Shown here: positions 1-64,000 of the stretch, in pieces
Numbering within the stretch: position 1 is the stretch's first letter
Layout of the letters: each line of letters starts with the position of its first letter
Assembly: GCA_009694135.1 (NCBI GenBank)
Contig: SHVS01000002.1
Span: 39,067-103,066, forward strand
Direction of reading: 5' to 3'
DNA from: Alphaproteobacteria bacterium
GTDB taxonomy: Bacteria > Pseudomonadota > Alphaproteobacteria > UBA6615
Length of the DNA stretch: 64,000 bases
Translations under genes and position numbers: made by a program
Notes under the pieces: generated by a model
What the model saw: the letters and a program-made list of their open reading frames with translations, nothing else
What the model was told of the DNA's origin: nothing
Database searches by the model: none

Positions 1-2
1 CC

Positions 3-308
3 GGCGGCACCGGCGTCACCGGCCGCGACGTCACCCCGGAAGCCGTGGCCAAGGTGGCCGAGAAGGACATCCCCGGTTTCGGCGAGCTGTTCCGTTATTT
101 GAGCTTCGCCAAGATCGGAACCTCCACGATCCAATCGCGCGCCTGCGCCGCCGTCACGCGCGGCACTTATATTTTCGCCCTGCCCGGCTCGCCCGGCGCC
201 TGCCGCGACGCCTGGGACGATATTCTCCACCACCAACTCGATCTCCGCACCCGCCCGTGCAACCTCGTCGAGATGACGCCGCGCCTGCGCGAGCACGAAA
301 AGAGGTAG
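3..308 (+). CDS. moaB: Molybdenum cofactor biosynthesis protein B (MoaB), 3' part only
   Basis: The gene enters from the left edge, so only the last ~101 residues are visible. The frame opens with [15 protein letters not shown], the molybdopterin-binding motif of the MoaB/MogA fold, and continues with the conserved [11 protein letters not shown] segment near the C terminus. MoaB-type proteins bind molybdopterin and act in adenylylation of the cofactor before metal insertion, in the cytoplasm. The protein ends in [12 protein letters not shown], normal for alphaproteobacterial MoaB. It is convergent with the unknown minus-strand pair that follows. The track's ATG at 45 is internal; the true start lies outside the window. 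MogA is a less likely alternative given the C-terminal sequence. Confidence 0.93.
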
Positions 309-350
309 CGGCTACCAGAGTCCTGATGGTGTCTGAGTTCGAAAGGGAGA

Positions 351-824
351 TTAGCCTCTACTGCCGCCAATCTGAGTATTAAGTGTCGCGCCAAGCGACG
401 CGTAGCGATTGACCAATGCTTTATAGGCCTCAAAGTCCCGCTTATACTTGGCCATCGGGTAGTCGCCGATCCCCTGGATTTTCGCAACCATCTGGATGCA
501 TATGTCTCGCAAGTGCAGAATGGTCGATAATAGGGCCAAAACAAACTCCAGGAACACTGGCGGTTGCTGATAGAAATCCGCGCTTTTTCCGACTCGTTCA
601 AGATCGGATGCAAGGATCGTCAGCTTCGCAACATGTGACTCGTAGTCAATTTTTTGAAACAGGCCAGGGATCGGCAGCACTTTTCGAATCGAGAATTTGA
701 AGATCGCGTCATGCACTTTCACGTACGCGGTGAGGATATTATGGGCGTCAAACAGGGCCTGCTGCAGAGATGGTTGCTCAGAACGTTCAGCAATAGAGGG
801 ATGGCTCGGAGAGCCTTTAGGCAT
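351..824 (-). CDS. Unrecognised 157-aa protein, downstream partner of an overlapping pair
   Basis: No family was recognised. The start ATG at 824 was preferred over the longer track start because AAGGTGG lies 5 nt upstream and the codon overlaps the end of the preceding gene by 8 nt, a layout typical of translational coupling. The predicted protein is mostly helical, with a hydrophobic stretch around residues 90-104 followed by a basic-aromatic C-terminal third (residues 124-142). It has no signal peptide and no Cys or His cluster. Base composition is less GC-rich than the flanking moaB and radical SAM genes, suggesting acquired DNA. It could be a two-gene accessory or defence module with the 110-aa gene upstream; that is inference. 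Confidence 0.7.
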   Translation of the reverse strand: MPKGSPSHPSIAERSEQPSLQQALFDAHNILTAYVKVHDAIFKFSIRKVLPIPGLFQKIDYESHVAKLTILASDLERVGKSADFYQQPPVFLEFVLALLSTILHLRDICIQMVAKIQGIGDYPMAKYKRDFEAYKALVNRYASLGATLNTQIGGSRG

Positions 825-1149
825 CAAGGCCACCTTCGCGGCGGCTAACGAATCGTTCGAGAACAAGTATCTCATTTTCCAAGTTCGTGATCTCGCGTGC
901 CGTTGCCGGGTTAACACTGCCGTCCTTGGGAAACATGCCGATAGATGCGCGCCGTTCCCTTAACGCGGACAAAAGACTTCGCAACCCGCTTAGTTCTTCA
1001 TCGAGTGACAAGTTGCCGACTCCTTGCTGATTTCCGATATAGATATAGTGAGTTGGTGCCGAATTCGATACGTCAGCGGTGGTTCCGTCGGAACCATTGG
1101 ATTTCAATTTCAGGCACCCTAAATGTTCTTGCTTTGTTCCATTCGGCAT
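817..1149 (-). CDS. Unrecognised 110-aa protein, upstream partner of an overlapping pair
   Basis: No family was recognised. Residues 1-33 are polar and probably disordered, residues 34-46 carry a Tyr/Gly-rich motif (YIYIGNQQGVGN), and residues 49-105 look like a helical hairpin split by a Gly/Pro-containing loop near 71-81. The ATG at 1149 is the first after an upstream stretch that reads like out-of-frame radical SAM sequence, so the longer track start at 1194 is disfavoured. No good ribosome binding site is visible before 1149, which leaves the start uncertain. The gene overlaps the next one by 8 nt and lies head to head with the radical SAM gene, with only 14 nt between start codons. Confidence 0.65.
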   Translation of the reverse strand: MPNGTKQEHLGCLKLKSNGSDGTTADVSNSAPTHYIYIGNQQGVGNLSLDEELSGLRSLLSALRERRASIGMFPKDGSVNPATAREITNLENEILVLERFVSRREGGLDA

Positions 1150-1163
1150 GGCAGAGAACGACC

Positions 1164-2252
1164 ATGTCGAGCGATGTCCTCCCCGACCGGGCAAAAAAGG
1201 GGCGCGGCGCGGTCACGAACCGTCCCGGCCGCTTCGAGCCGCATGCGCGCGCACGCACAGCTGATGGGTGGGAAGTCGCCGGGGCAGAGGATGACGAGCC
1301 CTCGCCGCGCACCACGGTCACGGTCGAACGCGCGCGCGCGATCATCACCCGCAACGATTCCCCCGACATTCCGTTCGACCGCTCGATCAATCCCTATCGC
1401 GGCTGCGAGCACGGCTGCGTCTATTGCTACGCGCGGCCGACACACGCCTATCTGGGGCTTTCGCCGGGCCTCGATTTCGAGACTAAGCTGTTCGCCAAGC
1501 CGGAGGCGGCGGAGCTGCTGAAGCGGGAACTGGCGCGCAAGGGCTATAGCCCGGCCATGATCGCCATGGGCACCAATACCGATCCCTATCAGCCGATCGA
1601 AAAGCGCCTCGGCATCACCCGCGCGATCCTGCAAGTCCTGGCCGATTGCGGCCATCCGGTCGGGATCACGACCAAGAGCGCGCTGGTGCTGCGCGACTTG
1701 GATATTCTCGGCCCGATGGCGGCGAAGGGCTTGGCGCGGGTCGCGGTCTCGGTGACCACGCTCGATGCGGTGCTAGCGCGCAAGATGGAGCCGCGCGCCG
1801 CGACCCCTGCCCGCCGCCTGGGCGCGATCGAGGGACTGGCCGCCGCCGGCGTGCCCGCCATGGTGATGGCGGCGCCGATGATCCCCGGGCTGAACGACGC
1901 CGAGCTGGAGCGGATCCTGGAAGCCGCGCGCGACGCCGGCGCCAGCGGGGCCGGCTATGTGCTGTTGCGCCTGCCGCTGGAAATCAAGGATCTGTTCGGC
2001 GAATGGCTGGCCGAGCATTACCCGGATCGCGCCGCGCGGATCGAGGCCTTGGTGCGGGAAACCCGCGGCGGCAAGCTTTACGATGCGGGGTTCAAGACCC
2101 GTATGCGTGGCACCGGGATCTACGCGCAACTCCTGGCTGAGCGCTTCCGGCTGGCTTGCCGTAAGCTCGGGCTCGTGACCCCGCGCGAGCCCTTGCGTAC
2201 GGATCTCTTTCGACCACCGGGAGACGCCGCGCAGTTTCGCTTGGCGCTGTAA
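1164..2252 (+). CDS. PA0069-family radical SAM protein
   Basis: A 362-residue radical SAM enzyme of the PA0069/Rv2578c type, function unknown. The CxxxCxxC that ligates the 4Fe-4S cluster is visible as C81, C85 and C88 within NPYRGCEHGCVYCYARP, followed by the family's THAYLGL segment and a TNTDPYQPIEKRL stretch in the barrel. The ORF track begins at 945, but the sequence before the ATG at 1164 is the antisense of the unknown minus-strand gene, and family members begin close to the chosen start with a basic N terminus leading to GRFE. The gene is monocistronic in appearance, and ribF follows after 65 nt. The substrate cannot be deduced from sequence. Confidence 0.9.
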   Translation: MSSDVLPDRAKKGRGAVTNRPGRFEPHARARTADGWEVAGAEDDEPSPRTTVTVERARAIITRNDSPDIPFDRSINPYRGCEHGCVYCYARPTHAYLGLSPGLDFETKLFAKPEAAELLKRELARKGYSPAMIAMGTNTDPYQPIEKRLGITRAILQVLADCGHPVGITTKSALVLRDLDILGPMAAKGLARVAVSVTTLDAVLARKMEPRAATPARRLGAIEGLAAAGVPAMVMAAPMIPGLNDAELERILEAARDAGASGAGYVLLRLPLEIKDLFGEWLAEHYPDRAARIEALVRETRGGKLYDAGFKTRMRGTGIYAQLLAERFRLACRKLGLVTPREPLRTDLFRPPGDAAQFRLAL

Positions 2253-2317
2253 AACAGCCGCGCTTGCACGCTACGCTAGCTTGCAAGCGCGGGGGGCCGC
2301 CGGTACATCCCACAGCC

Positions 2318-3301
2318 GTGCGCATCTTCCGCCACCCCGCCGCCGTCCCGGCGTCGCTCGCCGGCGCGGTGTTGGCCATCGGTAATTTCGACGGCGTGCA
2401 TCGCGGCCATCAGGCGCTGCTCGCCCAAGCGCGCGAACGGGCGCGCGCCGCTGGCAAGCCGCTGGCCGTGCTCACCTTCGAGCCGCATCCACGCCGGCTG
2501 TTCCAGCCGGACCTGGCGCCCTTCCGCCTGACGCCGTTCCGCATCAAGGCGCGGCATCTGGAGGCGCTCGGGCTCGATTTCCTGGTGGTGCAGCGCTTCA
2601 ATCGCGGCTTTGCCGCCGTCACCGCCGAGGCCTTCGCCGACGAAGTGCTGGCCAAGGGCATCCGCCCGAGCGAGGTGATCGTCGGCTACAACTTCGCCTA
2701 TGGCCACAAGCGCCAGGGCAGCATCGAGACGCTCACAGCCGCCGGGCGCGCGCTCGGCTTCGCGGTCACCATTGTCGCCGCGATTAAGGGCGGCCATGAC
2801 GAGGTCTATTCCTCGACGCTGATCCGCCAGCACCTGGCCGAAGGCCGCCCGGTCGAGGCCGCCGCTTTGCTCGGGCATTTGTGGGAAATCGAAGGCCGCG
2901 TGCGCCATGGCGAGGCGCGCGGGCGCGAACTCAACGTGCCCACGGCCAATATCGATCTGCGCGATTACGTCCGGTCGAAACCCGGCATCTACGCCATCCG
3001 CGCCGGAATCGACCTCGGCGGCCGCACCGAGTGGCAAGACGGCGTCGGCTATTTCGGCCCGCGCCCGACGCTCGGCGGCGGGACACCCTTTCTGGAGGCG
3101 CATCTGTTCGACTTCGCCGGCGACCTGTACGGTCGCCATTTGCGCGTGGCGCTGATCGAGTTCCTGCGCGGCGACCAGACCTTCGCCAGCCTCGACGCCC
3201 TAAAAACGCAGATGGCGGAGGACATCCGCCAAGCACGCGCCGTTCTGGCCGCGCGCACGCTTGGCGCCGGCGAGCTCAGCGTCGGCCCCGGTCGGCGCTA
3301 G
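2318..3301 (+). CDS. ribF: Bifunctional riboflavin kinase / FAD synthetase
   Basis: Converts riboflavin to FMN and then FMN to FAD in the cytoplasm. The N-terminal FMN adenylyltransferase domain shows the nucleotidyltransferase signature IGNFDGVHRGH at residues 21-31 and a YNFAYGHKRQGS segment. The C-terminal flavokinase domain contains the conserved GRELNVPTANI region. Length is 327 residues, usual for the family. The track start at 2264 is a TTG; the GTG at 2318 is preferred because homologues begin just before the IFRHP-like segment. It lies in the familiar alphaproteobacterial neighbourhood ahead of ileS and lspA, with a DUF2721 gene in between. Confidence 0.95.
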   Translation: MRIFRHPAAVPASLAGAVLAIGNFDGVHRGHQALLAQARERARAAGKPLAVLTFEPHPRRLFQPDLAPFRLTPFRIKARHLEALGLDFLVVQRFNRGFAAVTAEAFADEVLAKGIRPSEVIVGYNFAYGHKRQGSIETLTAAGRALGFAVTIVAAIKGGHDEVYSSTLIRQHLAEGRPVEAAALLGHLWEIEGRVRHGEARGRELNVPTANIDLRDYVRSKPGIYAIRAGIDLGGRTEWQDGVGYFGPRPTLGGGTPFLEAHLFDFAGDLYGRHLRVALIEFLRGDQTFASLDALKTQMAEDIRQARAVLAARTLGAGELSVGPGRR

Positions 3302-3349
3302 GCCGGACGTAGGCTTGCAACGCGGCGAATATTAGATCATCTCCGCGCC

Positions 3350-3796
3350 ATGGGACTCGACCTCGGACTCAGCGCCGCCGCGCATGCGATCCAGCTTTCG
3401 GTCGCGCCGGTGTTTTTGCTTGCCAGCGTCGGCGCGATGCTGGCCGTGCTCTCGGGCCGGCTCGGCCGGGTGATCGACCGCGCGCGCGTGCTCGAAGCCC
3501 GGCTCGAAGCCTCGCCAACCGAACGGCGCGTGCAACTCGATCGCGACCTGGCATCGCTCGCCCACCGTGCCTCGTTGATGAACCGGGCGATCACGCTGGT
3601 CACGATCTGCGGGCTCTTGGTCTGCACGGTGATCGCCGCGCTGTTTGTCGCCGAGATCCTTGCGCTCGACCTGGCGCTGCCGATCAGCCTAGTGTTCGTG
3701 CTCGCCATGCTGGCGCTGATCGGCGGGCTTTTGACCTTCCTGCGCGAGGTGCATATCGCCACCCGCACGGTGCGCATTGGTCTTCCACGGAACTAG
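3350..3796 (+). CDS. DUF2721 family membrane protein
   Basis: A 148-residue inner-membrane protein. The N-terminal helix (about residues 8-34, IQLSVAPVFLLASVGAML) leads into an amphipathic arginine-rich stretch (GRLGRVIDRARVLEARL) typical of DUF2721, followed by two closely spaced transmembrane segments around residues 83-102 and 106-128 and a short cytoplasmic tail. The function of the family is unknown. The ATG at 3350 directly precedes the first membrane helix and is the only good start. A strong hairpin-plus-T-tract terminator about 87 nt downstream separates it from ileS, so it is probably transcribed apart from that gene. Confidence 0.88.
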   Translation: MGLDLGLSAAAHAIQLSVAPVFLLASVGAMLAVLSGRLGRVIDRARVLEARLEASPTERRVQLDRDLASLAHRASLMNRAITLVTICGLLVCTVIAALFVAEILALDLALPISLVFVLAMLALIGGLLTFLREVHIATRTVRIGLPRN

Positions 3797-3882
3797 CGCG
3801 GCTTGACCCTCACGCATCGGCGCTTCTATGTTCCGGCCATGGCCTGGATGAGCACGCGGCCCATGGCGGCGCGAATTATCCG

Positions 3883-3911
3883 CCCGACCCTTGTATGAGG
3901 GTCGGGGTTTT
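3883..3911 (+). terminator. Rho-independent terminator between the DUF2721 gene and ileS
   Basis: A perfect 9-bp inverted repeat, CCCGACCCT / AGGGTCGGG with a 6-nt loop TGTATG, is followed by GTTTT. It ends about 44 nt before the ileS start codon. It most likely terminates the DUF2721 transcript, but its position inside the ileS leader leaves attenuation possible. Confidence 0.7.
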
Positions 3912-3954
3912 CGCGTCCGCGCCTCCGCCAAACTCGACCAAAGGCCATTGATGC

Positions 3955-6879
3955 ATGAACAAGCCGACTGCTGAGCCAGGCCAGACCGAGGCCGGCGGCA
4001 CCGACTACAAAGCCAGCGTCTTCCTGCCCAAGACAGAGTTTCCGCTGCGCGGCGGGCTGCCGCAAAAGGAGCCGGAGCTGCTCGCCCGCTGGGAGCGGAT
4101 CGGCCTTTACGCCCGGCAGCGCGCGGCATCCACGGGCCGGCCCAAATTCGTGCTCCATGACGGTCCGCCCTACGCCAACGGCAATCTGCATATCGGCCAC
4201 GCGCTCAACAAGATCCTCAAGGACGTGGTCGTCCGCTCGCAGCAGATGCTGGGCAAAGACGCGCCCTATGTCCCCGGCTGGGACTGCCACGGCTTGCCGA
4301 TCGAGTGGAAGATCGAGGAGCGCTATCGCGCCGCCGGCAAGGACAAGGACCAAGTGCCGGTGCTTGAATTCCGGCGCGAGTGCCGCGAATTCGCCGAGCA
4401 TTGGGTCGGGGTGCAAAGCGGCGAGTTTCAACGGCTTGGCGTGATGGGCGACTGGGGCAAGCCCTATACCACCATGACCAAGCCGGCCGAGGCGCAGATC
4501 GCGCGCGAGATCGGCAAATTCGCCATGAACGGGCTGCTCTATCGCGGCTCGAAGCCGGTGATGTGGTCGGTGGTCGAAAAGACCGCTCTGGCCGAGGCCG
4601 AAGTCGAGTACGAGGATTACACCAGCGATACGATCCTGGTGAAATTCCCGCTTACAGTCGCGGACGACTTGGTAGGCGCGTCGGTTGTGATCTGGACCAC
4701 GACCCCGTGGACGATTCCCGGCAACCGCGCGGTCTGCTATTCACATAAGATTGCCTACGGCCTCTATGAGGTCACAGACTCCCCGCTGCAAAATTGGGCC
4801 AAGGTCGGCGATAGGCTGCTCATTGCCGATGCGCTCGCGGCCGAAGTGTTCAAGCAGGCGCGGGTCACGGCATTCAAGAAATTGCGCGATGTTCCAGTAC
4901 GCGATTTCGCAGACGGCTATTGCCGGCACCCGCTCGCGGATTTCTGGGGGGGCTATAAATTCCTTGTTCCGCTCCTAGCGGGCGAGCATGTCACGGTCGA
5001 TACCGGCACCGGCTTCGTGCACACTGCGCCCGGCCACGGCCGTGAGGACTTCGACGTCTGGACCGCGCATGCGCGCGCCCTAGAGGCCAGAAAGATCGAC
5101 ACGACGATCCCTTACACGGTGGATGAAAACGGCGCCTTCACCACGGATGCGCCCGGCTTCACCGGCAAACGCGTCCTCACCGACAAAGGCGAACCAGGCG
5201 ACGCCAACAAAGCCGTGATCGACGCCCTGATCCAACACAACGCGCTGATCGGGCGCAGCCGGCTGAAGCACCAGTATCCGCATTCCTGGCGCTCGAAGAA
5301 GCCGGTCATTTTCCGCAACACGCCGCAGTGGTTCATCGCCATGGACCACCAGGTAGAGGTCGCGGGCGCCAGGACGACACTTCGAGGCAGCGCATTAGAG
5401 GCGATCAAGGCGACGCGTTGGGTGCCGGGCCAAGGCGAGAACCGCATCACGGCGATGATCGAAAACCGTCCCGATTGGGTGATCTCGCGCCAGCGCGCCT
5501 GGGGCGTGCCGATCGCGGTCTTTGTCGACAAAGCGTCGGGAGAGCTGCTGCGCGATCCCGAGGTGTTCGCGCGCATCGGGGACATCTTCGAAGCCGAAGG
5601 CTCGGACGCATGGTTTGCATCGGACCCGCAGCGATTCCTGGGGCAGAAATATCGCGCGGCGGATTACGAGCAGATCACGGACATCGTCGATGTCTGGTTC
5701 GAATCCGGCGCGACGCACGCCTTCGTGCTCGAACCGCGCCAGGACGCTGACTTAGCTTGGCCGGCGTCGCTTTATCTGGAAGGTTCCGACCAGCATCGCG
5801 GCTGGTTCCATTCCTCGTTGCTCGAATCCTGCGGCACGCGCGGACGCGCGCCTTACGAGGCCGTGCTTACGCATGGCTTCGTGCTCGACGAGAGCGGACG
5901 CAAGATGTCGAAGTCGCTCGGCAATGTCGTCGCCCCGCAGAAAGTCGTCGAAACCCAAGGGGCGGAAATCCTGCGCCTGTGGGTCGCGACCGCCGACTAC
6001 GGCGACGATTTGCGCATCGGGCCGGAAATCCTCAGGGGCCAGGCCGATCTCTATCGCCGCGTGCGCAACACGCTGCGCTATCTGCTCGGCAGCCTGGATG
6101 GATTTGATCCGGCCGAGCGTCTGCCGCTCGCCGAGTTGCCCGAGCTGGAGCGCTGGGTTTTGCACCGGCTGTGGGAAATCGACAAAACGGTCCGCGCCGC
6201 GGCGGAAAGTTTCGATTTCAAGGCGCTGGTGGTCGGCGTGCATAATTTCTGCGCCGTCGATTTGTCGGCGTTTTACTTCGATGTGCGCAAGGACAGCCTG
6301 TATTGCGACGCGCCGAGCGCTCTCCGGCGCCGGGCGACCCGCACCGTGCTCGACCTGATCTTCGAGCATCTGACCGCGTGGCTCGCGCCGGTTCTGTGTT
6401 TCACGGCGGAAGAAGCCTGGCTAGCGCGCGATCCGCAGCGCGCCAACGGCACCGACAGCGTGCATCTGCGTGACTTTCCAAAGGTACCGGATGCGTGGCG
6501 CAATCCGGCCTTAGCCGTGCGCTGGGAGCGCATCCGCCGCCTGCGCCGTGTGGTCACCGGGGCGCTGGAGCGCGAGCGCGCCGAGCGGCGTATCGGCTCC
6601 AGCCTGCAAGCGGCGCCGGTGGTCTATGCCGACGAGGCGACGGTCGCCGCGATGCGCGGCGTCGATCTGGCCGAGGTGGCGATCACCTCGGCGCTCACGC
6701 TGGTCGCCGGCGCGCCGCCGACGGGCGCCTTCACCCTGCCCGATGTCGACGGCATCGGCGTCGTGGCGGGCCCGGCCGAGGGCGTAAAATGCCTGCGCTG
6801 CTGGCGCGTGCTGCCCGAGGTCGGCACGCTCGCAACGAAAGACCTATGCGGGCGCTGCGTCGATGCGGTCGGAACTTAG
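3955..6879 (+). CDS. ileS: Isoleucyl-tRNA synthetase
   Basis: Charges tRNA-Ile in the cytoplasm and edits misactivated valine. The class-I HIGH motif appears as HIGH at residues 79-82 ([12 protein letters not shown]), the CP1 editing domain spans roughly residues 200-400 and includes [11 protein letters not shown], and the KMSKS loop is [10 protein letters not shown] near residue 650. The C terminus carries a zinc-binding knuckle, CLRCWRVL...DLCGRC, as in bacterial type-1 enzymes. Length is 974 residues, slightly longer than E. coli IleS because of an N-terminal extension. The ATG at 3955 is the first in frame. lspA follows after 17 nt, the classic ileS-lspA pairing. Confidence 0.98.
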
Positions 6880-6896
6880 GCCGCGGGCCTGAAGGG

Positions 6897-7382
6897 ATGA
6901 CCCGCGCCATCTGGATCGCTGCCTTGGCAGTTGCAGCAGCGGCCTTCGCCCTCGATCAGGGAAGCAAGCAGCTGATCCTCGCCGCCTTCGCCGAGCGCGC
7001 CGGGGCAACCGAGATCACGCCTTTCTTCAACCTGGTGCTGACGCTCAATCGCGGTATCAGCTTCGGGTTATTCAACCGCGACTCCGAAGTGGGACCGTTT
7101 GTGTTCCTGGCGCTGTCGCTGGCCATTGCCGGCGGATTGCTGTTCTGGCTGCGGCGCATCGACCGAGCGTGGATCGCGACCGCGATCGGGTTGATCGTCG
7201 GCGGCGCGCTCGGCAACGCGCTCGACCGGCTGCGCTATGGCGGCGTGGTCGATTTTCTTGATATCCATGCCTTTGGCTACCATTGGCCAGCGTTCAACCT
7301 GGCCGACTCGGCCATTGTGATCGGCGTGGGTTTTCTGCTATTGGAGGGCATGGTTGAACGACGCCCTTCGGTATTGGGATGA
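6897..7382 (+). CDS. lspA: Lipoprotein signal peptidase (signal peptidase II)
   Basis: A 161-residue inner-membrane aspartyl protease that cleaves the signal peptide of diacylglyceryl-modified prolipoproteins. Four transmembrane segments are visible, and the two conserved catalytic Asp regions are present: GNALDRLRYGGVVDF and FNLADSAIV. The track ORF begins at 6495 inside ileS in another frame; the ATG at 6897 follows GAAGGG, a good ribosome binding site, and gives the usual family N terminus. The gene sits 17 nt after ileS and overlaps the next gene, a lipoprotein, by ATGA. Placing a lipoprotein gene directly after the lipoprotein-processing enzyme is consistent with a shared transcript. Confidence 0.97.
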   Translation: MTRAIWIAALAVAAAAFALDQGSKQLILAAFAERAGATEITPFFNLVLTLNRGISFGLFNRDSEVGPFVFLALSLAIAGGLLFWLRRIDRAWIATAIGLIVGGALGNALDRLRYGGVVDFLDIHAFGYHWPAFNLADSAIVIGVGFLLLEGMVERRPSVLG

Positions 7383-7972
7383 GCCGCCTGGCGCTGGTCC
7401 TTCGCCGGTTCGGATGCGCGGCGTCGCTGTGCGCGGCCGCGTCCCTGCTTGCGGGCTGCGAGGGTGCGCGCACTTTCATGGGCATGGATAAATCGACGCC
7501 GGACGAGTTCGCCGTCGTCGCCCGTCCGCCCCTGACCATGCCACCGGATTTCCAGCTTCGCCCGCCGCGCCAGGCCGGGACGACGGCGCCAACCGCCCAG
7601 ACCCAGACGCAGCAGGCACGCCAAACGGTCTTCGGCGTCGAGCCGGCGGCGGGCGCGCGCAACGCCGCGCCGACTGTTGCCCAAGGCCAGACCGGCGAAG
7701 GCGTCCTGCTGGCGCGCGCCGGCGTTGGCCCGACCGATGCCGGCATCCGCGGCAAGGTCGATCGTGAAAGCGCCGTGTTGACCAAGGCGGACGAGACCTT
7801 CCTCGACCGGCTGCTGAAATGGCGCACTTCGCCGCAGCGCGGCGAAGTGGTCGACGCCGCCGCCGAGGCGCGCAGGCTCAAGGAAAATCAGGCGCTTGGC
7901 CGCCCGGTAACGGAAGGCGAGACGCCGACCATCGAGCGCAAGAAGCGCGGGCTGCTGCAGGGGATTTTCTAG
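7379..7972 (+). CDS. BamF-like lipoprotein (DUF3035)
   Basis: A 197-residue predicted outer-membrane lipoprotein. The signal peptide ends in the lipobox LLAGC, with lipidated Cys27. After it comes the segment TPDEFAVVARPPLTMPPDF, resembling the N-terminal motif shared by BamC and the alphaproteobacterial BAM-complex subunit BamF, followed by a Pro/Gln/Ala-rich linker and a basic C-terminal part ending in KKRGLLQGIF. BamF is known from Caulobacter as a component of the beta-barrel assembly machinery; the assignment here rests on that motif and on position after lspA, where DUF3035 genes are often found. The start ATG overlaps the lspA stop codon (ATGA). Confidence 0.82.
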   Translation: MSRLALVLRRFGCAASLCAAASLLAGCEGARTFMGMDKSTPDEFAVVARPPLTMPPDFQLRPPRQAGTTAPTAQTQTQQARQTVFGVEPAAGARNAAPTVAQGQTGEGVLLARAGVGPTDAGIRGKVDRESAVLTKADETFLDRLLKWRTSPQRGEVVDAAAEARRLKENQALGRPVTEGETPTIERKKRGLLQGIF

Positions 7973-8211
7973 CATCCGCCCCGGCGCAGGGTCTGTTTTC
8001 ACCCGCCGCCAGCCGTCATACTCGGAAAATTGACCTTGTTTCGCCAAGCTGTCCCACCAATTCTGGGTGTGGATGTAGCCCGCGCTGCCTATCTATGTGA
8101 GACTTACGCCCTCGTGCGGGAGACGGAACCCGTCAGCTCCGCGCGTGACACGGGGGTGCGCGGTCGCCGGACTCGCGGTTTCCAGGACCCGGCCTTAGAG
8201 GGAGACAGAGG

Positions 8212-9561
8212 ATGCGCCTAATGAGTCACGACCTCGCCCGCCTGCTTCCGACGCTGTTCGCGGCGGCCCTGTTAGCTTCGCCCGCGGCGGCGCAGAAATT
8301 CAACCCTGCCTCCTTCACCCTCGACAATGGCTTGCAGGTCGTCGTGGTTGAAAACCACCGCGCCCCAGCCGTCACGCAGATGGTCTACTACAAAGTCGGC
8401 AGCGCCGATGAGGAGCCGGGCAAGGGCGGTCTCGCCCATTTCCTTGAGCATTTGATGTTCAAGGGCACGCCGAAGCATCCGCCGGGCGAGTTCTCGCAGA
8501 TGGTGGCCAAGCATGGCGGGCGCGAGAACGCCTTCACCACCCAGGACACGACCGGCTATTGGCAGCGCGTTGCAACCAAACAGCTGGGCATGATCATGGA
8601 GCTCGAGGCGGACCGCATGGTCAATCTCGTGCTCGCCCCGGAAACCGTACTGTCCGAACGCGACGTGATCCTTGAGGAACGCCGGTCGCGGGTGGAGCAG
8701 GAGGCCGGCGGCGTGCTCAACGAGCAGCTCACCGCCACGACTTGGCTCGCCCATCCTTATCGCAATCCGGTCATCGGCTGGGAGCACGAAATCCGCGGGC
8801 TGACGCGCGAGAACGCGCTTGAGTTCTACAAGCGCTGGTACGCGCCCAATAACGCCATTCTGGTGATCGCCGGCGACGTGACCGTGGCCGACGTGCGCAA
8901 GCTGGCCGAGAAAACCTTTGGCCAAGTGCCCGCGCGGCCGGTGCCAAAGCGCATGCGCGTAACCGAACCCGAACAGCGCGCCGCGCGCCGAGTCGAACTC
9001 AAGGATCCTCGCGTCCGCCAGGCGAGCATCACGCGACGCTATATAGCGCCGAGCTATATGGCCGGAGCGCGCGAACACGCCGCGGCGCTTGAAGTCGCCT
9101 CCGAGGTGCTCGGCGGCGGTTCGACCGGCGTTTTCTTTCGCTCGCTCGTGGTCGAACAGAAGGTGGCAAGCTCGGCCGGAGCTTTCTATTCGCCGACATC
9201 GATCGATCTGGGGCTCTTCGGTTTTTCGCTTACCCCGCGCACCGGCGTAACGGTCGCCGAGGCCGAAGCAGCGCTCGACTCCCTGATCAAGGACGTCCTC
9301 GCCAAGGGCGTAAGCGCCGAGGAGGTCGAGCGCGCCAAGCAGCGCATGATCGACAGCTCGATTTTCGCCATGGACAATACTCAGTCGGTCGCCCGCATGT
9401 TCGCCTCGGCATTGTCGCGCGGGCAGTCGGCGAACGAGATTGAAGAGTGGCCGGCGCGGATTGCCTTGGTGACCGTCGAACAGATCAATGCCGCGCTCAA
9501 GGCGGTGCTTCGCTCCCCCTGGTCGGTCACGGGACTGTTGCTGCCGGCTGACAAGGGCTAA
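8212..9561 (+). CDS. M16 family zinc metallopeptidase, catalytically intact
   Basis: A 449-residue secreted peptidase of the pitrilysin family. An N-terminal signal peptide ends around AAAQ (residue 28). The inverted zinc motif HxxEH is present as HFLEH (residues 76-80), with the third ligand expected downstream in the ELEADRMVNLVL region. The enzyme probably works in the periplasm with the non-catalytic M16 protein encoded next, a common arrangement in which the pair forms a clam-shell heterodimer. AGAGGGAGACAGAGG upstream supports the ATG at 8212; a second ATG three codons on is possible. Its substrate is not predictable. Confidence 0.93.
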   Translation: MRLMSHDLARLLPTLFAAALLASPAAAQKFNPASFTLDNGLQVVVVENHRAPAVTQMVYYKVGSADEEPGKGGLAHFLEHLMFKGTPKHPPGEFSQMVAKHGGRENAFTTQDTTGYWQRVATKQLGMIMELEADRMVNLVLAPETVLSERDVILEERRSRVEQEAGGVLNEQLTATTWLAHPYRNPVIGWEHEIRGLTRENALEFYKRWYAPNNAILVIAGDVTVADVRKLAEKTFGQVPARPVPKRMRVTEPEQRAARRVELKDPRVRQASITRRYIAPSYMAGAREHAAALEVASEVLGGGSTGVFFRSLVVEQKVASSAGAFYSPTSIDLGLFGFSLTPRTGVTVAEAEAALDSLIKDVLAKGVSAEEVERAKQRMIDSSIFAMDNTQSVARMFASALSRGQSANEIEEWPARIALVTVEQINAALKAVLRSPWSVTGLLLPADKG

Positions 9562-9667
9562 GTGCGTTTGTGTTGACGAAGGCGCGTGCGACGCACGAAC
9601 CGAGGGCGCGACAAGCGGAATCGCTGCGGCGGGCGCCCGCCCAGCTAAGGCCTGCGAGGAGCACCAA

Positions 9668-11071
9668 ATGATCCCTCCGACAGCCATGACCCCGAACACA
9701 GCCTCCAGGGTTGTTGCCGCGCGCGCCCGCGTCGCGTGGCGGGCGATGTTGTCCTGGCTGACCGTCGCGGTGGTCGCCGGCGGCGCCGTACCGGCGTTGG
9801 CGGTCGCCGTCGTCCCCGTCACCAGCCCGGGCGGGATCACCGCTTGGCTGGTCGAAGACCACAGCGTGCCGATCATCAGCCTGCGACTCCTTTTCCGCGG
9901 CGGCACGGCGATCGACCCGCCGGGGCGCGAAGGCCTCGCGGCGCTGACCGCCAACCTGCTCGACGAAGGCGCCGCCGAGTATGACTCACAGGCGTTTCAG
10001 ACACTGCTGTCGGATAACTCGATCACGCTCAGCTTCAGTTCCGGCCCGGACAATTTCGGCGGCACGCTGCGCACGCTGGTCAAGAAACGGGATCTCGCCT
10101 TCGACCTGTTGCGCTTGTCGATCATCCAGCCGCGCTTCGACCAGGAGCCGACCGAGCGCGTGCGCGGCCAAGTGCAGAACGTGATCTCGCGCAGCGCCAA
10201 CGACCCCGACCAGATCGCCGGCCGGGTGTTCTTCCGCACGGTTCTACCCAATCACCCCTATGGGCGGCCCAGCCGCGGCACGGCGGAAAGCGTGACCGCG
10301 ATCACCCGCGATGACATGCGCCAATTCGTGGCCGACCGCTTTGCGCGCGACAATCTAGTGCTTGCCATCGTCGGCGATATCACCGCCGCGGAACTCGCCC
10401 CGCTGCTGGACAAGACCTTTGGCGCGCTGCCCGCCAATTCCAAGCCGTTCAACGTGATCGAGGCCGCGCCCAAAGATACCGGCGAGGTCATCGTCGCGGA
10501 GTGGGATGTGCCGCAGTCGACCGTGCTGTTTGGACAAAAGGGTCTGAAACGCAGCGACCCCGACTTCTACTCGGCCTATGTGCTCAACTACATTCTCGGC
10601 GGCAGCGGCTTCACCGCGCGGCTCTACCAAGAAGTGCGCGAGGCGCGCGGCCTGGCCTATTCGGTCTATAGCTACCTCAGCACCTATGAGCACGCCGGGC
10701 TGGTGCTCGGCAGCGCCGGCACGGCCAATGGCCGTGTGGCGGAAACGATCGAAGTCGTGCGTCAGCAATGGGCCAAGATGCGCGACGGCGAGGTCGGCCA
10801 GGCCGAACTCGACGACGCCAAGGCCGGGCTGACCGGTTCCTTCGCCATCCAGTTCGAAACCACCAACTCGGTGGCCAATACGCTGGTCTCGATGCAGACC
10901 GACAACCTGGGCATCGACTACATCGACAGGCGCAACGCTTATATCGAGGCGGTGACGCTGGCCGACATCAAGCGTGTCGCCAAGCGCCTGCTCAACCCGG
11001 AGTCACTGGTGTTCGTGATCGTCGGCAAGCCCGAGGGCGTCACCGCGACCCGCACCCAGACCGGCGGCTAA
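9668..11071 (+). CDS. M16 family peptidase-like protein lacking the zinc motif
   Basis: A 467-residue M16-type protein with an N-terminal hydrophobic signal segment (about residues 25-45). Where an active enzyme carries HxxEH, this one reads LAALTANLLDEGA, so the zinc-binding residues are missing and it is probably the non-catalytic partner of the upstream M16 peptidase. It retains the RLYQEVREARGLAYSVYS motif of the C-terminal half, which helps form the substrate chamber. The track start at 9488 lies inside the upstream gene; the ATG at 9668 is preceded by GAGGAG at good spacing. The two genes are 106 nt apart and likely co-transcribed. Confidence 0.92.
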   Translation: MIPPTAMTPNTASRVVAARARVAWRAMLSWLTVAVVAGGAVPALAVAVVPVTSPGGITAWLVEDHSVPIISLRLLFRGGTAIDPPGREGLAALTANLLDEGAAEYDSQAFQTLLSDNSITLSFSSGPDNFGGTLRTLVKKRDLAFDLLRLSIIQPRFDQEPTERVRGQVQNVISRSANDPDQIAGRVFFRTVLPNHPYGRPSRGTAESVTAITRDDMRQFVADRFARDNLVLAIVGDITAAELAPLLDKTFGALPANSKPFNVIEAAPKDTGEVIVAEWDVPQSTVLFGQKGLKRSDPDFYSAYVLNYILGGSGFTARLYQEVREARGLAYSVYSYLSTYEHAGLVLGSAGTANGRVAETIEVVRQQWAKMRDGEVGQAELDDAKAGLTGSFAIQFETTNSVANTLVSMQTDNLGIDYIDRRNAYIEAVTLADIKRVAKRLLNPESLVFVIVGKPEGVTATRTQTGG

Positions 11072-11270
11072 GGTAGTGATCGAAACGGAGGCTCCGGCCG
11101 GCCCTGCCTAGCCGGCCAAGGCGAGCTTCGCCTCGGCGAAAGGTCGCCTTCCGTTGCGGATATCGCTATACAACCTCATGACCTGCTAGCGGTTCGGCCC
11201 GACGGTCCGGAAATGGACTGCCGGAATCGGAGCGTCGGCCCTGTCCAACAGGCAAAGGTCGCCCCACAGC

Positions 11271-12344
11271 GTGCACACCACGAATCTGACCAAGCTCCTC
11301 GGCATCGAGTTGCCATTGATCCAGGCGCCGATGGCCGGCGGATATACGACCCCGGTGCTGGTCGCCTCTGTGTCAAATACCGGCGGACTCGGCTCACTGG
11401 CCGCTTCGCTGCTCAAGCCGGAGGAAATCGCGGCCGAAGCAGCGGCGATCCGCGCGCTCACCCGCGCGCCCTTCGCCATCAATCTCTTCGTCCCGGAAGC
11501 GACGCCCACGGTCAGCGACGCCGAGCTCAAGGCGGCGGCCGATGCGCTGGAGCCGATCGCGAAGGAGCTCGGAATCGAGCCTCCGCGCCCCATTCGCGCG
11601 CCGGTCGTGGAGTTCAACGCCCAGCTCGAAGCGGTGCTGGAGGCGCGGCCGGCGGTGGTGAGCTTCGTCATGGGCGTGCCGCCGAGCGACGTGGTCAATC
11701 GGATCCTGGCCGCCGGCATCAAATTGATCGGCACGGCAACCAATGAGGCCGAAGCGCAAGCGCTGGCCACCGCCGGCGTCGAGGTCTTGGTGGCGCAAGG
11801 CTCCGAGGCCGGCGGGCATCGCGGGACCTTCCTGCCGGCGCCGGCCGACCGCATGCTCGGCGCCTTCCCGCTCGTGCAGCAATTGGTTCGGGCGTTCGAG
11901 CTGCCGGTGATCGCCGCCGGCGGAATCATGAATGGGCGCGGCATCGCCGCGGCGCTCGCCAATGGCGCGCAAGCGGTGCAGCTCGGCAGCGTGTTCATGC
12001 TGGCGCGCGAAGCCGGCACGCCGCCGGAGTTGCGCACGGCGCTCATTGAGCTGCGCAACGCGCCCAGCGTGATTTCGTGCGTCTTTACCGGCAAACCGGC
12101 GCGTGTGATCCGCAACCGCTTCGTCGAAATGATGGATCAGCCGGGCATTCCGATTTTGCCCTGGCCGCATCAGGGGCCGCTGACCGTCACGCTGCGCCGC
12201 GCCGCGCTCAAGCAAGGGCGACGCGAGTTCATGTTCCTGCTTGCCGGCCAGGGCGCGCCCTTTATCCAGTCTATGCCGGCCGGATCGATGATTCGCGAGT
12301 TCCTGGGCGACTATCGCAGCGCGGTGAAGCAACTCGGCCTTTGA
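11271..12344 (+). CDS. Nitronate monooxygenase family flavoprotein
   Basis: A 357-residue FMN-dependent TIM-barrel protein of the nitronate monooxygenase (formerly 2-nitropropane dioxygenase) family. The N terminus shows LPLIQAPMAGG, the barrel includes the VAQGSEAGGHRG segment with the catalytic-type His, and VIAAGGIMNGRG forms the FMN phosphate site. Family members oxidise alkyl nitronates such as propionate 3-nitronate; related proteins act as enoyl-ACP reductases, so the exact substrate is uncertain. The start is a GTG; no ATG fits. Upstream, 199 nt contain GC-rich hairpins but no convincing terminator. Confidence 0.88.
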   Translation: MHTTNLTKLLGIELPLIQAPMAGGYTTPVLVASVSNTGGLGSLAASLLKPEEIAAEAAAIRALTRAPFAINLFVPEATPTVSDAELKAAADALEPIAKELGIEPPRPIRAPVVEFNAQLEAVLEARPAVVSFVMGVPPSDVVNRILAAGIKLIGTATNEAEAQALATAGVEVLVAQGSEAGGHRGTFLPAPADRMLGAFPLVQQLVRAFELPVIAAGGIMNGRGIAAALANGAQAVQLGSVFMLAREAGTPPELRTALIELRNAPSVISCVFTGKPARVIRNRFVEMMDQPGIPILPWPHQGPLTVTLRRAALKQGRREFMFLLAGQGAPFIQSMPAGSMIREFLGDYRSAVKQLGL

Positions 12345-12410
12345 CATAGGTTGCATGCCCGGTGCCGCCGCCGCAGTCTTGATGCGATGGTCGGACTCGG
12401 AGCGCGGGCA

Positions 12411-13709
12411 ATGCTGTATGAGCAGGATCTGAGCGGCTGCCTGGCGCGGCGGCTGGGCGCGCATGGCCTAACCGACGATGATCTGCTGCCCGAGATCTTG
12501 CATCTCGAGGGCGGGATCACGGCGCTGCGTGCACAGCACGAGCGCAAGAGCCTGCCCCTGCTGGCGCTGCCCGGGCGCAGCGACGACCTTGCCCCGCTGG
12601 CGCCCCTGGCCGAGGAATTCCGCAGCCGCTTCGACCACGTCGTCGTGCTCGGCACTGGCGGATCGAGCCTCGGCGGGCAGACGCTGGTCGCGCTCAAGGA
12701 TCTCGGCATCGGCAAGCCGCAGGGCGCGCCCAAGCTCATTTTCCTCGACAACATCGATCCCGAGGCCTTCGCCGCGCTGAGCGCCACGGTCGATTGGCGG
12801 CGCGCCGGGCTGATTGTGATTTCCAAATCCGGCACCACGGCCGAGACGCTGACCCAGCTCCTAACCCTCTTGCCGAAGCTCAAGGTGGCGCAAGGCGCCG
12901 CCCATGGCCGGCATGTGGTGGTGATCACCGAGCCGGGCGATAACCCGATGCGGCGGATCGCGGCGACCATCGGCGCCAGGATCCTTGATCACGATCCGGG
13001 CATCGGTGGGCGCTATTCGGTGCTGAGCCTGGTCGGGCTGCTGCCGGCGCTGATCGCCGGGGTGGACGTGGCCGAAGTGCGCCGCGGGGCGCTGGAGGTG
13101 CTCGACGACACGCTCACACGCGGCACCGCTTCGGCTCCGGCCCAAGGCGCCGTGACCGCGATCACCCTCGCGCGCAAACGCGGCGCGAGCGTGACCGTGA
13201 TCATGCCCTATCTCGACCGGCTGGCGCAGTTCGGCCTCTGGTATCGCCAGCTGTGGGCCGAGAGCCTGGGCAAGGGCGGCAAGGGCACGACGCCGATCCG
13301 CGCCATGGGCACCGTCGATCAGCACAGCCAATTGCAGCTATATCTCGGCGGTCCGCGCGACAAGACCTTCACCCTGATCGAGACCGCCACGGTGGGAACC
13401 GGCGACGCCGTCCCAGAGGCAAGCGCGCGCGCGGCCGGGATCGACTATCTGGCCGGGCGGCGCATGGGCGATCTCCTGGCGGCGGAAGCGCGCGCCACCG
13501 CCGACACGTTGCTCAAGGGCGGTCGCCCGACGCGCGTCATTCGCCTGGCCAAGCTGAATGCGGCCAGTATGGGTGCGCTCTTGATGCATTTCATGCTGGA
13601 GACGATCCTGGCCGCGCATCTGCTCGGCGTCGATCCCTTCGACCAGCCGGCGGTCGAAGAAGGCAAGATCCTCGCCCGCCGCTATTTGGCGGAGATGACT
13701 CGCTCATGA
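12411..13709 (+). CDS. pgi: Glucose-6-phosphate isomerase, short form
   Basis: Interconverts glucose 6-phosphate and fructose 6-phosphate in the cytoplasm. The SIS-domain phosphosugar motifs are clear: [16 protein letters not shown], then [12 protein letters not shown], and further on the active-site segment [11 protein letters not shown]. At 432 residues it is well below the ~550 of E. coli Pgi but matches compact alphaproteobacterial forms. The track start is a TTG at 12351; the ATG at 12411 is preferred because GGAG lies 8 nt upstream, with ATG 12387 as the alternative. The stop codon overlaps the mutL start (ATGA), so mutL is probably translationally coupled. Confidence 0.92.
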
Positions 13710-15523
13710 CCATCCGGCTTTTGCCGCCGGGGCTGGTCAATCGCATCGCCGCCGGTGAAGTGATCGAGCGCCCCGCGGCCGCGATCAAGGAACTGGTCGA
13801 AAACGCGCTCGATGCCGGCGCGCGGCGCATCGATGTCGTGGTCGAAGGCGGCGGGCTCGATCGTATCCTGGTTACCGATGACGGCGGCGGCATGACTCCT
13901 GACGAGCTCGTGCTTGCGGTCGAACGGCACGCGACCTCGAAACTGCCCGACGACGATCTGGTGCATGTGCGCCACCTCGGCTTCCGCGGCGAGGCCTTGC
14001 CGGCGATCGGCTCCGTGTCACGGCTGACCATCGCCTCGCGTCCAACGAGTGCGCGCGAGGCCTATGCGCTCACAGTCGCACACGGAACCGTCGGCACGCC
14101 CATGCCGGCGGCGCTGTCCGGCGGCACGCGGATCGAAGTGCTCGGGCTGTTCGCCTCCACCCCCGCGCGGCTCAAATTCATGAAAACCACGGCGACCGAA
14201 TTCGGCCAGGCGCGCGAGGCGGTGCAGCGTCTCGCGCTCGCGCATCCGGCTGTCGGCTTCACCCTGGCTGACGGGATGAGCGAGCGGCTGCGCCTGCCGC
14301 CGCAGCCAGGCGACGCCGAAGCCGCGCGCGACAAGCGTATCGAGGCGCTGCTCGGGCGCGAATTCCGCGATAACGCCGTGCGGCTTTTGGCCGAGCGCGA
14401 CGGGGTCGTGCTCACCGGGCTTGCGGGCTTGCCAACATTGTCGCGCGCCAACGCGCAGCACCAGTATCTGATCGTCAACAGTCGGCCGGTGCGCGACCGG
14501 CTGCTCGCCGGGGCCGTGCGCGCCGCCTATCAGGATTTGATGCCGCGCGACCGCCACCCGCTGCTGGCGCTGTTCCTGACCCTGCCGCCGGAAGAGGTCG
14601 ACGTGAATGTCCACCCGGCCAAGGCCGAGGTGCGCTTCCGCGACGGAGCCTTGGTGCGCGGACTGATCGTGAGCGCCCTGCGCCATGCGCTCGCCGACGC
14701 CGGGCATCGGGCCGCGACCACGGTCGCCGACCGCACCCTGGCGGCGTTTCAGCCCTCCGCCCCAGCCATTGCCCGCTGGGCCGCGACCGGCGCGCCGCAG
14801 CGTCCCATGCGCGGTTTGGCCGAAGCCGCGGTGCAATATTTTGCACCGCCGAGCGCGGCTTCGGGCATGCATCTGCCCGGCTTGGATGCGCCGGAATTGC
14901 GTCGTCCCACGCCCGAGCCGGAGCCGGAAACCCCAGCCCACGACCACCCGCTCGGCGCGGCGCGCGCGCAGTTGTTCGATACCTATGTCGTGGCCGAAAC
15001 CGCCGACGGCATGGTGATCATCGACCAGCACGCGGCGCATGAGCGCGTGGTCGAGGAAGAGATCAAAGCCGGGCTGGCGCGCGGCGGCGTCACACGCCAA
15101 GGGCTGCTCTTGCCCGAGGTGGTGGAGCTTGACGAAAGCGCGGCGGCGCGCCTGGCGCAGCGCGCGCCCGAACTCGAAACGCTCGGTCTTTCAATCGAAA
15201 GCTTCGGCCGTGGCGCGATCCTGGTGCGCGCAGCCCCGGCCGTGTTGGGCTCGGGATCGCTCGCCCCTCTGCTGGCCGATCTGGCCGACGAGATCGGCGC
15301 GCTCGACCAGGATTTCGCGCTCAAGGAGCGGCTCGATGCGGTGATCGCGCGCATGGCCTGTCACGGCGCGGTGCGCGCCGGGCGCAGGCTCACGCTCGCC
15401 GAAATGAACGCGCTGCTGCGGCAAATGGAGGCGACACCCTTCGCCGGCCAATGCGCGCATGGCCGCCCGACCTATGTCGAGCTGAAACGCGCCGATATCG
15501 AGCGTCTCTTCGGCCGCCGCTAA
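13706..15523 (+). CDS. mutL: DNA mismatch repair protein MutL
   Basis: A 605-residue mismatch-repair matchmaker that links MutS recognition to strand incision. The N-terminal GHKL ATPase motifs are visible: [25 protein letters not shown] with the catalytic Glu and metal-binding Asn, DDGGGM, and [12 protein letters not shown] Pro-rich linker around residues 350-415 leads to the C-terminal dimerisation domain ([23 protein letters not shown]). The QHAAHER motif and the CHGAVRAG and GQCAHGRPT segments suggest an endonuclease-type MutL. The track ORF begins much earlier, out of frame inside pgi; the ATG at 13706 gives the canonical [20 protein letters not shown] terminus. Confidence 0.97.
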
Positions 15524-15527
15524 GCTT

Positions 15528-16085
15528 TTATCCGCGCAAAATAAAGCGCAGTTCGCTGTCGCCGACGCGGCGGGCGTCCTCCAGCTCGAAGCCGGGCGGA
15601 AGCGGCGTACGGTCGCGCGCTGCCGCTTCGAGCACGATCAACGCGTCGCGGGTGATCCAGCCGGCGCGATCGAGACCCGCCAGCGCAGGCATCGAAAGCC
15701 CGGAATCGTAAGGCGGATCGAGCAGCACCAGCGTCGCCGCGCGGCCGGCGGACGCCGTCGGCGGCGCGGTCGCATCGCCGGCCAAAATCGTCGCCTGCTC
15801 TTCCAGATCGAATGCCGCGAGCGTCGCCCGAAGCGCGTTCAGCACTCCGCGATCCTGTTCGAGAAACACCGCATGGGCGGCGCCGCGCGATAGCGCCTCG
15901 ATGCCCAGCGCGCCCGATCCGGCGAAGGCGTCGAGCACGCGCGCGCCATCCAAAATCCCCGCATGCCGCCCATGCGCCAAGATATTGAACAGCGTCTGCC
16001 GCAACCGGTCGCCGCTTGGCCGCAACCCGGGCGCGGACGGCGCATCCAGCCGCCGCCCTTTGAGCCTACCTCCGCTTATGCGCAT
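15528..16085 (-). CDS. rsmD: 16S rRNA (guanine(966)-N2)-methyltransferase
   Basis: A 185-residue SAM-dependent enzyme that methylates G966 of 16S rRNA on the assembling 30S subunit. The start ATG at 16085 gives the conserved MRISGGRLKGRRL opening and follows a run overlapping the pseudouridine synthase stop. Visible motifs are RQTLFNILAH, the SAM-binding VLDAFAGSGALGIEALSRGA, and the catalytic LLDPPYDSG. The gene overlaps the preceding rRNA pseudouridine synthase gene by 20 nt, so the two RNA-modification enzymes are probably coupled. Its stop codon lies only 4 nt from the convergent mutL stop. Confidence 0.95.
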   Translation of the reverse strand: MRISGGRLKGRRLDAPSAPGLRPSGDRLRQTLFNILAHGRHAGILDGARVLDAFAGSGALGIEALSRGAAHAVFLEQDRGVLNALRATLAAFDLEEQATILAGDATAPPTASAGRAATLVLLDPPYDSGLSMPALAGLDRAGWITRDALIVLEAAARDRTPLPPGFELEDARRVGDSELRFILRG

Positions 16086-16848
16086 GCTGAACGAAGGTGA
16101 GGCCGAGCTGATCCTTGAGGACCCGCCGCGACACTTCATCCAGTTTGCCGCGCTCCAGCGTACCGAGCTGGAACGGCCCATAGGATACGCGGATTAGCCG
16201 CCCGACGGTGTAGCCGAGATGTTCGAGGACGCGCCGCACCTCGCGGTTCTTGCCCTCTCTCAAGCCGAGCGTGATCCAGGCATTGGCGCCCTGCTGGCGG
16301 TCGAGCGCGGCCTCGATCGGGCCATAGCGCACGCCCTCGATGGTGATCCCCTTCGCCAGCGCCGCAAGCGATTCCGCATTGGGTTGGCCGAACACGCGCG
16401 CCCGGTAACGCCGGACCCAGGCATTGGCCGGAAGCTCAAGCCGGCGGGCAAGCGCCCCGTCATTGGTGAGCAGCAGCAAGCCTTCGCTGTTCAAATCGAG
16501 CCGCCCGATCGATATCAGATGCCCGAGTTCCTTCGGCAGTTTGTCGAACAGCGTCGGCCGTCCCTGCGGATCGCGATGCGTGGTCAAAAGCCCGCGAGGC
16601 TTGTGATAGCGCCACACGCGCACTTCCTCGCGCGCCGGCAGCGGGCGGTCATCGACGGTGATTTTGGCGTCGGGGGCGACATTGAGCGCCGGGGTCTTGA
16701 CCGTCACGCCGTCGAGCTTGACCCGTCCGTCGGCGATCCAGCGTTCCGCTTCGCGCCGCGAGGACACGCCCGCACGCGCGATCACCCGCGCGATACGCTC
16801 GAGCTTCACGCCCGCGATCTCTGCCGCTGCTTCAGTCTCTGCCGTCAC
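16066..16848 (-). CDS. 23S rRNA pseudouridine synthase, RluB/RsuA type
   Basis: A 260-residue enzyme of the RsuA/RluB/RluE/RluF family. The N-terminal S4 RNA-binding domain (residues ~13-60, ARVIARAGVSSRREAERWI) is followed by the catalytic domain with GRLDLNSEGLLLLTNDG, where the Asp of GRLD is the nucleophile. Length and the presence of an S4 domain fit RluB, which makes Psi2605 in 23S rRNA; RsuA (16S Psi516) cannot be excluded without alignment. The C terminus is basic (HAHKRR). It is the first gene of a short minus-strand operon with rsmD. Confidence 0.9.
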   Translation of the reverse strand: MTAETEAAAEIAGVKLERIARVIARAGVSSRREAERWIADGRVKLDGVTVKTPALNVAPDAKITVDDRPLPAREEVRVWRYHKPRGLLTTHRDPQGRPTLFDKLPKELGHLISIGRLDLNSEGLLLLTNDGALARRLELPANAWVRRYRARVFGQPNAESLAALAKGITIEGVRYGPIEAALDRQQGANAWITLGLREGKNREVRRVLEHLGYTVGRLIRVSYGPFQLGTLERGKLDEVSRRVLKDQLGLTFVQHAHKRR

Positions 16849-16871
16849 CGACCGCTCCTACTCGGGCCGGA

Positions 16872-17585
16872 TCAGCGTCCGGCCGCCACCACGAAGGCGG
16901 CGAAGATACGCTCATCGCCGGCAGAAACGGAATATTCCGGATGCCACTGCACGCCGAGGCAGAAACTCTTGCCCAGGGCCTCGATGCCCTCGATCACGCC
17001 ATCGGGCGCGCGAGCGTTGATCATGACACCCGCGGGAGCGTCGCGCACCGCCTGATGGTGGGCGCTGTTCACCTCGAGCGTATCGCGGCCGACAATCGTA
17101 TGCAGTAGCGTGCCCGGCGTGATGCTGACGCTGTGCCCCGGCTGGTCGCGCGGATTGGGCTGCTCATGCGCCAGCGCCGAGGGAATCTCGTCCGGGATAT
17201 GCTGGATCAGCCGCCCGCCCAGGGCCACATGCATCAATTGCTGCCCGCCGCAGATGCCGAGCAGGGCCATGTCGCGCACCAGCGCCCCGCGCGTGACCGC
17301 CAGCTCGAAGGCCGTGCGCCGGTCCTTGGTCTTGACCGTGGCATGGCGCGCGCTATCGCCAAACAGCGCGGGATCGACGTCGAAGGCGCCGCCAGTGACC
17401 AACAGCCCGTCGATCCGGTCGAGATAGGCTTCGGCCTGTTCCGGCTCATGCGGCAGGGCGACCGGCAATCCGCCGGCGCGCGTCACCGCCGCGAAATAAT
17501 TTTCGCGCAGCGCATACCATGGCAGTTTGGAATAACCGCCGGGGGCTTCGGCATCGAGCGTCAGGCCGATGATCGGGCGAGGCAT
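16872..17585 (-). CDS. Gamma-glutamyl-gamma-aminobutyrate hydrolase family protein (peptidase C26)
   Basis: A 237-residue class-I glutamine amidotransferase-like hydrolase. The nucleophile elbow GICGGQQLMHV contains the catalytic Cys, and the VQWHPEYSV segment near the C terminus supplies the His/Glu of the triad. The N terminus (MPRPIIGLTLDAEAPGGYSKLPWYALRENY) matches PuuD-type proteins that hydrolyse gamma-glutamyl-GABA in putrescine breakdown. No other put/puu genes are nearby, so the physiological substrate is unproven. The gene is divergent from tadA across a 64-nt gap that must hold both promoters. Confidence 0.9.
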   Translation of the reverse strand: MPRPIIGLTLDAEAPGGYSKLPWYALRENYFAAVTRAGGLPVALPHEPEQAEAYLDRIDGLLVTGGAFDVDPALFGDSARHATVKTKDRRTAFELAVTRGALVRDMALLGICGGQQLMHVALGGRLIQHIPDEIPSALAHEQPNPRDQPGHSVSITPGTLLHTIVGRDTLEVNSAHHQAVRDAPAGVMINARAPDGVIEGIEALGKSFCLGVQWHPEYSVSAGDERIFAAFVVAAGR

Positions 17586-17649
17586 CCGCAGAGACTAGGT
17601 GCCAACCGGTGAACGTGCAATTGACGCTGGCGACGATTAGGGTCGCGTT

Positions 17650-18132
17650 ATGCGCATAACTGGCGATTTCATGGCTCAAGGCTTCATGGCTCAAGCGCTG
17701 GCTCTGGCCGAGGCGGCCGGCGCCGCCGGCGAGGTGCCGGTGGGCGCGGTGGTGGTCGAGGATGGCCGCGTGCTGGCCACGGCGAGCAATCGGGTCGAGA
17801 CCGACTCCGACCCGACCGCGCATGCCGAAATCCTGGCGATTCGCGCCGCCGCCAAGGCCCGCTCTATTCAGAAGGGGGGCACGCCGAGGCTCGAGGGCTG
17901 CGACCTCTATGTCACGCTGGAGCCCTGCGCCATGTGCGCCCAGGCGATCGCCTTCGCCCGTCTCCGCCGGGTGTATTTCGCCGCCTATGACCCGAAGGGC
18001 GGCGGCGTCGAGCATGGCGCGAAGATTTTCTCCCAGCCGAGCTGCAACCACCGCCCCGAGGTCTATGGCGGGATCGAGGAACAGCGCGCGGGGGAGATGC
18101 TGCGGGCGTTTTTTCGGTCGCAACGAGGATAA
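17650..18132 (+). CDS. tadA: tRNA-specific adenosine deaminase (A34 to inosine)
   Basis: A 160-residue zinc-dependent deaminase that converts adenosine 34 of tRNA-Arg(ACG) to inosine. The cytidine-deaminase fold motifs are present: TAHAEILAI, with zinc-binding His and catalytic Glu, and LEPCAMCAQAI, with two zinc-binding Cys. The end reads MLRAFFRSQRG, as in normal homologues, so the adjacent insertion element has not truncated the gene. The start could be any of the Met codons at residues 1, 8 or 13; the first is annotated. The left inverted repeat of the IS1595-like element begins 16 nt after the stop codon. Confidence 0.95.
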   Translation: MRITGDFMAQGFMAQALALAEAAGAAGEVPVGAVVVEDGRVLATASNRVETDSDPTAHAEILAIRAAAKARSIQKGGTPRLEGCDLYVTLEPCAMCAQAIAFARLRRVYFAAYDPKGGGVEHGAKIFSQPSCNHRPEVYGGIEEQRAGEMLRAFFRSQRG

Positions 18133-18148
18133 GCGCATACCAATTTCT

Positions 18149-18172
18149 GGAATTATACGGTTGACGTACCAC
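18149..18172 (+). repeat. Left terminal inverted repeat of the IS1595-like element
   Basis: GGAATTATACGGTTGACGTACCAC matches the reverse complement of positions 19996-20019 at 21 of 24 bases, with the inner 14 bases (GGTTGACGTACCAC) identical. The inner part also supplies the -35 hexamer of the transposase promoter. Confidence 0.85.
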
Positions 18173-18189
18173 ATGCGATCATGTAGGAT
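18161..18189 (+). promoter_or_regulatory. Predicted sigma-70 promoter of the transposase, -35 inside the inverted repeat
   Basis: TTGACG, 17-nt spacer, TAGGAT: a near-consensus vegetative promoter located 25 nt before the transposase start codon. The -35 hexamer lies within the left inverted repeat, so transposase binding there could repress its own gene; that regulatory role is inference. Confidence 0.6.
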
Positions 18190-18213
18190 GTCCTCATAGT
18201 GAGGATAAAAGAC

Positions 18214-19124
18214 ATGACCAAGCTCAGTCTTACCAGCCCGATCTACTCCAACGAAGACAAGGCGCGCGAGCATCTTGAAAGCATCCTGTGGCCGACCGGC
18301 CCAGTTTGTCCGCGCTGTGGCGTGACCGAGGACCGTATCACCAAGCTGTCCGGCAAGAGCACCCGCCCCGGCGTCTACAAATGCAAGGATTGCCGTAAGC
18401 CGTTCTCTGTCACGGTCGGCACCGTTATGGAGCGGTCGCATATTCCACTGACCAAGTGGGTGCTGGCCGCTCAACTCATGTCGTCGAGTAAGAAGGGAAT
18501 GTCGGCGCACCAAGTGCATCGGATGCTCGGCACGACATACGAAACCGCATGGTTTCTCTTTCATCGGCTACGCGAAGCGACGGTCAGCCTCAACTCTGGT
18601 CCGCTTGGTGGCGCGAACAAAGTGGTTGAGCTGACGAAAGCTATATCGGTGGCAAGGCCAAGAACAAGGCGTTCGGGCCACCACCGAAAAAAGCTGCTGT
18701 GTTCGCGCTTGTCGAGCGCGATGGCGAAGCGCGCTCGTTCCATGTCGCCAATGTCACTACTAAGACGTTGCGCCCGATCATGGTCAAACACGCCAGCCGC
18801 AAATCCTGGCTGATGACCGATGACAGCGCGGTCTATCCGAAGATTGGGCGCGAGTTTGCTGGACATAGCTCAGTCAACCATAGCGCCGACGAATACGTGC
18901 GGCTTGGTGGGTTTGCGCACAGCAACAGCGTCGAGTCATTCTTCGCCATCCTCAAGCGCGGCGTGTATGGAACCTTCCACAGCGTAAGCGAAGCGCACTT
19001 GCATCGCTATCTGAGCGAGTGCGATTTTCGCTACAACACTCGCAAGGTGTCCGATCCAGAGCGCGCCGAGTCGCTGCTACGCGGCACCAAGGGAAAGCGC
19101 CTCATGTACCGACAAGCTGACTAG
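18214..19124 (+). pseudogene. IS1595-family transposase, broken by a single-base deletion
   Basis: The N-terminal part (MTKLSLTSPIYSNEDKAREHL) begins at ATG 18214 after a GAGGA ribosome binding site and carries the family zinc ribbon (CPRCG, then CKDCRKPF). Near 18630 the frame shifts: the sequence reads gttgagctgacgaa, whereas one additional G would give V-V-E-A-D-E-S-Y-I-G-G-K, containing the first catalytic Asp. The second frame then continues with TDDSAVYPK, the second Asp region, and HSNSVESFFAILKRGVYGTF, the final acidic/Asn region, to a normal end at 19124. Both halves are otherwise intact, so the break is recent or is a sequencing error. No slippery motif for programmed frameshifting is evident. 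Confidence 0.9.
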
Positions 19125-19135
19125 GCCGCGAACGG

Positions 19136-19306
19136 CTAAGCAGAAGGCTCGCGCTTTTTTGCGTTGGCGCGCGAAGCGCCGGTCTGAGTAGGCTTCCCAT
19201 TGCCGCGATCTCGCTTAGGGCGAGGTTGCGGCGGCGTCTCTAAAAGCCTGCGCAATAGCCGGTCACGCTTGCCCTCCGCATCTCGCCCAAGATGATCTCG
19301 GTTCAT
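19136..19306 (-). CDS. Small basic 56-aa ORF inside the IS1595-like element
   Basis: This ORF is below the length cut-off of the supplied track. It begins MNRDHLGRDAEGKRDRLL and ends KKREPSA, is rich in Arg/Lys and Pro, and has GAGG 7 nt before the ATG. It fills almost the entire gap between the transposase stop (19124) and the 180-aa gene (19339), on the opposite strand. No family was recognised. The composition suggests a nucleic-acid-binding or unstructured peptide, but chance ORFs of this size do occur in GC-rich DNA. Confidence 0.45.
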   Translation of the reverse strand: MNRDHLGRDAEGKRDRLLRRLLETPPQPRPKRDRGNGKPTQTGASRANAKKREPSA

Positions 19307-19338
19307 CAAACTGCCTCAGAAGATAAGGCAACCCTAGC

Positions 19339-19881
19339 ATGGGAAAAGTCTCGGATAAATTGCCTGATTCGTTTGCGGCCCTGATTGGTCGAGTCGCCGA
19401 CAAATGGTCTCAGTTTGAGTTTCATATTGATATGGGCATATGGCAACTTGCATGTGTTGAACAGCAACTCGGAGCTTGCATTACCGCCCAACTCTTATCG
19501 ATCCATCCGAGGTTTAAGGCTTTTATCGCATTAGCTGAAATTCGCGGAGCAAAAGAAGGTACGCACAGGAAGCTGTCGAAATTTTATAGCGAAACGGCGA
19601 GCGGCCTATCAGACAGAAGGAATCGATGCCTGCATGATCCGCGTATGATTGACAAAAAAACATCTGGCGTACACAGATTAGAAATTACAGCCAAACCAAA
19701 GCTACATTTCGGATTCAAACCCGAGTCAACCGAAGACGTCAAAAAATTAGTTTCAGAAATAGATGCCGCCGTTAGAGAGTTTATTTCTATCAGGAACGCG
19801 CTGTTTGAAGAGCTAAACGCGCTGTCTCCAGAATCTCAGCCGAAACTTTCGCGAATAACTCTCGTCCTGGATCACTCATGA
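19339..19881 (+). CDS. Passenger protein with HEPN-type RNxxxH motif, 180 aa
   Basis: An unrecognised helical protein carried between the inverted repeats of the IS1595-like element. The N-terminal third resembles proteins that begin with a conserved Trp followed by a Glu and aromatic residues (DKWSQFEFHIDMGIWQL, residues 21-37). The motif RNRCLHD at residues 94-100 fits the R-N-x3-H active-site pattern of HEPN ribonucleases. Most of the C-terminal half is charged and helical. AAGG lies about 10 nt before the ATG. Composition is much less GC-rich than the chromosome. HEPN proteins act as RNA-cleaving toxins or defence effectors, but catalysis here is untested and no paired nucleotidyltransferase antitoxin is present. 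Confidence 0.75.
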   Translation: MGKVSDKLPDSFAALIGRVADKWSQFEFHIDMGIWQLACVEQQLGACITAQLLSIHPRFKAFIALAEIRGAKEGTHRKLSKFYSETASGLSDRRNRCLHDPRMIDKKTSGVHRLEITAKPKLHFGFKPESTEDVKKLVSEIDAAVREFISIRNALFEELNALSPESQPKLSRITLVLDHS

Positions 19882-20014
19882 GATCACACCATCGCTCGGC
19901 AATTATTTCCGCGCCGGCCTTTATTGCCTCTGGCGTGACTTTGATTTTCTTATCTCTGGTCGCCGGCCTGTCGGCTTCTGGATAGCCTACGATACGTGGT
20001 ACGTCAACCATAGA
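19790..20014 (-). CDS. Passenger ORF of 74 aa starting inside the right inverted repeat
   Basis: The ORF overlaps the end of the 180-aa gene tail to tail by 92 nt. The ATG at 20014 lies within the right terminal inverted repeat, so the first residues (MVDVPR) are encoded by the repeat itself, and GGGA of the repeat edge could serve as ribosome binding site. The protein is charged and helical from about residue 24 on (VTPEAIKAGAEIIAERWCDL); no family was named. The longer 85-aa version in the track would start outside the element and is disfavoured. Function is unknown; a small partner of the 180-aa protein is conceivable. Confidence 0.5.
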   Translation of the reverse strand, partial: SMVDVPRIVGYPEADRPATRDKKIKVTPEAIKAGAEIIAERWCDLMSDPGRELFAKVSAEILETARLALQTARS

Positions 20015-20019
20015 GTTCC
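19996..20019 (-). repeat. Right terminal inverted repeat of the IS1595-like element
   Basis: Read on the minus strand, GGAACTCTATGGTTGACGTACCAC pairs with the left repeat at 21 of 24 positions. It contains the start codon of the 74-aa passenger ORF, whereas the left repeat has ACG in place of that ATG. Confidence 0.85.
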
Positions 20020-20086
20020 CATAATACTGACAAAGACAGTATGGCACAGCGATAGGTCATTCCTTAGAGAACATGTACGACGGTTG

Positions 20087-20839
20087 ATGCTCGATCCAAA
20101 TAAGAGAGAGAAGTTTGGCACAGAGTTCCTCGACCGAGTTGTTTCTGCCTTAAATACACTAGAGCAACGCGCTTGGAAGGCGACGATTTTATCTTGTGTT
20201 CTTATTGGCGCTTTACTATTACAAACATTAGGAGCGAGCATTTCAATTGTATTACCTGGAATACAAATACAAAACGTAGATATTACTAAAGAGATAATTT
20301 TTCTTCTTGCAGTTTCTATAAACATATTTTCATCTTTTATTGCGTATGCTACTTATAGTCTTAGAATAATACGAGATGTCATGCTTGACGTGCTTTACGA
20401 AGATAAAACAGAAAGATATTTAGTGATCTCAACTATTCCTGAATATCTTGGATCGTCAGCCGGCATTACACATAAACAAAATGATAATTTTCATTATACT
20501 ATATACGGTTCAATATTAACATCTGTCGTTACATTAATTCCTATGTTATTAGTAATTGGCGCTTTAATGATTCCGATACTTGTTCAGGTGTATATATTGA
20601 TGGAGATTGTATACAATGGAAACGCTTCTGGCCCATGGCACGATACTTTCGTTTGGTTATCAGTGCTGTTCATGATCGGCGGTCTTTTATTATCGATATC
20701 GCGTTACATTCCGATCCCATTTACTGACTACAGCGCCTTCAACGAGCTCATGGCGCTTCAAAAAAGCAACCCGGACTTGTTCAGAGATCGATTTAGAGAA
20801 ATCATCGCCTCGGAAAATGATCGCTCCAAAAAAGAGTGA
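20087..20839 (+). CDS. AT-rich predicted four-helix membrane protein, unrecognised
   Basis: A 250-residue protein with four predicted transmembrane segments, in two pairs: about residues 33-56 and 69-93, then 147-175 and 189-209. A ~50-residue soluble loop and a charged C-terminal tail (ENDRSKKE) complete it. Codon use is strikingly AT-rich (Ile ATA/ATT, Leu TTA) against the GC-rich neighbours, a clear sign of horizontal transfer. The TTG in the track is replaced here by the ATG one codon later; no strong ribosome binding site is visible. It lies just outside the right end of the IS1595-like element and may be the remnant of a larger acquired segment. Function is unknown. Confidence 0.8.
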   Translation: MLDPNKREKFGTEFLDRVVSALNTLEQRAWKATILSCVLIGALLLQTLGASISIVLPGIQIQNVDITKEIIFLLAVSINIFSSFIAYATYSLRIIRDVMLDVLYEDKTERYLVISTIPEYLGSSAGITHKQNDNFHYTIYGSILTSVVTLIPMLLVIGALMIPILVQVYILMEIVYNGNASGPWHDTFVWLSVLFMIGGLLLSISRYIPIPFTDYSAFNELMALQKSNPDLFRDRFREIIASENDRSKKE

Positions 20840-20855
20840 CGCCCGCTATGGCGTC
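20828..20855 (-). terminator. Rho-independent terminator of purD
   Basis: On the minus strand, GACGCC-ATAGCG-GGCGTC forms a 6-bp GC-rich stem, followed after ACTC by TTTTTT. The purD stop codon TAG lies in the loop. The same bases encode the final residues of the convergent AT-rich membrane-protein gene. Confidence 0.65.
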
Positions 20856-22096
20856 CGACCTATATCCCTGCGGCAAAACCCTTCCGGCCAGTCGATAAGG
20901 TCGATAGCGGCATAGGCTTTCGCCCGCGCCTCGGCATGCGTCGCGCCCAATGCGGTGACATTGAGCACCCGCCCGCCATCGGACAAAAGCCGCGTCCCGT
21001 CGCGCTTCGTGCCGGCGTGGAACAGGGTCACGCCGTCGAGCCCGGCCAGTTTCTCCGCGCCCCTAATCTCACTGCCTTTTTTGTATTCGCCCGGATAGCC
21101 CTTGGCGGCCAGGACCACGGTCAGCGCGGCTTCTTTCAGCCAGCGCAGGTGGAAATTCTTCAACACCTCGTCGCGGGCGGCGAGCAGCGCCGGGAGGATG
21201 TCGGACATCAGCCGGGGCAGAAGCACTTGCGTCTCCGGGTCGCCGAAGCGGGCGTTGAATTCCAAAACCTTCGGCCCGTCCCGGGTGAGCATCAGCCCGG
21301 CGAACAGCAGGCCCTTGAACGGGTGGCCCTCGGCGGCCATGGCATCCACCGCCCGTTGCAGAATGGTTTCGTGGATGCGCTTTTCCAGCGCGGCATCGAC
21401 CAGCGGCACCGGGGTATAGGCGCCCATGCCGCCGGTATTCGGCCCCTGGTCGCCATCGAAGGCGCGTTTATGGTCCTGGGCAAAGCCAAAGGGCAGCGCG
21501 GTCTTGCCGTCGCACAGGGCGAAGGCGCTCACCTCAGGCCCTTCGAGGCGCTCTTCTATGACAAGCCGCCTTGACGCCATGCCAGTGGAGAAAAAGTACG
21601 TCGCTTCTAGCGTTTCCTCCGTTGTGCTACCGACCACGACGCCCTTGCCGGCGGCCAGCCCGTCGACCTTCACCACCATTGGTGTATTCTCACGGCTAAC
21701 GTAGTCGGCTGCCGCCTGCCCGCTGTCGAACACGCGATAGCGCGCTGTTGGGATACCGTGTTTCACGCACAGATCCTTCGCAAAGCTTTTTGATGCCTCG
21801 ATGCGCGCGGCGGCGGCGCTCGGCCCGAAGGCCTTGATTCCCGCCCCTTCCAGCTTATCCACGAGCCCATTGGCGAGCGGCCCCTCCGGCCCGACGACGA
21901 CGAAATCGATCTTCCGCTCGACGGCGAACGCCACCAGCCGCGCGCTGTCGTCGGCGGCGATAGGCATGCATTCGGCCTCGGCGGCGATGCCTGCATTGCC
22001 CGGGGCGGCGTAGAGCTTCGAGGTCAGCGGCGAGGCGGCGATCGCCCAGGCCAGCGCATGTTCGCGCCCGCCGCCGCCCACGATCAGAATTCGCAT
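20846..22096 (-). CDS. purD: Phosphoribosylamine-glycine ligase
   Basis: Catalyses the second step of de novo purine synthesis, joining glycine to phosphoribosylamine with ATP in the cytoplasm. The 416-residue sequence opens with MRILIVGGGGREHALAWA, contains the GPEGPLANGLVD and VKVDGLAAGKGVVV segments of the N and ATP-grasp domains, and has the GPKVLEFNARFGDPETQ motif that binds magnesium and nucleotide. Length is usual. It is divergent from xseA across a 50-nt gap and terminates at a hairpin that contains its stop codon. The gene appears monocistronic. Confidence 0.97.
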   Translation of the reverse strand: MRILIVGGGGREHALAWAIAASPLTSKLYAAPGNAGIAAEAECMPIAADDSARLVAFAVERKIDFVVVGPEGPLANGLVDKLEGAGIKAFGPSAAAARIEASKSFAKDLCVKHGIPTARYRVFDSGQAAADYVSRENTPMVVKVDGLAAGKGVVVGSTTEETLEATYFFSTGMASRRLVIEERLEGPEVSAFALCDGKTALPFGFAQDHKRAFDGDQGPNTGGMGAYTPVPLVDAALEKRIHETILQRAVDAMAAEGHPFKGLLFAGLMLTRDGPKVLEFNARFGDPETQVLLPRLMSDILPALLAARDEVLKNFHLRWLKEAALTVVLAAKGYPGEYKKGSEIRGAEKLAGLDGVTLFHAGTKRDGTRLLSDGGRVLNVTALGATHAEARAKAYAAIDLIDWPEGFCRRDIGRTP

Positions 22097-22146
22097 AGGA
22101 TCTCTCGTTTACATTTGCCGCAAATCGGAAGCTGTAAGTTATACTC

Positions 22147-23628
22147 ATGCCGGCGATGAGCGACCAACCCGCCTCTAACCTGCCCGCGGTCCTTGGCGTC
22201 AGTGAACTGGCGCAGGCCATTCGCCGCCTGCTCGAAGGCAGCTTCGAGTATGTGCGCGTGCGCGGCGAAATCTCGCAGCCCAAACTCGCCACCTCCGGCC
22301 ATTGCTATCTGCGGCTCAAGGATGCCGAGTCCGTGCTGGATGCGGTGATTTGGCGCCCGGTCCTGGCCAAGCTCGGCATGAAGCCCGAGGAAGGGCTGGA
22401 GGTGATCGCGACCGGCAGGATCAGCGCCTATCCGGCGCGATCCTCGTACCAGCTCGTCATCGAGCGCATGGAAGTGGCGGGCGAAGGCGCGCTGCTAAAG
22501 CTGATTGCCGAGCGCAAGCGGCGGCTGGAAGCCGAGGGGCTGTTCGATCCCGCGCGCAAGAAGCCGATCCCCTATCTGCCGGAGGTGATCGGCGTCGTGA
22601 CATCGCTCACCGGCGCGGTGATCCGCGATATTTTGCACCGTCTCGCCGAGCGCTTCCCGCGCCATGTGCTGATCTGGCCGGTGGCCGTGCAAGGCGAGGC
22701 TGCGCCGGCGCAGATCGCCGCCGCCATCGCCGGGTTCAACCGCCTGCAGCCGGGCGGAGCGGTGCCGCGACCGGATTTGATCATCGTCGCGCGCGGCGGC
22801 GGCAGCCTTGAAGATTTGATGGCCTTCAATGACGAGGCCGTGGTGCGCGCGGCGGCCGCGAGCCGCATCCCGCTGATTTCCGGCGTCGGCCACGAAACCG
22901 ACACCACGCTGATCGACTTCGCCGCCGACCGGCGCGCGCCGACGCCGACGGCGGCGGCAGAAATGGCCGTGCCGGTGCGGAGCGAGCTGCTCACGCGGCT
23001 GGGCGAGCTTGGACGGCGACAAGAGGCTGCAGCGCTGCGGTTATTGAAAATCCTCGGTCAAGACGTGGCCGGTTTGGCGCGAGGTTTGCCGGAACCGCGC
23101 GCGATCCTGTCCACGGCCACACAGCGGCTCGACGAGCGCGGCGAACGCCTGACGCTCGCGCTCAAGGGCGCGCTCGAGCGCAAACGCACGATCCTGGCAA
23201 AATTGGCGCAGGCCCTGCCGACGCCGCGCGAACAGCTCGCCCGCGCTCAACTGCGCTTACAGGCCTTGGCGCGCGCGCAATCTCAAGCGATGCAAGCGGC
23301 GCTGCGCCACATCAGCGCGACGGCGACGCTGGAGGCACGCGGCGCACGCCTTGTGCGTGCCGTTTCGCGCATTGTCGAACGCGCGCAAGCAAAACTCTCC
23401 TCCACCAGCGGCAGGCTTGAGACCGTCTCCTATGCACGCACGCTCGCGCGCGGCTTCGCGTTGGTGCTCGATCCCGCCGGTCACGCGCTTGCGAGTGCGG
23501 CGGCGGCGACGCCCGGCATGGCGGTCACGCTCCGCTTCCAGGATGGCGCGCGCGGCGCGGTGATCGTGCAAGCGCCTAAGCCCACCCGCAGTAAACCCGC
23601 GAAACCCAGCCAGGGAAGCCTGTTATGA
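22147..23628 (+). CDS. xseA: Exodeoxyribonuclease VII large subunit
   Basis: The catalytic subunit of exonuclease VII, which degrades single-stranded DNA from either end into oligonucleotides with the small subunit XseB. The N-terminal OB fold (VRVRGEISQPKLATSGHCYLRLKD) is followed by the catalytic domain with IGVVTSLTGAVIRDIL and the RGGGSLEDLMAFNDE and GVGHETDTTLIDFAADRRAPTPT segments, and then a long coiled-coil region (about 270-400). Length is 493 residues. Either the first ATG or the one at 22156 could be the start. The gene overlaps the M23 peptidase gene by ATGA. xseB is not in the window. Confidence 0.97.
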   Translation: MPAMSDQPASNLPAVLGVSELAQAIRRLLEGSFEYVRVRGEISQPKLATSGHCYLRLKDAESVLDAVIWRPVLAKLGMKPEEGLEVIATGRISAYPARSSYQLVIERMEVAGEGALLKLIAERKRRLEAEGLFDPARKKPIPYLPEVIGVVTSLTGAVIRDILHRLAERFPRHVLIWPVAVQGEAAPAQIAAAIAGFNRLQPGGAVPRPDLIIVARGGGSLEDLMAFNDEAVVRAAAASRIPLISGVGHETDTTLIDFAADRRAPTPTAAAEMAVPVRSELLTRLGELGRRQEAAALRLLKILGQDVAGLARGLPEPRAILSTATQRLDERGERLTLALKGALERKRTILAKLAQALPTPREQLARAQLRLQALARAQSQAMQAALRHISATATLEARGARLVRAVSRIVERAQAKLSSTSGRLETVSYARTLARGFALVLDPAGHALASAAAATPGMAVTLRFQDGARGAVIVQAPKPTRSKPAKPSQGSLL

Positions 23629-24446
23629 CACGAATTGCGCTTGGCGTTCTCGCCGCTTTGATCGCCCTGCCCGCCGCCGCCTGCCCGCTTGACATCGACC
23701 ACAGCAAGCTGAAGCAAGGCGCGCTGGTGATCGGCAAGACAACGCCGGGCACCAAACTGGAATTCTACAAACGCGTGGTGCGTGTCGATGCGGCGACTGG
23801 GGCCTTCGTTATCGGGTTCGACCGCGACGCGCCGGCCGCGATGACCCTCGCCGTCACCTGTCCCGATGGCAAGAGCGAGCCGGTGAAACTCGCCATCGCC
23901 AAGCGCAAATATTCGATCGAGCGCCTCACCGGCTTGCCCGAGGAACAGGTGACTCCGCCGCCCGAGCTTTTGGAGCGCATCAAGCGCGAAGACGCCGTGA
24001 TCCGCGCCGCGCGCGCCGACGACAATCCCTTGCCCTATTTCTTGCAAGGGTTTCAGTGGCCGGCGAAGGGGCGGTTATCGGGTTTCTATGGCGATCAGCG
24101 GTTTTTGAATGGAGAGCCGCGCGCGCCGCATCTCGGCCTCGACATCGCCGGCCCGGTGGGCACGCCGATTGCCGCGACCGCCGCCGGTATCGTCACCATG
24201 GCGGAGCGCGATCTGTTCTACACCGGCGGGACGGTGGTGATCGACCACGGCCACGGCGTGAACTCGGTCTATTCGCATCTGTCGGAAGTGAGAGTCGCGG
24301 TCGGCGATAAGCTCGCGGCCGGACAAAATATCGGGCGCATGGGCAAGACCGGGCGCGTCACCGGCCCGCATCTGCATTTCAATATCAACTGGTTCCAGCT
24401 GCGGCTCGATCCGGCGCTGGTGCTTGGTCCGCAGCCGCCGGCTTAA
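23625..24446 (+). CDS. Secreted M23 family metallopeptidase
   Basis: A 273-residue periplasmic LytM-type protein. A signal peptide ends near residue 18 (LPAAAC). An N-terminal beta-rich domain precedes the peptidase M23 domain, in which the zinc ligands are visible as HLGLDIAG (first His and Asp), HGHGVNSVYSHL and HLHFN. All ligands are present, so it is probably an active peptidoglycan endopeptidase rather than an EnvC-like activator. The start overlaps the xseA stop (ATGA). Its last 62 nt overlap the end of lpxK on the other strand, a long convergent overlap. Confidence 0.93.
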   Translation: MTRIALGVLAALIALPAAACPLDIDHSKLKQGALVIGKTTPGTKLEFYKRVVRVDAATGAFVIGFDRDAPAAMTLAVTCPDGKSEPVKLAIAKRKYSIERLTGLPEEQVTPPPELLERIKREDAVIRAARADDNPLPYFLQGFQWPAKGRLSGFYGDQRFLNGEPRAPHLGLDIAGPVGTPIAATAAGIVTMAERDLFYTGGTVVIDHGHGVNSVYSHLSEVRVAVGDKLAAGQNIGRMGKTGRVTGPHLHFNINWFQLRLDPALVLGPQPPA

Positions 24447-25413
24447 CGCGCGCCAGCAGCGGGGCGATCAGGTGCAACAGCGCGGCTTCGTCGGCGAAGG
24501 CGAGCGCGACCGGAACCGCCTCGGCCATTTTCCGCGCGTCCAGGGGCAGCCGCACCCAATCCTTCTCGGTCGTGACCAGCCGCGCCTTGGCTTTTACGGC
24601 GCGCTCGACCAAGGCCATGATTTCCTCCGGCCGATAGCGATGGTGGTCGGCGAAGGGGACCGATTCCACCAGAGTGCAGCCAAGCTCCCTAAGCGTCGCG
24701 AAGAATTTCTCCGGCTGGCCGATGCCGGCAAATCCCAGCACACGCTCGCCTTTCAGTAGCTCGGCGGCGGGCGCAGGCTCCAGCCGCGCCGCAATCACGG
24801 GCACGGATATGTGCGCGCTAAAGCCGGTTTGATCGCGGTCGATCATCACGACCGCATCCGCGCGCGCCATCCCGCTTGCCGCCTCTTCGCGCAGCGGCCC
24901 GGCCGGCAAAACCCGGCCATTGCCGATGCCGCTGGCGCCATCGATCACTAGTAGGCGGAATTCGGGCGCGAGGGTTGGGTTTTGCAGCCCGTCGTCGAGC
25001 AGCAAGAGTTTTGCCCCCGCCGCCGCCGCCGCGCGCGCTCCACCATGGCGATCGCGCGCGATCCAGCAGGGCGCCGCCGCCGCCAGCAGCAGCGGTTCGT
25101 CGCCAACATCCAGCGATGAATGCCGCAAGGGATCGACGCGCACAGGGCCGGCAAGCCGCCCGCCCCAGCCGCGCGAAAGTATATGCGGCGCGAAGCCGGC
25201 ATCCTGCAGCAGGCTGGCGAGCGCGATCACCGTCGGCGTCTTGCCCGCGCCGCCGGCGACCAGATTACCGACACAGAGCGCCGGAACCGCGAGCCGCCTT
25301 GGCCGCGTGAGCGCGCGCCGGATGGAGGCGCCCGCCCGATACAGCGCCGCCGCCGGAGCCAGCAGGCGCGCCTTACCGCCGATCGGCGCGTACCAGAACT
25401 CAGGCGTGCGCAT
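24385..25413 (-). CDS. lpxK: Tetraacyldisaccharide 4'-kinase
   Basis: Phosphorylates the 4' position of the lipid A precursor at the inner membrane face. The 342-residue protein shows the family opening MRTPEFWYAPIGG, the P-loop VGNLVAGGAGKTPTV, and the LLLDDGLQNP motif. The track start is a TTG at 25431; the ATG at 25413 is chosen because homologues start at this point. The gene overlaps the end of waaA by 14 nt, giving a waaA-lpxK lipid A/Kdo operon. Because the signal-anchor N terminus is short, membrane association is inferred from the family. Confidence 0.95.
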   Translation of the reverse strand: MRTPEFWYAPIGGKARLLAPAAALYRAGASIRRALTRPRRLAVPALCVGNLVAGGAGKTPTVIALASLLQDAGFAPHILSRGWGGRLAGPVRVDPLRHSSLDVGDEPLLLAAAAPCWIARDRHGGARAAAAAGAKLLLLDDGLQNPTLAPEFRLLVIDGASGIGNGRVLPAGPLREEAASGMARADAVVMIDRDQTGFSAHISVPVIAARLEPAPAAELLKGERVLGFAGIGQPEKFFATLRELGCTLVESVPFADHHRYRPEEIMALVERAVKAKARLVTTEKDWVRLPLDARKMAEAVPVALAFADEAALLHLIAPLLARVKPAAADQAPAPDRAAAGTS

Positions 25414-26701
25414 GCGCGACGTGTCCGACAACTGGCGCGAGCGGATCGATCAACGGCGCCAAGCCGGCCCAAATGCGATCGAGCGCACCATCTTCGGCGG
25501 CGAGCGCGGAATGGGCCGCGGCCACGCGCCTTGCGCGTTCCGGCGCATCGGCGAGAAGCCGAGCAACCGCAGCGCCCAATGCCGCGCCGCCGTCGATTTG
25601 TTCGCTCGCGCCGGCCTTAATCAGCGTGGCCGCAAGCTCGGCAAAATTGCGCATATCGGGGCCATGCAGCACGCAAGCGCCGAGCCTCGCCGGCTCGAGC
25701 AGATTTTGTCCGCCATGCGCGATTAAGGAACCGCCGACGAAAGCGACCGGCGCCAAGCGATAGAATAACCCCATTTCGCCGAGCGTATCGGCAATATAGG
25801 CGTTCACGGCACGGTCGGGCTGTTCCCCCTTCGAGCGCAAGGCGACGCGCGCGCCGACGCCGGCCAGCGAAGCGGCGAAGAGCGGGGCGCGGGCGGGATG
25901 ACGCGGCGCGACAATCGTCAAAACATCGGGCCAGCGCGCCGAAAGCGCTTTATGCGCCTCAGAAATCGCAGCTTCTTCGCCCGGATGCGCGCTGGCGGCG
26001 AGCCAGCAGGGACGCCCGCCGATGAGGGCTTGCAATGGCACGAGCGCGCCTGCATCCGCCGGCAGCGGAGGAGAGGCGAGTTTGAGCGTGCCGGTGATCG
26101 TGACCGCTGACGCGCCGAGACTGCGAAGGCGCTCAGCCGTGGTTTCATCCTGCGCCAGCGCGATGGAAAACGCCTGCAGCAACCGCCGGGCGATTTTCGG
26201 CGCGCGTTGCCATCCGGCGAATGACCGCTCCGACAGCCGCGCATTGATCAGGGCCAAGGGCACGCCGCGCGCCTGTGTTTCCAGGATCAAATTGGGCCAC
26301 AGTTCGGATTCCACAAACAGCGCCAGTTGCGGGCGCCAATGCGCGAGAAACCGCCGCACCCAGGCACGCTTATCCACCGGCACGAATTGGTGCAGCGCGC
26401 CCGCGGGCAAACGCTCGGCCATCAGCCGCGCGGAACTCACCGTGCCGGTGGTGAGCAATACAAAAACCCCGCGAGCGCGCAGGCGTTCGATCAAAGGCAG
26501 GGTCGATTGCGCCTCGCCGACGCTGGCGCAATGCATCCAGACGAGCGGGCCATCGGGCCGGGCGAGCGAGGCAAGCCCGCGCCGCTCGCCAAGGCGCGCC
26601 GGATCTTCCTTGCCGCGCGCCGCCCGCCGCGCAAGCGCCACGCGCAGCAGCGGTGCCGCAAGATTGCCCAGGATGCGATAGCCGACGAGTGCGAAACTCA
26701 A
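25400..26701 (-). CDS. waaA: 3-deoxy-D-manno-octulosonic acid (Kdo) transferase
   Basis: Transfers Kdo to lipid IVA at the inner membrane. The 433-residue GT-B glycosyltransferase has an N-terminal membrane anchor (RILGNLAAPLLRVAL), then the conserved WMHCASVGEAQST and ESELWPNLI segments and the nucleotide-sugar site VGGSLIAHGGQNLLEPA. The start is a TTG, because no in-frame ATG or GTG precedes the conserved N terminus closely. It is the first gene of the waaA-lpxK pair and lies 40 nt downstream of mutY, on the same strand, so it may be read through from there. Confidence 0.95.
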   Translation of the reverse strand: MSFALVGYRILGNLAAPLLRVALARRAARGKEDPARLGERRGLASLARPDGPLVWMHCASVGEAQSTLPLIERLRARGVFVLLTTGTVSSARLMAERLPAGALHQFVPVDKRAWVRRFLAHWRPQLALFVESELWPNLILETQARGVPLALINARLSERSFAGWQRAPKIARRLLQAFSIALAQDETTAERLRSLGASAVTITGTLKLASPPLPADAGALVPLQALIGGRPCWLAASAHPGEEAAISEAHKALSARWPDVLTIVAPRHPARAPLFAASLAGVGARVALRSKGEQPDRAVNAYIADTLGEMGLFYRLAPVAFVGGSLIAHGGQNLLEPARLGACVLHGPDMRNFAELAATLIKAGASEQIDGGAALGAAVARLLADAPERARRVAAAHSALAAEDGALDRIWAGLAPLIDPLAPVVGHVAHAHA

Positions 26702-26741
26702 GCGCGCGCCCGCGCGGCGTACGCATGCCGCCGCTTAATGC

Positions 26742-27875
26742 TCACGTTGCCGCATCCGAAAGTTTGTCATGCGCGGGCTCTATATCATGCGCCGGCGACA
26801 AGCGGCCAGAGCCGCCCCCAACATGGCGCAGCGCATGGCGCGCAACCTTGCGCATCAACGATGGCAGGGCAAGAGCGCCTATCTCCTCCGGCTGCGCCCA
26901 GATCCCATCGCTGGGGCGTCCGGCGGGCGAGGAAGCGGCCAGGATTTCCAACTCGAGCGCAAAATGCGTGAACACATGCCGCACGCGGCCAGGCAGCGGT
27001 TTCCAGGCGGCGACAAACGGCGCGGATCGCAGCGGCGCGCGCGGAGGCCCTTCGCCCCACGGCGTCGAAGGCACTTCCAGCATGCCGCCGAGCAGACCGT
27101 TTTCCGCCCGGCGGCGGAGCAGAATCGCGCCATCGCCGCGCACCGCCCAGAAGGCCACGCCCAGGCGCAACGGGCGCTCCTTCTTGGGACGCCGCATAGG
27201 CCGCGCGGCGATGGTCCCGCGGGCGCGCGCCACGCACGAGGCCTGCCACGGACACAAGGCACAGCGTGGATTGCGCGGAAGGCAAACCGTCGCGCCCAGA
27301 TCCATCAGCGCCTGCGCGAAATCTCCCGGTCGCCCGCGCGGAACCAGCTCCAACGCGCGCCGGCGCAGCGCCGGCTTGGCCGCCGGCAAGGGCGCGGCGA
27401 GATCATCGAGACGCGCCAGCACGCGCTCCACATTGCCATCGACGGCCGCTTCGCGCCGGTCAAAGGCGATCGCGGCGATCGCGCCTGCGGTGTAGGCGCC
27501 GATTCCGGGCAACAGGGCAAGCTCTTCCGCCCGGTCGGGAAAGCCGCCGCGCGCGGCGACGACCTGGGCGGCGCGATGCAGGTTACGGGCGCGGGCGTAA
27601 TAGCCAAGCCCGGCCCAGGCGCTCAAAACCTGGTCGAGTGACGCCGCCGCCAGCGCCTCAACATTCGGCCAGCGGCGGAGAAACTCGTCGAAGTAGGACG
27701 CGACGGCTGCGACCGTGGTCTGTTGCAGCATGATTTCGCTCAGCCACACGCGATAGGGGTCGGGCCGCTCGCCGTGCCGGCGCGCCTGCGGCGAGACGCG
27801 CCAAGGCAAGTCGCGCGCCGCGCCATCGTACCAAGCGAGCAGCCGGCGGGCGAGCGTCGCCGCGGACGTGCTCAT
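26742..27875 (-). CDS. mutY: A/G-specific adenine DNA glycosylase
   Basis: Removes adenine mispaired with 8-oxoguanine. The 377-residue protein has the catalytic Glu in WLSEIMLQQTTV, the helix-hairpin-helix LPGIGAYTAGAIAAIAF followed by VDGNVERV with the catalytic Asp, and the 4Fe-4S ligands in CLPRNPRCALCPWQASC (C-x6-C-x2-C-x5-C). The C-terminal NUDIX-like domain (GGMLEVPSTPWGEG) recognises 8-oxoG. The ATG at 27875 gives the standard length. It is divergent from dciA, in the alphaproteobacterial order mutY-dciA-dsbA-smc. Confidence 0.97.
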   Translation of the reverse strand: MSTSAATLARRLLAWYDGAARDLPWRVSPQARRHGERPDPYRVWLSEIMLQQTTVAAVASYFDEFLRRWPNVEALAAASLDQVLSAWAGLGYYARARNLHRAAQVVAARGGFPDRAEELALLPGIGAYTAGAIAAIAFDRREAAVDGNVERVLARLDDLAAPLPAAKPALRRRALELVPRGRPGDFAQALMDLGATVCLPRNPRCALCPWQASCVARARGTIAARPMRRPKKERPLRLGVAFWAVRGDGAILLRRRAENGLLGGMLEVPSTPWGEGPPRAPLRSAPFVAAWKPLPGRVRHVFTHFALELEILAASSPAGRPSDGIWAQPEEIGALALPSLMRKVARHALRHVGGGSGRLSPAHDIEPAHDKLSDAAT

Positions 27876-27934
27876 GGCATCGCTGGCCCGAAGGAGCGCT
27901 TTGCGCTATGGCGTTGCCAGGGAGAGTGCCTGCC

Positions 27935-28399
27935 ATGACAAAGCATCGGGCTCGCGGATTGCTCGCGCTCGGAGCGCTGCTCGGCCCCGCGACGAAGGAG
28001 CTGCGCCGGCGTCACGGGAGGCTGCCGGCCGCGTTGCTCGCCGGCTGGGAAGACATCGCCGGGCCGAAGCTCGCGCGCCGCTGCCGGCCGCTGCGCTACA
28101 TCGCGGCCAAGACCGGCGGGGTTTTGCATCTGACCGTCGATGGACCGGCGGCGCTGGAATTGCAGCATTTGGCCCCAGTGCTGATCGAGCGTGTGAACGC
28201 CTGCCTCGGCGCCGGAACGGTGGCGCGCATCAAGCTGCGACCGGGACGGGTCAACCCGCCCGCCGCCGCGCCGCGCCTGCCGGAAGCACCGCCGCAGGCG
28301 AATGCGGCCGCGATTCCCGCAGACATCGATCCGCTGGGGGCCGCGCTGGACGGACTCCGGCAAGCGCTCGGGCGCCGTGGCGCTTCCCGCCGCGCCTGA
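27935..28399 (+). CDS. DUF721 protein, DciA-like helicase loader
   Basis: A 154-residue protein of the DUF721 family, whose best-studied member DciA recruits or loads the replicative helicase DnaB in bacteria lacking DnaC. The conserved WEDIAGPKLARRCRPLRY segment (residues ~37-55) and the following TVDGPAALELQHLAPVLIERVN form the KH-like domain. The C-terminal third is Ala/Pro-rich and probably disordered. The ATG at 27935 is preferred to the track start nine codons upstream. The last codons run into a 15-bp tandem repeat in which the stop codon itself is repeated. Confidence 0.85.
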   Translation: MTKHRARGLLALGALLGPATKELRRRHGRLPAALLAGWEDIAGPKLARRCRPLRYIAAKTGGVLHLTVDGPAALELQHLAPVLIERVNACLGAGTVARIKLRPGRVNPPAAAPRLPEAPPQANAAAIPADIDPLGAALDGLRQALGRRGASRRA

Positions 28400-28435
28400 G
28401 CCCGCCGCGCCTGAGCCCGCCGTGCCTGAGCCCGC
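28391..28435 (+). repeat. Three 15-bp tandem repeats across the dciA stop codon
   Basis: The unit CGCGCCTGAGCCCGC occurs twice exactly and a third time with one change (CGTGCC). Each unit carries TGA in the dciA frame, so the coding end and stop codon were duplicated by slippage. The 122-nt stretch from here to the next gene contains no other ORF. Confidence 0.9.
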
Positions 28436-28557
28436 CGCCGCGCCCGGTTTGACGAGCACGCTTTGATTGCCGAACCGCATCGCGTATTCTGCGCTCAATC
28501 GAGGCTTGCCGTCATCAAGCCCAGTGCCAAAGTCACTGGCGCCAGCATGGAGCTGAC

Positions 28558-29310
28558 ATGAATAATCGCGTGCTCGTCATAGCCGCCGCCGTGGTCCTGG
28601 CCCTGGCCGGCGGCTTCGCCCTGTACTGGTCGAGCCGGCCGGTGGCGACGCCTGTGGTCGCGGCCCGCCCAGCCGCCGCTCCAGCCGCGCCGGCTACTCC
28701 GGCTGCGCCAGCCGCGACCCCGGCACCAGCCGCCGAAGTGGCCGCGCTGCCGCCGGCCACCGTCCTGCCCGAGGTCGCCGCCCAGCTGCGCGACCGGGTT
28801 CTCGGCAATCCCGACGCCCCGGTCACGATCATCGAATACGCGTCCTTCACCTGCCCGCATTGCGCGAATTTTCATAACGTGATTATGAAGGACCTCAAGG
28901 CGCGTTATATCGAAACCGGCAAGGTCAAGCTGATCTTCCGCGACTTCCCGCTCGACGCGCTGGCGCTGCGCGCCTCGGCGATCGCGCGCTGCGCGCCCGA
29001 GCCGGCCTATTACGGCTTCGTCGAGGTGCTGTTCAAGTCGCAAGCCACCTGGATGGCCGGCGGCGGCGCCCGCTCGCTGGGACAACTCGAAGGCATCGCC
29101 CGCCTCGGCGGGATGAGCAAAGAAGATTTCGACGCCTGCATGACGAATGATGCGCTGCTCGAAGGCATCATCAATGGCCGCCAGGAAGCGATGACGGTTT
29201 ATAAGGTCGACTCGACCCCGTCCTTCGTCATCGGCGGCAAGACCTATGGCGGCGATAAGCCGATCGACGAATTGGCCAAGCTGATCGATCCGCTGCTGCC
29301 GAAGAACTAA
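28558..29310 (+). CDS. DsbA-family thioredoxin-fold protein with Ala/Pro linker
   Basis: A 250-residue exported thiol-disulfide oxidoreductase. An N-terminal signal anchor (residues ~4-24) is followed by an Ala/Pro-rich spacer (30-65), then the DsbA fold with the active site FTCPHC (Cys99, Cys102) and the cis-Pro loop DSTPSFVIGG. It resembles Bdb/DSBA-like proteins of the alphaproteobacterial dsbA-smc locus, which oxidise or isomerise periplasmic disulfides. A second DsbA-like gene follows after 84 nt. Whether it is anchored or cleaved cannot be decided from sequence alone. Confidence 0.92.
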   Translation: MNNRVLVIAAAVVLALAGGFALYWSSRPVATPVVAARPAAAPAAPATPAAPAATPAPAAEVAALPPATVLPEVAAQLRDRVLGNPDAPVTIIEYASFTCPHCANFHNVIMKDLKARYIETGKVKLIFRDFPLDALALRASAIARCAPEPAYYGFVEVLFKSQATWMAGGGARSLGQLEGIARLGGMSKEDFDACMTNDALLEGIINGRQEAMTVYKVDSTPSFVIGGKTYGGDKPIDELAKLIDPLLPKN

Positions 29311-29394
29311 GCGAAGACCTGCCGCGTCTTGCGCCCGCTTGTGCGGCGCGAAGTCGCTGTGCTATGGCGCAAGAACTGGTAGGGGGCATTACCG

Positions 29395-30003
29395 GTGCAA
29401 CTGGCGCTGCGGCTGATCATCGCGCTTTGTGCCGCCTGTCTCGGCGCGGAGGCGCATGCGTTCGACCTTGACGCGGCGCTCAAGGACCGAGCGCTTGGCG
29501 ACCCGCAAGCGCCCATCACCATCGTCGAATACGCATCCTTCACCTGCCCGTTCTGCGCCCATTTCCATGGCGCCAACCTGCCGGCGTTCCAGGCGCGTTA
29601 CATCGACAGCGGCCAGGTGCGGCTGATTTATCGCGACTTCCCGCCCGACGGGCTGGCGCTGCGTACCGCAGCCATCGCCCGCTGCCTACCCGAGGCGCGT
29701 TATTTCGACTTCGTCGCCGCCGCCTTTGCCACGCAGGACGAATGGTCGCGGCTGCCGCGCATGCAGGCCTTCGAGGCGGTCCTTGATCTGGCCATGCGCC
29801 ACGGCATCGACCAGGATCTGGCCGAAACCTGCGCCGCCGACGAAGCACTGCTCGACGGCATCCTCGCACTGCGGCAAGAAGCGGAGCAGACTTACGGCAT
29901 CGATTCGACCCCGTCATTCGTCCTCGATGGCAAAACCTATGCGGGCGATATGAGCGTGGCCGAATGGGCCAAGATACTCGATCCGCTACTCGCGATACGC
30001 TGA
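29395..30003 (+). CDS. Second DsbA-family thioredoxin-fold protein
   Basis: A 202-residue periplasmic protein with a cleavable signal peptide (residues 1-22, ending EAHA), active site FTCPFC (Cys51, Cys54) and the cis-Pro segment DSTPSFVLDG. It aligns closely with the preceding gene over the catalytic domain (GDPQAPITIVEYASFTCP against GNPDAPVTIIEYASFTCP), so the pair arose by tandem duplication, with only the first carrying the Ala/Pro spacer. The start is a GTG at 29395. smc follows after 34 nt. Confidence 0.92.
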   Translation: MQLALRLIIALCAACLGAEAHAFDLDAALKDRALGDPQAPITIVEYASFTCPFCAHFHGANLPAFQARYIDSGQVRLIYRDFPPDGLALRTAAIARCLPEARYFDFVAAAFATQDEWSRLPRMQAFEAVLDLAMRHGIDQDLAETCAADEALLDGILALRQEAEQTYGIDSTPSFVLDGKTYAGDMSVAEWAKILDPLLAIR

Positions 30004-30037
30004 TTTACTCTCGAATCCCGGGGGAAGGCCGACCAGG

Positions 30038-33000
30038 ATGCGTTTCAACCGTCTGCGCTTGAGCGGCTTCAAAAGCTTCGTCGAACCGACCGAGCTCGAG
30101 TTCGGCGCCGGGCTGACCGGCCTCGTCGGACCGAATGGCTGCGGCAAATCGAATCTGGTCGAGGCGCTGCGCTGGGTCATGGGCGAGACCTCGGCCAAGC
30201 AGATGCGCGGCGCGGAAATGGATTCGGTCATCTTCGGCGGCACCTCCAACCGCCCGGCGCGGAACCTGGCCGAAGTAAGCCTCGCGCTCGACAACACGAT
30301 GCGCGACGCCCCGACGCCGTTCAACCAGGGCGACGAGATCGAGGTCGCGCGCCGCATCGAACGCGACAAGGGTTCGCTGTATCGCGTCAATGGCAGCGAG
30401 GTGCGCCAGCGCGACCTGCAGCATCTGTTCGCGGATTTGTCGACCGGGGCGCGTTCAACCGCGATCGTCGGGCAAGGGCGTGTCGCCACCTTGATTGCCG
30501 CCAAGCCGACCGACCGCCGCCTGCTGCTTGAAGAGGCCGCCGGCGTGACCGGGCTGCACGCCCGCCGGCACGAAGCGGAGCTGCGCCTGAAGGCAGCCGA
30601 GGCGAATCTCGAGCGGCTCGACGATGTGTTGCGCGCGCATGAATCGCAGCTGCGCGAGCTCAAGCGCCAGGCGCGTCACGCCCGCCGCTGGCGCACGCTG
30701 TCGACCGCGATCCGCCGCGCCGAAGCCATCGTGCATCTGGCCCGCTTCCGCTCCGCCGAAGCGGAGGTCGAAGCCGCGCGCGAGGCGCTCGCCGCCGCCG
30801 AGATCGAGGTCGCCGCCACCGCCACCGCCGCCTCGGCCGCAACCACCGCGCGCGAGGCGGCGGCCGAGACGCTGCCGTCCCTGCGCATGGCCGCAGCGGA
30901 AGCATCGGCTGAATTGCAGCGGCTCACGCTTGCCCGCGCCGAGATGGAAGCGGCCGAGCGCCGGCTGGAGGCCGAACAGATACAGGTCAAGAGCCGTCTG
31001 GCGCAGCTTACCCTCGATTTGGAGCGCGAAACGGCGCTGAAAGACGATGCCGCCCGAGCGCTCGACGCGCTGCGCGCCGAACAAAACGAACTCACCGCCG
31101 CCGGCGAAAGTGAATCCGCACGCCGCGAAGCCGCCGCGGGAGCGCTCACCGCCGCGACCGCAACCGCGGCGCGGCTTGACGCCGGCTATCGCGACCGGAT
31201 GCATGCGATTGCCGAAGCCCAGGCGCGGCTTGAGGCGCTTACCGAGGAAGGCGCATCGCTCGCCCGCCGCGCGGAAGCAATCGAAGGCCAGCGCAAGGCC
31301 GCCGAGGACGAGCGCACCCGCTTGGCAAGCGCTAACGAAGGCGCCGAAGTTATGGCGGCCGCGTCAGCGGCGATCACCACGCGCGGCGCCGAAGCCGAAG
31401 CGGCGCATGGCGCCCTGGCCAACGCCGAGGCGGCGGCATCGGCGGCGCGCGAGGCCGAGCAAGCCGCACGCACAGCCCAGGTCAAGGCAGGTGAAGCGCA
31501 TGCGCGTCTGCGCGCCGAGGCATCGGCGCTGATCGCTCTTCTGGCGGCGGACGCCAGCGGTCAGTTTCCCCCTGTGCTCGATCAGGTCGAGGTCGAGCCG
31601 GGCTTCGAGGCGGCGCTGGGCGCCGCACTTGGTGACGACCTCAAAGCATCCGAGCGCACCGAGGCGCCGCGCCATTGGCGCGCGCTCGCGGTTCTCCCCG
31701 CCATCGCGCCGCTGCCGGAGGGCGCGCGACCGCTCGCCCAGTTCGTGAAGGCGCCGCGCGCACTCGCCCGCCGCATCTCGCAGATCGGCTTGGTCGCCGA
31801 TGCCGCCGAGGGCGAGCGCCTGTCGCCGCGGCTGCGGCCGGGCCAGCGCCTGGTGACTCCCGACGGATGGCTGTGGCGCTGGGACGGCTTCACCATACAG
31901 CCCGGAGCGCCCGATAGCGCTAGCGCCCAACTGCGCCACCGCAACCGGTTGATCGAGCTGGAGCGCTTCCTCAAGGCGGAGCAGACCGAGCTGGAACGCG
32001 CCGCCGCTCGGCTGGCCGAGGCCACCGCCGCCGCCGGCGCCGCCCAGCAGGCTGAGCGCTCCTGGCGCGAAGCCGCCCGCCAAGCCGATACGGCGCTGGC
32101 CGCGGCGCGCGCCAAACACGCCAGCCTGGCCGAATCACGCGCCGCCGGCGTCGCGCGGCTGGACGCGCTCACGCACCGGCTGGCCGAATTGACCGCCGAT
32201 CTGGCCGCCAACCGCTCCCGCCGCGACGCGATTGCATCAGCGCAAGCGCCGCTGGCGCAAGCCACCGCCGACGGCAGCTCGCTGGCGCAGCTACGCGTCG
32301 AGCTCGACCAAGCGGTCGCCGCCGAACGCGCCGCGCGCGCCGACCATGACGGCATCGAACGGGCCGCGGCTGAGCGCTTGCGTCGGCTGGAGGCGCTGGC
32401 GCGCGACGAGGACGGCTGGAGCAAGCGGCACGACGGCGCACGGACGCGCATCGCGGAGCTGGTCACGCGCCGCGCGGCAACCGAGGCCGAGGCGGCGGCT
32501 CTGGCCGAGCGGCCGGCGGTTCTGACGGCGCAGCGCGAGGCGCTGTTCGACGCGCTCGAGCGAATGGAAGCGGCCCGGCGCGCCGCCGGCGATCGCTTGG
32601 CCGTGGCCGAGGACGCCTATGCCGAGGCCAGCAAGCTGCAGCGCGCGGCCGAGGCGGCGGCGATCGCGGCGCGTGAAATCCGCGTGCGCGCCGAAGGTGC
32701 GCTGGCGCAGGCGGAGCAAGCCGAAGCGCATACGGTCGAGCGCATCGCCGAACGCCTCAATTGTGAACCGGAGGCGCTGGCCGAGGTGATCGCGGGCGAC
32801 GCCGCCGGCGCCGGCGAAGATGTTACGGAGATGAAAAACGCCGCCGCTGCCGAAGAGAAGCTGGCAGTGCTGACCGGGGAACGCGACGCGCTCGGCCCGG
32901 TCAATCTGCGCGCCGAGGAAGAGACCGAGGAGCTCGACCGCCGCATCACCAATATGCAGACCGAGCGGGAGGATCTCTCCGCCGCCGTGCGCCGCCTACG

Positions 33001-33517
33001 CCAAGGCATCGGTGAGTTGAACCGCGAAGGGCGCGACCGCATTCAGGCGTCATTCGAACAGGTCGATGCCCACTTCCAGCGCCTGTTTGCCACTCTGTTC
33101 GGCGGCGGCAAGGCGAAGCTCGAATTGCAGGACGGCGAGGACCCCCTCGCCGCCGGGCTGGAGGTCTTTGCCAGCCCGCCGGGCAAAAAGCTGCAGACGC
33201 TGTCGCTGCTGTCCGGCGGCGAGCAGGCCTTGACCGCGATCGCGCTCATCTTCGCGGTGTTCCTGACCGCGCCGGCCCCGATCTGCATCCTCGACGAAGT
33301 GGACGCCGCGCTGGACGACTCCAATGTCGGCCGTTTCTGCGACCTGTTGAACGAGATCACGCGCACGACTGAAACCCGCTTCCTGGTTGTCACCCATCAC
33401 CGCGTGACCATGGCGCGCATGGATCGCCTGTACGGCGTGACCATGGCCGAGCGCGGCGTGAGCCAGTTGGTCTCGGTCGACCTGGCTGGCGTGCAGACGC
33501 TGCGCAAGATCGCCTAG
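30038..33517 (+). CDS. smc: Chromosome segregation protein SMC
   Basis: The 1159-residue condensin ATPase that organises and separates the nucleoid with ScpA and ScpB. The N-terminal Walker A GPNGCGKSNLVEALRWVMGE (about residues 32-51) is followed by a long Ala/Arg/Glu-rich coiled coil, a hinge near 500-620 (PVLDQVEVEPGFEAALGAALGDD), a second coiled coil, and a C-terminal head with the ABC signature LSGGEQALTAIAL and Walker B ICILDEVDAALDD. All ATPase motifs are intact. The ATG at 30038 gives the expected MRFNRLRLSGFKSF start. scpA and scpB are not in the window. Confidence 0.98.
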   Translation: MRFNRLRLSGFKSFVEPTELEFGAGLTGLVGPNGCGKSNLVEALRWVMGETSAKQMRGAEMDSVIFGGTSNRPARNLAEVSLALDNTMRDAPTPFNQGDEIEVARRIERDKGSLYRVNGSEVRQRDLQHLFADLSTGARSTAIVGQGRVATLIAAKPTDRRLLLEEAAGVTGLHARRHEAELRLKAAEANLERLDDVLRAHESQLRELKRQARHARRWRTLSTAIRRAEAIVHLARFRSAEAEVEAAREALAAAEIEVAATATAASAATTAREAAAETLPSLRMAAAEASAELQRLTLARAEMEAAERRLEAEQIQVKSRLAQLTLDLERETALKDDAARALDALRAEQNELTAAGESESARREAAAGALTAATATAARLDAGYRDRMHAIAEAQARLEALTEEGASLARRAEAIEGQRKAAEDERTRLASANEGAEVMAAASAAITTRGAEAEAAHGALANAEAAASAAREAEQAARTAQVKAGEAHARLRAEASALIALLAADASGQFPPVLDQVEVEPGFEAALGAALGDDLKASERTEAPRHWRALAVLPAIAPLPEGARPLAQFVKAPRALARRISQIGLVADAAEGERLSPRLRPGQRLVTPDGWLWRWDGFTIQPGAPDSASAQLRHRNRLIELERFLKAEQTELERAAARLAEATAAAGAAQQAERSWREAARQADTALAAARAKHASLAESRAAGVARLDALTHRLAELTADLAANRSRRDAIASAQAPLAQATADGSSLAQLRVELDQAVAAERAARADHDGIERAAAERLRRLEALARDEDGWSKRHDGARTRIAELVTRRAATEAEAAALAERPAVLTAQREALFDALERMEAARRAAGDRLAVAEDAYAEASKLQRAAEAAAIAAREIRVRAEGALAQAEQAEAHTVERIAERLNCEPEALAEVIAGDAAGAGEDVTEMKNAAAAEEKLAVLTGERDALGPVNLRAEEETEELDRRITNMQTEREDLSAAVRRLRQGIGELNREGRDRIQASFEQVDAHFQRLFATLFGGGKAKLELQDGEDPLAAGLEVFASPPGKKLQTLSLLSGGEQALTAIALIFAVFLTAPAPICILDEVDAALDDSNVGRFCDLLNEITRTTETRFLVVTHHRVTMARMDRLYGVTMAERGVSQLVSVDLAGVQTLRKIA

Positions 33518-33683
33518 GCAGGCCAAAGAATTACGTCGAATCAAACGCTTCGCCGCGACAACGTGACGCGAGCGCGCCTTCGGGAGCGCGCCTTGACCCC
33601 CCTATCATGCGCCACTATGGTGCGCACGCTTCGCGGGCGGCCCCTGGTTTTGAGCGCGGGTAAACCGAGCACGCGAGGCGTCG

Positions 33684-34034
33684 ATGGACGAGCGCGCAAA
33701 GCCGCCAAAACTGGACAAGGCAGGGCTTGAAGAGCTCGACGCCAGGCTGCGCGCGGCGCGCGAGCGATCTTCTCAGCCAGCGCGCGACGCCGCGCAGCCA
33801 GGCGGCGGCGGAGCGGGCGTACGGATCGGGCTCGAAATGGTCGTCGGCGTCGCCGTCGGCGCCGGTCTGGGAGTGATGTTAGACCGTTGGCTGGGCACGC
33901 AGCCGTGGTTTTTGCTCGGGTTGTTCGTGCTTGGCGCGGCGGCTGGCTTCCGCAATGTGATGCTCTTCGTCGAGCGTCAGTCACGCGAAAGCAAGGCGGC
34001 CGCAAAAAAAACTGATGGAGCGCCGCCGCCCTAG
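33684..34034 (+). CDS. ATP synthase protein I (AtpI/AtpZ type)
   Basis: A 116-residue protein at the head of the F0 operon. A charged, probably cytoplasmic N terminus with an amphipathic helix (LDARLRAARERSS) is followed by two transmembrane helices (about residues 50-67 and 73-92, GLEMVVGVAVGAGLGVML and PWFLLGLFVLGAAAGF) and a Lys-rich tail. AtpI-family proteins assist c-ring assembly, and AtpZ-like members bind Mg or Ca. The ATG at 33684 follows GCGAGGCG. The 132 nt to atpB hold no clear terminator, so co-transcription is likely. Confidence 0.88.
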   Translation: MDERAKPPKLDKAGLEELDARLRAARERSSQPARDAAQPGGGGAGVRIGLEMVVGVAVGAGLGVMLDRWLGTQPWFLLGLFVLGAAAGFRNVMLFVERQSRESKAAAKKTDGAPPP

Positions 34035-34166
34035 GGCTGAGCGGCGCCGGAGCAGGGTCGGCGCGGGTGGAATTGCCCGCAACGTGAATCCTGCTCCCGC
34101 TTGAATGGGTCACGCGCGTCCCGGTCCTAAGTGGTCGGGTCATGCGATGATTTTGGGGGCGATCCC

Positions 34167-34913
34167 GTGGCAGGTCCGCTGGAGCAATTCGAGATACAGT
34201 CGCTGATTCCGATCGTGGTCGGCGGCGTCGATATCTCCTTCACCAACTCCGCGGCGATGATGGTGCTGGCGTCGGCCGTCGCCGGCGGGCTCATGCTGCT
34301 CGGCATTGGCCGCGGCGCCATGGTGCCCGGCCGCATGCAACTCGTGCCCGAAATGCTGTATCAATTCGTCGCCGATTTGATCCGCGACATCGTGGGCGCC
34401 GAAGGCCGGCGCTACTTCCCGCTGGTGCTGACCATCTTTTTGTTCATCCTCGCTGGCAACCTTCTGGGGATGATCCCATTCGCCTTCACCTTCACCAGCC
34501 ACATCATCGTCACCTTCGCGTTGGCGATCACGATCTTCATTGGCGTGACCGTCCTGGGCTTCGTCAGGCACGGGGCGCATTACCTGACGCTGTTCGCGCC
34601 GGGCGGCGTGTCGAAGTACATGCTGATTTTCCTGATCCCGATCGAGCTGATGTCCTATCTGGTGCGGCCGATCAGCCTTTCGGTGCGTTTGTTCGCCAAC
34701 ATGGTCGCGGGCCACACGCTGCTGAAAGTGCTCGCTGGATTTATTCCCGCGCTCTATGTCGGGCTCGGCTATGCCGGCGCGGCTGTGGGCGTGCTGCCTT
34801 TGGCGCTGATCACCGCGCTGACCGGACTTGAGCTTCTGATCGCCGTGCTGCAGGCCTTTGTGTTCGCCGTTCTTACCTGCATCTATATCAACGACGCCGT
34901 GCACCTCCACTAG
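34167..34913 (+). CDS. atpB: ATP synthase F0 subunit a
   Basis: The proton-channel stator subunit of the F0 sector. The 248-residue protein has five to six transmembrane helices, and the essential Arg is visible in SLSVRLFANMVAGHTLLKV near residue 170. The track start is a GTG at 34131; the GTG at 34167 is preferred because it is preceded by GGGGG at 8 nt and gives the usual N terminus (AGPLEQFEIQSL). Next comes atpE after a 51-nt gap with a good ribosome binding site. F1 genes are absent, consistent with the alphaproteobacterial split of F0 and F1 operons. Confidence 0.95.
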   Translation: MAGPLEQFEIQSLIPIVVGGVDISFTNSAAMMVLASAVAGGLMLLGIGRGAMVPGRMQLVPEMLYQFVADLIRDIVGAEGRRYFPLVLTIFLFILAGNLLGMIPFAFTFTSHIIVTFALAITIFIGVTVLGFVRHGAHYLTLFAPGGVSKYMLIFLIPIELMSYLVRPISLSVRLFANMVAGHTLLKVLAGFIPALYVGLGYAGAAVGVLPLALITALTGLELLIAVLQAFVFAVLTCIYINDAVHLH

Positions 34914-34964
34914 AGGTGCTTTGCAACACCCCTCCAACCGCACGTTCACTCGAGGAAAAGACCC

Positions 34965-35189
34965 ATGGAACTAGACGCAGCCAAGGCGATCGGCGCCGGC
35001 CTCGCCATCATCGGCGTGGCCGGCTCGGGCGTCGGCATCGGCAGCATCTTCGCCGCCTTTGTCTCCGCGACCGGCCGCAACCCAGCAATGCGCGACGCCC
35101 TGTTCCGGGACGTGCTGCTCGGCTTCGCCCTGGTCGAAGCGCTGGCGTTGTTCGCCGTGCTGGTCAGCTTCGTCCTGCTGTTCGGTTAA
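34965..35189 (+). CDS. atpE: ATP synthase F0 subunit c
   Basis: A 74-residue hairpin of two transmembrane helices that forms the rotating c-ring. The polar loop ATGRNPAM (residues 35-42) and the ion-binding carboxylate Glu58 in LVEALALFAVL are present, and the glycine-rich first helix (GSGVGIGSIF) suits tight packing. Nothing suggests sodium specificity. CGAGGAAAAGACCC before the ATG is a strong ribosome binding site, as expected for a subunit made in excess. It lies between atpB and the b' gene. Confidence 0.97.
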   Translation: MELDAAKAIGAGLAIIGVAGSGVGIGSIFAAFVSATGRNPAMRDALFRDVLLGFALVEALALFAVLVSFVLLFG

Positions 35190-35213
35190 ATCGCCGCGAG
35201 AGGATGCACACAA

Positions 35214-35702
35214 GTGCCGCAGCTCGACCCGCATAGCTTTATCAGCCAGATCTTCTGGCTGATCGTCACCTTTGGCGCCCTCTACTGGGTCTTGGCCAAG
35301 GCGGCGCTGCCGCGGATCGCCCAGGTGCTGGAGGATCGCCGGCGCGCGATCGAGCAGGATTTGGAAAAAGCCGAGAAGTTCAAGACCGCCGCCACCGCTA
35401 CCCTGGCCGGTTATACCGATGCGCTGGCCGGGGCGCGGCGCAAGGCGCAGGACGGACTGCGCGCGACGGCGGAGAAAGCATCGGCGCGGGCGGCCGAGGC
35501 ACAAGCGAAGCTCGCCGCCAAGCTGGCGGACGAGGTGCGCGCGGCCGAAACGCGCATCGCGGCCGCGCATAAGCGCGCAGAAGGCGAGCTTGACGGCATC
35601 GCCGCCGAGTTGGCCGCGAGCGTCACCGAGCGGCTCACCGGGGCGCGGGCGGATCAGGCGCGGCTGGCGCGCGCGGTCAAAGAAGCTGCTGGAGAACGCT
35701 AG
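35214..35702 (+). CDS. ATP synthase F0 subunit b'
   Basis: A 162-residue peripheral-stalk subunit. One N-terminal transmembrane helix (residues ~10-28, SQIFWLIVTFGALYWVLA) is followed by a long charged coiled coil (RRRAIEQDLEKAEKFK onward). The PQLDPHSFISQIFWL opening is typical of b' (AtpG/AtpF2) in photosynthetic bacteria and alphaproteobacteria, which use a b/b' heterodimer. The start is GTG at 35214. The stop codon overlaps the GTG start of the next b gene by one nucleotide. Confidence 0.93.
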   Translation: MPQLDPHSFISQIFWLIVTFGALYWVLAKAALPRIAQVLEDRRRAIEQDLEKAEKFKTAATATLAGYTDALAGARRKAQDGLRATAEKASARAAEAQAKLAAKLADEVRAAETRIAAAHKRAEGELDGIAAELAASVTERLTGARADQARLARAVKEAAGER

Positions 35703-36187
35703 TGCTCGAAGACGCAGAATTCTGGGTTGCGATCGCTTTCGTGATCTTCGTCTGCGGGCTCGTCTATGTCGGCGTGCCGAAGCTGATCACCTCCACGCTC
35801 GACGAGAAAAGCGCCGCCATCCGCAATCAGCTCGACGAAGCCCGCCGGCTGCGCGAAGAAGCGCAGGCCGCGCTGGCGGAAGCCAAGCGGCGCCAGCGCG
35901 AAGCGCAGCGCGAGGCCGAGGATATGCTCAAATCCGCGCGCGAGGAGGCCGCCGCCCTGGCCGCACAGGCCGAGGCCAATCTCACCGCCTCGCTCCAGCG
36001 GCGCGAGGTCCAGGCGCATGAGCGCATCGCTCAGGCGGAAGCCACGGCCATCAAGCAGTTGCGCGATCAGGCGGTCGATCTCGCCATTGCCGCCTCCGCT
36101 CAGGTGCTTGGCGAGAACCAGTCCGGCCCGGCCGGGGATGCGCTCATCAACGCAGCGATCCAGGAACTGCCCCGGCGGTTGCAGTAG
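35702..36187 (+). CDS. atpF: ATP synthase F0 subunit b
   Basis: A 161-residue peripheral-stalk subunit that pairs with b'. The N-terminal membrane helix (FWVAIAFVIFVCGLVYVGV) precedes an extended coiled coil rich in Ala, Glu and Arg and a short C-terminal domain (DALINAAIQELPRRLQ) that contacts delta. The start is a GTG that shares its first base with the stop codon of b', an arrangement that ensures coupled synthesis of the two stalk subunits. It is the last gene of the F0 operon; a foreign HNH-like gene follows after 51 nt. Confidence 0.95.
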   Translation: MLEDAEFWVAIAFVIFVCGLVYVGVPKLITSTLDEKSAAIRNQLDEARRLREEAQAALAEAKRRQREAQREAEDMLKSAREEAAALAAQAEANLTASLQRREVQAHERIAQAEATAIKQLRDQAVDLAIAASAQVLGENQSGPAGDALINAAIQELPRRLQ

Positions 36188-36238
36188 TCGCCAGAGCCAG
36201 AACTATCGATCTTGTTCGCTGCTTGAACGCATTTATTG

Positions 36239-36742
36239 ATGTTGGGGCCACCAGGGCTTTCGGGTCGCTCAGCCGAATCAAGTGCGGCGACAACTTCGAG
36301 GAGCGAAACTCGTGCCAAAAAACGAAAATACCAATTGCCCGCCTTCCTCGAAGGTCGAATCCCGCAACCAAGATATGAGGAGTGGCTACACAGGAAAGCG
36401 GCGGCGCACGTCAAGAGAGACCGCCGTCGCGGGAACCGACGAGCTGCTCAAGAGACCTACAAGGTCGAGATTCATCAAGCCGTGCGCGATTCGGCCGGAA
36501 TGGACTTCTACACTGGCGAGGCTCTCGATTGGCTTTTAATCAGCAAATACAACAATAACGAGTCCAAGAAGGGAGGCCGCCAATATAAGGCCAAATTCAG
36601 CCTTCTCCCAACGGTCGATCATGTCAACGACGGCCTGGGTCTTCCAGACTTCAAGATTTGCTCCTGGCGCTTCAATGATGCCAAGAACGACCTGTCCCTT
36701 CAAGAATTCATCGAACTCTGCAAAAAAAGTGATCGCGCATAG
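36239..36742 (+). CDS. Orphan HNH-endonuclease-like protein
   Basis: A 167-residue protein not recognised at family level but with an HNH-like layout in its C-terminal half. The segment MDFYTGEALDW (about 88-98) resembles the YTGEPL turn of HNH nucleases, followed by LPTVDHVNDG with Asp127-His128 and then ICSWRFNDAKNDLSLQEFIEL containing Asn146 and Lys149. The N-terminal half is basic. The ATG at 36239 replaces the track's TTG. Lys/Asn-rich codon use is unlike that of the neighbours. It sits alone between the ATP synthase and glycine-cleavage genes, without a phage or restriction-modification context, so its role is unknown. Confidence 0.7.
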   Translation: MLGPPGLSGRSAESSAATTSRSETRAKKRKYQLPAFLEGRIPQPRYEEWLHRKAAAHVKRDRRRGNRRAAQETYKVEIHQAVRDSAGMDFYTGEALDWLLISKYNNNESKKGGRQYKAKFSLLPTVDHVNDGLGLPDFKICSWRFNDAKNDLSLQEFIELCKKSDRA

Positions 36743-36814
36743 CACGTCCGCGCACCATTAGCGCAAATAGCAGCAACGCCGGGCAACGATCGACTCTGTG
36801 CGAGTATAGGAGAC

Positions 36815-38353
36815 TTACTCCGCCGCCGCGCCCTGTTCGAGCTTGGGCTTCCAGCGCAACACCGGCGAGCGGGCGGCGCGGGTTTCGTCGAGCCGGCGGC
36901 GCGGGGCAAACATCGGCGCATTCTTGAAGCGCGCGACTTCGCCGGCTTTCGCGGCGGCCGTTAATCCGCGCAGCACCTTGATGAAATCATCGAGCGAACG
37001 CTTTGATTCCGATTCCGTCGGCTCGATCAGCATCGCCCCATGCACGACGAGCGGGAAATACACCGTCATCGGGTGATAGCCCTCGTCGATCATCGCCTTG
37101 GCGAAGTCGAGCGTGGTCACGCCGGTGTCCTTCAAGAAACGGTCGTCGAGCAGACATTCATGCATGCATGGCCCGTCGAAGGACGGGGTCATCACGTCGC
37201 TGACGCTCGCCATGATGTAATTGGCGGCGAGCACAGAATCGCCCGACACCCGCGCCAGCCCGTCACGCCCGTGGCTGAGCATATAGGTGAGCGCGCGCAC
37301 GAACATGCCCATCTGGCCATGGAAACCCTTGAGCCGGCCAAACGGCTTCGCCGTACCGGCGGAAGCTGGGCCGGCCGCAGCCGCGGTCTCGACCAGCGAG
37401 AACCCATCCTTGCCATGCACCACCCAAGGCACCGGCGCGAAGGGCGCGAGCGCCGCCGACAAAACCACCGGCCCGGCCCCCGGCCCGCCGCCGCCATGCG
37501 GCGTCGAGAAGGTCTTGTGCAAATTGATGTGCATCGCATCGATGCCGAGATCGCCCGGGCGCACGCGCCCGACGATGGCATTGAAGTTAGCGCCGTCGCA
37601 GTAGAGGAACCCGCCGGCCGCATGCACGCGATCGGCGATGATCCGCATATCGCCTTCGAACAGCCCGCAGGTGTTGGGGTTGGTGATCATCACCGCCGCC
37701 ACATCCGGGCCAAGCTTGGCGGTGAGCGCGTCGAGATCAACCCGCCCGCGCGCGTTCGCCGGCACCGGATCGACGGTGAAGCCGACCAGCGCCGCCGTCG
37801 CCGGGTTGGTGCCATGCGCCGATTCCGGCACGACAATGCGTCGCCGGTGGCCATGGCCTTTGTGCTCAAGCGCGGCGTGGATGCTCATCAGCCCGCACAA
37901 CTCGCCATGCGCGCCGGCGCCAGGCGACATCGCGACCGCCGGCATGCCGGTCAGCGTTTTGAGCCAATGCGCGACTTCGTCGATCAGCTTGAGCGCGCCT
38001 TGCACGGTTTCCACCGGCTGCAACGGGTGAATGTCGGCGAGGCCGGGCAGCCGCGCCATTTTTTCATTCAAGCGCGGGTTGTGCTTCATCGTGCAGGAGC
38101 CGAGCGGATAAAGCCCGCTGTCGATGGCGTAGTTCTTGCGCGAAAGCCGCGTGTAATGGCGCACGATATCCGGCTCCGACAATCCGGGCAGGCCGATCGC
38201 GCCCTTGCGCGCGAGGCCGCCGAGACGATCGGGGCCGGCTGGCACAGCGGGCAGATCGACGCCGGTCATGCCCGGGCTATCCTGCTCGAAGATCAGCGCC
38301 TCTTCGTGATCAAGACCGCGATGGCCAAGGATTGTTCCTGGAGTGTTGCTCAT
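36815..38353 (-). CDS. gcvPB: Glycine dehydrogenase (decarboxylating) subunit 2
   Basis: The beta part of the P protein of the glycine cleavage system, which decarboxylates glycine and passes the aminomethyl group to lipoyl-GcvH. The 512-residue protein carries the PLP lysine in [17 protein letters not shown] and the conserved [13 protein letters not shown] segment. In this organism GcvP is split, subunit 1 being encoded just upstream with a 4-nt overlap. The C-terminal extension ([22 protein letters not shown]) is usual for alphaproteobacterial forms. It is the last gene of the gcvT-gcvH-gcvPA-gcvPB operon. Confidence 0.97.
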
Positions 38354-39699
38354 GCGGCGAGTTCCTTCTCCAGCGCGACAGCCAGCGCCTCGATATCGGC
38401 ATCGGTCGTGAGTTCGGTCGCGGCCAGGATCAAATGATTGGCCAGTTCGGCGCGCTCGGGGAACAGCCGCGAGGCCGGAACGCCGGCCAGGATCGGGAGC
38501 TTGGCGAGCGCGCTCACCACCGCCGTCGCCGGCTTGGTCAGCGTGACCGTGATCTCATTGAAGAAACTGTCATTGACGAGTTTCACGCCCTTGACGCGCT
38601 CTAGCCGCTTGGCGAGCGCGCCAGCGCGCTCGTGATTGATGCGCGCGAGGCGCGTCATGCCTTCTTCGCCCAGAAGCGCGACATGAATGGTGAAAGCGAG
38701 CGCGCAGAGGCCGGAATTGGTGCAGATGTTGCTCGTCGCCTTCTCGCGCCGGATGTGCTGCTCACGCGTCGAAAGCGTCAGCACATAGCCGCGCCGCCCA
38801 TCGGCATCGACGGTTTCGCCGCACAAGCGCCCGGGCATGGTGCGCAAAAACTTTTCGCGCGCGGCGAAGAGGCCGAGATACGGTCCGCCGAAATTGAGCG
38901 CATTGCCGAGCCCTTGCCCCTCGGCCACCACGATATCCGCGCCCATCGCGCCCGGCGGCGTTACAGCGCCGAGCGAAACCACTTCGGTCACGACGGCGAT
39001 CAGCAAGGCGCCCTTGGCGTGACAGGCGTCAGCCAGCGCGGTCAGATCGCGCAACTGCCCGAATACGCTCGGGTTTTGCACCACGACGCAAGCGGTGTCG
39101 CTGTCGATCTTCGCCGCCAAATCCTCGCGCGCCGATGGATCGGGCGCGCGCGCATCGATTTCCATGTCGAGGAAACGGGTCACGGTGACGGTCGCATCGC
39201 GATAATGCGGATGCAGCCCGCCCGAGAGGATCGCCCGCTTGCGCCCGGTCACGCGCCGCGCCATCAGCACGGCTTCGGCGCAGCCGGTCGGACCGTCGTA
39301 CATCGAGGCGTTGGCGACTTCCATTCCGGTCAGCAGCGCGACCTGGGTCTGGAACTCGAACAGCACTTGCAGCGTGCCCTGCGCGATTTCCGGCTGATAC
39401 GGCGTGTAAGACGTGAGGAATTCGCCACGTTGAATGAGCGCATCGACCGAGGCCGGCACATGATGGCGGTACGCGCCAGCGCCAACGAAGAACGGCGCGT
39501 CGCCGGCGGATACATTCACCGCCGCCAAAGCGCGCAGATGGCGCTCGACCTCGATCTCGCCCTGGTGGTCGGGCAGATCGAGCGGCGTCTTGAGGCGCGC
39601 GGCCTCCGGCACATCCTTGAACAGAGCCTCGACCGACTTGGCGCCGACTTTCGCCAGCATCACGCGCTGGTCGGCCTCCGTCTGCGGCAGATAGCGCAT
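38350..39699 (-). CDS. gcvPA: Glycine dehydrogenase (decarboxylating) subunit 1
   Basis: The alpha part of the split P protein, 449 residues, fold type I of PLP enzymes but without the PLP lysine. It begins [19 protein letters not shown] and contains the [18 protein letters not shown] and [15 protein letters not shown] segments typical of the family. It forms a heterotetramer with GcvPB. The stop overlaps the gcvPB start (ATGA), consistent with stoichiometric synthesis. Only one nucleotide separates it from the end of gcvH. Confidence 0.97.
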
Positions 39700-39700
39700 G

Positions 39701-40081
39701 TTAGTGGAGCCCGTCGCAGTAGCTCTTGTACTGAGCCGCGGTCATCAGCGTCGCGAGCTGCACCTTGTTGGCGCTCTTGAGCTTGACGAACCAACCGTCG
39801 TCGGTCGGCGAGGAATTGACCAGCGCCGGCTCGTCCTTGAGCCGCGCGTTGGTCTCGACCACCTCGCCGTCGACCGGAGCATAGAGCTCGGCCGCGGTCT
39901 TGACCGATTCGATCGTGCCGGCCTCGCTGCCTTGCTGCAGCTTCTTGCCGACCGCCGGCAAATCGACGAACACGACGTCGCCGAGTTGTTCCTGGGCGTA
40001 AGCGGTGATGCCGACGGTCACCATTCCGGCGCCGTCATCACGCACCCATTCGTGTTCCTTGGTGAAACGCATCTCCGCCAT
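39701..40081 (-). CDS. gcvH: Glycine cleavage system H protein
   Basis: The 126-residue lipoyl carrier of the glycine cleavage system. The lipoylated lysine is Lys61 in [20 protein letters not shown], and the fold is a short barrel-sandwich hybrid. The track ORF extends upstream into gcvT in another frame; the ATG at 40081 is preceded by GAGGAGAAGAC, an excellent ribosome binding site. It lies between gcvT and gcvPA under control of the upstream glycine riboswitch. Confidence 0.97.
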
Positions 40082-40103
40082 GGTGTCTTCTCCTCGCGAG
40101 GGG

Positions 40104-41231
40104 CTAGGTGCCGCGATAGTAACGGGTTGGAACGAAGGGCAGCGGCGCAACGACGGTCGCAACCGGCTTGTCGCGCACGCTGACGAACAGGGACGTTCCC
40201 GGGGCCGCGCTTTCCGCCGCAACATAACCGAGCGCGATCGGGCCGCCGAAGCTGGGTCCGAAGCCGCCGGAGGTGATCTTGCCGATCTCCTTGCCGCTGG
40301 CGTCGGTGATTTTCGCGCCTTCACGCGCCGGCGCGCGGCCATCGACCTTGAGGCCGACGCGCTTACGTTTGGCGCCGGTCTTCAGCTCGCCCAGGATCTT
40401 GGCTGCGGCCGGAAAGTCCGCCGCCTCGCGGCGGCGCTTGCCGATGGTCCAGGCAAGCCCGGCCTCGATCGGCGTCGTCGCGGTGTCGATGTCATGTCCA
40501 TAGAGGCACAGCCCGGCTTCGAGCCGGAGCGAGTCGCGCGCGCCAAGACCGATCGGCTTCACTTCCGGCTGCGCCAGCATAAGGCGCGCTAAAGCTTCGG
40601 CGGCAGCGTTCTTGACCGAGACCTCGAAGCCGTCCTCGCCGGTATAGCCGGAGCGGGTGATGAACACATCCTGGCCGCCGAGCTTGCAAAACCCGCCGCC
40701 GAGGAACGGCAGCTTGGTCGCATCGGGCGACAGCCGGCCCATGACCGTGGCCGCCGCCGGGCCTTGCAGCGCCAGCAGCGCCTTGTCGTCGTGGCGCTCC
40801 AGCTTGGCCTCGGCCCCGAGCACGCGTGCGATGAGCGCGAAATCCGCGTCCTTGGTCGCGGCATTGACCACCAGATACAGGCGATCGGCGGCTAGCCGCG
40901 TGGCCATCAGATCGTCTTCGATCCCGCCATTGCTGTTCAGCAGAAGCGTGTAGCGCATGCGGCCGGGAGCGAGGCCCACGATATCGCCCGGCACCAGCCG
41001 CTCCAGCAGCGCGGCCGGATCGCCCTTCGCCGCCGTCAGCGTCCCCTGACCCATATGCGAGACATCGAACAGCCCGGCCGCGGTGCGGCAATGCGTGTGC
41101 TCGGCGATGATGCCGCTCGGGTATTGCACCGGCATGGCATAGCCGGCGAAAGGCACCAGCCGACCGCCCAACTCGCGGTGAAGGTCGTAAAGCGGCGTGT
41201 GCCGCGCGGTTTCGCTGCTAGGCCCGGACAT
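40104..41231 (-). CDS. gcvT: Aminomethyltransferase (glycine cleavage T protein)
   Basis: Transfers the methylene group from lipoyl-GcvH to tetrahydrofolate, releasing ammonia. The 375-residue protein has the N-terminal HTPLYDLHRELGGRLVPFAGYAMPVQY segment, the SHMGQGTL motif and the catalytic Asp region, and the C-terminal barrel ending in PFVPTRYYRG. The track start at 41525 is far upstream; the ATG at 41231 is the natural start and lies about 65 nt after the second aptamer of the glycine riboswitch. First gene of the gcv operon. Confidence 0.97.
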   Translation of the reverse strand: MSGPSSETARHTPLYDLHRELGGRLVPFAGYAMPVQYPSGIIAEHTHCRTAAGLFDVSHMGQGTLTAAKGDPAALLERLVPGDIVGLAPGRMRYTLLLNSNGGIEDDLMATRLAADRLYLVVNAATKDADFALIARVLGAEAKLERHDDKALLALQGPAAATVMGRLSPDATKLPFLGGGFCKLGGQDVFITRSGYTGEDGFEVSVKNAAAEALARLMLAQPEVKPIGLGARDSLRLEAGLCLYGHDIDTATTPIEAGLAWTIGKRRREAADFPAAAKILGELKTGAKRKRVGLKVDGRAPAREGAKITDASGKEIGKITSGGFGPSFGGPIALGYVAAESAAPGTSLFVSVRDKPVATVVAPLPFVPTRYYRGT

Positions 41232-41295
41232 CTGGTCGCCCTTTCGATGACGTTTGGAACGCTGCTTTCCCAGCGCTCCTGCCCCAGTCGGTCTT

Positions 41296-41478
41296 CGACC
41301 TGAGAGATTCGCCGCGCGCATGCCGGAGTATGGCGAACGCTGGCTTACTCCTTCGGTGAGGCAAATGCCTCGTCTCCAGAGCGTCATCCCCCTGCGGTCC
41401 CTGGTGCCTGAGAGATTCCGGGGCGGTTGCTCCTTCGGCGCCGCTACGCACACCGCGCAGCGGACTCTCCCGCAGGGT
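41296..41478 (-). promoter_or_regulatory. Tandem glycine riboswitch of the gcv operon
   Basis: Two aptamers are visible on the minus strand. The first runs from about 41476 (GCGGGAGAG) to 41407 (CTCTCAGG) and contains CCGAAGGAGCAA; the second runs from about 41383 (TCTGGAGACG) to 41299, again with CCGAAGGAGTAA and ending in ATCTCTCAGG. This two-aptamer layout with a short linker is the classic glycine-responsive riboswitch, which turns on gcv expression when glycine is abundant. No clear intrinsic terminator was seen before gcvT, so control may be at translation initiation. It fills most of the 309-nt gap between gcvT and the lipoprotein gene. Confidence 0.93.
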
Positions 41479-41540
41479 TCGGCTGACCAGGAGGGATAAA
41501 CTATGCGGCGGCGCTGACGAGTCAACCGCCGCCAGGCGAC

Positions 41541-42083
41541 TCAGCGCCGCAGGCGGGCGCGATTGAAGGCGAGTTCAGCGTCCGTGAGTTGGAAGCCGAC
41601 GTAAACATGATAGTCGGCGGCCTGCTCACCGGCGCGCAGCGGAATGGTCTGCGTCAGCTCCTCGACCATGCTGATGCGCTCGGCATTGGCGGCGAAGGCG
41701 ACATCGGCCGGGAACACCTTCACCACCAGCGGCACGTCGTCCTTGGTAGCAATGGCGACAAAATATTCGTAGGCGCCGCGACGTTCGCGATTCGCCGGGC
41801 CGCGCGTGGCCTCGATCTGCAAACTCAGGTCGAAGTTCACCCGACTGCGGCGCGCATCGAGGGCACAGGAGCCCTTGAAATCGGAGATCCGCGCTTGCAG
41901 CACCACATCGGTTGGGTCGCGCCCGGTCCCGGTCTGGAACTTGGTCACCTGCGAGGTATCGCCGATGACGAGCACCTGCGGGCAAGCCCCCGGCGCCGCC
42001 GCCTGCTGCGGCGCGGAGGAGCAGCCGGCGAGCAGCAGCACAGCCGCCGCAAGGGTTACAGACTGTTGTGGGTACTGTCGCAC
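41541..42083 (-). CDS. Predicted lipoprotein, 180 aa, family not named
   Basis: The N terminus is a lipoprotein signal sequence with the lipobox LLLAGCSS, so the protein is probably anchored in the outer or inner membrane facing the periplasm. The mature part is beta-rich (VLQARISDFKGSCAL, VNFDLSLQIEATRGP, DYHVYVGFQLTDAEL), suggesting an immunoglobulin-like sandwich. The track's TTG start is replaced by the GTG at 42083, which is preceded by AAGGCGAG; this gives a signal peptide of normal length. It lies downstream of the CDGSH protein gene on the same strand, 17 nt away. Function is unknown. Confidence 0.78.
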   Translation of the reverse strand: MRQYPQQSVTLAAAVLLLAGCSSAPQQAAAPGACPQVLVIGDTSQVTKFQTGTGRDPTDVVLQARISDFKGSCALDARRSRVNFDLSLQIEATRGPANRERRGAYEYFVAIATKDDVPLVVKVFPADVAFAANAERISMVEELTQTIPLRAGEQAADYHVYVGFQLTDAELAFNRARLRR

Positions 42084-42100
42084 AGCGGGCTCGCCTTGGT

Positions 42101-42298
42101 TTACTTGCAGCCGCAAAAATAGGCCCGGCTGGTCGTCTTCGCCATATGCACCACCGGCGTGAAGCTGGTGCCCTTATGCGAGCTGTCGCAGAAGGGCTGC
42201 GACTTGCTGCGTCCGCAGGCGCACCAGAAATAGGTTTTGCCGGCCTCGACGGCGACCGGATAGGGCCCTTTCTGGGCGATTTGAGCCTCGGACGACAT
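42101..42298 (-). CDS. CDGSH-type iron-sulfur protein
   Basis: A 65-residue protein with one CDGSH domain. The ligands of the redox-active 2Fe-2S cluster are present in CACGRSKSQPFCDSSHKG: three Cys and one His, with the canonical CDGSH reading CDSSH here. Family members act in iron-sulfur or redox homeostasis in the cytoplasm. It precedes the lipoprotein gene and is divergent from thrB; the 186-nt gap between them contains no other gene. Confidence 0.92.
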   Translation of the reverse strand: MSSEAQIAQKGPYPVAVEAGKTYFWCACGRSKSQPFCDSSHKGTSFTPVVHMAKTTSRAYFCGCK

Positions 42299-42484
42299 GC
42301 CTTGCCTGTTGTGGTGAATGCGTAGCCTTGCCGCCGGCCCCGCTGCTGGGCTACAGCGGCATGCGAGCGGCGCAGTTTAGAAGCGCGTCACAGCGCCTGC
42401 AAGCACGGCGCCGGGTCGTTGCAGGGGTTTGAACCTGGAACGTGCATCCGCCGCCGGACTGTGGGCCAGACTTGTAGGACGGCG

Positions 42485-43447
42485 ATGGCGGTCTATACGG
42501 AAGTCACCGATGACGAGGTGCGCGCCTTTGTCGCCGAATACGACATTGGCGAGGTCGTGTCCTATCAAGGCATCGCCGAAGGGGTGGAGAACAGCAACTT
42601 CCTGCTGCGCACCACGCGCGGGAGCTACATCCTCACGCTGTATGAAAAGCGCGTGCGCGGCGAGGATCTGCCGTTCTTCCTCGGCCTCATGGAGCACCTG
42701 GCCAAGGACGGCATCGCCTGCCCGACACCGCTGCATGGACGCGACGGGCCGTCTCTGCGCCGCTTGTGCGGACGGCCGGCGGCGATCGTCACCTTCCTTG
42801 AAGGCATGTGGCCGCGGCGCATTCAGCCGCTGCATTGCGCCGAGCTTGGCGACGCGATGGCGCGGCTGCATTTGGCCGCGCGCGGCTTCCCGCTCGCGCG
42901 CTCGAATGACCTGTCGCTTGCCGGCTGGCGCGCGCTGCTGGACGCGACTGCGGCCAAAGCGCACAGCGTGCAGCCCGGTTTAGCGGAGGAACTTGGCCGC
43001 GAATTGGCAAGCCTGGAGAAATCCTGGCCCAAAGGCTTGCCCACCGGCGTGATCCACGCCGACTTATTCCCGGACAATGTGTTCTTTCTCGACAGCAAGC
43101 TGTCCGGGCTGATCGACTTCTATTTCGCCTGCAACGACCTGCTCGCCTATGATTTGGCGATCGGGCTGAACGCCTGGTGCTTCGAGCCCGACCTGTCTTT
43201 CAACATCACCAAGGCGCGGTTGATGTTGCAGGCCTATCGCCGCCGCCGTCCGCTCGAACCGGGGGAGCTGGAGGCGCTGCCGATCCTGGCGCGCGGCAGT
43301 GCGCTGCGCTTCCTGCTGACGCGGCTTTATGATTGGCTGTTTCAGCCGCCCGGCGCCTTCGTCAGGCGCAAGGACCCGCTCGAATATCTCGCCAAGCTGC
43401 GCTTTCACCGGCGCATCGCCGGCCCGACCGCCTATGGGCTCGACTAG
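42485..43447 (+). CDS. thrB: Homoserine kinase, choline-kinase-like (ThrB type II)
   Basis: Phosphorylates homoserine for threonine synthesis. The 320-residue protein belongs to the aminoglycoside-phosphotransferase-like ThrB found in alphaproteobacteria rather than the GHMP kinase form. It opens [12 protein letters not shown] and includes [10 protein letters not shown], the catalytic loop [14 protein letters not shown] with its Asp, and [18 protein letters not shown]. The track ORF starts upstream at 42419; the ATG at 42485 follows GGACGGCG. rnhA follows after 3 nt. thrC, the next enzyme of the pathway, lies 6 kb away on the other strand. Confidence 0.95.
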
Positions 43448-43450
43448 GCG

Positions 43451-43903
43451 ATGACCACGCCACTGGTCGAAATCTTCACCGACGGCGCCTGCCTCGGCAA
43501 TCCCGGCCCCGGCGGCTGGGGCGCGATTCTGCGCGCCGAGGGCCAGGAATACGAGCTGTCCGGCGGAGAAAAAGCGACCACCAACAACCGCATGGAAATG
43601 ACGGCGGCGATCGCCGCGCTCGAAGCGCTCACCCGGCCGTCGCGCGTGCGCGTCGTAACCGATAGCACCTATTTGCGCGACGGGATCACGCGCTGGATCG
43701 CGAGTTGGCAGCGCAAGGGCTGGAAGACCGCCGACAACAAGCCGGTCAAGAACAAGGACCTATGGCAACGGCTGCTCGAAGCCGAAGCGCCGCACAAGGT
43801 CGAGTGGGAATGGGTGCGCGGCCATGACGGTCACCCGGAGAACGACCGCTGCGACCAGTTGGCGCGCGACGCCGCGGAAGTCGCGGCGAAAAGGACCGGC
43901 TAG
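43451..43903 (+). CDS. rnhA: Ribonuclease HI
   Basis: Cleaves the RNA strand of RNA-DNA hybrids. The 150-residue protein shows all four catalytic acidic residues: Asp in [19 protein letters not shown], Glu in [13 protein letters not shown], Asp in [11 protein letters not shown], and Asp in [12 protein letters not shown] near the end. The basic handle region ([16 protein letters not shown]) is present. It starts 3 nt after thrB, the typical alphaproteobacterial thrB-rnhA pairing, and is convergent with the peroxiredoxin gene. Confidence 0.97.
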
Positions 43904-43906
43904 GAC

Positions 43907-44410
43907 TTAGCGCTTGCGCGCGGCTTTCATCGCCTCGATCACCTTTTCGGCGGCCGAAAGATCAAGCCCCGGCACCGGCTCGATCGCCAAATGGGTGACG
44001 ATCCCCTGATCGGCGACGAGCGCGAAACGGCGACCGCGCAACCCAAGCCCGCCTTGCGGCGGCATCATGACCTCTAATCCAAGCGCGCGAGTGAACTCGG
44101 CGGCCGGGTCGGCCAGCATGACGATATTTTCGCCGACGCCCTGATCCTTGCCCCAGGCCTCCATGACATATGGATCGTTGACCGACAAAACCGCGATGGC
44201 GTCGGCCCCCTCGGCCTTGATCGCCGCGGCTTGTTCAACATAACCGGGCAAATGCCGCCCCGAGCAGGTCGGAGTGAAGGCGCCCGGCATGCCGACAAGA
44301 ACCACCTTACGCCCGGCGAAAAAGGCCCCGGTCGAGATATCCTCGACAGTGCCATTGATGCGCCGCTTGACGGTGGCGGGCGGGATGCGGTCACCGAGCT
44401 TGATCGTCAT
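43907..44410 (-). CDS. Peroxiredoxin, Prx5-like
   Basis: A 167-residue thiol peroxidase with the peroxidatic Cys49 in MPGAFTPTCSGRHLPGY. No signal peptide is visible, so it acts in the cytoplasm and reduces peroxides with a thiol donor such as glutathione or glutaredoxin. Only one Cys is obvious, consistent with a 1-Cys mechanism. It overlaps the start of nothing, but its own ATG overlaps the stop of the upstream DsbD/ScsB-like gene by 4 nt, so the two are translated together. Confidence 0.93.
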   Translation of the reverse strand: MTIKLGDRIPPATVKRRINGTVEDISTGAFFAGRKVVLVGMPGAFTPTCSGRHLPGYVEQAAAIKAEGADAIAVLSVNDPYVMEAWGKDQGVGENIVMLADPAAEFTRALGLEVMMPPQGGLGLRGRRFALVADQGIVTHLAIEPVPGLDLSAAEKVIEAMKAARKR

Positions 44411-46587
44411 GGTTCCCCCTGCGCTTGGGTCAGTGCGGTTTCGACCGCCACCACAGTCAGGATCTCGGGCAAGGCCACGCCGCCCGGGGCGCCCGGACCA
44501 TAGACGATGTTGAACGGGATGCCATAACGCCGGTTGCGGACGAGAAACGCCGCGATCGCCGGGTCAGGCCGCGTCCAATCCGCCTGCATCGCCACGACGC
44601 CCTTGGCGTTAAGCCGCTTGGCGACGTCTTCGCGCTGCAGCACCAGCCGCTTGTTGACCAGGCAGGTGATGCACCAGTCGGCCGTGACATCGACAAACAC
44701 CGTCTCGCCGCGCGCCACCGCGCGCGCGATCTCGCCCTCGGCGAAGGGGTGCCAGGCGATCACCCCGGCCGCATCGGGCGGGGTCAGGGCCGAGCGCGCC
44801 GGCCACGCTGCCGGCACCACCAACGCGACAAGCGATACGGCAAGAACCGCGACCGGCATGGCTCGGTCGAACCGCGGCAAGGCGCGCCGCAGTTCCAGCG
44901 GGATGCGCCAACGCGCCAGGCGAGACAGTCTCGGCCGCAGCCACAACATCGCCGCGGCAAGCGCCAAAAGCGCACCGGTGGCCAGCGCTGCGAGCACGCC
45001 GAGCTGCGCCCCCAACACGGTCAGCAGCCAGAGCGCCGTCCCGAGTAAACCGAGGCCGAGAACCAGCTTAAGCGTCGCCATCCACTTTCCCGGTCGCGGC
45101 AAATGTAGCGCCAAACGCGGCATGGCCGCGACGGCGAGATAGGGCAGCGCGAAACCGACGCCGAGCGCGGTGAAAACCAACACGATCTCCAGCGTCCCGC
45201 GGCTGACCGCGAAACCGAGCGCGGTGCCAAGAAACGGCGCCGTGCACGGGGTGGCCAGCAAGGTCGCGAAGGCGCCGCTGGCGAAGCTGCCCGCGACGCC
45301 CGGCGCACGCCCGAGGACGAAGGTCGGCCCACGTGTCGCGCCCATAAAGCCGCTGGTCGCCAATCTTGTCGCGAGCGCCTGCGGCAAGGAAAACTCGTAC
45401 CAGCCGAACAGATTGCTTGCGAACAGGACCAGGAGCGTCGCCATGCCGGCGACGAACACCGGCTGCTGGAACTGCGACCCCCAGCCTATGGCGAAGCCGA
45501 GCGTGCGGCCAAGGATCGCCGCGGCGCCGAGGGCCCACATCGAGGCGAGTATGCCCGCGGTGGTCGCGAGGAACGACAACCGCACCTCCCTTTTTGCCGC
45601 ACCGCCCAGTTGCAGCAGCCCGATCAGCTTAAGCGACAAGACCGGCAAAACGCAGGGCATCAAATTGAGAATTGCACCGCCCAGCAGGGCGAAAAGCAGC
45701 ATCAGGGCCAGGCTCGCCCCAACCCCGCTCGCCGGGGTCGCCACCGTCTCGATGCTGCGCCCGCCGTCGACCAGGGTGAGCGTCAGGGGCACGCGATCGA
45801 GTGGCGGGGCGGGCCCGACACCGGCCGCGTCATTCGCTGCCACGCGAAAGATCGCGCGCCGCCCCCCGTCCTCCAGCCGCAGCTTCGGGGCGGCGAAGTA
45901 CACCGAACGCGGCCCTTCGACGAACAAGTCCGGCTTTTCGAACGGATAGAGAGCGGTGAACACCGCCTCGAGGGTCGGGTGCTTGCCGATCTCGATAAAG
46001 GCGTCGGAAAAGGTGAGCCCCGCCCCGCGCCCATCGCCCGGCACCGCGGCGCGAAAGCGCGCGATCACATTGGCGTGCGGCGAGGCCTCGGCCGGCTCGG
46101 CCGGCAGCGCGAGCTCTAGCTTGGCCTCGGCCGGGACACAGATTTCCTTGCACACCAGGAAATTGACCGTGGCCCGAAACACGCTCGCCTGGCCAGGCCT
46201 GGCCAGTTCCGCTTCGATCGGCAGCAGGACGTGATCGACGTAACCGATATTGTCGATGCCGAAGACCGAAAACCGCCGCGGCGCGGGCCAAAGCAACGCG
46301 GCCGATTGCAGGTTTTCCGAGCCGGACCATTGTATTTCGACCGGAAGCCCGCCCTCGCCCGGGCTGCGCCAATAGGTTTTCCAGCCTGGAGCGAGCGAAA
46401 ATTCCAACCCGAGAATGACGCGATCAAGCCCAGCCACGCCGCTGGTCGCGGCCACCAGCCGTACCGCCGCCTGCGTCTGGCGGTCCCAGGGTGTGGAGGC
46501 GTCGCCAGCGGCCATAGCCGGCGCAGCCGCGCAAACCGCGGCGATTGCGGCCATGCGCAGCAATTTAAGCAATCCCAAAGAGTTCAT
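44407..46587 (-). CDS. Protein-disulfide reductase, DsbD/ScsB-like
   Basis: A 726-residue inner-membrane electron carrier moving reducing power from cytoplasmic thioredoxin to the periplasm. Order of parts: signal peptide (1-26), an N-terminal periplasmic immunoglobulin-like domain with paired Cys (LVCKEICVP), a CcdA/DsbD-type membrane domain of about eight helices (MPCVLPVLSLKLIGLL and ATPCTAPFLGTALGF carry its Cys), and a C-terminal thioredoxin domain with CITC (DVTADWCITCLVNK). The long N-terminal domain is closer to ScsB than to E. coli DsbD. It overlaps the peroxiredoxin gene, hinting at a joint redox function. Confidence 0.93.
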   Translation of the reverse strand: MNSLGLLKLLRMAAIAAVCAAAPAMAAGDASTPWDRQTQAAVRLVAATSGVAGLDRVILGLEFSLAPGWKTYWRSPGEGGLPVEIQWSGSENLQSAALLWPAPRRFSVFGIDNIGYVDHVLLPIEAELARPGQASVFRATVNFLVCKEICVPAEAKLELALPAEPAEASPHANVIARFRAAVPGDGRGAGLTFSDAFIEIGKHPTLEAVFTALYPFEKPDLFVEGPRSVYFAAPKLRLEDGGRRAIFRVAANDAAGVGPAPPLDRVPLTLTLVDGGRSIETVATPASGVGASLALMLLFALLGGAILNLMPCVLPVLSLKLIGLLQLGGAAKREVRLSFLATTAGILASMWALGAAAILGRTLGFAIGWGSQFQQPVFVAGMATLLVLFASNLFGWYEFSLPQALATRLATSGFMGATRGPTFVLGRAPGVAGSFASGAFATLLATPCTAPFLGTALGFAVSRGTLEIVLVFTALGVGFALPYLAVAAMPRLALHLPRPGKWMATLKLVLGLGLLGTALWLLTVLGAQLGVLAALATGALLALAAAMLWLRPRLSRLARWRIPLELRRALPRFDRAMPVAVLAVSLVALVVPAAWPARSALTPPDAAGVIAWHPFAEGEIARAVARGETVFVDVTADWCITCLVNKRLVLQREDVAKRLNAKGVVAMQADWTRPDPAIAAFLVRNRRYGIPFNIVYGPGAPGGVALPEILTVVAVETALTQAQGEP

Positions 46588-46742
46588 CGGCGACTCTCAA
46601 GGCGGACCATGACTGTACGATACCACGGCGGGGCTTTGTATACCTTGTCGCCGTGAACTGTCGCTGCCACAATTAATTGAGATCGGCGGCCCTGCTCCGG
46701 CGCGCGGGACCCGCCCTGAGAAATGACGGCACGGACGAAACC

Positions 46743-47318
46743 ATGGCCAAGGTTGAGCAGACAGAAGGTTACCTCGAAGGGAAGATCCTGATCGCCATGC
46801 CCAACATGGCCGATCCGCGATTTTCGCGTTCGGTGATCTTCCTCTGCGCGCATAACGCCGAGGGCGCCATGGGGCTGGTGCTCAACAAGCACCTGGAGTC
46901 GCTCAGCTTTGGTGAACTCCTGAGCCAACTTGAGATCAGGCCGGACGAGGCCGTGGTCGAGCACCGCGTGCATTTCGGCGGGCCGGTCGAATCCGGGCGC
47001 GGCTTCGTTTTGCATTCGGACGACTACACCCAGGACGGCACGTTGAAAATCGGCAGCGGGATCGCGCTCACCGAGACCATCGACATCCTGCGCGCGATCG
47101 CGCGCGGCGACGGCCCGCTCCGTGCCCTGATGGCGCTCGGCTATGCCGGCTGGGGACCGGGCCAGCTCGAATCCGAGATCCATGACAATGCCTGGCTGCA
47201 CGCCAGCGCGGATTCCGAGATCGTGTTCGACGAAGACCTCGGCGCCAAGTGGGAGCGCGCCATGGCCAAGCTCGGGATCGGCCTCGACAACCTCTCCGGC
47301 GCCTCCGGTCACGCCTAA
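46743..47318 (+). CDS. YqgE/AlgH family protein
   Basis: A 191-residue protein of the UPF0301 family. It begins MAKVEQTEGYLEGKILIAMPNMADPRFSRSVIFLCAHN, carries GAMGLVLNKHLESLSF, and the LALGYAGWGPGQLE-like segment (residues ~128-141), all family signatures. AlgH is linked to alginate gene regulation in Pseudomonas, but the molecular role is not established. The track ORF starts at 46677; the ATG at 46743 gives the standard N terminus. It is divergent from the DsbD-like gene across 155 nt. Confidence 0.93.
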   Translation: MAKVEQTEGYLEGKILIAMPNMADPRFSRSVIFLCAHNAEGAMGLVLNKHLESLSFGELLSQLEIRPDEAVVEHRVHFGGPVESGRGFVLHSDDYTQDGTLKIGSGIALTETIDILRAIARGDGPLRALMALGYAGWGPGQLESEIHDNAWLHASADSEIVFDEDLGAKWERAMAKLGIGLDNLSGASGHA

Positions 47319-47342
47319 CGGGCGTGCCGCGTCAGGCTTCGG

Positions 47343-47996
47343 CTAACGCCCTTTCGGCCGCGCACCGTCCGAAAGCAACGCATAGAGCAAATGGTCGCGC
47401 CATTCGCCGTTGATCTTGAGATAGCGGCGCGCGCGGCCCTCTTCTTCGAAGCCGGACGCGATCAGTAGCCTGCGGCTCGGCTCGTTTGTCGGCAAACAAG
47501 CCGCGTCGATGCGATGCAGGCACAGCGGGCCGAAAGCATAGGCAAGCAAAACGCCCAGCGCCTCGGTCATCAGCCGTTGCCGGGGAAATTCCTCGCCGAT
47601 CCAGTAGCCGAGCGTCGCCGCCTGCGCCACGCCGCGCCGGACGTTGCTCAGCCCGATGCCGCCGAGCAGACGGTCGTCGCCACGGCGCATAAGAAACAAG
47701 CCATAGGCCAGATCTTCGCGCCGGTCCTGATCGGCGCGCCGCAGCCGGCGCAGGAAGGCCTCGCGCGAGAGCGCATTGTCGATCCAGGCCGGTTCCCAGG
47801 GTTCGAGAAAGCGCCGGCTCTTCGCCCTCAGTTCGGCATAGGCGCTAAAGTCGCCGTCCTCGGGCGTACGCAGGTACAGGCGCTCGCCCATCAGCCGTAT
47901 ATTCTGCGCCGAAGCGAAGCGGCGCAGGAACGGCATGCGCTGGAGCCAAGTGCCGCGCGCGATCGCGCCTCCTTCGAGGGTGATTGCGCGCCTCAC
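47343..47996 (-). CDS. GNAT family N-acetyltransferase, RimJ/RimL type
   Basis: A 217-residue acetyl-CoA-dependent transferase. The GNAT fold is recognisable from GERLYLRTPEDGDFSAYAELR, the beta-4 and acetyl-CoA loop region (LLGGIGLSNVRRGVAQAATLGYWIGEEFPRQ) and the C-terminal HRIDAACLPTNEPSRRLL motif typical of RimJ, which acetylates the N terminus of ribosomal protein S5. The start is a GTG that overlaps the M16 peptidase stop (GTGA). The gene closes the thrC-M16-GNAT minus-strand operon. Its substrate remains uncertain. Confidence 0.92.
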   Translation of the reverse strand: MRRAITLEGGAIARGTWLQRMPFLRRFASAQNIRLMGERLYLRTPEDGDFSAYAELRAKSRRFLEPWEPAWIDNALSREAFLRRLRRADQDRREDLAYGLFLMRRGDDRLLGGIGLSNVRRGVAQAATLGYWIGEEFPRQRLMTEALGVLLAYAFGPLCLHRIDAACLPTNEPSRRLLIASGFEEEGRARRYLKINGEWRDHLLYALLSDGARPKGR

Positions 47997-49252
47997 GCCA
48001 GCATCCCGCCGATCGAGTCATAACGCGCGACCCGGCTCAAAGGCCCGACGGCGGCAAAGCAGGGCTTGAGCGCCAACAGCCGCCCCACCGCCGCGCGCAC
48101 ACGGGTGAGATCGGCTGCCTCGACATCGGCGATCAGCTCGGCGAGCGGCAATACGCGGCCGAACACCAACAAATGCTGGGCCAGCTGCTCGCAGCGCGCG
48201 CTGGTCGATTCGAGACCCATCAACATGCCGGCCTTGATCTGCGCCCGCGAGCGCGCGACCTCTTCCTCGGTCAGCGTCGCCTCGACCCGCTTAAGTTCGC
48301 CGCAGATCAGCTCGATTACCTGCTCGGCTTCCTTTTCGCCGGTCCCGGCATAGACCCCAAACAGCCCGTTGTCGCGAAACGACGCCGCGAAGCTGTGAAT
48401 CGAATAGGCCAAGCCGCGCCGCTCGCGCACTTCTTGGAACAGGCGCGAGGACATGCCGCCGCCGAGCAGGTTCGAGAGCACCGCATGGGCGAAATATTCG
48501 GGGTCCTCGTAGGCGACGCCCGGCAGGCCCAGAATCATATGCACCTGTTCGAGGTCGCGCTCCTCGCGCTTGTCGCCCGAACAATAGGCCGCGCCGTTGT
48601 GGTGCTGGTTGCGCCCCGGCGCCATGCCGGAGAAATACGTGTTGGCGAGCGCGACAAGCTGCTCATGCGCGACCGCCCCGGCGGCGACCAAAACCATGTC
48701 GCCGGCCAAGTAATGCTCCTGCTTGTAGGAGGCGATCTGCGCGCGCGGCATTTTCGCGACGATCTTGGCGTCGCCCAAAACCGGACGGCCGAGCGGCTGG
48801 CCGGCGTAAGCGACCGCCTGAATGTGGTCGAACACGATGTCGTCGGGCGTGTCCTCGGCCTGGCCGATTTCCTGCAAGACAACGGCACGCTCGCGCTTGA
48901 GCTCTTCCTCGTCAAACACCGAGTTCTGCAAAATGTCGGCGAGCAGATCGATCGCCAGCGCCAGATCGCCCTTCAGCACTTTGCCGTAATAGGCGGTCTG
49001 CTCGCGCCCAGTATAGGCGTTGAGATGTCCGCCAACCGCCTCGATCTCCTCGGCGATCGCCTGCGCGCTGCGCCGTTCGGTGCCCTTGAACAGCATGTGT
49101 TCGAGCAAATGCGCGACGCCTTGGGCGCTTTCCGGCTCGCTGCGCGTGCCGACGTCGATCCAGACGCCGACCGACACGCTTTCGATCCCATCCATCGGGT
49201 CGCTCACAACCCTGAGCCCATTGGGCAGCAGGCTGACGCGCACGTTTCTCAT
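47993..49252 (-). CDS. M16 family zinc metallopeptidase, processing-peptidase-like
   Basis: A 419-residue peptidase similar to the beta subunit of the mitochondrial processing peptidase. The zinc motif is HLLEH in QGVAHLLEHMLFKGTERRSA, and the later segment with the third ligand (EEELKRERAVVLQEI) is present. No signal peptide is seen, so it is cytoplasmic, unlike the M16 pair at 8.2-11 kb. It sits between thrC and the acetyltransferase gene with 4-nt overlaps on both sides; thrC-M16 adjacency is common in alphaproteobacteria. The substrate is unknown. Confidence 0.95.
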   Translation of the reverse strand: MRNVRVSLLPNGLRVVSDPMDGIESVSVGVWIDVGTRSEPESAQGVAHLLEHMLFKGTERRSAQAIAEEIEAVGGHLNAYTGREQTAYYGKVLKGDLALAIDLLADILQNSVFDEEELKRERAVVLQEIGQAEDTPDDIVFDHIQAVAYAGQPLGRPVLGDAKIVAKMPRAQIASYKQEHYLAGDMVLVAAGAVAHEQLVALANTYFSGMAPGRNQHHNGAAYCSGDKREERDLEQVHMILGLPGVAYEDPEYFAHAVLSNLLGGGMSSRLFQEVRERRGLAYSIHSFAASFRDNGLFGVYAGTGEKEAEQVIELICGELKRVEATLTEEEVARSRAQIKAGMLMGLESTSARCEQLAQHLLVFGRVLPLAELIADVEAADLTRVRAAVGRLLALKPCFAAVGPLSRVARYDSIGGMLA

Positions 49253-50643
49253 GCCGCCGCCCGCCGCGCGTGGCTGCGCAGAAAACTCCGCAAGGCCGAT
49301 AAATCCTTGCCCATTTCGGTTAAGCGCTCCTTGCGTTGCAAGAGGTCGGCCAGTCGACCGGGCAGGTCCGGATGCCGCTTGGTGGCGCGAGTCACCGCGT
49401 CGGGAAACTTGGCCGGATGCGCGGTCGCCAGCACGACCGTCGGGCTGTGCTGATCGCGCGCCGTGGCGCGCGCGGCGGCGACCGCGACCGCCGTGTGCGG
49501 GTCGATCAATTCGCCGCTTTCGGCCAGCACGCTTTGCATCGTTTGCAGCGTCGCGGCATCGTCAACGGCATGCGCCGCGAACAGTCTCTTAAGCTCAGCG
49601 TGCGCTTCCTTGCCGAGCGCCAACTTCCCGGTCTTACGGAATTCGTCCATCTGACTCCGCACCTCTTCGCCCGAGCGGCCGAACAGCTCGAACAGCAAAC
49701 GCTCCAGATTGGATGGCGCCTGAATGTCCATGCTCGGCGACAGCGTCGGCGTGACGGCGCGGCGCTCGAGCGTTCCGGTTGCGATTAGCCGCGCGAGCGC
49801 ATCGTTGCTGTTGGCGCCGATGGTCACTTGCGCGACCGGCAGGCCGAGCCAGCGCGCCGCCGCGGCCGCATAGGAATTGCCGAAATTTCCGGTCGGCACG
49901 GCGAAGGACACCGGCCCGCCGAGCGCCGAAATGGCGAAGGCGTAAAAGGCGATCTGCGCCGCGATCCGCGCCCAATTGATCGAGTTGACCGCCGACAGGC
50001 TGAGCTCGCGTTTGAGCGCGGCGTCGGCGAACAGCGCCTTCACCATGTCCTGACAGTCGTCGAAGGTGCCATCGACCGCGATCGCGTGCACGTTGTCGCC
50101 GGGGGCGGTGGTCATCTGCCGCCGCTGCACTTCCGACACCCGGCCTTTGGGAAAGAGGATGAAGGTGTCGATGCGCGCGCTGGTGCGGCAGGCCTCGATC
50201 GCGGCCGAGCCGGTGTCGCCGGAGGTCGCGCCGACGATCGTCAAATGCTCGCCGCGGCGCGTGAGCGCCCGGTCGAACAGCCGGCCGACGAGTTGCAGGG
50301 CGTAGTCCTTGAAGGCGAGCGTCGGCCCGTGGAACAGCTCCATCAGCCATAGATCGTGGTCGAGCTGCTTCAAAGGCGCGACCGCTTTATGGTCGAAGCC
50401 GGCATAAGAATCGGCCACCAGCCGCGTGAACTCCGGCACGGAAATTTCGTCGCCGATGAAGCGATGCATGGTCGCCGTCACGACGCTGGGATAATCCGCG
50501 CCGCGCAGCCGGTCGATGTCGGCCGCGTTCATGACCGGCCAATGCCCCGGCACATAGAGGCCACCGTCGCTGGCCAGCCCGGCGAGCAGCACTTCCTCGA
50601 AGCCCAGATCGGCCGCCTGGCCGCGCGTACTCTGATAACGCAA
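49249..50643 (-). CDS. thrC: Threonine synthase
   Basis: Converts O-phosphohomoserine to threonine with PLP. The 464-residue protein belongs to the longer bacterial/fungal class. It shows MRYQSTRGQAADLGFEEVLLAGLASDGGLYVP, the PLP lysine in FHGPTLAFKDYALQLVG, and GATSGDTGSAAIEACR, which binds the phosphate. The start is a TTG at 50643 preceded by GAGGGG at 9 nt; no ATG precedes the conserved N terminus. First gene of the operon with the M16 peptidase and acetyltransferase. Confidence 0.96.
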   Translation of the reverse strand: MRYQSTRGQAADLGFEEVLLAGLASDGGLYVPGHWPVMNAADIDRLRGADYPSVVTATMHRFIGDEISVPEFTRLVADSYAGFDHKAVAPLKQLDHDLWLMELFHGPTLAFKDYALQLVGRLFDRALTRRGEHLTIVGATSGDTGSAAIEACRTSARIDTFILFPKGRVSEVQRRQMTTAPGDNVHAIAVDGTFDDCQDMVKALFADAALKRELSLSAVNSINWARIAAQIAFYAFAISALGGPVSFAVPTGNFGNSYAAAAARWLGLPVAQVTIGANSNDALARLIATGTLERRAVTPTLSPSMDIQAPSNLERLLFELFGRSGEEVRSQMDEFRKTGKLALGKEAHAELKRLFAAHAVDDAATLQTMQSVLAESGELIDPHTAVAVAAARATARDQHSPTVVLATAHPAKFPDAVTRATKRHPDLPGRLADLLQRKERLTEMGKDLSALRSFLRSHARRAAA

Positions 50644-51012
50644 CTCGGTTCACCCCTCAGTCGGACTGGACAGGCTAGACAAGCGGGCTAGGGGCGGCAA
50701 CCGCGCCTCGCACGCGCCGAATTATTCCTGTTTTCCACAACACCAAGCCCAATCGTCGGTGCAGGAACGCCGGACCGATCATCGGGCGCGCGGTCGGGGA
50801 AGAGTCCGTTATCCTCCGATGGAGAAAACACCCTTGATACCCCTCACTACCGCCGCGGCTGCGACTGGCCAAACTCTCAAGAAAGGGAAACAGCCTTTAT
50901 TCCTTAAAAAGAAAATTTTATACTCCCGTCCCAAGCCCTCCTTCGCCCGCAGCGAGCTTTGCAAGGGCCGTGGTGACGGTGCCGGCGCGGGGGGACTTCA
51001 AGGACGGGCAGG
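50644..51012. other. 369-nt intergenic region upstream of the hydrolase gene
   Basis: No gene could be supported here. The left part is the thrC leader on the minus strand. Around 50900-50935 there is an AT-rich patch (TTCCTTAAAAAGAAAATTTTATACTCCC) whose TATACT could be a -10 element for the plus-strand hydrolase gene, with a weak TTTATT -35. AGGACGGGCAGG directly before 51013 is the ribosome binding site. No tRNA or repeat was seen. Confidence 0.4.
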
Positions 51013-51882
51013 ATGCAGCGAGCACGGACACTAATGGCGGGGCTGGTGCTCTGGGCACAAGCCGCGTCGGCGCAGCAGGTAACTGAGTCCAAAATCACCT
51101 ACCCGAGCCCGCCGATGGGAGGGTCCATCGTGCAAATTCCGGCAGCCCTGCGGGTGCCGTCCGGTCGGGGGGAGCGGGTGCCCGCGGTGGTCGTGGTGCA
51201 TAGCTCGGGCGGCGTTGAAGACAGCAACAGGGGTTATATAGCCGCACTGAACGCCGCCGGCATCGCTACGCTCGAAGTGGACTATTTCACGCCGCGGGGC
51301 GTGGCTACTTTGACCCGACCCGGCACGACGCCCAAGCCGAGCTGGGGACAGACGATCCCTGACTCCTTAAGCGCATTATCCTTTCTCTCCCGGCAGCCCG
51401 CAATCGATCCGACCCGAATAGGCATCATGGGTTTCTCCTACGGCGGCGCTCAGGCTCTCCTCACCGCAAGCCTCAGGGCGGGGTGGCTGGCCCAGTCGCC
51501 GATCCGGTTCGCGGCCCATGCCGCTCTCTATCCCGGATGTTCGGCTTTCGCACCGGGAGGACCCGCCGCCTCGTTCCTGGCAGGACCGCTGGACGGCTCC
51601 CCTGTGCTGGTGCTGGCGGGAACGGCGGATGACTTCGACGAGCCTGATTCATGCGAGAAATTCATTGTCTCGCTTGCGGCGGCGGATCGCCCGCGATTCA
51701 GTCTGACGATGTATCCAAACGCGACACACGGCTGGGATAAGCCAAGCGCACCGCGCACCACCCGCGATCCGGACGCGCATCTCGGCAAGGGCGGCAGCGT
51801 GACCATCACGGCCAACTCCGCAGTGACCGAGCAATCGATCGCCACGACGGTCGCCTTCTTCCGCAGGGCGTTTAGGTTCTAG
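51013..51882 (+). CDS. Secreted dienelactone hydrolase-like protein
   Basis: A 289-residue alpha/beta hydrolase with an N-terminal signal peptide (residues 1-20, ending AASAQ). The nucleophile elbow is GFSYGGAQ, the acid is likely the Asp in AGTADDFDEPDSC, and the catalytic His is in YPNATHGWDKP, as in dienelactone hydrolase family proteins. The substrate is unknown, and the periplasmic location argues against a role in aromatic degradation proper. The gene is isolated and convergent with the M32 carboxypeptidase gene, the two overlapping by 4 nt at their ends. Confidence 0.88.
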   Translation: MQRARTLMAGLVLWAQAASAQQVTESKITYPSPPMGGSIVQIPAALRVPSGRGERVPAVVVVHSSGGVEDSNRGYIAALNAAGIATLEVDYFTPRGVATLTRPGTTPKPSWGQTIPDSLSALSFLSRQPAIDPTRIGIMGFSYGGAQALLTASLRAGWLAQSPIRFAAHAALYPGCSAFAPGGPAASFLAGPLDGSPVLVLAGTADDFDEPDSCEKFIVSLAAADRPRFSLTMYPNATHGWDKPSAPRTTRDPDAHLGKGGSVTITANSAVTEQSIATTVAFFRRAFRF

Positions 51883-53381
51883 GTCAAATAGCGCGCCGTG
51901 ATATGGGCTTCGAAGGCGCGCGCATCCAGCGGGCGGCCAGTGGCGGCGGTCAGCATCTCGTCCGAGCTCATGAGCGAGGCGCGGCCATGCACCTCGGTCT
52001 TCAGCCAGCCGACCAGCGGGCTGAAATCGCCGCGCCCGAGGGCTTCCGGGATCTCGGGCCGCGCCTGCTTGGCGGCGGCGAACAACTGGGCGGCGGTCAT
52101 CGCGCCCAGGGTATAGGTCGGGAAGTAGCCGAAGCCGCCCGACGGCCAATGGATGTCTTGCAGACAGCCGAGGCGATCGTTCGGCGGCGCTAGGCCGAGC
52201 AGATCGCGCGACAGGTCATTCCAGGCGCCGGGCAGCTCGGCCAGGGTGAGCCGATCCTCGATCAGCGCCCGCTCCAGGCGATAGCGCAGGATGATGTGCG
52301 CCGGATAAGTGACCTCGTCCGATTCGACGCGGATGAAGCCCGGCTCGACCAGGGTGAGGAGCCGGTACAGGTTCTCCTCCGCCCACTCCGGCCCCTCGCC
52401 GTCAAAAGCCTGGCGCAGGACGGGCGCGGCAAAGCGCACGAATTCGCGCGAGCGGCAGGCCTGCATTTCCATCAGCAGCGACTGGCTTTCATGCACGCTC
52501 ATGCCGCGCGCCTCGCCCACCGGCTGATAGCGAAACTTCGCCGGCAGGTTCTGTTCATAAAGCGCATGGCCGGTTTCATGCAGCACGCCATAGAGGGCCG
52601 AGGTGAAATCCGCCTCGTCATAGCGGGTAGTGATGCGCACGTCGTCGCTGGCGCCGCCGCAGAACGGATGGTGGCTGACATCCAGCCGGCCACGTGTGAA
52701 ATCGAAGCCCATGGCTTCCATCATGCGCTGGCCGAGCGCCTTCTGTCGGTCGAGGGCGAAGGGGCCAGGCGGCAACACCGGGCGTCCGCGCTCGCGCTGG
52801 CGCTCCAGCACCGCCGGCAGCACGCGGCCAAGGAAACTGGCCAACTCGCCGAAAATCGCGTCGATGCGCTCGGCGCGCGCATTCGGCTCATAGCGGTCGA
52901 GCAGCGCGTCATAAGGCGAGACGCCCAGCACCTCGGCACGCGCGGCGGCGACCTCCTTGACCAACCGCAAAACTTCGCCCAGCGAGGGCAGTAACGCTTT
53001 CCAGTCGCTGTCCGCCCGCGCGCCGCGCCAGACCAGCTCGCAGGCCAGCGTCGCCTTGGCCTCGGCCATGACCAACTCATCGGGCACGGCGAGAGCGGTA
53101 AAGTGCCGGCGGCGCATCTCGCGCAGATTAGCGCTCCGCCATGTGTCGGCGGCGACTTGAGCATCGCTCGCGGCCGCGTCGAGCCAGTCGCCGATATGCC
53201 GGTCGGTCAACAGTTCGTGGCGCATCAGATGCAAGACCGACACTTGCTCGCCGCGCGCATCGGAAGCCCCCGGCGGCATGGTCGTGGCCGTGTCCCATTG
53301 CAGGATGCCGAGCGTATCGCCGAGCACGCCCAGGCGTGCGAACCGCTCCGTCAGACGGGCATAGGCGCTGCTCATCGTCAC
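51879..53381 (-). CDS. M32 family carboxypeptidase
   Basis: A 500-residue metallocarboxypeptidase of the Taq carboxypeptidase type. The zinc motif HExxH is HETGH in GVLHETGHALYEQ, with the downstream Glu ligand in the GMSVHESQSLLMEMQ segment. No signal peptide is seen, so it is a cytoplasmic peptidase recycling peptides. It overlaps the SURF1 gene stop by 4 nt and so appears to be the last gene of the cytochrome oxidase operon, though its function is unrelated. Length is normal for the family. Confidence 0.95.
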   Translation of the reverse strand: MTMSSAYARLTERFARLGVLGDTLGILQWDTATTMPPGASDARGEQVSVLHLMRHELLTDRHIGDWLDAAASDAQVAADTWRSANLREMRRRHFTALAVPDELVMAEAKATLACELVWRGARADSDWKALLPSLGEVLRLVKEVAAARAEVLGVSPYDALLDRYEPNARAERIDAIFGELASFLGRVLPAVLERQRERGRPVLPPGPFALDRQKALGQRMMEAMGFDFTRGRLDVSHHPFCGGASDDVRITTRYDEADFTSALYGVLHETGHALYEQNLPAKFRYQPVGEARGMSVHESQSLLMEMQACRSREFVRFAAPVLRQAFDGEGPEWAEENLYRLLTLVEPGFIRVESDEVTYPAHIILRYRLERALIEDRLTLAELPGAWNDLSRDLLGLAPPNDRLGCLQDIHWPSGGFGYFPTYTLGAMTAAQLFAAAKQARPEIPEALGRGDFSPLVGWLKTEVHGRASLMSSDEMLTAATGRPLDARAFEAHITARYLT

Positions 53382-54112
53382 TCTCCCACGCGCGATCTCG
53401 GACGCCGATGATAAAGCACGAACATCACCGGCAAGGCGAGGGCAAGCGCGAGCCAGGTGAGAGCGTAATGCAAATGGTTGTCGGAGAGTTCGATCTCGAC
53501 CGGAGATGCGATCGGACCGCCCTGCACGCCTTGCGTCGCGACCAGGACATAGGGAGCGATTTCGCCCGGGGCGATGGCGGCGGCGCGCCCCATTTCGGCT
53601 GCGTCGAGACGGAACCAGGTGTTGCGCGCCGGATCATTGACCGGGGTGAACCAGCCGGGCGCTGTCGGCAGCCGCAGCACCCCAGTCACCATCACCTCGC
53701 CCGGCACCAGGCCCACGGCGCGGGTCGCCGAATCGAGCAGCGCCATCGGAACAAAGCCGCGATCGACCAGCACCACCCCGCGCCCATCCGACCGGCGCAG
53801 CGGCGTCACGATGTCCACCCCGGCCTCGCCGCGATGGCTACGGCCATAGACGCGCATTTCCTTGGCGTGCTCGAAGCGGCCGGTCGCCGTGGCCGGCTGA
53901 TAGTCGAGCGGCTGCCCCTCGCCCACGGCCGGGGCGGCAACCGGCGCGGCGCTGATGCGCGCGGTCAGGAGTTCGTATTGCGCCGCCTTCTCGGCCCGGC
54001 GCGCAAGCTGCCACACTCCCAGGGCGCACAGGACAACGAAGCAGAAGAGCGTGAATGCCGAAAGTGCGACGGACGGGCGACGGAACCCGCCCATGGGCTC
54101 AGCGGGGCGCAT
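53378..54112 (-). CDS. SURF1 family cytochrome oxidase assembly protein
   Basis: A 244-residue inner-membrane protein with one transmembrane helix near each end (LSAFTLFCFVVLCALGVWQL at ~17-36 and LTWLALALALPVMFVLYH at ~215-232) and a periplasmic domain between. The WQLARRAEK segment, the GRFEHAKEMRVYGR stretch and the DRGFVP motif are typical. SURF1 supports insertion of heme a into subunit I. It overlaps the DUF983 gene by 14 nt and the M32 gene by 4 nt. Confidence 0.93.
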   Translation of the reverse strand: MRPAEPMGGFRRPSVALSAFTLFCFVVLCALGVWQLARRAEKAAQYELLTARISAAPVAAPAVGEGQPLDYQPATATGRFEHAKEMRVYGRSHRGEAGVDIVTPLRRSDGRGVVLVDRGFVPMALLDSATRAVGLVPGEVMVTGVLRLPTAPGWFTPVNDPARNTWFRLDAAEMGRAAAIAPGEIAPYVLVATQGVQGGPIASPVEIELSDNHLHYALTWLALALALPVMFVLYHRRPRSRVGE

Positions 54113-54476
54113 CCGGCGTCGACAGGACGTGGCGATAATGCTGCGCGATCATCCAGGCCTTGAGCGGCCGCATCAGCGCGATCGCGCCCGCGACCAGCAA
54201 GGGCGGCCACAGCAACATGTGCACCCAAATCGGCGGGCGGAAGATCATCTCCACCGCGGCCGCGCTCGGCAGCACAAAGGCGCTCAAAACAACGATGATA
54301 AAGAACGCCGGCCCGTCATCGGCGGCCAGCTTGGAGAAATCCAGATCGCACACCGTGCAGCGTTCCCGAATCGTAAGGAGCCCCTGATACAGGGGCCCCT
54401 CACCACAGCGTGGACATGCACAGCGTATTCCGGCCGCGCCGGTCGAAACCGTGCGGCCGGAATAATCGGGCTTCAT
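54099..54476 (-). CDS. DUF983 family protein of the cox operon
   Basis: A 125-residue membrane protein with an N-terminal zinc-ribbon-like region (CACPRCGEGPLY and RCTVCDLDF, two CxxC pairs) followed by two transmembrane helices (about 58-76 and 85-103). DUF983 genes are regularly found between cox3 and SURF1 in alphaproteobacteria, and a role in oxidase assembly is inferred from this context. The ATG at 54476 overlaps the cox3 stop codon (ATGA); the longer track ORF runs antisense-like through cox3 and was discarded. Confidence 0.9.
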   Translation of the reverse strand: MKPDYSGRTVSTGAAGIRCACPRCGEGPLYQGLLTIRERCTVCDLDFSKLAADDGPAFFIIVVLSAFVLPSAAAVEMIFRPPIWVHMLLWPPLLVAGAIALMRPLKAWMIAQHYRHVLSTPDAPR

Positions 54477-55348
54477 TCGATGCCGGCGGCAGCGCCCCAG
54501 TTCGAGCCCCACCAATAGATGCAGATGTAGAGGAACAGCCACACCACGTCGACGAAATGCCAGTACCAGGCCGCCGCCTCGAAGCCGAAGTGATGGTCGG
54601 GCTTGAAGTGGCCGGCGTTCAGGCGGAACCAGCAGACGATCAGGAAGATCGTGCCGATGATCACATGCGCGCCGTGAAACCCGGTCGCCATGAAGAACGT
54701 CGTCGGGTAGATGCCGCCGGTAAACTTGAAACTTGCGTGCGCGTATTCCCACGCTTGGACGCCGGTAAAGGACAAACCGAGAAGAACGGTGAACCCGAGC
54801 ATCCAGAGAGCATGGTCTTTCTTGCCCTCGACGATGTCATGGTGCGCCCAAGTGACGGTGAAGCCGGAGGTCAACAGCAACAGGGTGTTGAGCCACGGAA
54901 GATCAAGCGGATTAAAGGTGGTGATGCCCGTGGGCGGCCAAATGCCGCCGATCGACGCCGTCGGATAGAGCGAGGCATTGAAGAACGCCCAGAACCAGGC
55001 GACGAAGAACATGACTTCCGAGGCGATGAACAGCGCCATGCCGTAGCGCAGCCCGATCTGCACGACCGGGGTGTGATGCCCCTGGAAGGTCGCCTCGTTC
55101 ACGACGTCGCGCCACCAGACATACATCACATACAGCACGACCAGCAGGCCGGGCAGTATGCTCCAATAGCCAAGCGAGCGACCCAGCCCGCCCAGCACGG
55201 AGCCAAAGTCGCCCGGCGTCATCGAGACGACGGCTCCTAAAGCCATCAAAAAACCCCCGACCGCGCCGAGTATCGGCCACGGGCTGGGATCAACCAGGTG
55301 GTAAGGGTGCGGCGCGTGGTGCGAACCGGCCCCGTGCGGCTGTGCCAT
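54473..55348 (-). CDS. coxC: Cytochrome c oxidase subunit III
   Basis: A 291-residue membrane subunit with seven predicted helices. It starts MAQPHGAGSHHAPHPYHLVDPSPWP and contains the YGMALFIASEVMFFVAWFWAFF helix with the conserved Glu, plus the FMATGFHGAHVIIGTIFL and WYWHFVDVVWLFLYICIYWWG segments. Subunit III stabilises proton uptake in aa3 oxidases. It lies between cox11 and the DUF983 gene; the ATG at 55348 follows GAGGAGGAC. Confidence 0.97.
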   Translation of the reverse strand: MAQPHGAGSHHAPHPYHLVDPSPWPILGAVGGFLMALGAVVSMTPGDFGSVLGGLGRSLGYWSILPGLLVVLYVMYVWWRDVVNEATFQGHHTPVVQIGLRYGMALFIASEVMFFVAWFWAFFNASLYPTASIGGIWPPTGITTFNPLDLPWLNTLLLLTSGFTVTWAHHDIVEGKKDHALWMLGFTVLLGLSFTGVQAWEYAHASFKFTGGIYPTTFFMATGFHGAHVIIGTIFLIVCWFRLNAGHFKPDHHFGFEAAAWYWHFVDVVWLFLYICIYWWGSNWGAAAGIE

Positions 55349-55410
55349 GGCGACTGCGTCCTCCTCTTGGCCTTTGGGTCCCAGTGTTTACTCGAAGTTC
55401 TCGCCTGACT

Positions 55411-56007
55411 CTAGCGAACCACGGCCGCTTGCAGCGGCCCCCCTGGTTGACGCAGGGCCGCAGCATCGCCTCGGTTCTTGGTATCGCGGAAAAACGTATA
55501 GCTGAGCGTGATCGTGGACACATCGTCCATCGTCCGCGCATCGGCGATCGATGGGTCGACGAAGAAAGTCACCGGCAGCACAGCGCTTTCGCCCGGAAGC
55601 AGCCGCTGTTCCGTGAAGCAGAAACATTCGATCTTGACGAAATAACGCCCGGCACGATCCGGCGTCACGTTAAAGGTCGCGGTGCCAACCAGTGGCTGGT
55701 CGGAAAGATTGGTCGCCCGGAAATAGGCGAGTTCCGTAACGCCGGCCTGGAGCGTGACTTCGCGGACGACGGGTTGGAAGCTCCAGGGCAGGTCGGGCGC
55801 GACGTCGCTATTGAAGCGCACCGTCACGCTGCGATCGGCCACCCGATCGGCTCCAACATCGGCCCGCTGGGTCGTGCCGCCCAGACCGGTCGCCCGACAA
55901 TACATGTCGTACAGCGGAACCGAGGCGAAGGCGAGGCCAAGCATCCCCGCCGCGATACCGGCGAAGACGAAGGAGGTGTTGCGATTACGCTTCGCGAGGT
56001 CGGTCAT
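55411..56007 (-). CDS. ctaG: Cytochrome c oxidase assembly protein (copper chaperone Cox11)
   Basis: A 198-residue protein that delivers copper to the CuB site of subunit I. An N-terminal transmembrane helix (SFVFAGIAAGMLGLAFASVPLY) anchors it, and the periplasmic domain has the copper-binding CFCF in KIECFCFTEQRLLPGE and the family end VDPSIADARTMDDVSTITLSYTFF. The ATG at 56007 is preceded by the CoxF gene stop at a 3-nt interval. Located between CoxF and cox3, as in many alphaproteobacteria. Confidence 0.96.
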   Translation of the reverse strand: MTDLAKRNRNTSFVFAGIAAGMLGLAFASVPLYDMYCRATGLGGTTQRADVGADRVADRSVTVRFNSDVAPDLPWSFQPVVREVTLQAGVTELAYFRATNLSDQPLVGTATFNVTPDRAGRYFVKIECFCFTEQRLLPGESAVLPVTFFVDPSIADARTMDDVSTITLSYTFFRDTKNRGDAAALRQPGGPLQAAVVR

Positions 56008-56010
56008 CGC

Positions 56011-56154
56011 CTAGCCGCCCCCCATGCGAACCATGAAGGTCACATAGATCAGGACCACGACGGCCAGAAGAATGCCGCCAATGGCCCAGTTCTTAGCCCG
56101 TTGGCGACGCAACCGTTCGATTTCGGCGGGATTGGTCAAGGCGTCAACACTCAT
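56011..56154 (-). CDS. CoxF-like small protein
   Basis: A 47-residue protein too short to be a separate line in the track. It has a charged N-terminal part (EIERLRRQRAKNWAIGG) and one transmembrane helix (ILLAVVVLIYVTFMV). Small proteins of this type, CoxF, are found between ctaB and cox11 in alphaproteobacterial oxidase operons and may aid assembly. The ATG at 56154 overlaps the ctaB stop codon (ATGA). The function is inferred from position and topology. Confidence 0.82.
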   Translation of the reverse strand: MSVDALTNPAEIERLRRQRAKNWAIGGILLAVVVLIYVTFMVRMGGG

Positions 56155-57065
56155 ACGCTCACGCCGGGCCGCGCATCGATCAGCAGCAGCGCAAAAATCA
56201 AAAACAGATAGGCGATCGAATAGCCGAACAGCAGCTTCGCCGGACGCGGGTCGCTTCCGGCGCGCAGCACACCGACCGCGCCAATCACAAATACTGCGCT
56301 CAACCCCGCGGCCATCACGCCGTATAGCGCGCCAGCCGAGCCCAGCAGCCACGGCGAGACCGCGAGCGGAGCCAGGATCAGGGAATAGACCATGATCTCA
56401 CGGCGCGTCCGCTGCGGCCCGGCGACCACCGGCAGCATCGGGATGCCAGCGCGCGCATAATCTTCGCTCGCGTTCAGCGCCAGCGCCCAGAAATGCGGCG
56501 GCGTCCAGGCAAAGATGATCAGGAACATCACGAGCGGCAGGGGATCGAAGCCGCCGCCCGCGGCGACCCAGCCGATCACCGGCGGGAATGCGCCGGCCGC
56601 GCCGCCAATCACAATGTTCTGCGGCGTGCGGCACTTGAGCCAAATCGTATAGATGAAGACGTAGAAGCAGATCGCCGCCGCAAGCAACAGAGCGGCCGCC
56701 CAATTCGCAACCAAAAGCATCAGCACGACCGACCCGACGGCCAAGATCACGCCGAAAGACAGTGCCTCGTCCGGGCGCACGCGGCCACTCGGCAGCGGCC
56801 GGCCACGGGTGCGAAACATCAGCGCATCGACGTCGCGCTCGTACCACATATTGATCGCGCCGGCCGCCCCCGAACCAATGGCGATGCAAAGCACCGCCGC
56901 CAGCGCGAGGATCGGATGCGCCACGCCAGGCGCCACGAGAAAGCCAACCAAACCGGTGAACACGACGAGCGACATCACCCGCGGCTTGAGCAAGGCCGCG
57001 AAGTCGGAAACCGTGCTCCCGCCCGTTAAGGCGGGAGCATGGCCAATCGAGAGGATATCGCTCAC
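56151..57065 (-). CDS. ctaB: Protoheme IX farnesyltransferase (heme O synthase)
   Basis: Adds a farnesyl group to heme b to make heme O, the precursor of heme a. The 304-residue protein has about eight or nine transmembrane helices and the prenyltransferase motif NMWYERDVDALMFRTRGRPLP, with the Asp and Arg for diphosphate binding. The track start lies upstream; the GTG at 57065, preceded by GGAAG, gives a plausible N terminus (SDILSIGHAP). It follows ctaD by 28 nt and overlaps the CoxF gene. Confidence 0.95.
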   Translation of the reverse strand: MSDILSIGHAPALTGGSTVSDFAALLKPRVMSLVVFTGLVGFLVAPGVAHPILALAAVLCIAIGSGAAGAINMWYERDVDALMFRTRGRPLPSGRVRPDEALSFGVILAVGSVVLMLLVANWAAALLLAAAICFYVFIYTIWLKCRTPQNIVIGGAAGAFPPVIGWVAAGGGFDPLPLVMFLIIFAWTPPHFWALALNASEDYARAGIPMLPVVAGPQRTRREIMVYSLILAPLAVSPWLLGSAGALYGVMAAGLSAVFVIGAVGVLRAGSDPRPAKLLFGYSIAYLFLIFALLLIDARPGVSV

Positions 57066-57093
57066 GCGCGTGCTTCCGGTTCCGGGACGGGGC

Positions 57094-58710
<1,617 letters not shown>

Positions 58711-59565
58711 CTACTCCTTTGTCGCCGGCCGCGCCGGCTGGGCGTCGGCCAAATCTGCGGGCGTGTCTTGCGGGCGGGCGTCGCCGACCTTGCGCGGCTG
58801 CTGCTTCTGCACCCAGGCGGCGAAATCAGCCTTGGACACGATCTTGACTTCGATCGGCATGAAGCTATGCGCCTGTCCGCACAATTCCGAGCACTGGCCG
58901 TAATAGGTGCCAGTCTTCTTGACCCGATCGATCAGAAGCTGATTGGTGCGGCCGGGAGAACCGTCGATCTTGTTGAAGAACGCCGGCACGGCCCAGGAAT
59001 GGATCACGTCGGTGGCGGTCACCAGCACGCGGACGCGCGTGTCGACCGGCAACACGACCGGATTGTCGGTCGACAGCAGGCGAACCTGACCCTTCTCCAG
59101 CGGCGCGCCACCTTGGCCGGCCATATAGGCGTCGAAGGTGAAATTGCCGTTATCCGGATACTCGTAGCTCCAGTACCACTGGTGCCCAATCGCCTTGATC
59201 GTCAGCTCGGCGTCCTGCGTCTTGTCAAAAGCGTAGAGCAGGTTGATCGAGGGGATGGTGATGACCACCAGGATCGCCACCGGGATCACGGTCCAGAGAA
59301 CCTCGATCATGGTGTTGTGCGTGACCGTCGAGGGGTTGGGATTCCGGCTCGCCGCAAATTTCCACATCGTGTAAGCGAGCAGCACCATCACGAAAATCGC
59401 GATCGCGACGCTCAGGATCGTGACCGTGGTGTGAAAGCTGTTTGTCTGCTCGGCCAGCGCGTTGGCCGGATCCTGCATACCGATCCGCCAAGCCTCCGGC
59501 TGCGCCGCGAGCGCCGCCGGCGCGATTCCGAGCGCCACCAAAAAAGCGAGTATTCGCATATACAT
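58711..59565 (-). CDS. coxB: Cytochrome c oxidase subunit II
   Basis: A 284-residue subunit with a signal peptide (residues 1-21, ALAAQ), two transmembrane helices (about 46-67 and 89-110) and a periplasmic cupredoxin domain. The CuA site GQCSELCGQAHSFM is complete, and the cytochrome c docking Trp lies in GHQWYWSYEYPD. The track ORF is longer; the ATG at 59565 begins the signal peptide, and GGAT precedes it. It is the first gene of the cox operon, followed by ctaD. Confidence 0.97.
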   Translation of the reverse strand: MYMRILAFLVALGIAPAALAAQPEAWRIGMQDPANALAEQTNSFHTTVTILSVAIAIFVMVLLAYTMWKFAASRNPNPSTVTHNTMIEVLWTVIPVAILVVITIPSINLLYAFDKTQDAELTIKAIGHQWYWSYEYPDNGNFTFDAYMAGQGGAPLEKGQVRLLSTDNPVVLPVDTRVRVLVTATDVIHSWAVPAFFNKIDGSPGRTNQLLIDRVKKTGTYYGQCSELCGQAHSFMPIEVKIVSKADFAAWVQKQQPRKVGDARPQDTPADLADAQPARPATKE

Positions 59566-59921
59566 GGAGATCCAACCCCCGTCACTGCCCGGGCGCTTTG
59601 GGGCGCCGCGCGCGGGACAGACCCGCACGCAGCCCTCATGCGCCAATTCGCGGCGCGCGACACCATGCGACCGCCCCGACGGCAAGCCAGCAGGGCGGAC
59701 TCAGGGCGTTTCACGCCGCAGTTCCGTTGGCCAGACTCTGCCCTGCCCCGGTTGGCAACAAGGTGGCGCTTTGTCGCATCGCGGGTTGTCCGCCGGCCGC
59801 GAGCTCCGCGCTGACGCTGGCTTGCGTCGTCACCGTGACTTTCTCGTCCGCCCGCCCCATATTCGACCCGAAATATTGCGGCCGTAGCGATTGGGACGGT
59901 CGTTCAGCCCGGGAGCACGCC
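59566..59921. other. 356-nt divergent region between coxB and tldD
   Basis: No gene is supported here; ORFs crossing it are shadows. It must contain the promoters of the cox operon (minus) and of tldD (plus). The only clear signal is CGGGAGCACGCC before the tldD start. No convincing -35/-10 pair, riboswitch or terminator was recognised. Confidence 0.4.
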
Positions 59922-61358
59922 ATGACCGACCTTCGTGAGACCGACCAGCTCTTCTTCGACAAGACTGGCCTCGATCGCGGCCAAGCCGAACGCGTGGTCG
60001 CCGATGCGCTCAAGGGCGCCGATGACGGCGAGCTCTACCTGGAATACACGCAGTCGGAGGTGATCACCTTCGACGACGGGCGCATCAAGAGCGCGAGCTT
60101 CAACACCGATCAGGGCTTTGGCTTGCGTTCGGTTTCCGGCGAGGCCACCGGCTATGCGCATGCGGCCGAGCTATCGTTGCCGGCACTCAAGCGCGCGGCG
60201 GAGACGGTGCGCACGGTGCGCAGCGGCAAGGGCGGGACCATGGCGGAAGCGCCGGTCGGCACCAACCAGCGCCTCTACGCCGAAGTGAACCCGCTCGGCG
60301 GCATGGGATTCGAGGCCAAGGTCAAGCTCCTGGCGGAGATCGACGCCTATGCCCGCGCCAAGGACCCGCGCGTGAAGCAGGTTTCGGCCAGCATCGGCGG
60401 TTCTTGGCAAGCGGTGCAGATCATGCGCGCCGACGGGCATCGCACCGCCGACATTCGCCCGCTGGTGACGATCCGCGTCAATGTCGTGGTCGAAGAGAAC
60501 GGCCGCATGGAATCGGGCAGCCATGGCGCCGGCGGCCGCGCGGCCTATGAACACTGGGTCAGCGCCGAAAATTGGCGCGCGAGCGTGGACGAGGCCTTGC
60601 GCATGGCGCTGGTGAACCTCCAGTCGGTCCCCGCCCCGGCCGGCGAAATGACCGTCGTGCTGGGGCCGGGCTGGCCGGGCGTGATGCTCCACGAGGCCGT
60701 CGGCCACGGACTCGAGGGCGATTTCAATCGCAAGAAGACTTCGACCTTCGCCGGTTTGCTCGGCCAGCAGGTCGCGGCCAAGGGCGTGACCGTGGTCGAT
60801 GACGGCACGATCCCCGACCGGCGCGGCTCGCTCACCGTCGATGACGAAGGCACGCCGACGCGGCGCAACGTGCTGATCGAGGATGGCATCCTGGTCGGCT
60901 ACATGCAGGACCGGCTGAACGCGCGCCTGATGGGTGTTTCGCCGACCGGCAACGGCCGTCGCCAATCCTTCGCCCATCATCCGATGCCGCGCATGACCAA
61001 CACTTTCATGCTGTCCGGCCAGAATGACCCCAAGGACATGATCAAAGCGGCGAAGAACGGGCTTTATGCCGTCAACTTCGGCGGCGGGCAGGTCGATATT
61101 ACCTCGGGCAAATTCGTGTTCACCTGCACCGAGGCCTATCTGATCGAGGACGGGCGCGTCGGCGCGCCGGTCAAGGGCGCGACCCTGATCGGCAATGGGC
61201 CCGAAGCGATGAAACGCGTGCGCATGGTCGGCAACGACTCGCGCCTCGACGACGGCATCGGCACCTGCGGCAAGGACGGCCAGAGCGTGCCCGTCGGCGT
61301 CGGCCAGCCGACGCTGCTGATCGACGACCTGACCGTAGGCGGCACGGCGGTGCGCTAG
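59922..61358 (+). CDS. tldD: Metalloprotease TldD
   Basis: A 478-residue protein that forms a heterodimeric zinc protease with TldE/PmbA, degrading unfolded or modified peptides. The zinc motif HExxxH appears as HEAVGHGLEGDF, followed by the conserved Cys region near FTCTEAYLIEDG. Family segments GFGLRSVSGEATGYAHA and SGQNDPKDMIKA are present. The track ORF begins 480 nt upstream inside the divergent region; the ATG at 59922 gives the normal N terminus (MTDLRETDQLFFDKTGL). tldE is not in the window. Confidence 0.97.
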   Translation: MTDLRETDQLFFDKTGLDRGQAERVVADALKGADDGELYLEYTQSEVITFDDGRIKSASFNTDQGFGLRSVSGEATGYAHAAELSLPALKRAAETVRTVRSGKGGTMAEAPVGTNQRLYAEVNPLGGMGFEAKVKLLAEIDAYARAKDPRVKQVSASIGGSWQAVQIMRADGHRTADIRPLVTIRVNVVVEENGRMESGSHGAGGRAAYEHWVSAENWRASVDEALRMALVNLQSVPAPAGEMTVVLGPGWPGVMLHEAVGHGLEGDFNRKKTSTFAGLLGQQVAAKGVTVVDDGTIPDRRGSLTVDDEGTPTRRNVLIEDGILVGYMQDRLNARLMGVSPTGNGRRQSFAHHPMPRMTNTFMLSGQNDPKDMIKAAKNGLYAVNFGGGQVDITSGKFVFTCTEAYLIEDGRVGAPVKGATLIGNGPEAMKRVRMVGNDSRLDDGIGTCGKDGQSVPVGVGQPTLLIDDLTVGGTAVR

Positions 61359-61708
61359 CCCGCCTCAGTTCCGGCGGCGGCGGCCAAGGCAATCTCGGCT
61401 AGATCCGAGAGAAACACCGCGCCCTTGACGCGGCGATGCACTTCGACCGAACGTCGGTCGCTCGCGTCGCGCCGACGCTTGAGGAACTTGAGCTCCTCCA
61501 GCCGGTCGAGCGCGCGCGTGACCGCTGGCTTGGGCAGGCGGAGAGTTTCCGCCAGCGCGCGCACCGTGTGCGGACCGGGCGCCATGAACACCGTCAACAG
61601 CAGCGCCAATTGCCGGCTGGTAAGATCGGGCGCGTCCGAGCGCACGATCTCGGCCAGCGCCGCGCGCATCGCCGCCAGTGCCGGCAAAGTCCTCTCCGAT
61701 GGAAGCAT
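61355..61708 (-). CDS. MarR-like winged-helix transcriptional regulator
   Basis: A 117-residue DNA-binding protein. The winged helix runs over residues ~27-95, with the recognition helix in LRLPKPAVTRALDRLEELKFLKRR followed by the wing RRDASDRRSVEVH, the MarR signature. The C terminus is short, lacking part of the usual dimerisation helices. Its stop overlaps the tldD stop region tail to tail by 4 nt. The nearest gene upstream is the leucyl aminopeptidase on the same strand, so its targets are not obvious. It may regulate its own promoter. Confidence 0.85.
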   Translation of the reverse strand: MLPSERTLPALAAMRAALAEIVRSDAPDLTSRQLALLLTVFMAPGPHTVRALAETLRLPKPAVTRALDRLEELKFLKRRRDASDRRSVEVHRRVKGAVFLSDLAEIALAAAAGTEAG

Positions 61709-61775
61709 CGCCGCCCCGATTCGCCTCGCTTGCGAAACGTTTTAGCGGAGCGACGGCACGAAGTATACGAGCGCG

Positions 61776-63194
61776 CTACTTGCGCTTGGCGCTCTTGCTC
61801 CCGCCACGCCGGCGCGTGAAGCGTTCGGCGAGCATGGCATAGGCGGCGCGCAGCCCCATCGCCTCGCCGCCTTCGGGCCGGCCGGGCTTGCCGCGCTCGT
61901 TCCACGCCATCAGGTCGATATGCGCCCAGGCGGTGCCCGTTGCGACAAAGCGTTCGAGGAACAGCGCTGCGGTTATCGCGCCGGCATAGCCGCCCTCGGG
62001 CGCGTTGTTGAGGTCGGCGACCTTGCTGTCGATCATCGACCGGTAGGGTTGATGCAACGGCATGCGCCACAGCGGATCATTCTGGCTCTTGCCGGATTTG
62101 AGCAGCGCCGACGCAAGGCGGTCGTCATTGCTGAACAGCGCCGGCAGCGAGGTGCCGAGCGCTACCCGCGCCGCGCCGGTCAGCGTCGCGAAATCGAGCA
62201 GTATTTCGGGTTTGGCGCGCGAGGCCTCGAACAGGCAATCCGACAGGATCACACGGCCTTCGGCATCGGTATTGCCGATCTCCACGGTGAGGCCTTTGCG
62301 CGTGCGGACGACGTCCATCGGCCGATAGGCGTTGCCGGCGACCGAATTCTCCACCGCCGGGATCAGGAGCTTCAGCCGCACCGGCAGCGCCGTCGCCATG
62401 ATCATCTGCGCGAGGCCCAGGACATGCGCCGCGCCGCCCATGTCCTTCTTCATCGTCTTCATGCCAGCGGCGGTTTTGAGATCGAGCCCACCGCTATCGA
62501 AGCACACGCCCTTGCCGACCAGCGCCACCAGCGGATGATCGGCCTCGCCCCAGATGAGTTCGATCAACCGCGGCGGATCGTCGGCGGCGCGACCGACGGC
62601 GTGGATCGCCGGATAGCCGGCGGCGAGCAGCTTGTCGCCGGAGATAACATGCGCCTTCGCCCCGCCGGCCTTGGCGACCGCTTGCGCGACGGCGGCAAGC
62701 TCCGACGGGCCCATATCCTCGGCCGGGGTGTTGATCAGGTCGCGCACCAGGGCGGTGGCGTTCACGCTGGCCTCGACCAACGCGCGGTCGGCGCCTTTCG
62801 GCCAAGCAAGTTCGGCGACCGGCTTGTCCGCCTTGCCGTAGCGTGTAAAGGCGTAGCCGGCGAGCGCCCAGGCGATCAAGGCCGGATTGGCCCGCGCCGG
62901 CGATAGCTCGCCGTCAACGCGATAGGCGCCCTGCGGCAGCGCCTCGGCCAGCGCGGCCCAGACCCAAGGCTCGGCATCGGACGCGAGGCAGAAGAGCACC
63001 GCCTCGATCCGACCGTCGGCGGCCGGAAGCAGCGCATGCGTGCCGCTGTCGGCGCGAAAACCAGTGGCCGCGAGCCAGGATTGCTGGGCGGCGGGCAAAC
63101 GCGCGCGCAGCCGCTCGACGCCCGCCGGCGCCACGACGCGGATCGGAACCGAGCCCGTAGGCGCGCGGTCGAGGAACGGCAGCTTGGCCGGCAT
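61776..63194 (-). CDS. Leucyl aminopeptidase family protein (M17)
   Basis: A 472-residue cytosolic aminopeptidase with two metal ions. The catalytic domain is evident from GKGVCFDSGGLDLKTAAGMKTMKKDMGG, with the metal-binding Lys and Asp, and the family signature NTDAEGRVILSDCLFE. The N-terminal domain is divergent from PepA, suggesting the PepB-like group. It starts at ATG 63194, 6 nt after the CigR-like gene stop, so the two are probably co-transcribed. Confidence 0.95.
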   Translation of the reverse strand: MPAKLPFLDRAPTGSVPIRVVAPAGVERLRARLPAAQQSWLAATGFRADSGTHALLPAADGRIEAVLFCLASDAEPWVWAALAEALPQGAYRVDGELSPARANPALIAWALAGYAFTRYGKADKPVAELAWPKGADRALVEASVNATALVRDLINTPAEDMGPSELAAVAQAVAKAGGAKAHVISGDKLLAAGYPAIHAVGRAADDPPRLIELIWGEADHPLVALVGKGVCFDSGGLDLKTAAGMKTMKKDMGGAAHVLGLAQMIMATALPVRLKLLIPAVENSVAGNAYRPMDVVRTRKGLTVEIGNTDAEGRVILSDCLFEASRAKPEILLDFATLTGAARVALGTSLPALFSNDDRLASALLKSGKSQNDPLWRMPLHQPYRSMIDSKVADLNNAPEGGYAGAITAALFLERFVATGTAWAHIDLMAWNERGKPGRPEGGEAMGLRAAYAMLAERFTRRRGGSKSAKRK

Positions 63195-63200
63195 AGCGGT

Positions 63201-63611
63201 TCAGTTGACCAGCGCGTCGACCAGGATGTCGAGAATTATCCCGGTGCCGATTTGCACCAGCAACACGTCATTATCGACGATCATCCGCTCGCTGCCATAG
63301 GCCGGGCGCGGCAGCAACCGGTCGAGATCGGTGGGCAGCGCCTTCTTGGCCAGACCCGGCGGCAAGGTGCCGCGCTTGTCGAGGTGCTTCTGCAATCCCG
63401 GGGGAAGCGCGTCGCGCTCGGCCTCGGCGCGCTGGCGAGCATAGAAATCGCCGATCATCTGACGTTCGATTTCGGTGAAGGCGATGTCGAGCACCTGCTG
63501 ATTGGTCAGCGGCGCGGCTCCGACGGGCGGCACGCCGATCGGGCGCGGCATCTGGGCGAGCGCCGGTGCCGAGAGCAGCACGGCGGCGATCGCGATTACG
63601 AATGTGCGCAT
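63201..63611 (-). CDS. CigR-like secreted or periplasmic protein
   Basis: A 136-residue protein with a signal peptide (residues 1-20, ending ALAQ). The mature part contains a paired motif LPPGLQKHLDKRGTLPPGLAKKALP followed by the end ILVDALVN, resembling the anti-virulence regulator CigR family and similar RcnB-like periplasmic proteins. Family members bind partners at the membrane but are poorly studied. The track's longer start is replaced by the ATG at 63611, which begins the signal peptide. It precedes the M17 aminopeptidase gene on the minus strand. Confidence 0.75.
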   Translation of the reverse strand: MRTFVIAIAAVLLSAPALAQMPRPIGVPPVGAAPLTNQQVLDIAFTEIERQMIGDFYARQRAEAERDALPPGLQKHLDKRGTLPPGLAKKALPTDLDRLLPRPAYGSERMIVDNDVLLVQIGTGIILDILVDALVN

Positions 63612-63687
63612 GGCTTCGTTCACCGGTTGCCAGAACATGCCCTATTCTAACATGGCTCCGCCCGGCGCGCGCAATCCTCCCTCCGCG

Positions 63688-63912
63688 CTAGCCCGCTGTT
63701 TCGCTCACGCCCAGCCAATCGGCGGCCGGGGGGCGCGCCTGCATGTTCCAGCAGCGGCTGACGTAAAGCCGCGACGGGCGGTCTTGCGGGTTCAGCCGCA
63801 GCGCCTCGCCGAACGCCTTGGCGGCGTCCTCGAAGTCGCGCGCGCGATACAACCTGTTGCGTGTCTCGGCCGATTTACACGCGAAGGCACGCGCCGCCCG
63901 CTTTCTGTCCAC
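63688..63912 (-). pseudogene. Fragment resembling the C-terminal tail of an adenylate cyclase
   Basis: A 74-residue ORF starting at a GTG. The sequence NRLYRARDFEDAAKAFGEALRLNPQDRPSRLYVSRC and the PPAADWLGV end resemble the TPR-like tail that follows the catalytic domain in many class III adenylate cyclases of alphaproteobacteria. The cyclase domain itself is absent: upstream sequence up to the window edge does not continue it in this frame. It is therefore probably a decayed remnant, although a small stand-alone protein is possible. Confidence 0.5.
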
Positions 63913-64000
63913 GGACTTACGCGACGCCCCGACCGAGTGCGCTCAACCTAGCGGGGCAACCGGCATGTGGCAACCCGCCTCATAAAGGCTAAAGGGGGCG

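What the first reader, a model, noticed from the sequence alone, without database searches (positions are those of the whole stretch)
351..1149. Two unrecognised genes overlapping by 8 nt between moaB and a radical SAM gene
The 110-aa and 157-aa proteins are joined by an 8-nt overlap with a ribosome binding site inside the first gene, and both differ in composition from the chromosome. Such tightly coupled pairs of unknown small proteins are often toxin-antitoxin, immunity or defence modules.
Basis: partly seen in the sequence, partly recalled or inferred. Interest (0 to 1): 0.52.

Follow-up and report, generated by a model that had tools for sequence, protein, structure and literature searches.

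The report
Orphan gene pair beside SOS-box radical-SAM gene
Two small, tightly coupled genes with no detectable relatives have taken the place of a kinase-like gene that most related bacteria carry at this spot, right next to a DNA-damage (SOS) control site that the first-stage reader missed; what the two proteins do is still unknown.

Summary
The two overlapping minus-strand ORFs (110 aa, 817-1149; 157 aa, 351-824) are there as described, with the 8-nt overlap and an SD-like AAGGTGG before the second. Such a coupled pair appeared in 0 of 6000 composition-matched random sequences. GC is 50% against 65-70% in the neighbours. Neither protein has a credible relative in Pfam, NCBIfam, PHROGs, PADLOC, PDB, plasmids, phages, viral contigs or up to 400 genomes per search. 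New facts: (1) all 15 family relatives with moaB beside the radical SAM gene carry an APH-like kinase gene (PF01636) in this interval; the pair replaces it, and no other copy was found in this 79%-complete genome. (2) A LexA/SOS box (GTTCN7GTTC) precedes the radical SAM gene in all 15 and is kept in the window at 1125-1139; the other two AT-rich boxes in the genome precede recA and lexA. (3) The box lies inside the claimed 110-aa ORF, whose first ~46 codons look non-coding, so gene 1 is probably shorter (64 aa from TTG 1011, or 96 aa from TTG 1107). Toxin-antitoxin or immunity function is compatible (acidic 7 kDa before basic 17.5 kDa protein) but unproven; no defence genes lie next to the pair.

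The parts
351..824 (-). gene 2: 157-aa basic (pI 9.2), all-helical orphan protein
   Evidence: SD AAGGTGG, GC123 0.56/0.37/0.58; AF2 helices 20-49, 61-80, 88-117, 124-156, pLDDT 68; no homologue
817..1149 (-). gene 1 as claimed: 110-aa orphan ORF; the N-terminal ~46 codons are probably not translated
   Evidence: only weak short matches
817..1011 (-). likelier gene 1: 64 aa from TTG 1011 (pI 5.0), helical hairpin (helices 49-70 and 81-108 of the 110-aa numbering)
   Evidence: AAGGAG at 1025-1020, AF2 order begins near residue 46-49, codon-position bias present only here
817..824 (-). 8-nt overlap of the two ORFs
1125..1139 (+). LexA (SOS) box GTTCTTGCTTTGTTC, only GTTCN7GTTC in the 64-kb window, 24 nt before the rSAM ATG
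   Evidence: conserved in 15 of 15 relatives examined
1164..2252 (+). PA0069-family radical SAM gene
   Evidence: NF033668 E=4e-156; PF04055
3..308 (+). 3' part of moaB-like molybdopterin-binding-domain gene (starts outside the window)
   Evidence: PF00994 on L003:6758-7372

Best explanation
A real, lineage-specific two-gene cassette has replaced the APH-like kinase gene that related genomes carry between moaB and the SOS-box-bearing PA0069-family (SplB-like) radical SAM gene. The replacement (about 309 to 1110) kept the LexA box, so the cassette now reads away from a LexA-type divergent region. Gene 1 most likely makes a small acidic helical hairpin and gene 2, translationally coupled to it, a basic helical-bundle protein. 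Inferred, not shown: the two form a complex, the acidic protein holding the basic one in check (works like a toxin-antitoxin or restraint pair), with expression raised by DNA damage through the shared box.
For: Replacement: in 15 relatives the moaB-rSAM interval carries an APH-family gene; none found in this genome while 9 of 9 relatives searched with the same query have it; no convincing remnant in the interval. Real genes. Foreign composition. SOS box; this genome has lexA; GTTCN7GTTC as LexA box and predicted SOS control of splB in alphaproteobacteria are published (PMC3323433; PMC12700426). Acidic-then-basic order, pI 5.0 then 9.2.
Against: No homologue, so neither conservation as a pair nor selection on the proteins can be tested. 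No toxin or antitoxin family match and no HEPN R-x4-6-H motif. Structure models are single-sequence and of modest confidence. No convincing minus-strand promoter was found, and the box is the rSAM gene's ancestral one, so it may not act on the pair. One incomplete genome in 30 contigs.
Confidence: 0.3

Rival explanations
1. Remnant or cargo of a phage or other mobile element: two orphan small genes left after an insertion and deletion that removed the APH gene, with no dedicated toxin-antitoxin role (for example a phage accessory or anti-defence pair, or neutral).
For: Low GC, no relatives found in the class, clean replacement between two conserved genes.
Against: No integrase beside it, no flanking direct repeat, no match to phage or viral sets.
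Confidence: 0.35
2. Dedicated antitoxin-toxin or phage-defence module, with no SOS link.
For: 8-nt coupling with an SD inside gene 1, small acidic protein before a larger basic one, accessory site.
Against: No family match in PADLOC, Pfam, NCBIfam or PDB; no defence neighbours; no DNA-binding domain recognised.
Confidence: 0.2
3. Only gene 2 is a functional gene; gene 1's frame is a leader or chance ORF over the promoter region of gene 2.
For: Codon-position signal significant for gene 2 only (p=0.0001 versus 0.26); N-terminal half of gene 1 overlaps the SOS box and looks regulatory.
Against: A 60+157 coupled arrangement is rare by chance (5 of 6000); the C-terminal part of gene 1 models as a helical hairpin with pLDDT near 90 over much of the helices from sequence alone.
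Confidence: 0.15

Closest known systems
Type II toxin-antitoxin operons (organisation only)
   Same: small acidic protein encoded first, larger basic one second, overlapping frames
   Different: no sequence or motif match to any toxin or antitoxin family; no DNA-binding domain recognised
LexA-regulated splB (COG1533) loci of alphaproteobacteria (PMC3323433)
   Same: GTTCN7GTTC box directly upstream of a radical SAM gene of that general type
   Different: here a divergent orphan pair abuts the box; relatives have an APH-like gene reading toward the rSAM gene instead
APH phosphotransferase family (PF01636) gene of relatives
   Same: occupies the same moaB-rSAM interval
   Different: unrelated sequence, opposite strand; the pair replaces it

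Membership tests
Type II toxin-antitoxin system | match to a known toxin or antitoxin family | tested here: not met
   no hits at E<=1 in Pfam, NCBIfam, PADLOC
Type II toxin-antitoxin system | two co-directional, adjacent or overlapping small genes, antitoxin usually acidic and first | tested here: met
Type II toxin-antitoxin system | toxicity of one protein neutralised by the other | not testable with these tools
   needs an expression assay
HEPN RNase toxins | R-x4-6-H motif in a helical bundle | tested here: not met
   no such motif in either protein
Known anti-phage defence system | PADLOC profile match or defence neighbourhood | tested here: not met
   neighbours slt, moaB, rSAM, ribF, ileS
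LexA (SOS) box, alphaproteobacterial type | GTTCN7GTTC upstream of SOS genes, lexA in the genome | tested here: met
LexA (SOS) box, alphaproteobacterial type | LexA binding and DNA-damage induction | not testable with these tools
   needs EMSA or reporter assay

The most novel reading that the evidence does not exclude
A previously undescribed two-protein module, under control of a captured LexA operator, that acts on DNA damage (toxin-restraint or SOS/prophage-linked sensing), unrelated in sequence to all known families.
Probability: 0.12. Interest if true: 0.6.

Novelty: new member of a known kind. Interest (0 to 1): 0.33.

Why it matters
It shows how an orphan gene pair can replace a conserved neighbour cleanly while keeping, and perhaps borrowing, an SOS operator. 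If the pair is damage-inducible it would be a new SOS-linked module. It also shows that the longest ORF drawn over a promoter can give a wrong start, so that regulatory DNA is read as protein.

Tried and rejected
Remnant of the APH gene under the pair: only short hits, best E=0.008 over 29 residues, rejected. Weak matches of gene 1 to other genomes (E 0.002-0.007, 36-42% over about 45-60 residues): two lie in genomes of one genus at the same stretch of the query; the one read lies over a MDEILSSIR... (PopZ-like, by eye) N-terminus, taken as chance similarity of a short helix. PDB sequence hits of gene 1 (flagellin 0.005 and others): no stretch passing on its own, judged coiled-coil similarity. 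Fold searches: nothing below E=0.1. Flanking repeats: no direct ones. The terminator-like hairpin at 1077-1099 (+) is within chance expectation. The first chance test used only the first ATG of each frame and so did not count the real pair; replaced.

Full report
OBSERVATION. The two ORFs are at the stated coordinates on the minus strand: 817-1149 (110 aa) and 351-824 (157 aa), overlapping by 8 nt. GC is 0.50 for both against 0.68, 0.70 and 0.65 for the radical SAM, ribF and ileS genes, and third-position GC 0.51-0.58 against 0.81-0.85. In order-2 Markov sequences of the same composition an equivalent coupled pair occurred 0 times in 6000, a relaxed one 5 times. Codon-position GC is significant for gene 2 (p=0.0001) but not for gene 1 (p=0.26).

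HOMOLOGY. Nothing in Pfam, PADLOC or NCBIfam at E<=1, one PHROG at 0.19; nothing in PDB for gene 2 and only coiled-coil-like matches for gene 1; nothing in plasmids or phages by tblastn at E<=1, viral contigs or genome contigs (this tool finds close relatives only when given a single protein). In 95 relatives and samples of 385 class and 399 phylum genomes, gene 2 matches only itself, and gene 1 has only short matches at E 0.002-0.007, one of which lies over a MDEILSSIR-type N-terminus; all are judged chance.

WHAT RELATIVES HAVE THERE. Of 24 genomes of the family (this one included) 19 have the radical SAM gene. In the 15 relatives' loci where moaB lies within the fetched flank the interval is about 1.15-1.3 kb and holds a gene of about 340-355 aa on the plus strand (frameshifted in L020), an APH-family phosphotransferase (PF01636, E=1e-13 for the L005 protein). 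The same query finds nothing in this genome and matches in all 9 relatives tested beside it; the genome is 79% complete, so a copy elsewhere is not fully excluded. The pair's interval (309-1163) has no convincing APH remnant.

SOS BOX. The relatives share GTTCTTGTTTTGTTC (two have GTTCTTGTTATGTTC, one GTTCCTGTTTTGTTC) shortly before the radical SAM start: 14 of 15 within the APH-rSAM gap, the 15th (L017) overlapping the APH stop codon. The window keeps GTTCTTGCTTTGTTC at 1125-1139, the only GTTCN7GTTC in 64 kb; 0.014 would be expected in the 855-bp interval. In the whole genome GTTCN7GTTC is not enriched (22 matches against 60 for the reversed control), so the motif alone proves little; but the three matches with AT-only or nearly AT-only cores lie upstream of recA, lexA and this gene (recA and lexA recognised from their translations, lexA also by PF01726). 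The direct repeat as LexA box of alphaproteobacteria, and predicted SOS control of splB there, are published (PMC3323433; also PMC12700426, and PMC8565304). The radical SAM gene is PA0069 family; that it corresponds to the splB of those papers is inference, not tested.

START OF GENE 1. ATG 1149 would put the box inside codons 4-9, 14 nt from the divergent start. It has the weakest SD of those compared (-2.3). Residues 1-45 are disordered in the model and their codon positions show no GC bias, while residues 47-110 do; TTG 1011 follows AAGGAG by eight bases, with a TATATCTATATC stretch upstream. I favour 64 aa (about 0.45), then 96 aa from TTG 1107 (0.3), then 110 aa (0.25). These weights are judgement.

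MECHANISM. Gene 2 models as a helical bundle (pLDDT 68), gene 1 as a helical hairpin; no fold match below E=0.1. pI 5.0 then 9.2 fits an acidic partner binding a basic one. Complex formation, toxicity and SOS induction are inferred only. In the window the sequence between box and rSAM ATG lacks the TATCAT-like element seen in several relatives (by eye), so the replacement may also have altered rSAM expression.

VERDICT. A real accessory orphan pair with a probably over-long first gene, at a site where a kinase gene was replaced, next to an SOS-type operator. Defence or toxin-antitoxin function remains open.

Noticed in passing
1125-1164: SOS/LexA-type box before the PA0069 radical SAM gene is conserved across the family although the gene upstream changed; the -10-like TATCAT of several relatives is not evident in the window.
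   Followed up: partly
L005-L015, L017, L018, L020, L021: An APH-family kinase gene is conserved between moaB and the radical SAM gene in the family; its role there is not known to me.
   Followed up: partly
1077-1099: Perfect palindrome GGTTCCGTCGGAACC (odd centre) followed by a T-rich stretch, inside the claimed gene 1; could be a terminator or operator, within chance expectation.
   Followed up: no
L003 1-4268: Genes reading as hopanoid/squalene synthesis (cyclase and two squalene-synthase-like proteins, glycosyltransferase-like protein) lie upstream of slt-moaB; named from their translations only.
   Followed up: no

What the first reader, a model, noticed from the sequence alone, without database searches (positions are those of the whole stretch)
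18149..20019. IS1595-family element carrying an apparently unrecognised passenger module
Inverted repeats of 24 bp (21 matches) enclose a transposase gene plus three additional ORFs: 56 aa (minus), 180 aa (plus, HEPN-like) and 74 aa (minus). A transposon that moves a candidate RNA-cleaving protein with small companions would be a mobile toxin or defence cassette. The repeats and ORFs are seen directly. That IS1595 members can carry passengers is established. The defence role is inference.
Basis: partly seen in the sequence, partly recalled or inferred. Interest (0 to 1): 0.72.

Follow-up and report, generated by a model that had tools for sequence, protein, structure and literature searches.

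The report
Small transposon carrying swappable toxin-like cargo
The stretch is a worn-out copy of a small bacterial jumping element that carries a likely RNA-cutting protein, and its relatives across Alphaproteobacteria share the same frame while swapping in different toxin-like or phage-defence-like genes, so this group looks like a little-described courier of such genes.

Summary
Confirmed: 24-nt inverted repeats (21 matches) at 18149-18172/19996-20019 enclose an IS1595-type transposase and three ORFs. This copy is probably dead: the transposase is frameshifted just before its first catalytic Asp, and no 8-bp target duplication flanks it. Relatives settle that it is a real transposon class. 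Dozens of alphaproteobacterial IS1595 elements (1.65-4 kb) have matching ends, many with perfect 8-bp duplications, and nearly all carry cargo. The 180-aa protein belongs to a HEPN-like family with invariant R...H (RNxxxH) at 14-30% identity to the window copy; 17 of 43 members examined lie directly downstream of an IS1595 transposase. The three ORFs recur, but as two units. The basic 56-aa ORF belongs to the transposase side. The HEPN gene and the 73-aa ORF go together (9 of 10 genome-wide hits) and form exchangeable cargo. Sister elements carry BglII- and NotI-type restriction-modification genes, PIN, RelA/SpoT, GmrSD, SocA/Panacea or NYN genes in the same slot. A right-end-only DNA box (CGACAGGCCGGCG) was also found. 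Most likely it is a toxin/antitoxin-like or abortive-infection cargo module; toxicity and antitoxin roles are inferred. New variant of a known kind (passenger-carrying IS).

The parts
18149..18172 (+). left terminal inverted repeat; inward -35-like TTGACG with TAGGAT 17 nt further in
18199..18632 (+). transposase, N-terminal part (IS1595 zinc ribbon), first reading frame; end is the approximate frameshift point
   Evidence: PF12760 E=2.3e-13; frames
18630..19124 (+). transposase, DDE part in a shifted frame; 1-nt frameshift just before the first catalytic Asp (ADESYIGGK)
   Evidence: PF12762 E=5.5e-27 for 18699-19121; frames; relatives have one open frame
19136..19306 (-). orf57: 56-aa very basic protein (pI 11.6), motif LLxRxLxTPPxP; backbone gene convergent with the transposase
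19339..19881 (+). 180-aa HEPN-like protein, RNRCLH (R94...H99 invariant in 12 relatives)
19790..20011 (-). orf74: 73-aa small protein (pI 6.2; five relatives 4.4-5.8), motif xIxITPEMIEAG; overlaps the HEPN 3' end tail to tail and starts inside the right inverted repeat
19961..19973 (-). right-end subterminal box CGACAGGCCGGCG, 13/13 match
19996..20019 (-). right terminal inverted repeat

Best explanation
The window holds a decayed copy of a cargo-carrying IS1595-family transposon. Its backbone is left end - transposase - orf57 - [cargo slot] - right-end box - right end. In this copy the slot holds a HEPN-type protein with an intact RNxxxH motif, most likely an RNA-cutting toxin, plus a small, usually acidic protein (orf74) encoded tail to tail over the HEPN 3' end. 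I propose that HEPN and orf74 act as a toxin/antitoxin-like or abortive-infection pair that rewards keeping the element, either by addiction or by killing or arresting phage-infected cells, and that orf57 serves the element (regulation or nucleic-acid binding) rather than the toxin. Shown: element anatomy, recurrence, past mobility of relatives, exchange of cargo, coding nature of the ORFs, invariant R and H. Inferred: RNase activity, toxicity, antitoxin role of orf74, defence, role of orf57.
For: Ends and 8-bp duplications in HEPN-bearing relatives: L012 GAAAATCT, L080 TTTTAAGG, L084 GGAATCGC, L085 CTTGTTTT, L088 GAAACAAG, L089 GAAAGAAT, L015 CTTGTTGG, L025 CACTTATG (read). HEPN family: 17 of 43 members examined in 372 genomes have an IS1595 transposase upstream on the same strand within 2 kb; transposase-first, 13 of 37 of the closest elements with enough flanking DNA carry it (hand count). 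R94 and H99 invariant at 14-30% identity to the window; confident model with RNRCLH at the end of a long helix (pLDDT 89). orf74 with HEPN 14/22 against 3/32 without (Fisher p 5e-5; the three exceptions carry HEPN-like or degraded proteins), and 9 of 10 genome-wide orf74 hits adjoin a HEPN. orf57: 16 of 20 genome-wide hits within 1.5 kb of an IS1595 transposase. Transposase pairs at >=70% identity have HEPNs at about 20% (background 17.5%) but orf57 at 47% (background 33%, 23/500 permutations). Other cargo in the slot: BglII RE + MTase, NotI RE + D12 MTase, N6-MTase, PIN, DUF433 + PIN_10, RelA_SpoT, GmrSD_N, GmrSD_N + HEPN_MAE_28990, SocA_Panacea, NYN, KilA-N, DUF1828.
Against: No curated library names this HEPN family: Pfam PF18730 at E=0.0017 is below its cut-off, only one of 12 members matches it, and PADLOC, PHROGs and NCBIfam give nothing. 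No PDB fold match. More than half of the family has no IS1595 transposase beside it. Tail-to-tail overlap is not the usual toxin-antitoxin operon layout, and orf74 is not detected in about a third of the HEPN elements. The window copy has no target duplication and a broken transposase. The HEPN and orf74 profiles were built partly on element-borne members, which may inflate the association.
Confidence: 0.55

Rival explanations
1. The HEPN gene and its neighbours regulate transposition: the HEPN RNase and the antisense overlap with orf74 limit transposase expression or cargo transcription, with no role in defence or addiction.
For: Both small ORFs lie antisense to the plus-strand genes; both ends carry an inward -35-like TTGAC; in Tn3 transposons the TA pairs sit inside the transposition module and were proposed to regulate it (PMC7157771).
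Against: Sister elements do without HEPN and carry restriction-modification, PIN or RelA/SpoT genes instead, and the HEPN does not track the transposase lineage, unlike what is expected of a dedicated regulator.
Confidence: 0.15
2. The element is a generic cargo mover: the genes are random bystanders caught between ends, and the HEPN is a non-catalytic or host-benefit RNA-binding protein.
For: Cargo is diverse and several cargo proteins have no family match; 26 of 43 HEPNs lie away from an IS1595 transposase.
Against: Assignable cargo is mostly toxin- or defence-related; R and H are invariant; orf74 stays with HEPN.
Confidence: 0.2
3. orf57, not orf74, is the antitoxin or partner of the HEPN: a divergent pair.
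For: orf57 is divergent from HEPN with 32 nt between starts in the window, and is commoner with HEPN (17/22 against 13/32); L013 keeps orf57 + HEPN next to a decayed right end.
Against: orf57 is present with Dam/ParB-like, RelA/SpoT, GmrSD and DUF1828 cargo and in an element without recognisable cargo, and tracks the transposase.
Confidence: 0.1

Closest known systems
IS1595 family passenger-carrying elements (transporter IS, tIS; e.g. ISNha5)
   Same: IS1595 zinc ribbon and DDE domains, terminal inverted repeats, 8-bp duplications in relatives, genes unrelated to transposition; passenger-carrying IS1595 elements are described (Siguier et al. 2009, as cited in PMC11891212).
   Different: The passenger named in that citation for IS1595 is a transcription regulator (ISNha5); a recurrent HEPN + orf74 cargo, an orf57 backbone gene, a right-end box and exchange among toxin/restriction cargo were not found in the papers searched. 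The 2009 paper itself was not read.
Toxin-antitoxin modules in Tn3-family transposons, including the HEPN-MNT pair of TnSod9 (PMC7157771)
   Same: A toxin gene carried inside a transposon, one case with a HEPN toxin; toxin types exchanged between transposons.
   Different: Different transposase family; the pair there sits mostly beside the resolvase; the HEPN partner there is an MNT nucleotidyltransferase, absent here.
Cthe_2314-like HEPN (PF18730; Anantharaman et al. 2013, PMC3710099)
   Same: Closest Pfam family; HEPN motif; similar length.
   Different: Score below the Pfam cut-off; the 2013 survey lists no detected gene-neighbourhood association for that family, whereas this one repeatedly rides IS1595 elements.

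Membership tests
IS1595 insertion-sequence family | N-terminal IS1595 zinc ribbon and ISXO2-like DDE transposase domain | tested here: met
   PF12760 and PF12762 above their cut-offs, in two frames of a frameshifted gene
IS1595 insertion-sequence family | terminal inverted repeats beginning with GG | tested here: met
   24 nt with 21 matches, both arms beginning GGAA; relatives alike
IS1595 insertion-sequence family | 8-bp target-site duplication | tested here: not met
   absent at the window copy; present at many relatives, so the class is IS1595 and this copy is rearranged or old
IS1595 insertion-sequence family | single open transposase frame | tested here: not met
   frameshift near 18630; an assembly error in this draft genome is not excluded
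HEPN superfamily | R-x4-6-H motif | tested here: met
   RNRCLH; R94 and H99 invariant in 12 diverse relatives
HEPN superfamily | helical bundle with the motif at a helix end | tested here: inconclusive
   model pLDDT 89, helices 10-38, 42-49, 55-68, 73-99 (motif at its end), 131-160, plus three strands; no significant PDB match
HEPN_Cthe2314 (PF18730) | score above the family cut-off | tested here: not met
   18.8 bits against 27.1
HEPN superfamily | RNase activity | not testable with these tools
   needs biochemistry
HEPN-MNT toxin-antitoxin system | adjacent MNT nucleotidyltransferase | tested here: not met
   no MNT or other Pfam match in either small ORF of the window
Toxin-antitoxin system (general) | toxin gene with a conserved small partner gene that neutralises it | tested here: inconclusive
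   orf74 goes with HEPN, but neutralisation is untested
Known anti-phage defence systems (PADLOC-DB 2.0.0) | match to a catalogued defence protein | tested here: not met
   no match for 10 HEPN family members

The most novel reading that the evidence does not exclude
Alphaproteobacterial IS1595 elements form a dedicated transposon chassis: a fixed backbone (ends, transposase, orf57, right-end box) with one exchangeable slot that is preferentially loaded with toxin, restriction or abortive-infection genes, the commonest being an undescribed HEPN + orf74 pair. The orf57 protein and the right-end box would be dedicated parts of the chassis, possibly used in cargo exchange or transposition control.
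Probability: 0.35. Interest if true: 0.78.

Novelty: new variant of a known kind. Interest (0 to 1): 0.62.

Why it matters
Small IS-sized transposons are usually treated as bare transposases. If a widespread IS1595 clade is a courier for toxins, restriction enzymes and HEPN proteins, it helps explain how such genes reach scattered chromosomal sites, gives a precise search handle (ends + slot) for finding uncharacterised defence genes, and supplies a new HEPN family with a defined candidate partner to test.

Tried and rejected
Plasmid collection search with the element: only two Mesorhizobium matches to the transposase part. Viral contigs: no relative of the HEPN. PDB sequence search with the HEPN profile: nothing significant; PDB fold search: nothing significant; viral fold library: one weak unnamed match, E=5e-3, TM 0.65/0.73. 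PADLOC, PHROGs and NCBIfam gave no useful name. Considered and rejected: programmed frameshifting of the transposase (close relatives have one open frame). Considered and rejected: orf74 and orf57 as chance ORFs (codon-position test). Considered and rejected: one single co-evolving three-gene cassette (identity comparison). The HEPN tree is too deep for a firm history: element-borne and other copies are interleaved, 13 label changes, starred branches force at least 4. An inward promoter in the right repeat driving orf74 was looked for; -35-like TTGAC is there in most, but -10 matches are weak and in the window orf74 starts upstream of it. One script failed for a missing import.

Full report
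1. Observation. The 24-nt inverted repeats at 18149-18172 and 19996-20019 are real (21 matches); letter shuffles of the two ends never passed 17 matches in 300 trials. The core GGTTGACGTACCAC occurs exactly twice in 64 kb, inverted. Between them lie an IS1595-type transposase (PF12760 zinc ribbon, PF12762 DDE domain), a 56-aa minus ORF, a 180-aa plus ORF and a 73-aa minus ORF. Two features of this copy were not reported: the transposase is split between two frames, shifting just before ADESYIGGK with the first catalytic Asp, and the 8 bases outside the two ends (CCAATTTC, ATAATACT) do not match. The copy is therefore probably immobile by itself, unless the frameshift is an assembly error; the genome is a 1.6-Mb, 79%-complete draft with no second copy of the HEPN, and none of the 23 other family genomes searched has the HEPN gene. 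G+C is 54% for the element (HEPN 45%) against 66% for the window.

2. Relatives of the transposon. A scan of genome contigs with the DDE part gave 27 loci. Of these, 18 have clear inverted-repeat pairs around 1.65-3.96 kb, ending in TATxxxxTTGAC-type sequences, and several have perfect 8-bp duplications, e.g. L015 CTTGTTGG, L021 AATTTTTC, L025 CACTTATG (read). A profile of 11 transposases against 372 genomes of the class found copies in 65 genomes. I fetched 40 of these sites; most have both ends, and many have perfect 8-bp duplications. Almost every resolved element carries extra genes. A bare IS1595 element is about 1 kb (PMC11092175); these are passenger carriers.

3. The HEPN family. Twelve relatives align with only R94 and H99 invariant (RNRCLH in the window) at 14-30% identity to the window protein. 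The model (pLDDT 89, pTM 0.81) has the motif at the end of the long helix 73-99. Pfam's HEPN_Cthe2314 scores E=0.0017 but below its cut-off; PADLOC, PHROGs and NCBIfam have nothing. I call it HEPN-like on the motif, helix placement and the weak Pfam hit. In 372 genomes the profile found 44 hits in 35 genomes; of 43 whose surroundings I read, 17 have an IS1595 transposase upstream on the same strand within 2 kb. With roughly 130 transposase copies in those genomes, a random gene would have such a neighbour about once in ten thousand (my estimate). HEPN-bearing elements with perfect 8-bp duplications include L012, L080, L084, L085, L088 and L089 (read), so the HEPN lies inside the mobile unit. 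Starting from the transposase, 13 of the 37 closest copies with enough flanking DNA carry it (hand count). One site without a transposase, L013, has HEPN + orf57 beside a recognisable right end with the box: a decayed element.

4. The two small ORFs. Both are coding: in conserved columns the third codon position is most variable. orf57 (basic, pI 11.6, motif LLxRxLxTPPxP) was found 20 times in 190 genomes, 16 within 1.5 kb of an IS1595 transposase. It also accompanies non-HEPN cargo such as RelA/SpoT, GmrSD, DUF1828 and Dam/ParB-like genes. orf74 (motif ITPEMIEAG; pI 6.2 in the window, 4.4-5.8 in five relatives) was found 10 times in 190 genomes, 9 next to a HEPN. Among 54 elements it is present in 14 of 22 with HEPN and 3 of 32 without (p 5e-5), and those three carry HEPN-like proteins below threshold or degraded. 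Transposase pairs at least 70% identical have orf57 at 47% (33% overall; 23/500 permutations), but HEPN at only 20% (17.5% overall) and orf74 at 32% (36% overall). So orf57 belongs to the backbone, and HEPN + orf74 is exchangeable cargo. The window's nearest transposases (70-80% identical) carry orf57, yet have a very different HEPN (L079, L084, L015), a RelA/SpoT protein (L109) or an unnamed protein with an HNH-like start (L111) in the slot.

5. What else fills the slot. Pfam identified: DNA methylase + BglII-type restriction enzyme (L143), D12 methylase + NotI-type restriction enzyme (L144), N6 methylase (L141), PIN (L130), DUF433 + PIN_10 (L126), RelA_SpoT (L109), GmrSD_N + HNH (L114), GmrSD_N + HEPN_MAE_28990 (L116), SocA_Panacea (L134), NYN (L107), KilA-N (L146), DUF1828 (L108). 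Several cargo proteins have no match. The assignable ones lean strongly to toxin-antitoxin and restriction genes; I did not measure this against a random-gene background.

6. A right-end box. CGACAGGCCGGCG lies 44-55 nt inside the right tip at 10 or more of 13 positions in 13 of 21 HEPN or HEPN-like elements (0.12 expected) and 3 of 28 others, and in 0 of 21 left ends of the HEPN group. It falls in different frames of orf74 (DRPA, GQAG, RQAD), so it looks conserved as DNA. Its role is unknown: transposase or host-factor binding, or a site favouring exchange of cargo, are guesses.

7. Mechanism and rivals. Best reading: transposon with toxin-like cargo; HEPN as RNase toxin, orf74 as likely partner, orf57 as backbone protein. 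Main rivals: the module regulates transposition; the cargo is a mixed bag of bystanders; orf57 is the partner. Toxicity, RNase activity and phage protection are untested.

8. Known context. IS1595 has 8-bp duplications and a zinc-ribbon/DDE transposase (PMC8101967), and passenger-carrying members are known (Siguier et al. 2009 as cited in PMC11891212; the 2009 paper was not read). Tn3 transposons carry toxin-antitoxin pairs, one a HEPN-MNT pair (PMC7157771). The HEPN survey lists the Cthe_2314 family with no detected neighbourhood association (PMC3710099). No paper found links IS1595 with HEPN or with exchangeable toxin or restriction cargo, within a library limited to open-licence papers. Hence new variant of a known kind.

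9. Limits. The HEPN and orf74 profiles were trained partly on element-borne members. The HEPN tree is deep and poorly resolved. L075 and L078 carry an identical HEPN in genomes of two families, one with 10% contamination, so they may be one event or an artefact. End positions other than the window's are accurate to a few bases.

Noticed in passing
window 20084-20839 (+): Just outside the right repeat lies an AT-rich (37% G+C) orphan ORF of 251 aa that looks like a membrane protein; no relative in 141 other genomes of the class. With no target duplication, the element may sit at the edge of a larger foreign island between tadA (17650-18132) and purD (20846-22096).
   Followed up: partly
L013:5680-6522: A decayed element near a tadA-like gene, as in the window: right end, box, HEPN and divergent orf57 remain, transposase gone. 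The region beside tadA may be a recurrent insertion site.
   Followed up: partly
L021:4521-8334 and L034:4521-8480: Mesorhizobium IS1595 elements carry what look like a Dam-type methylase plus a ParB-like protein (read from sequence) with orf57; L021 has an AATTTTTC duplication.
   Followed up: no
L143 and L144: Complete type II restriction-modification pairs (BglII-type, NotI-type) packed in 2.7-2.8 kb IS1595 elements.
   Followed up: partly
window 19961-19973 and right ends of relatives: Right-end-only subterminal DNA box CGACAGGCCGGCG of unknown function.
   Followed up: partly
L075 and L078: The same HEPN protein, identical, in two genomes of different families; recent transfer or contamination.
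   Followed up: no
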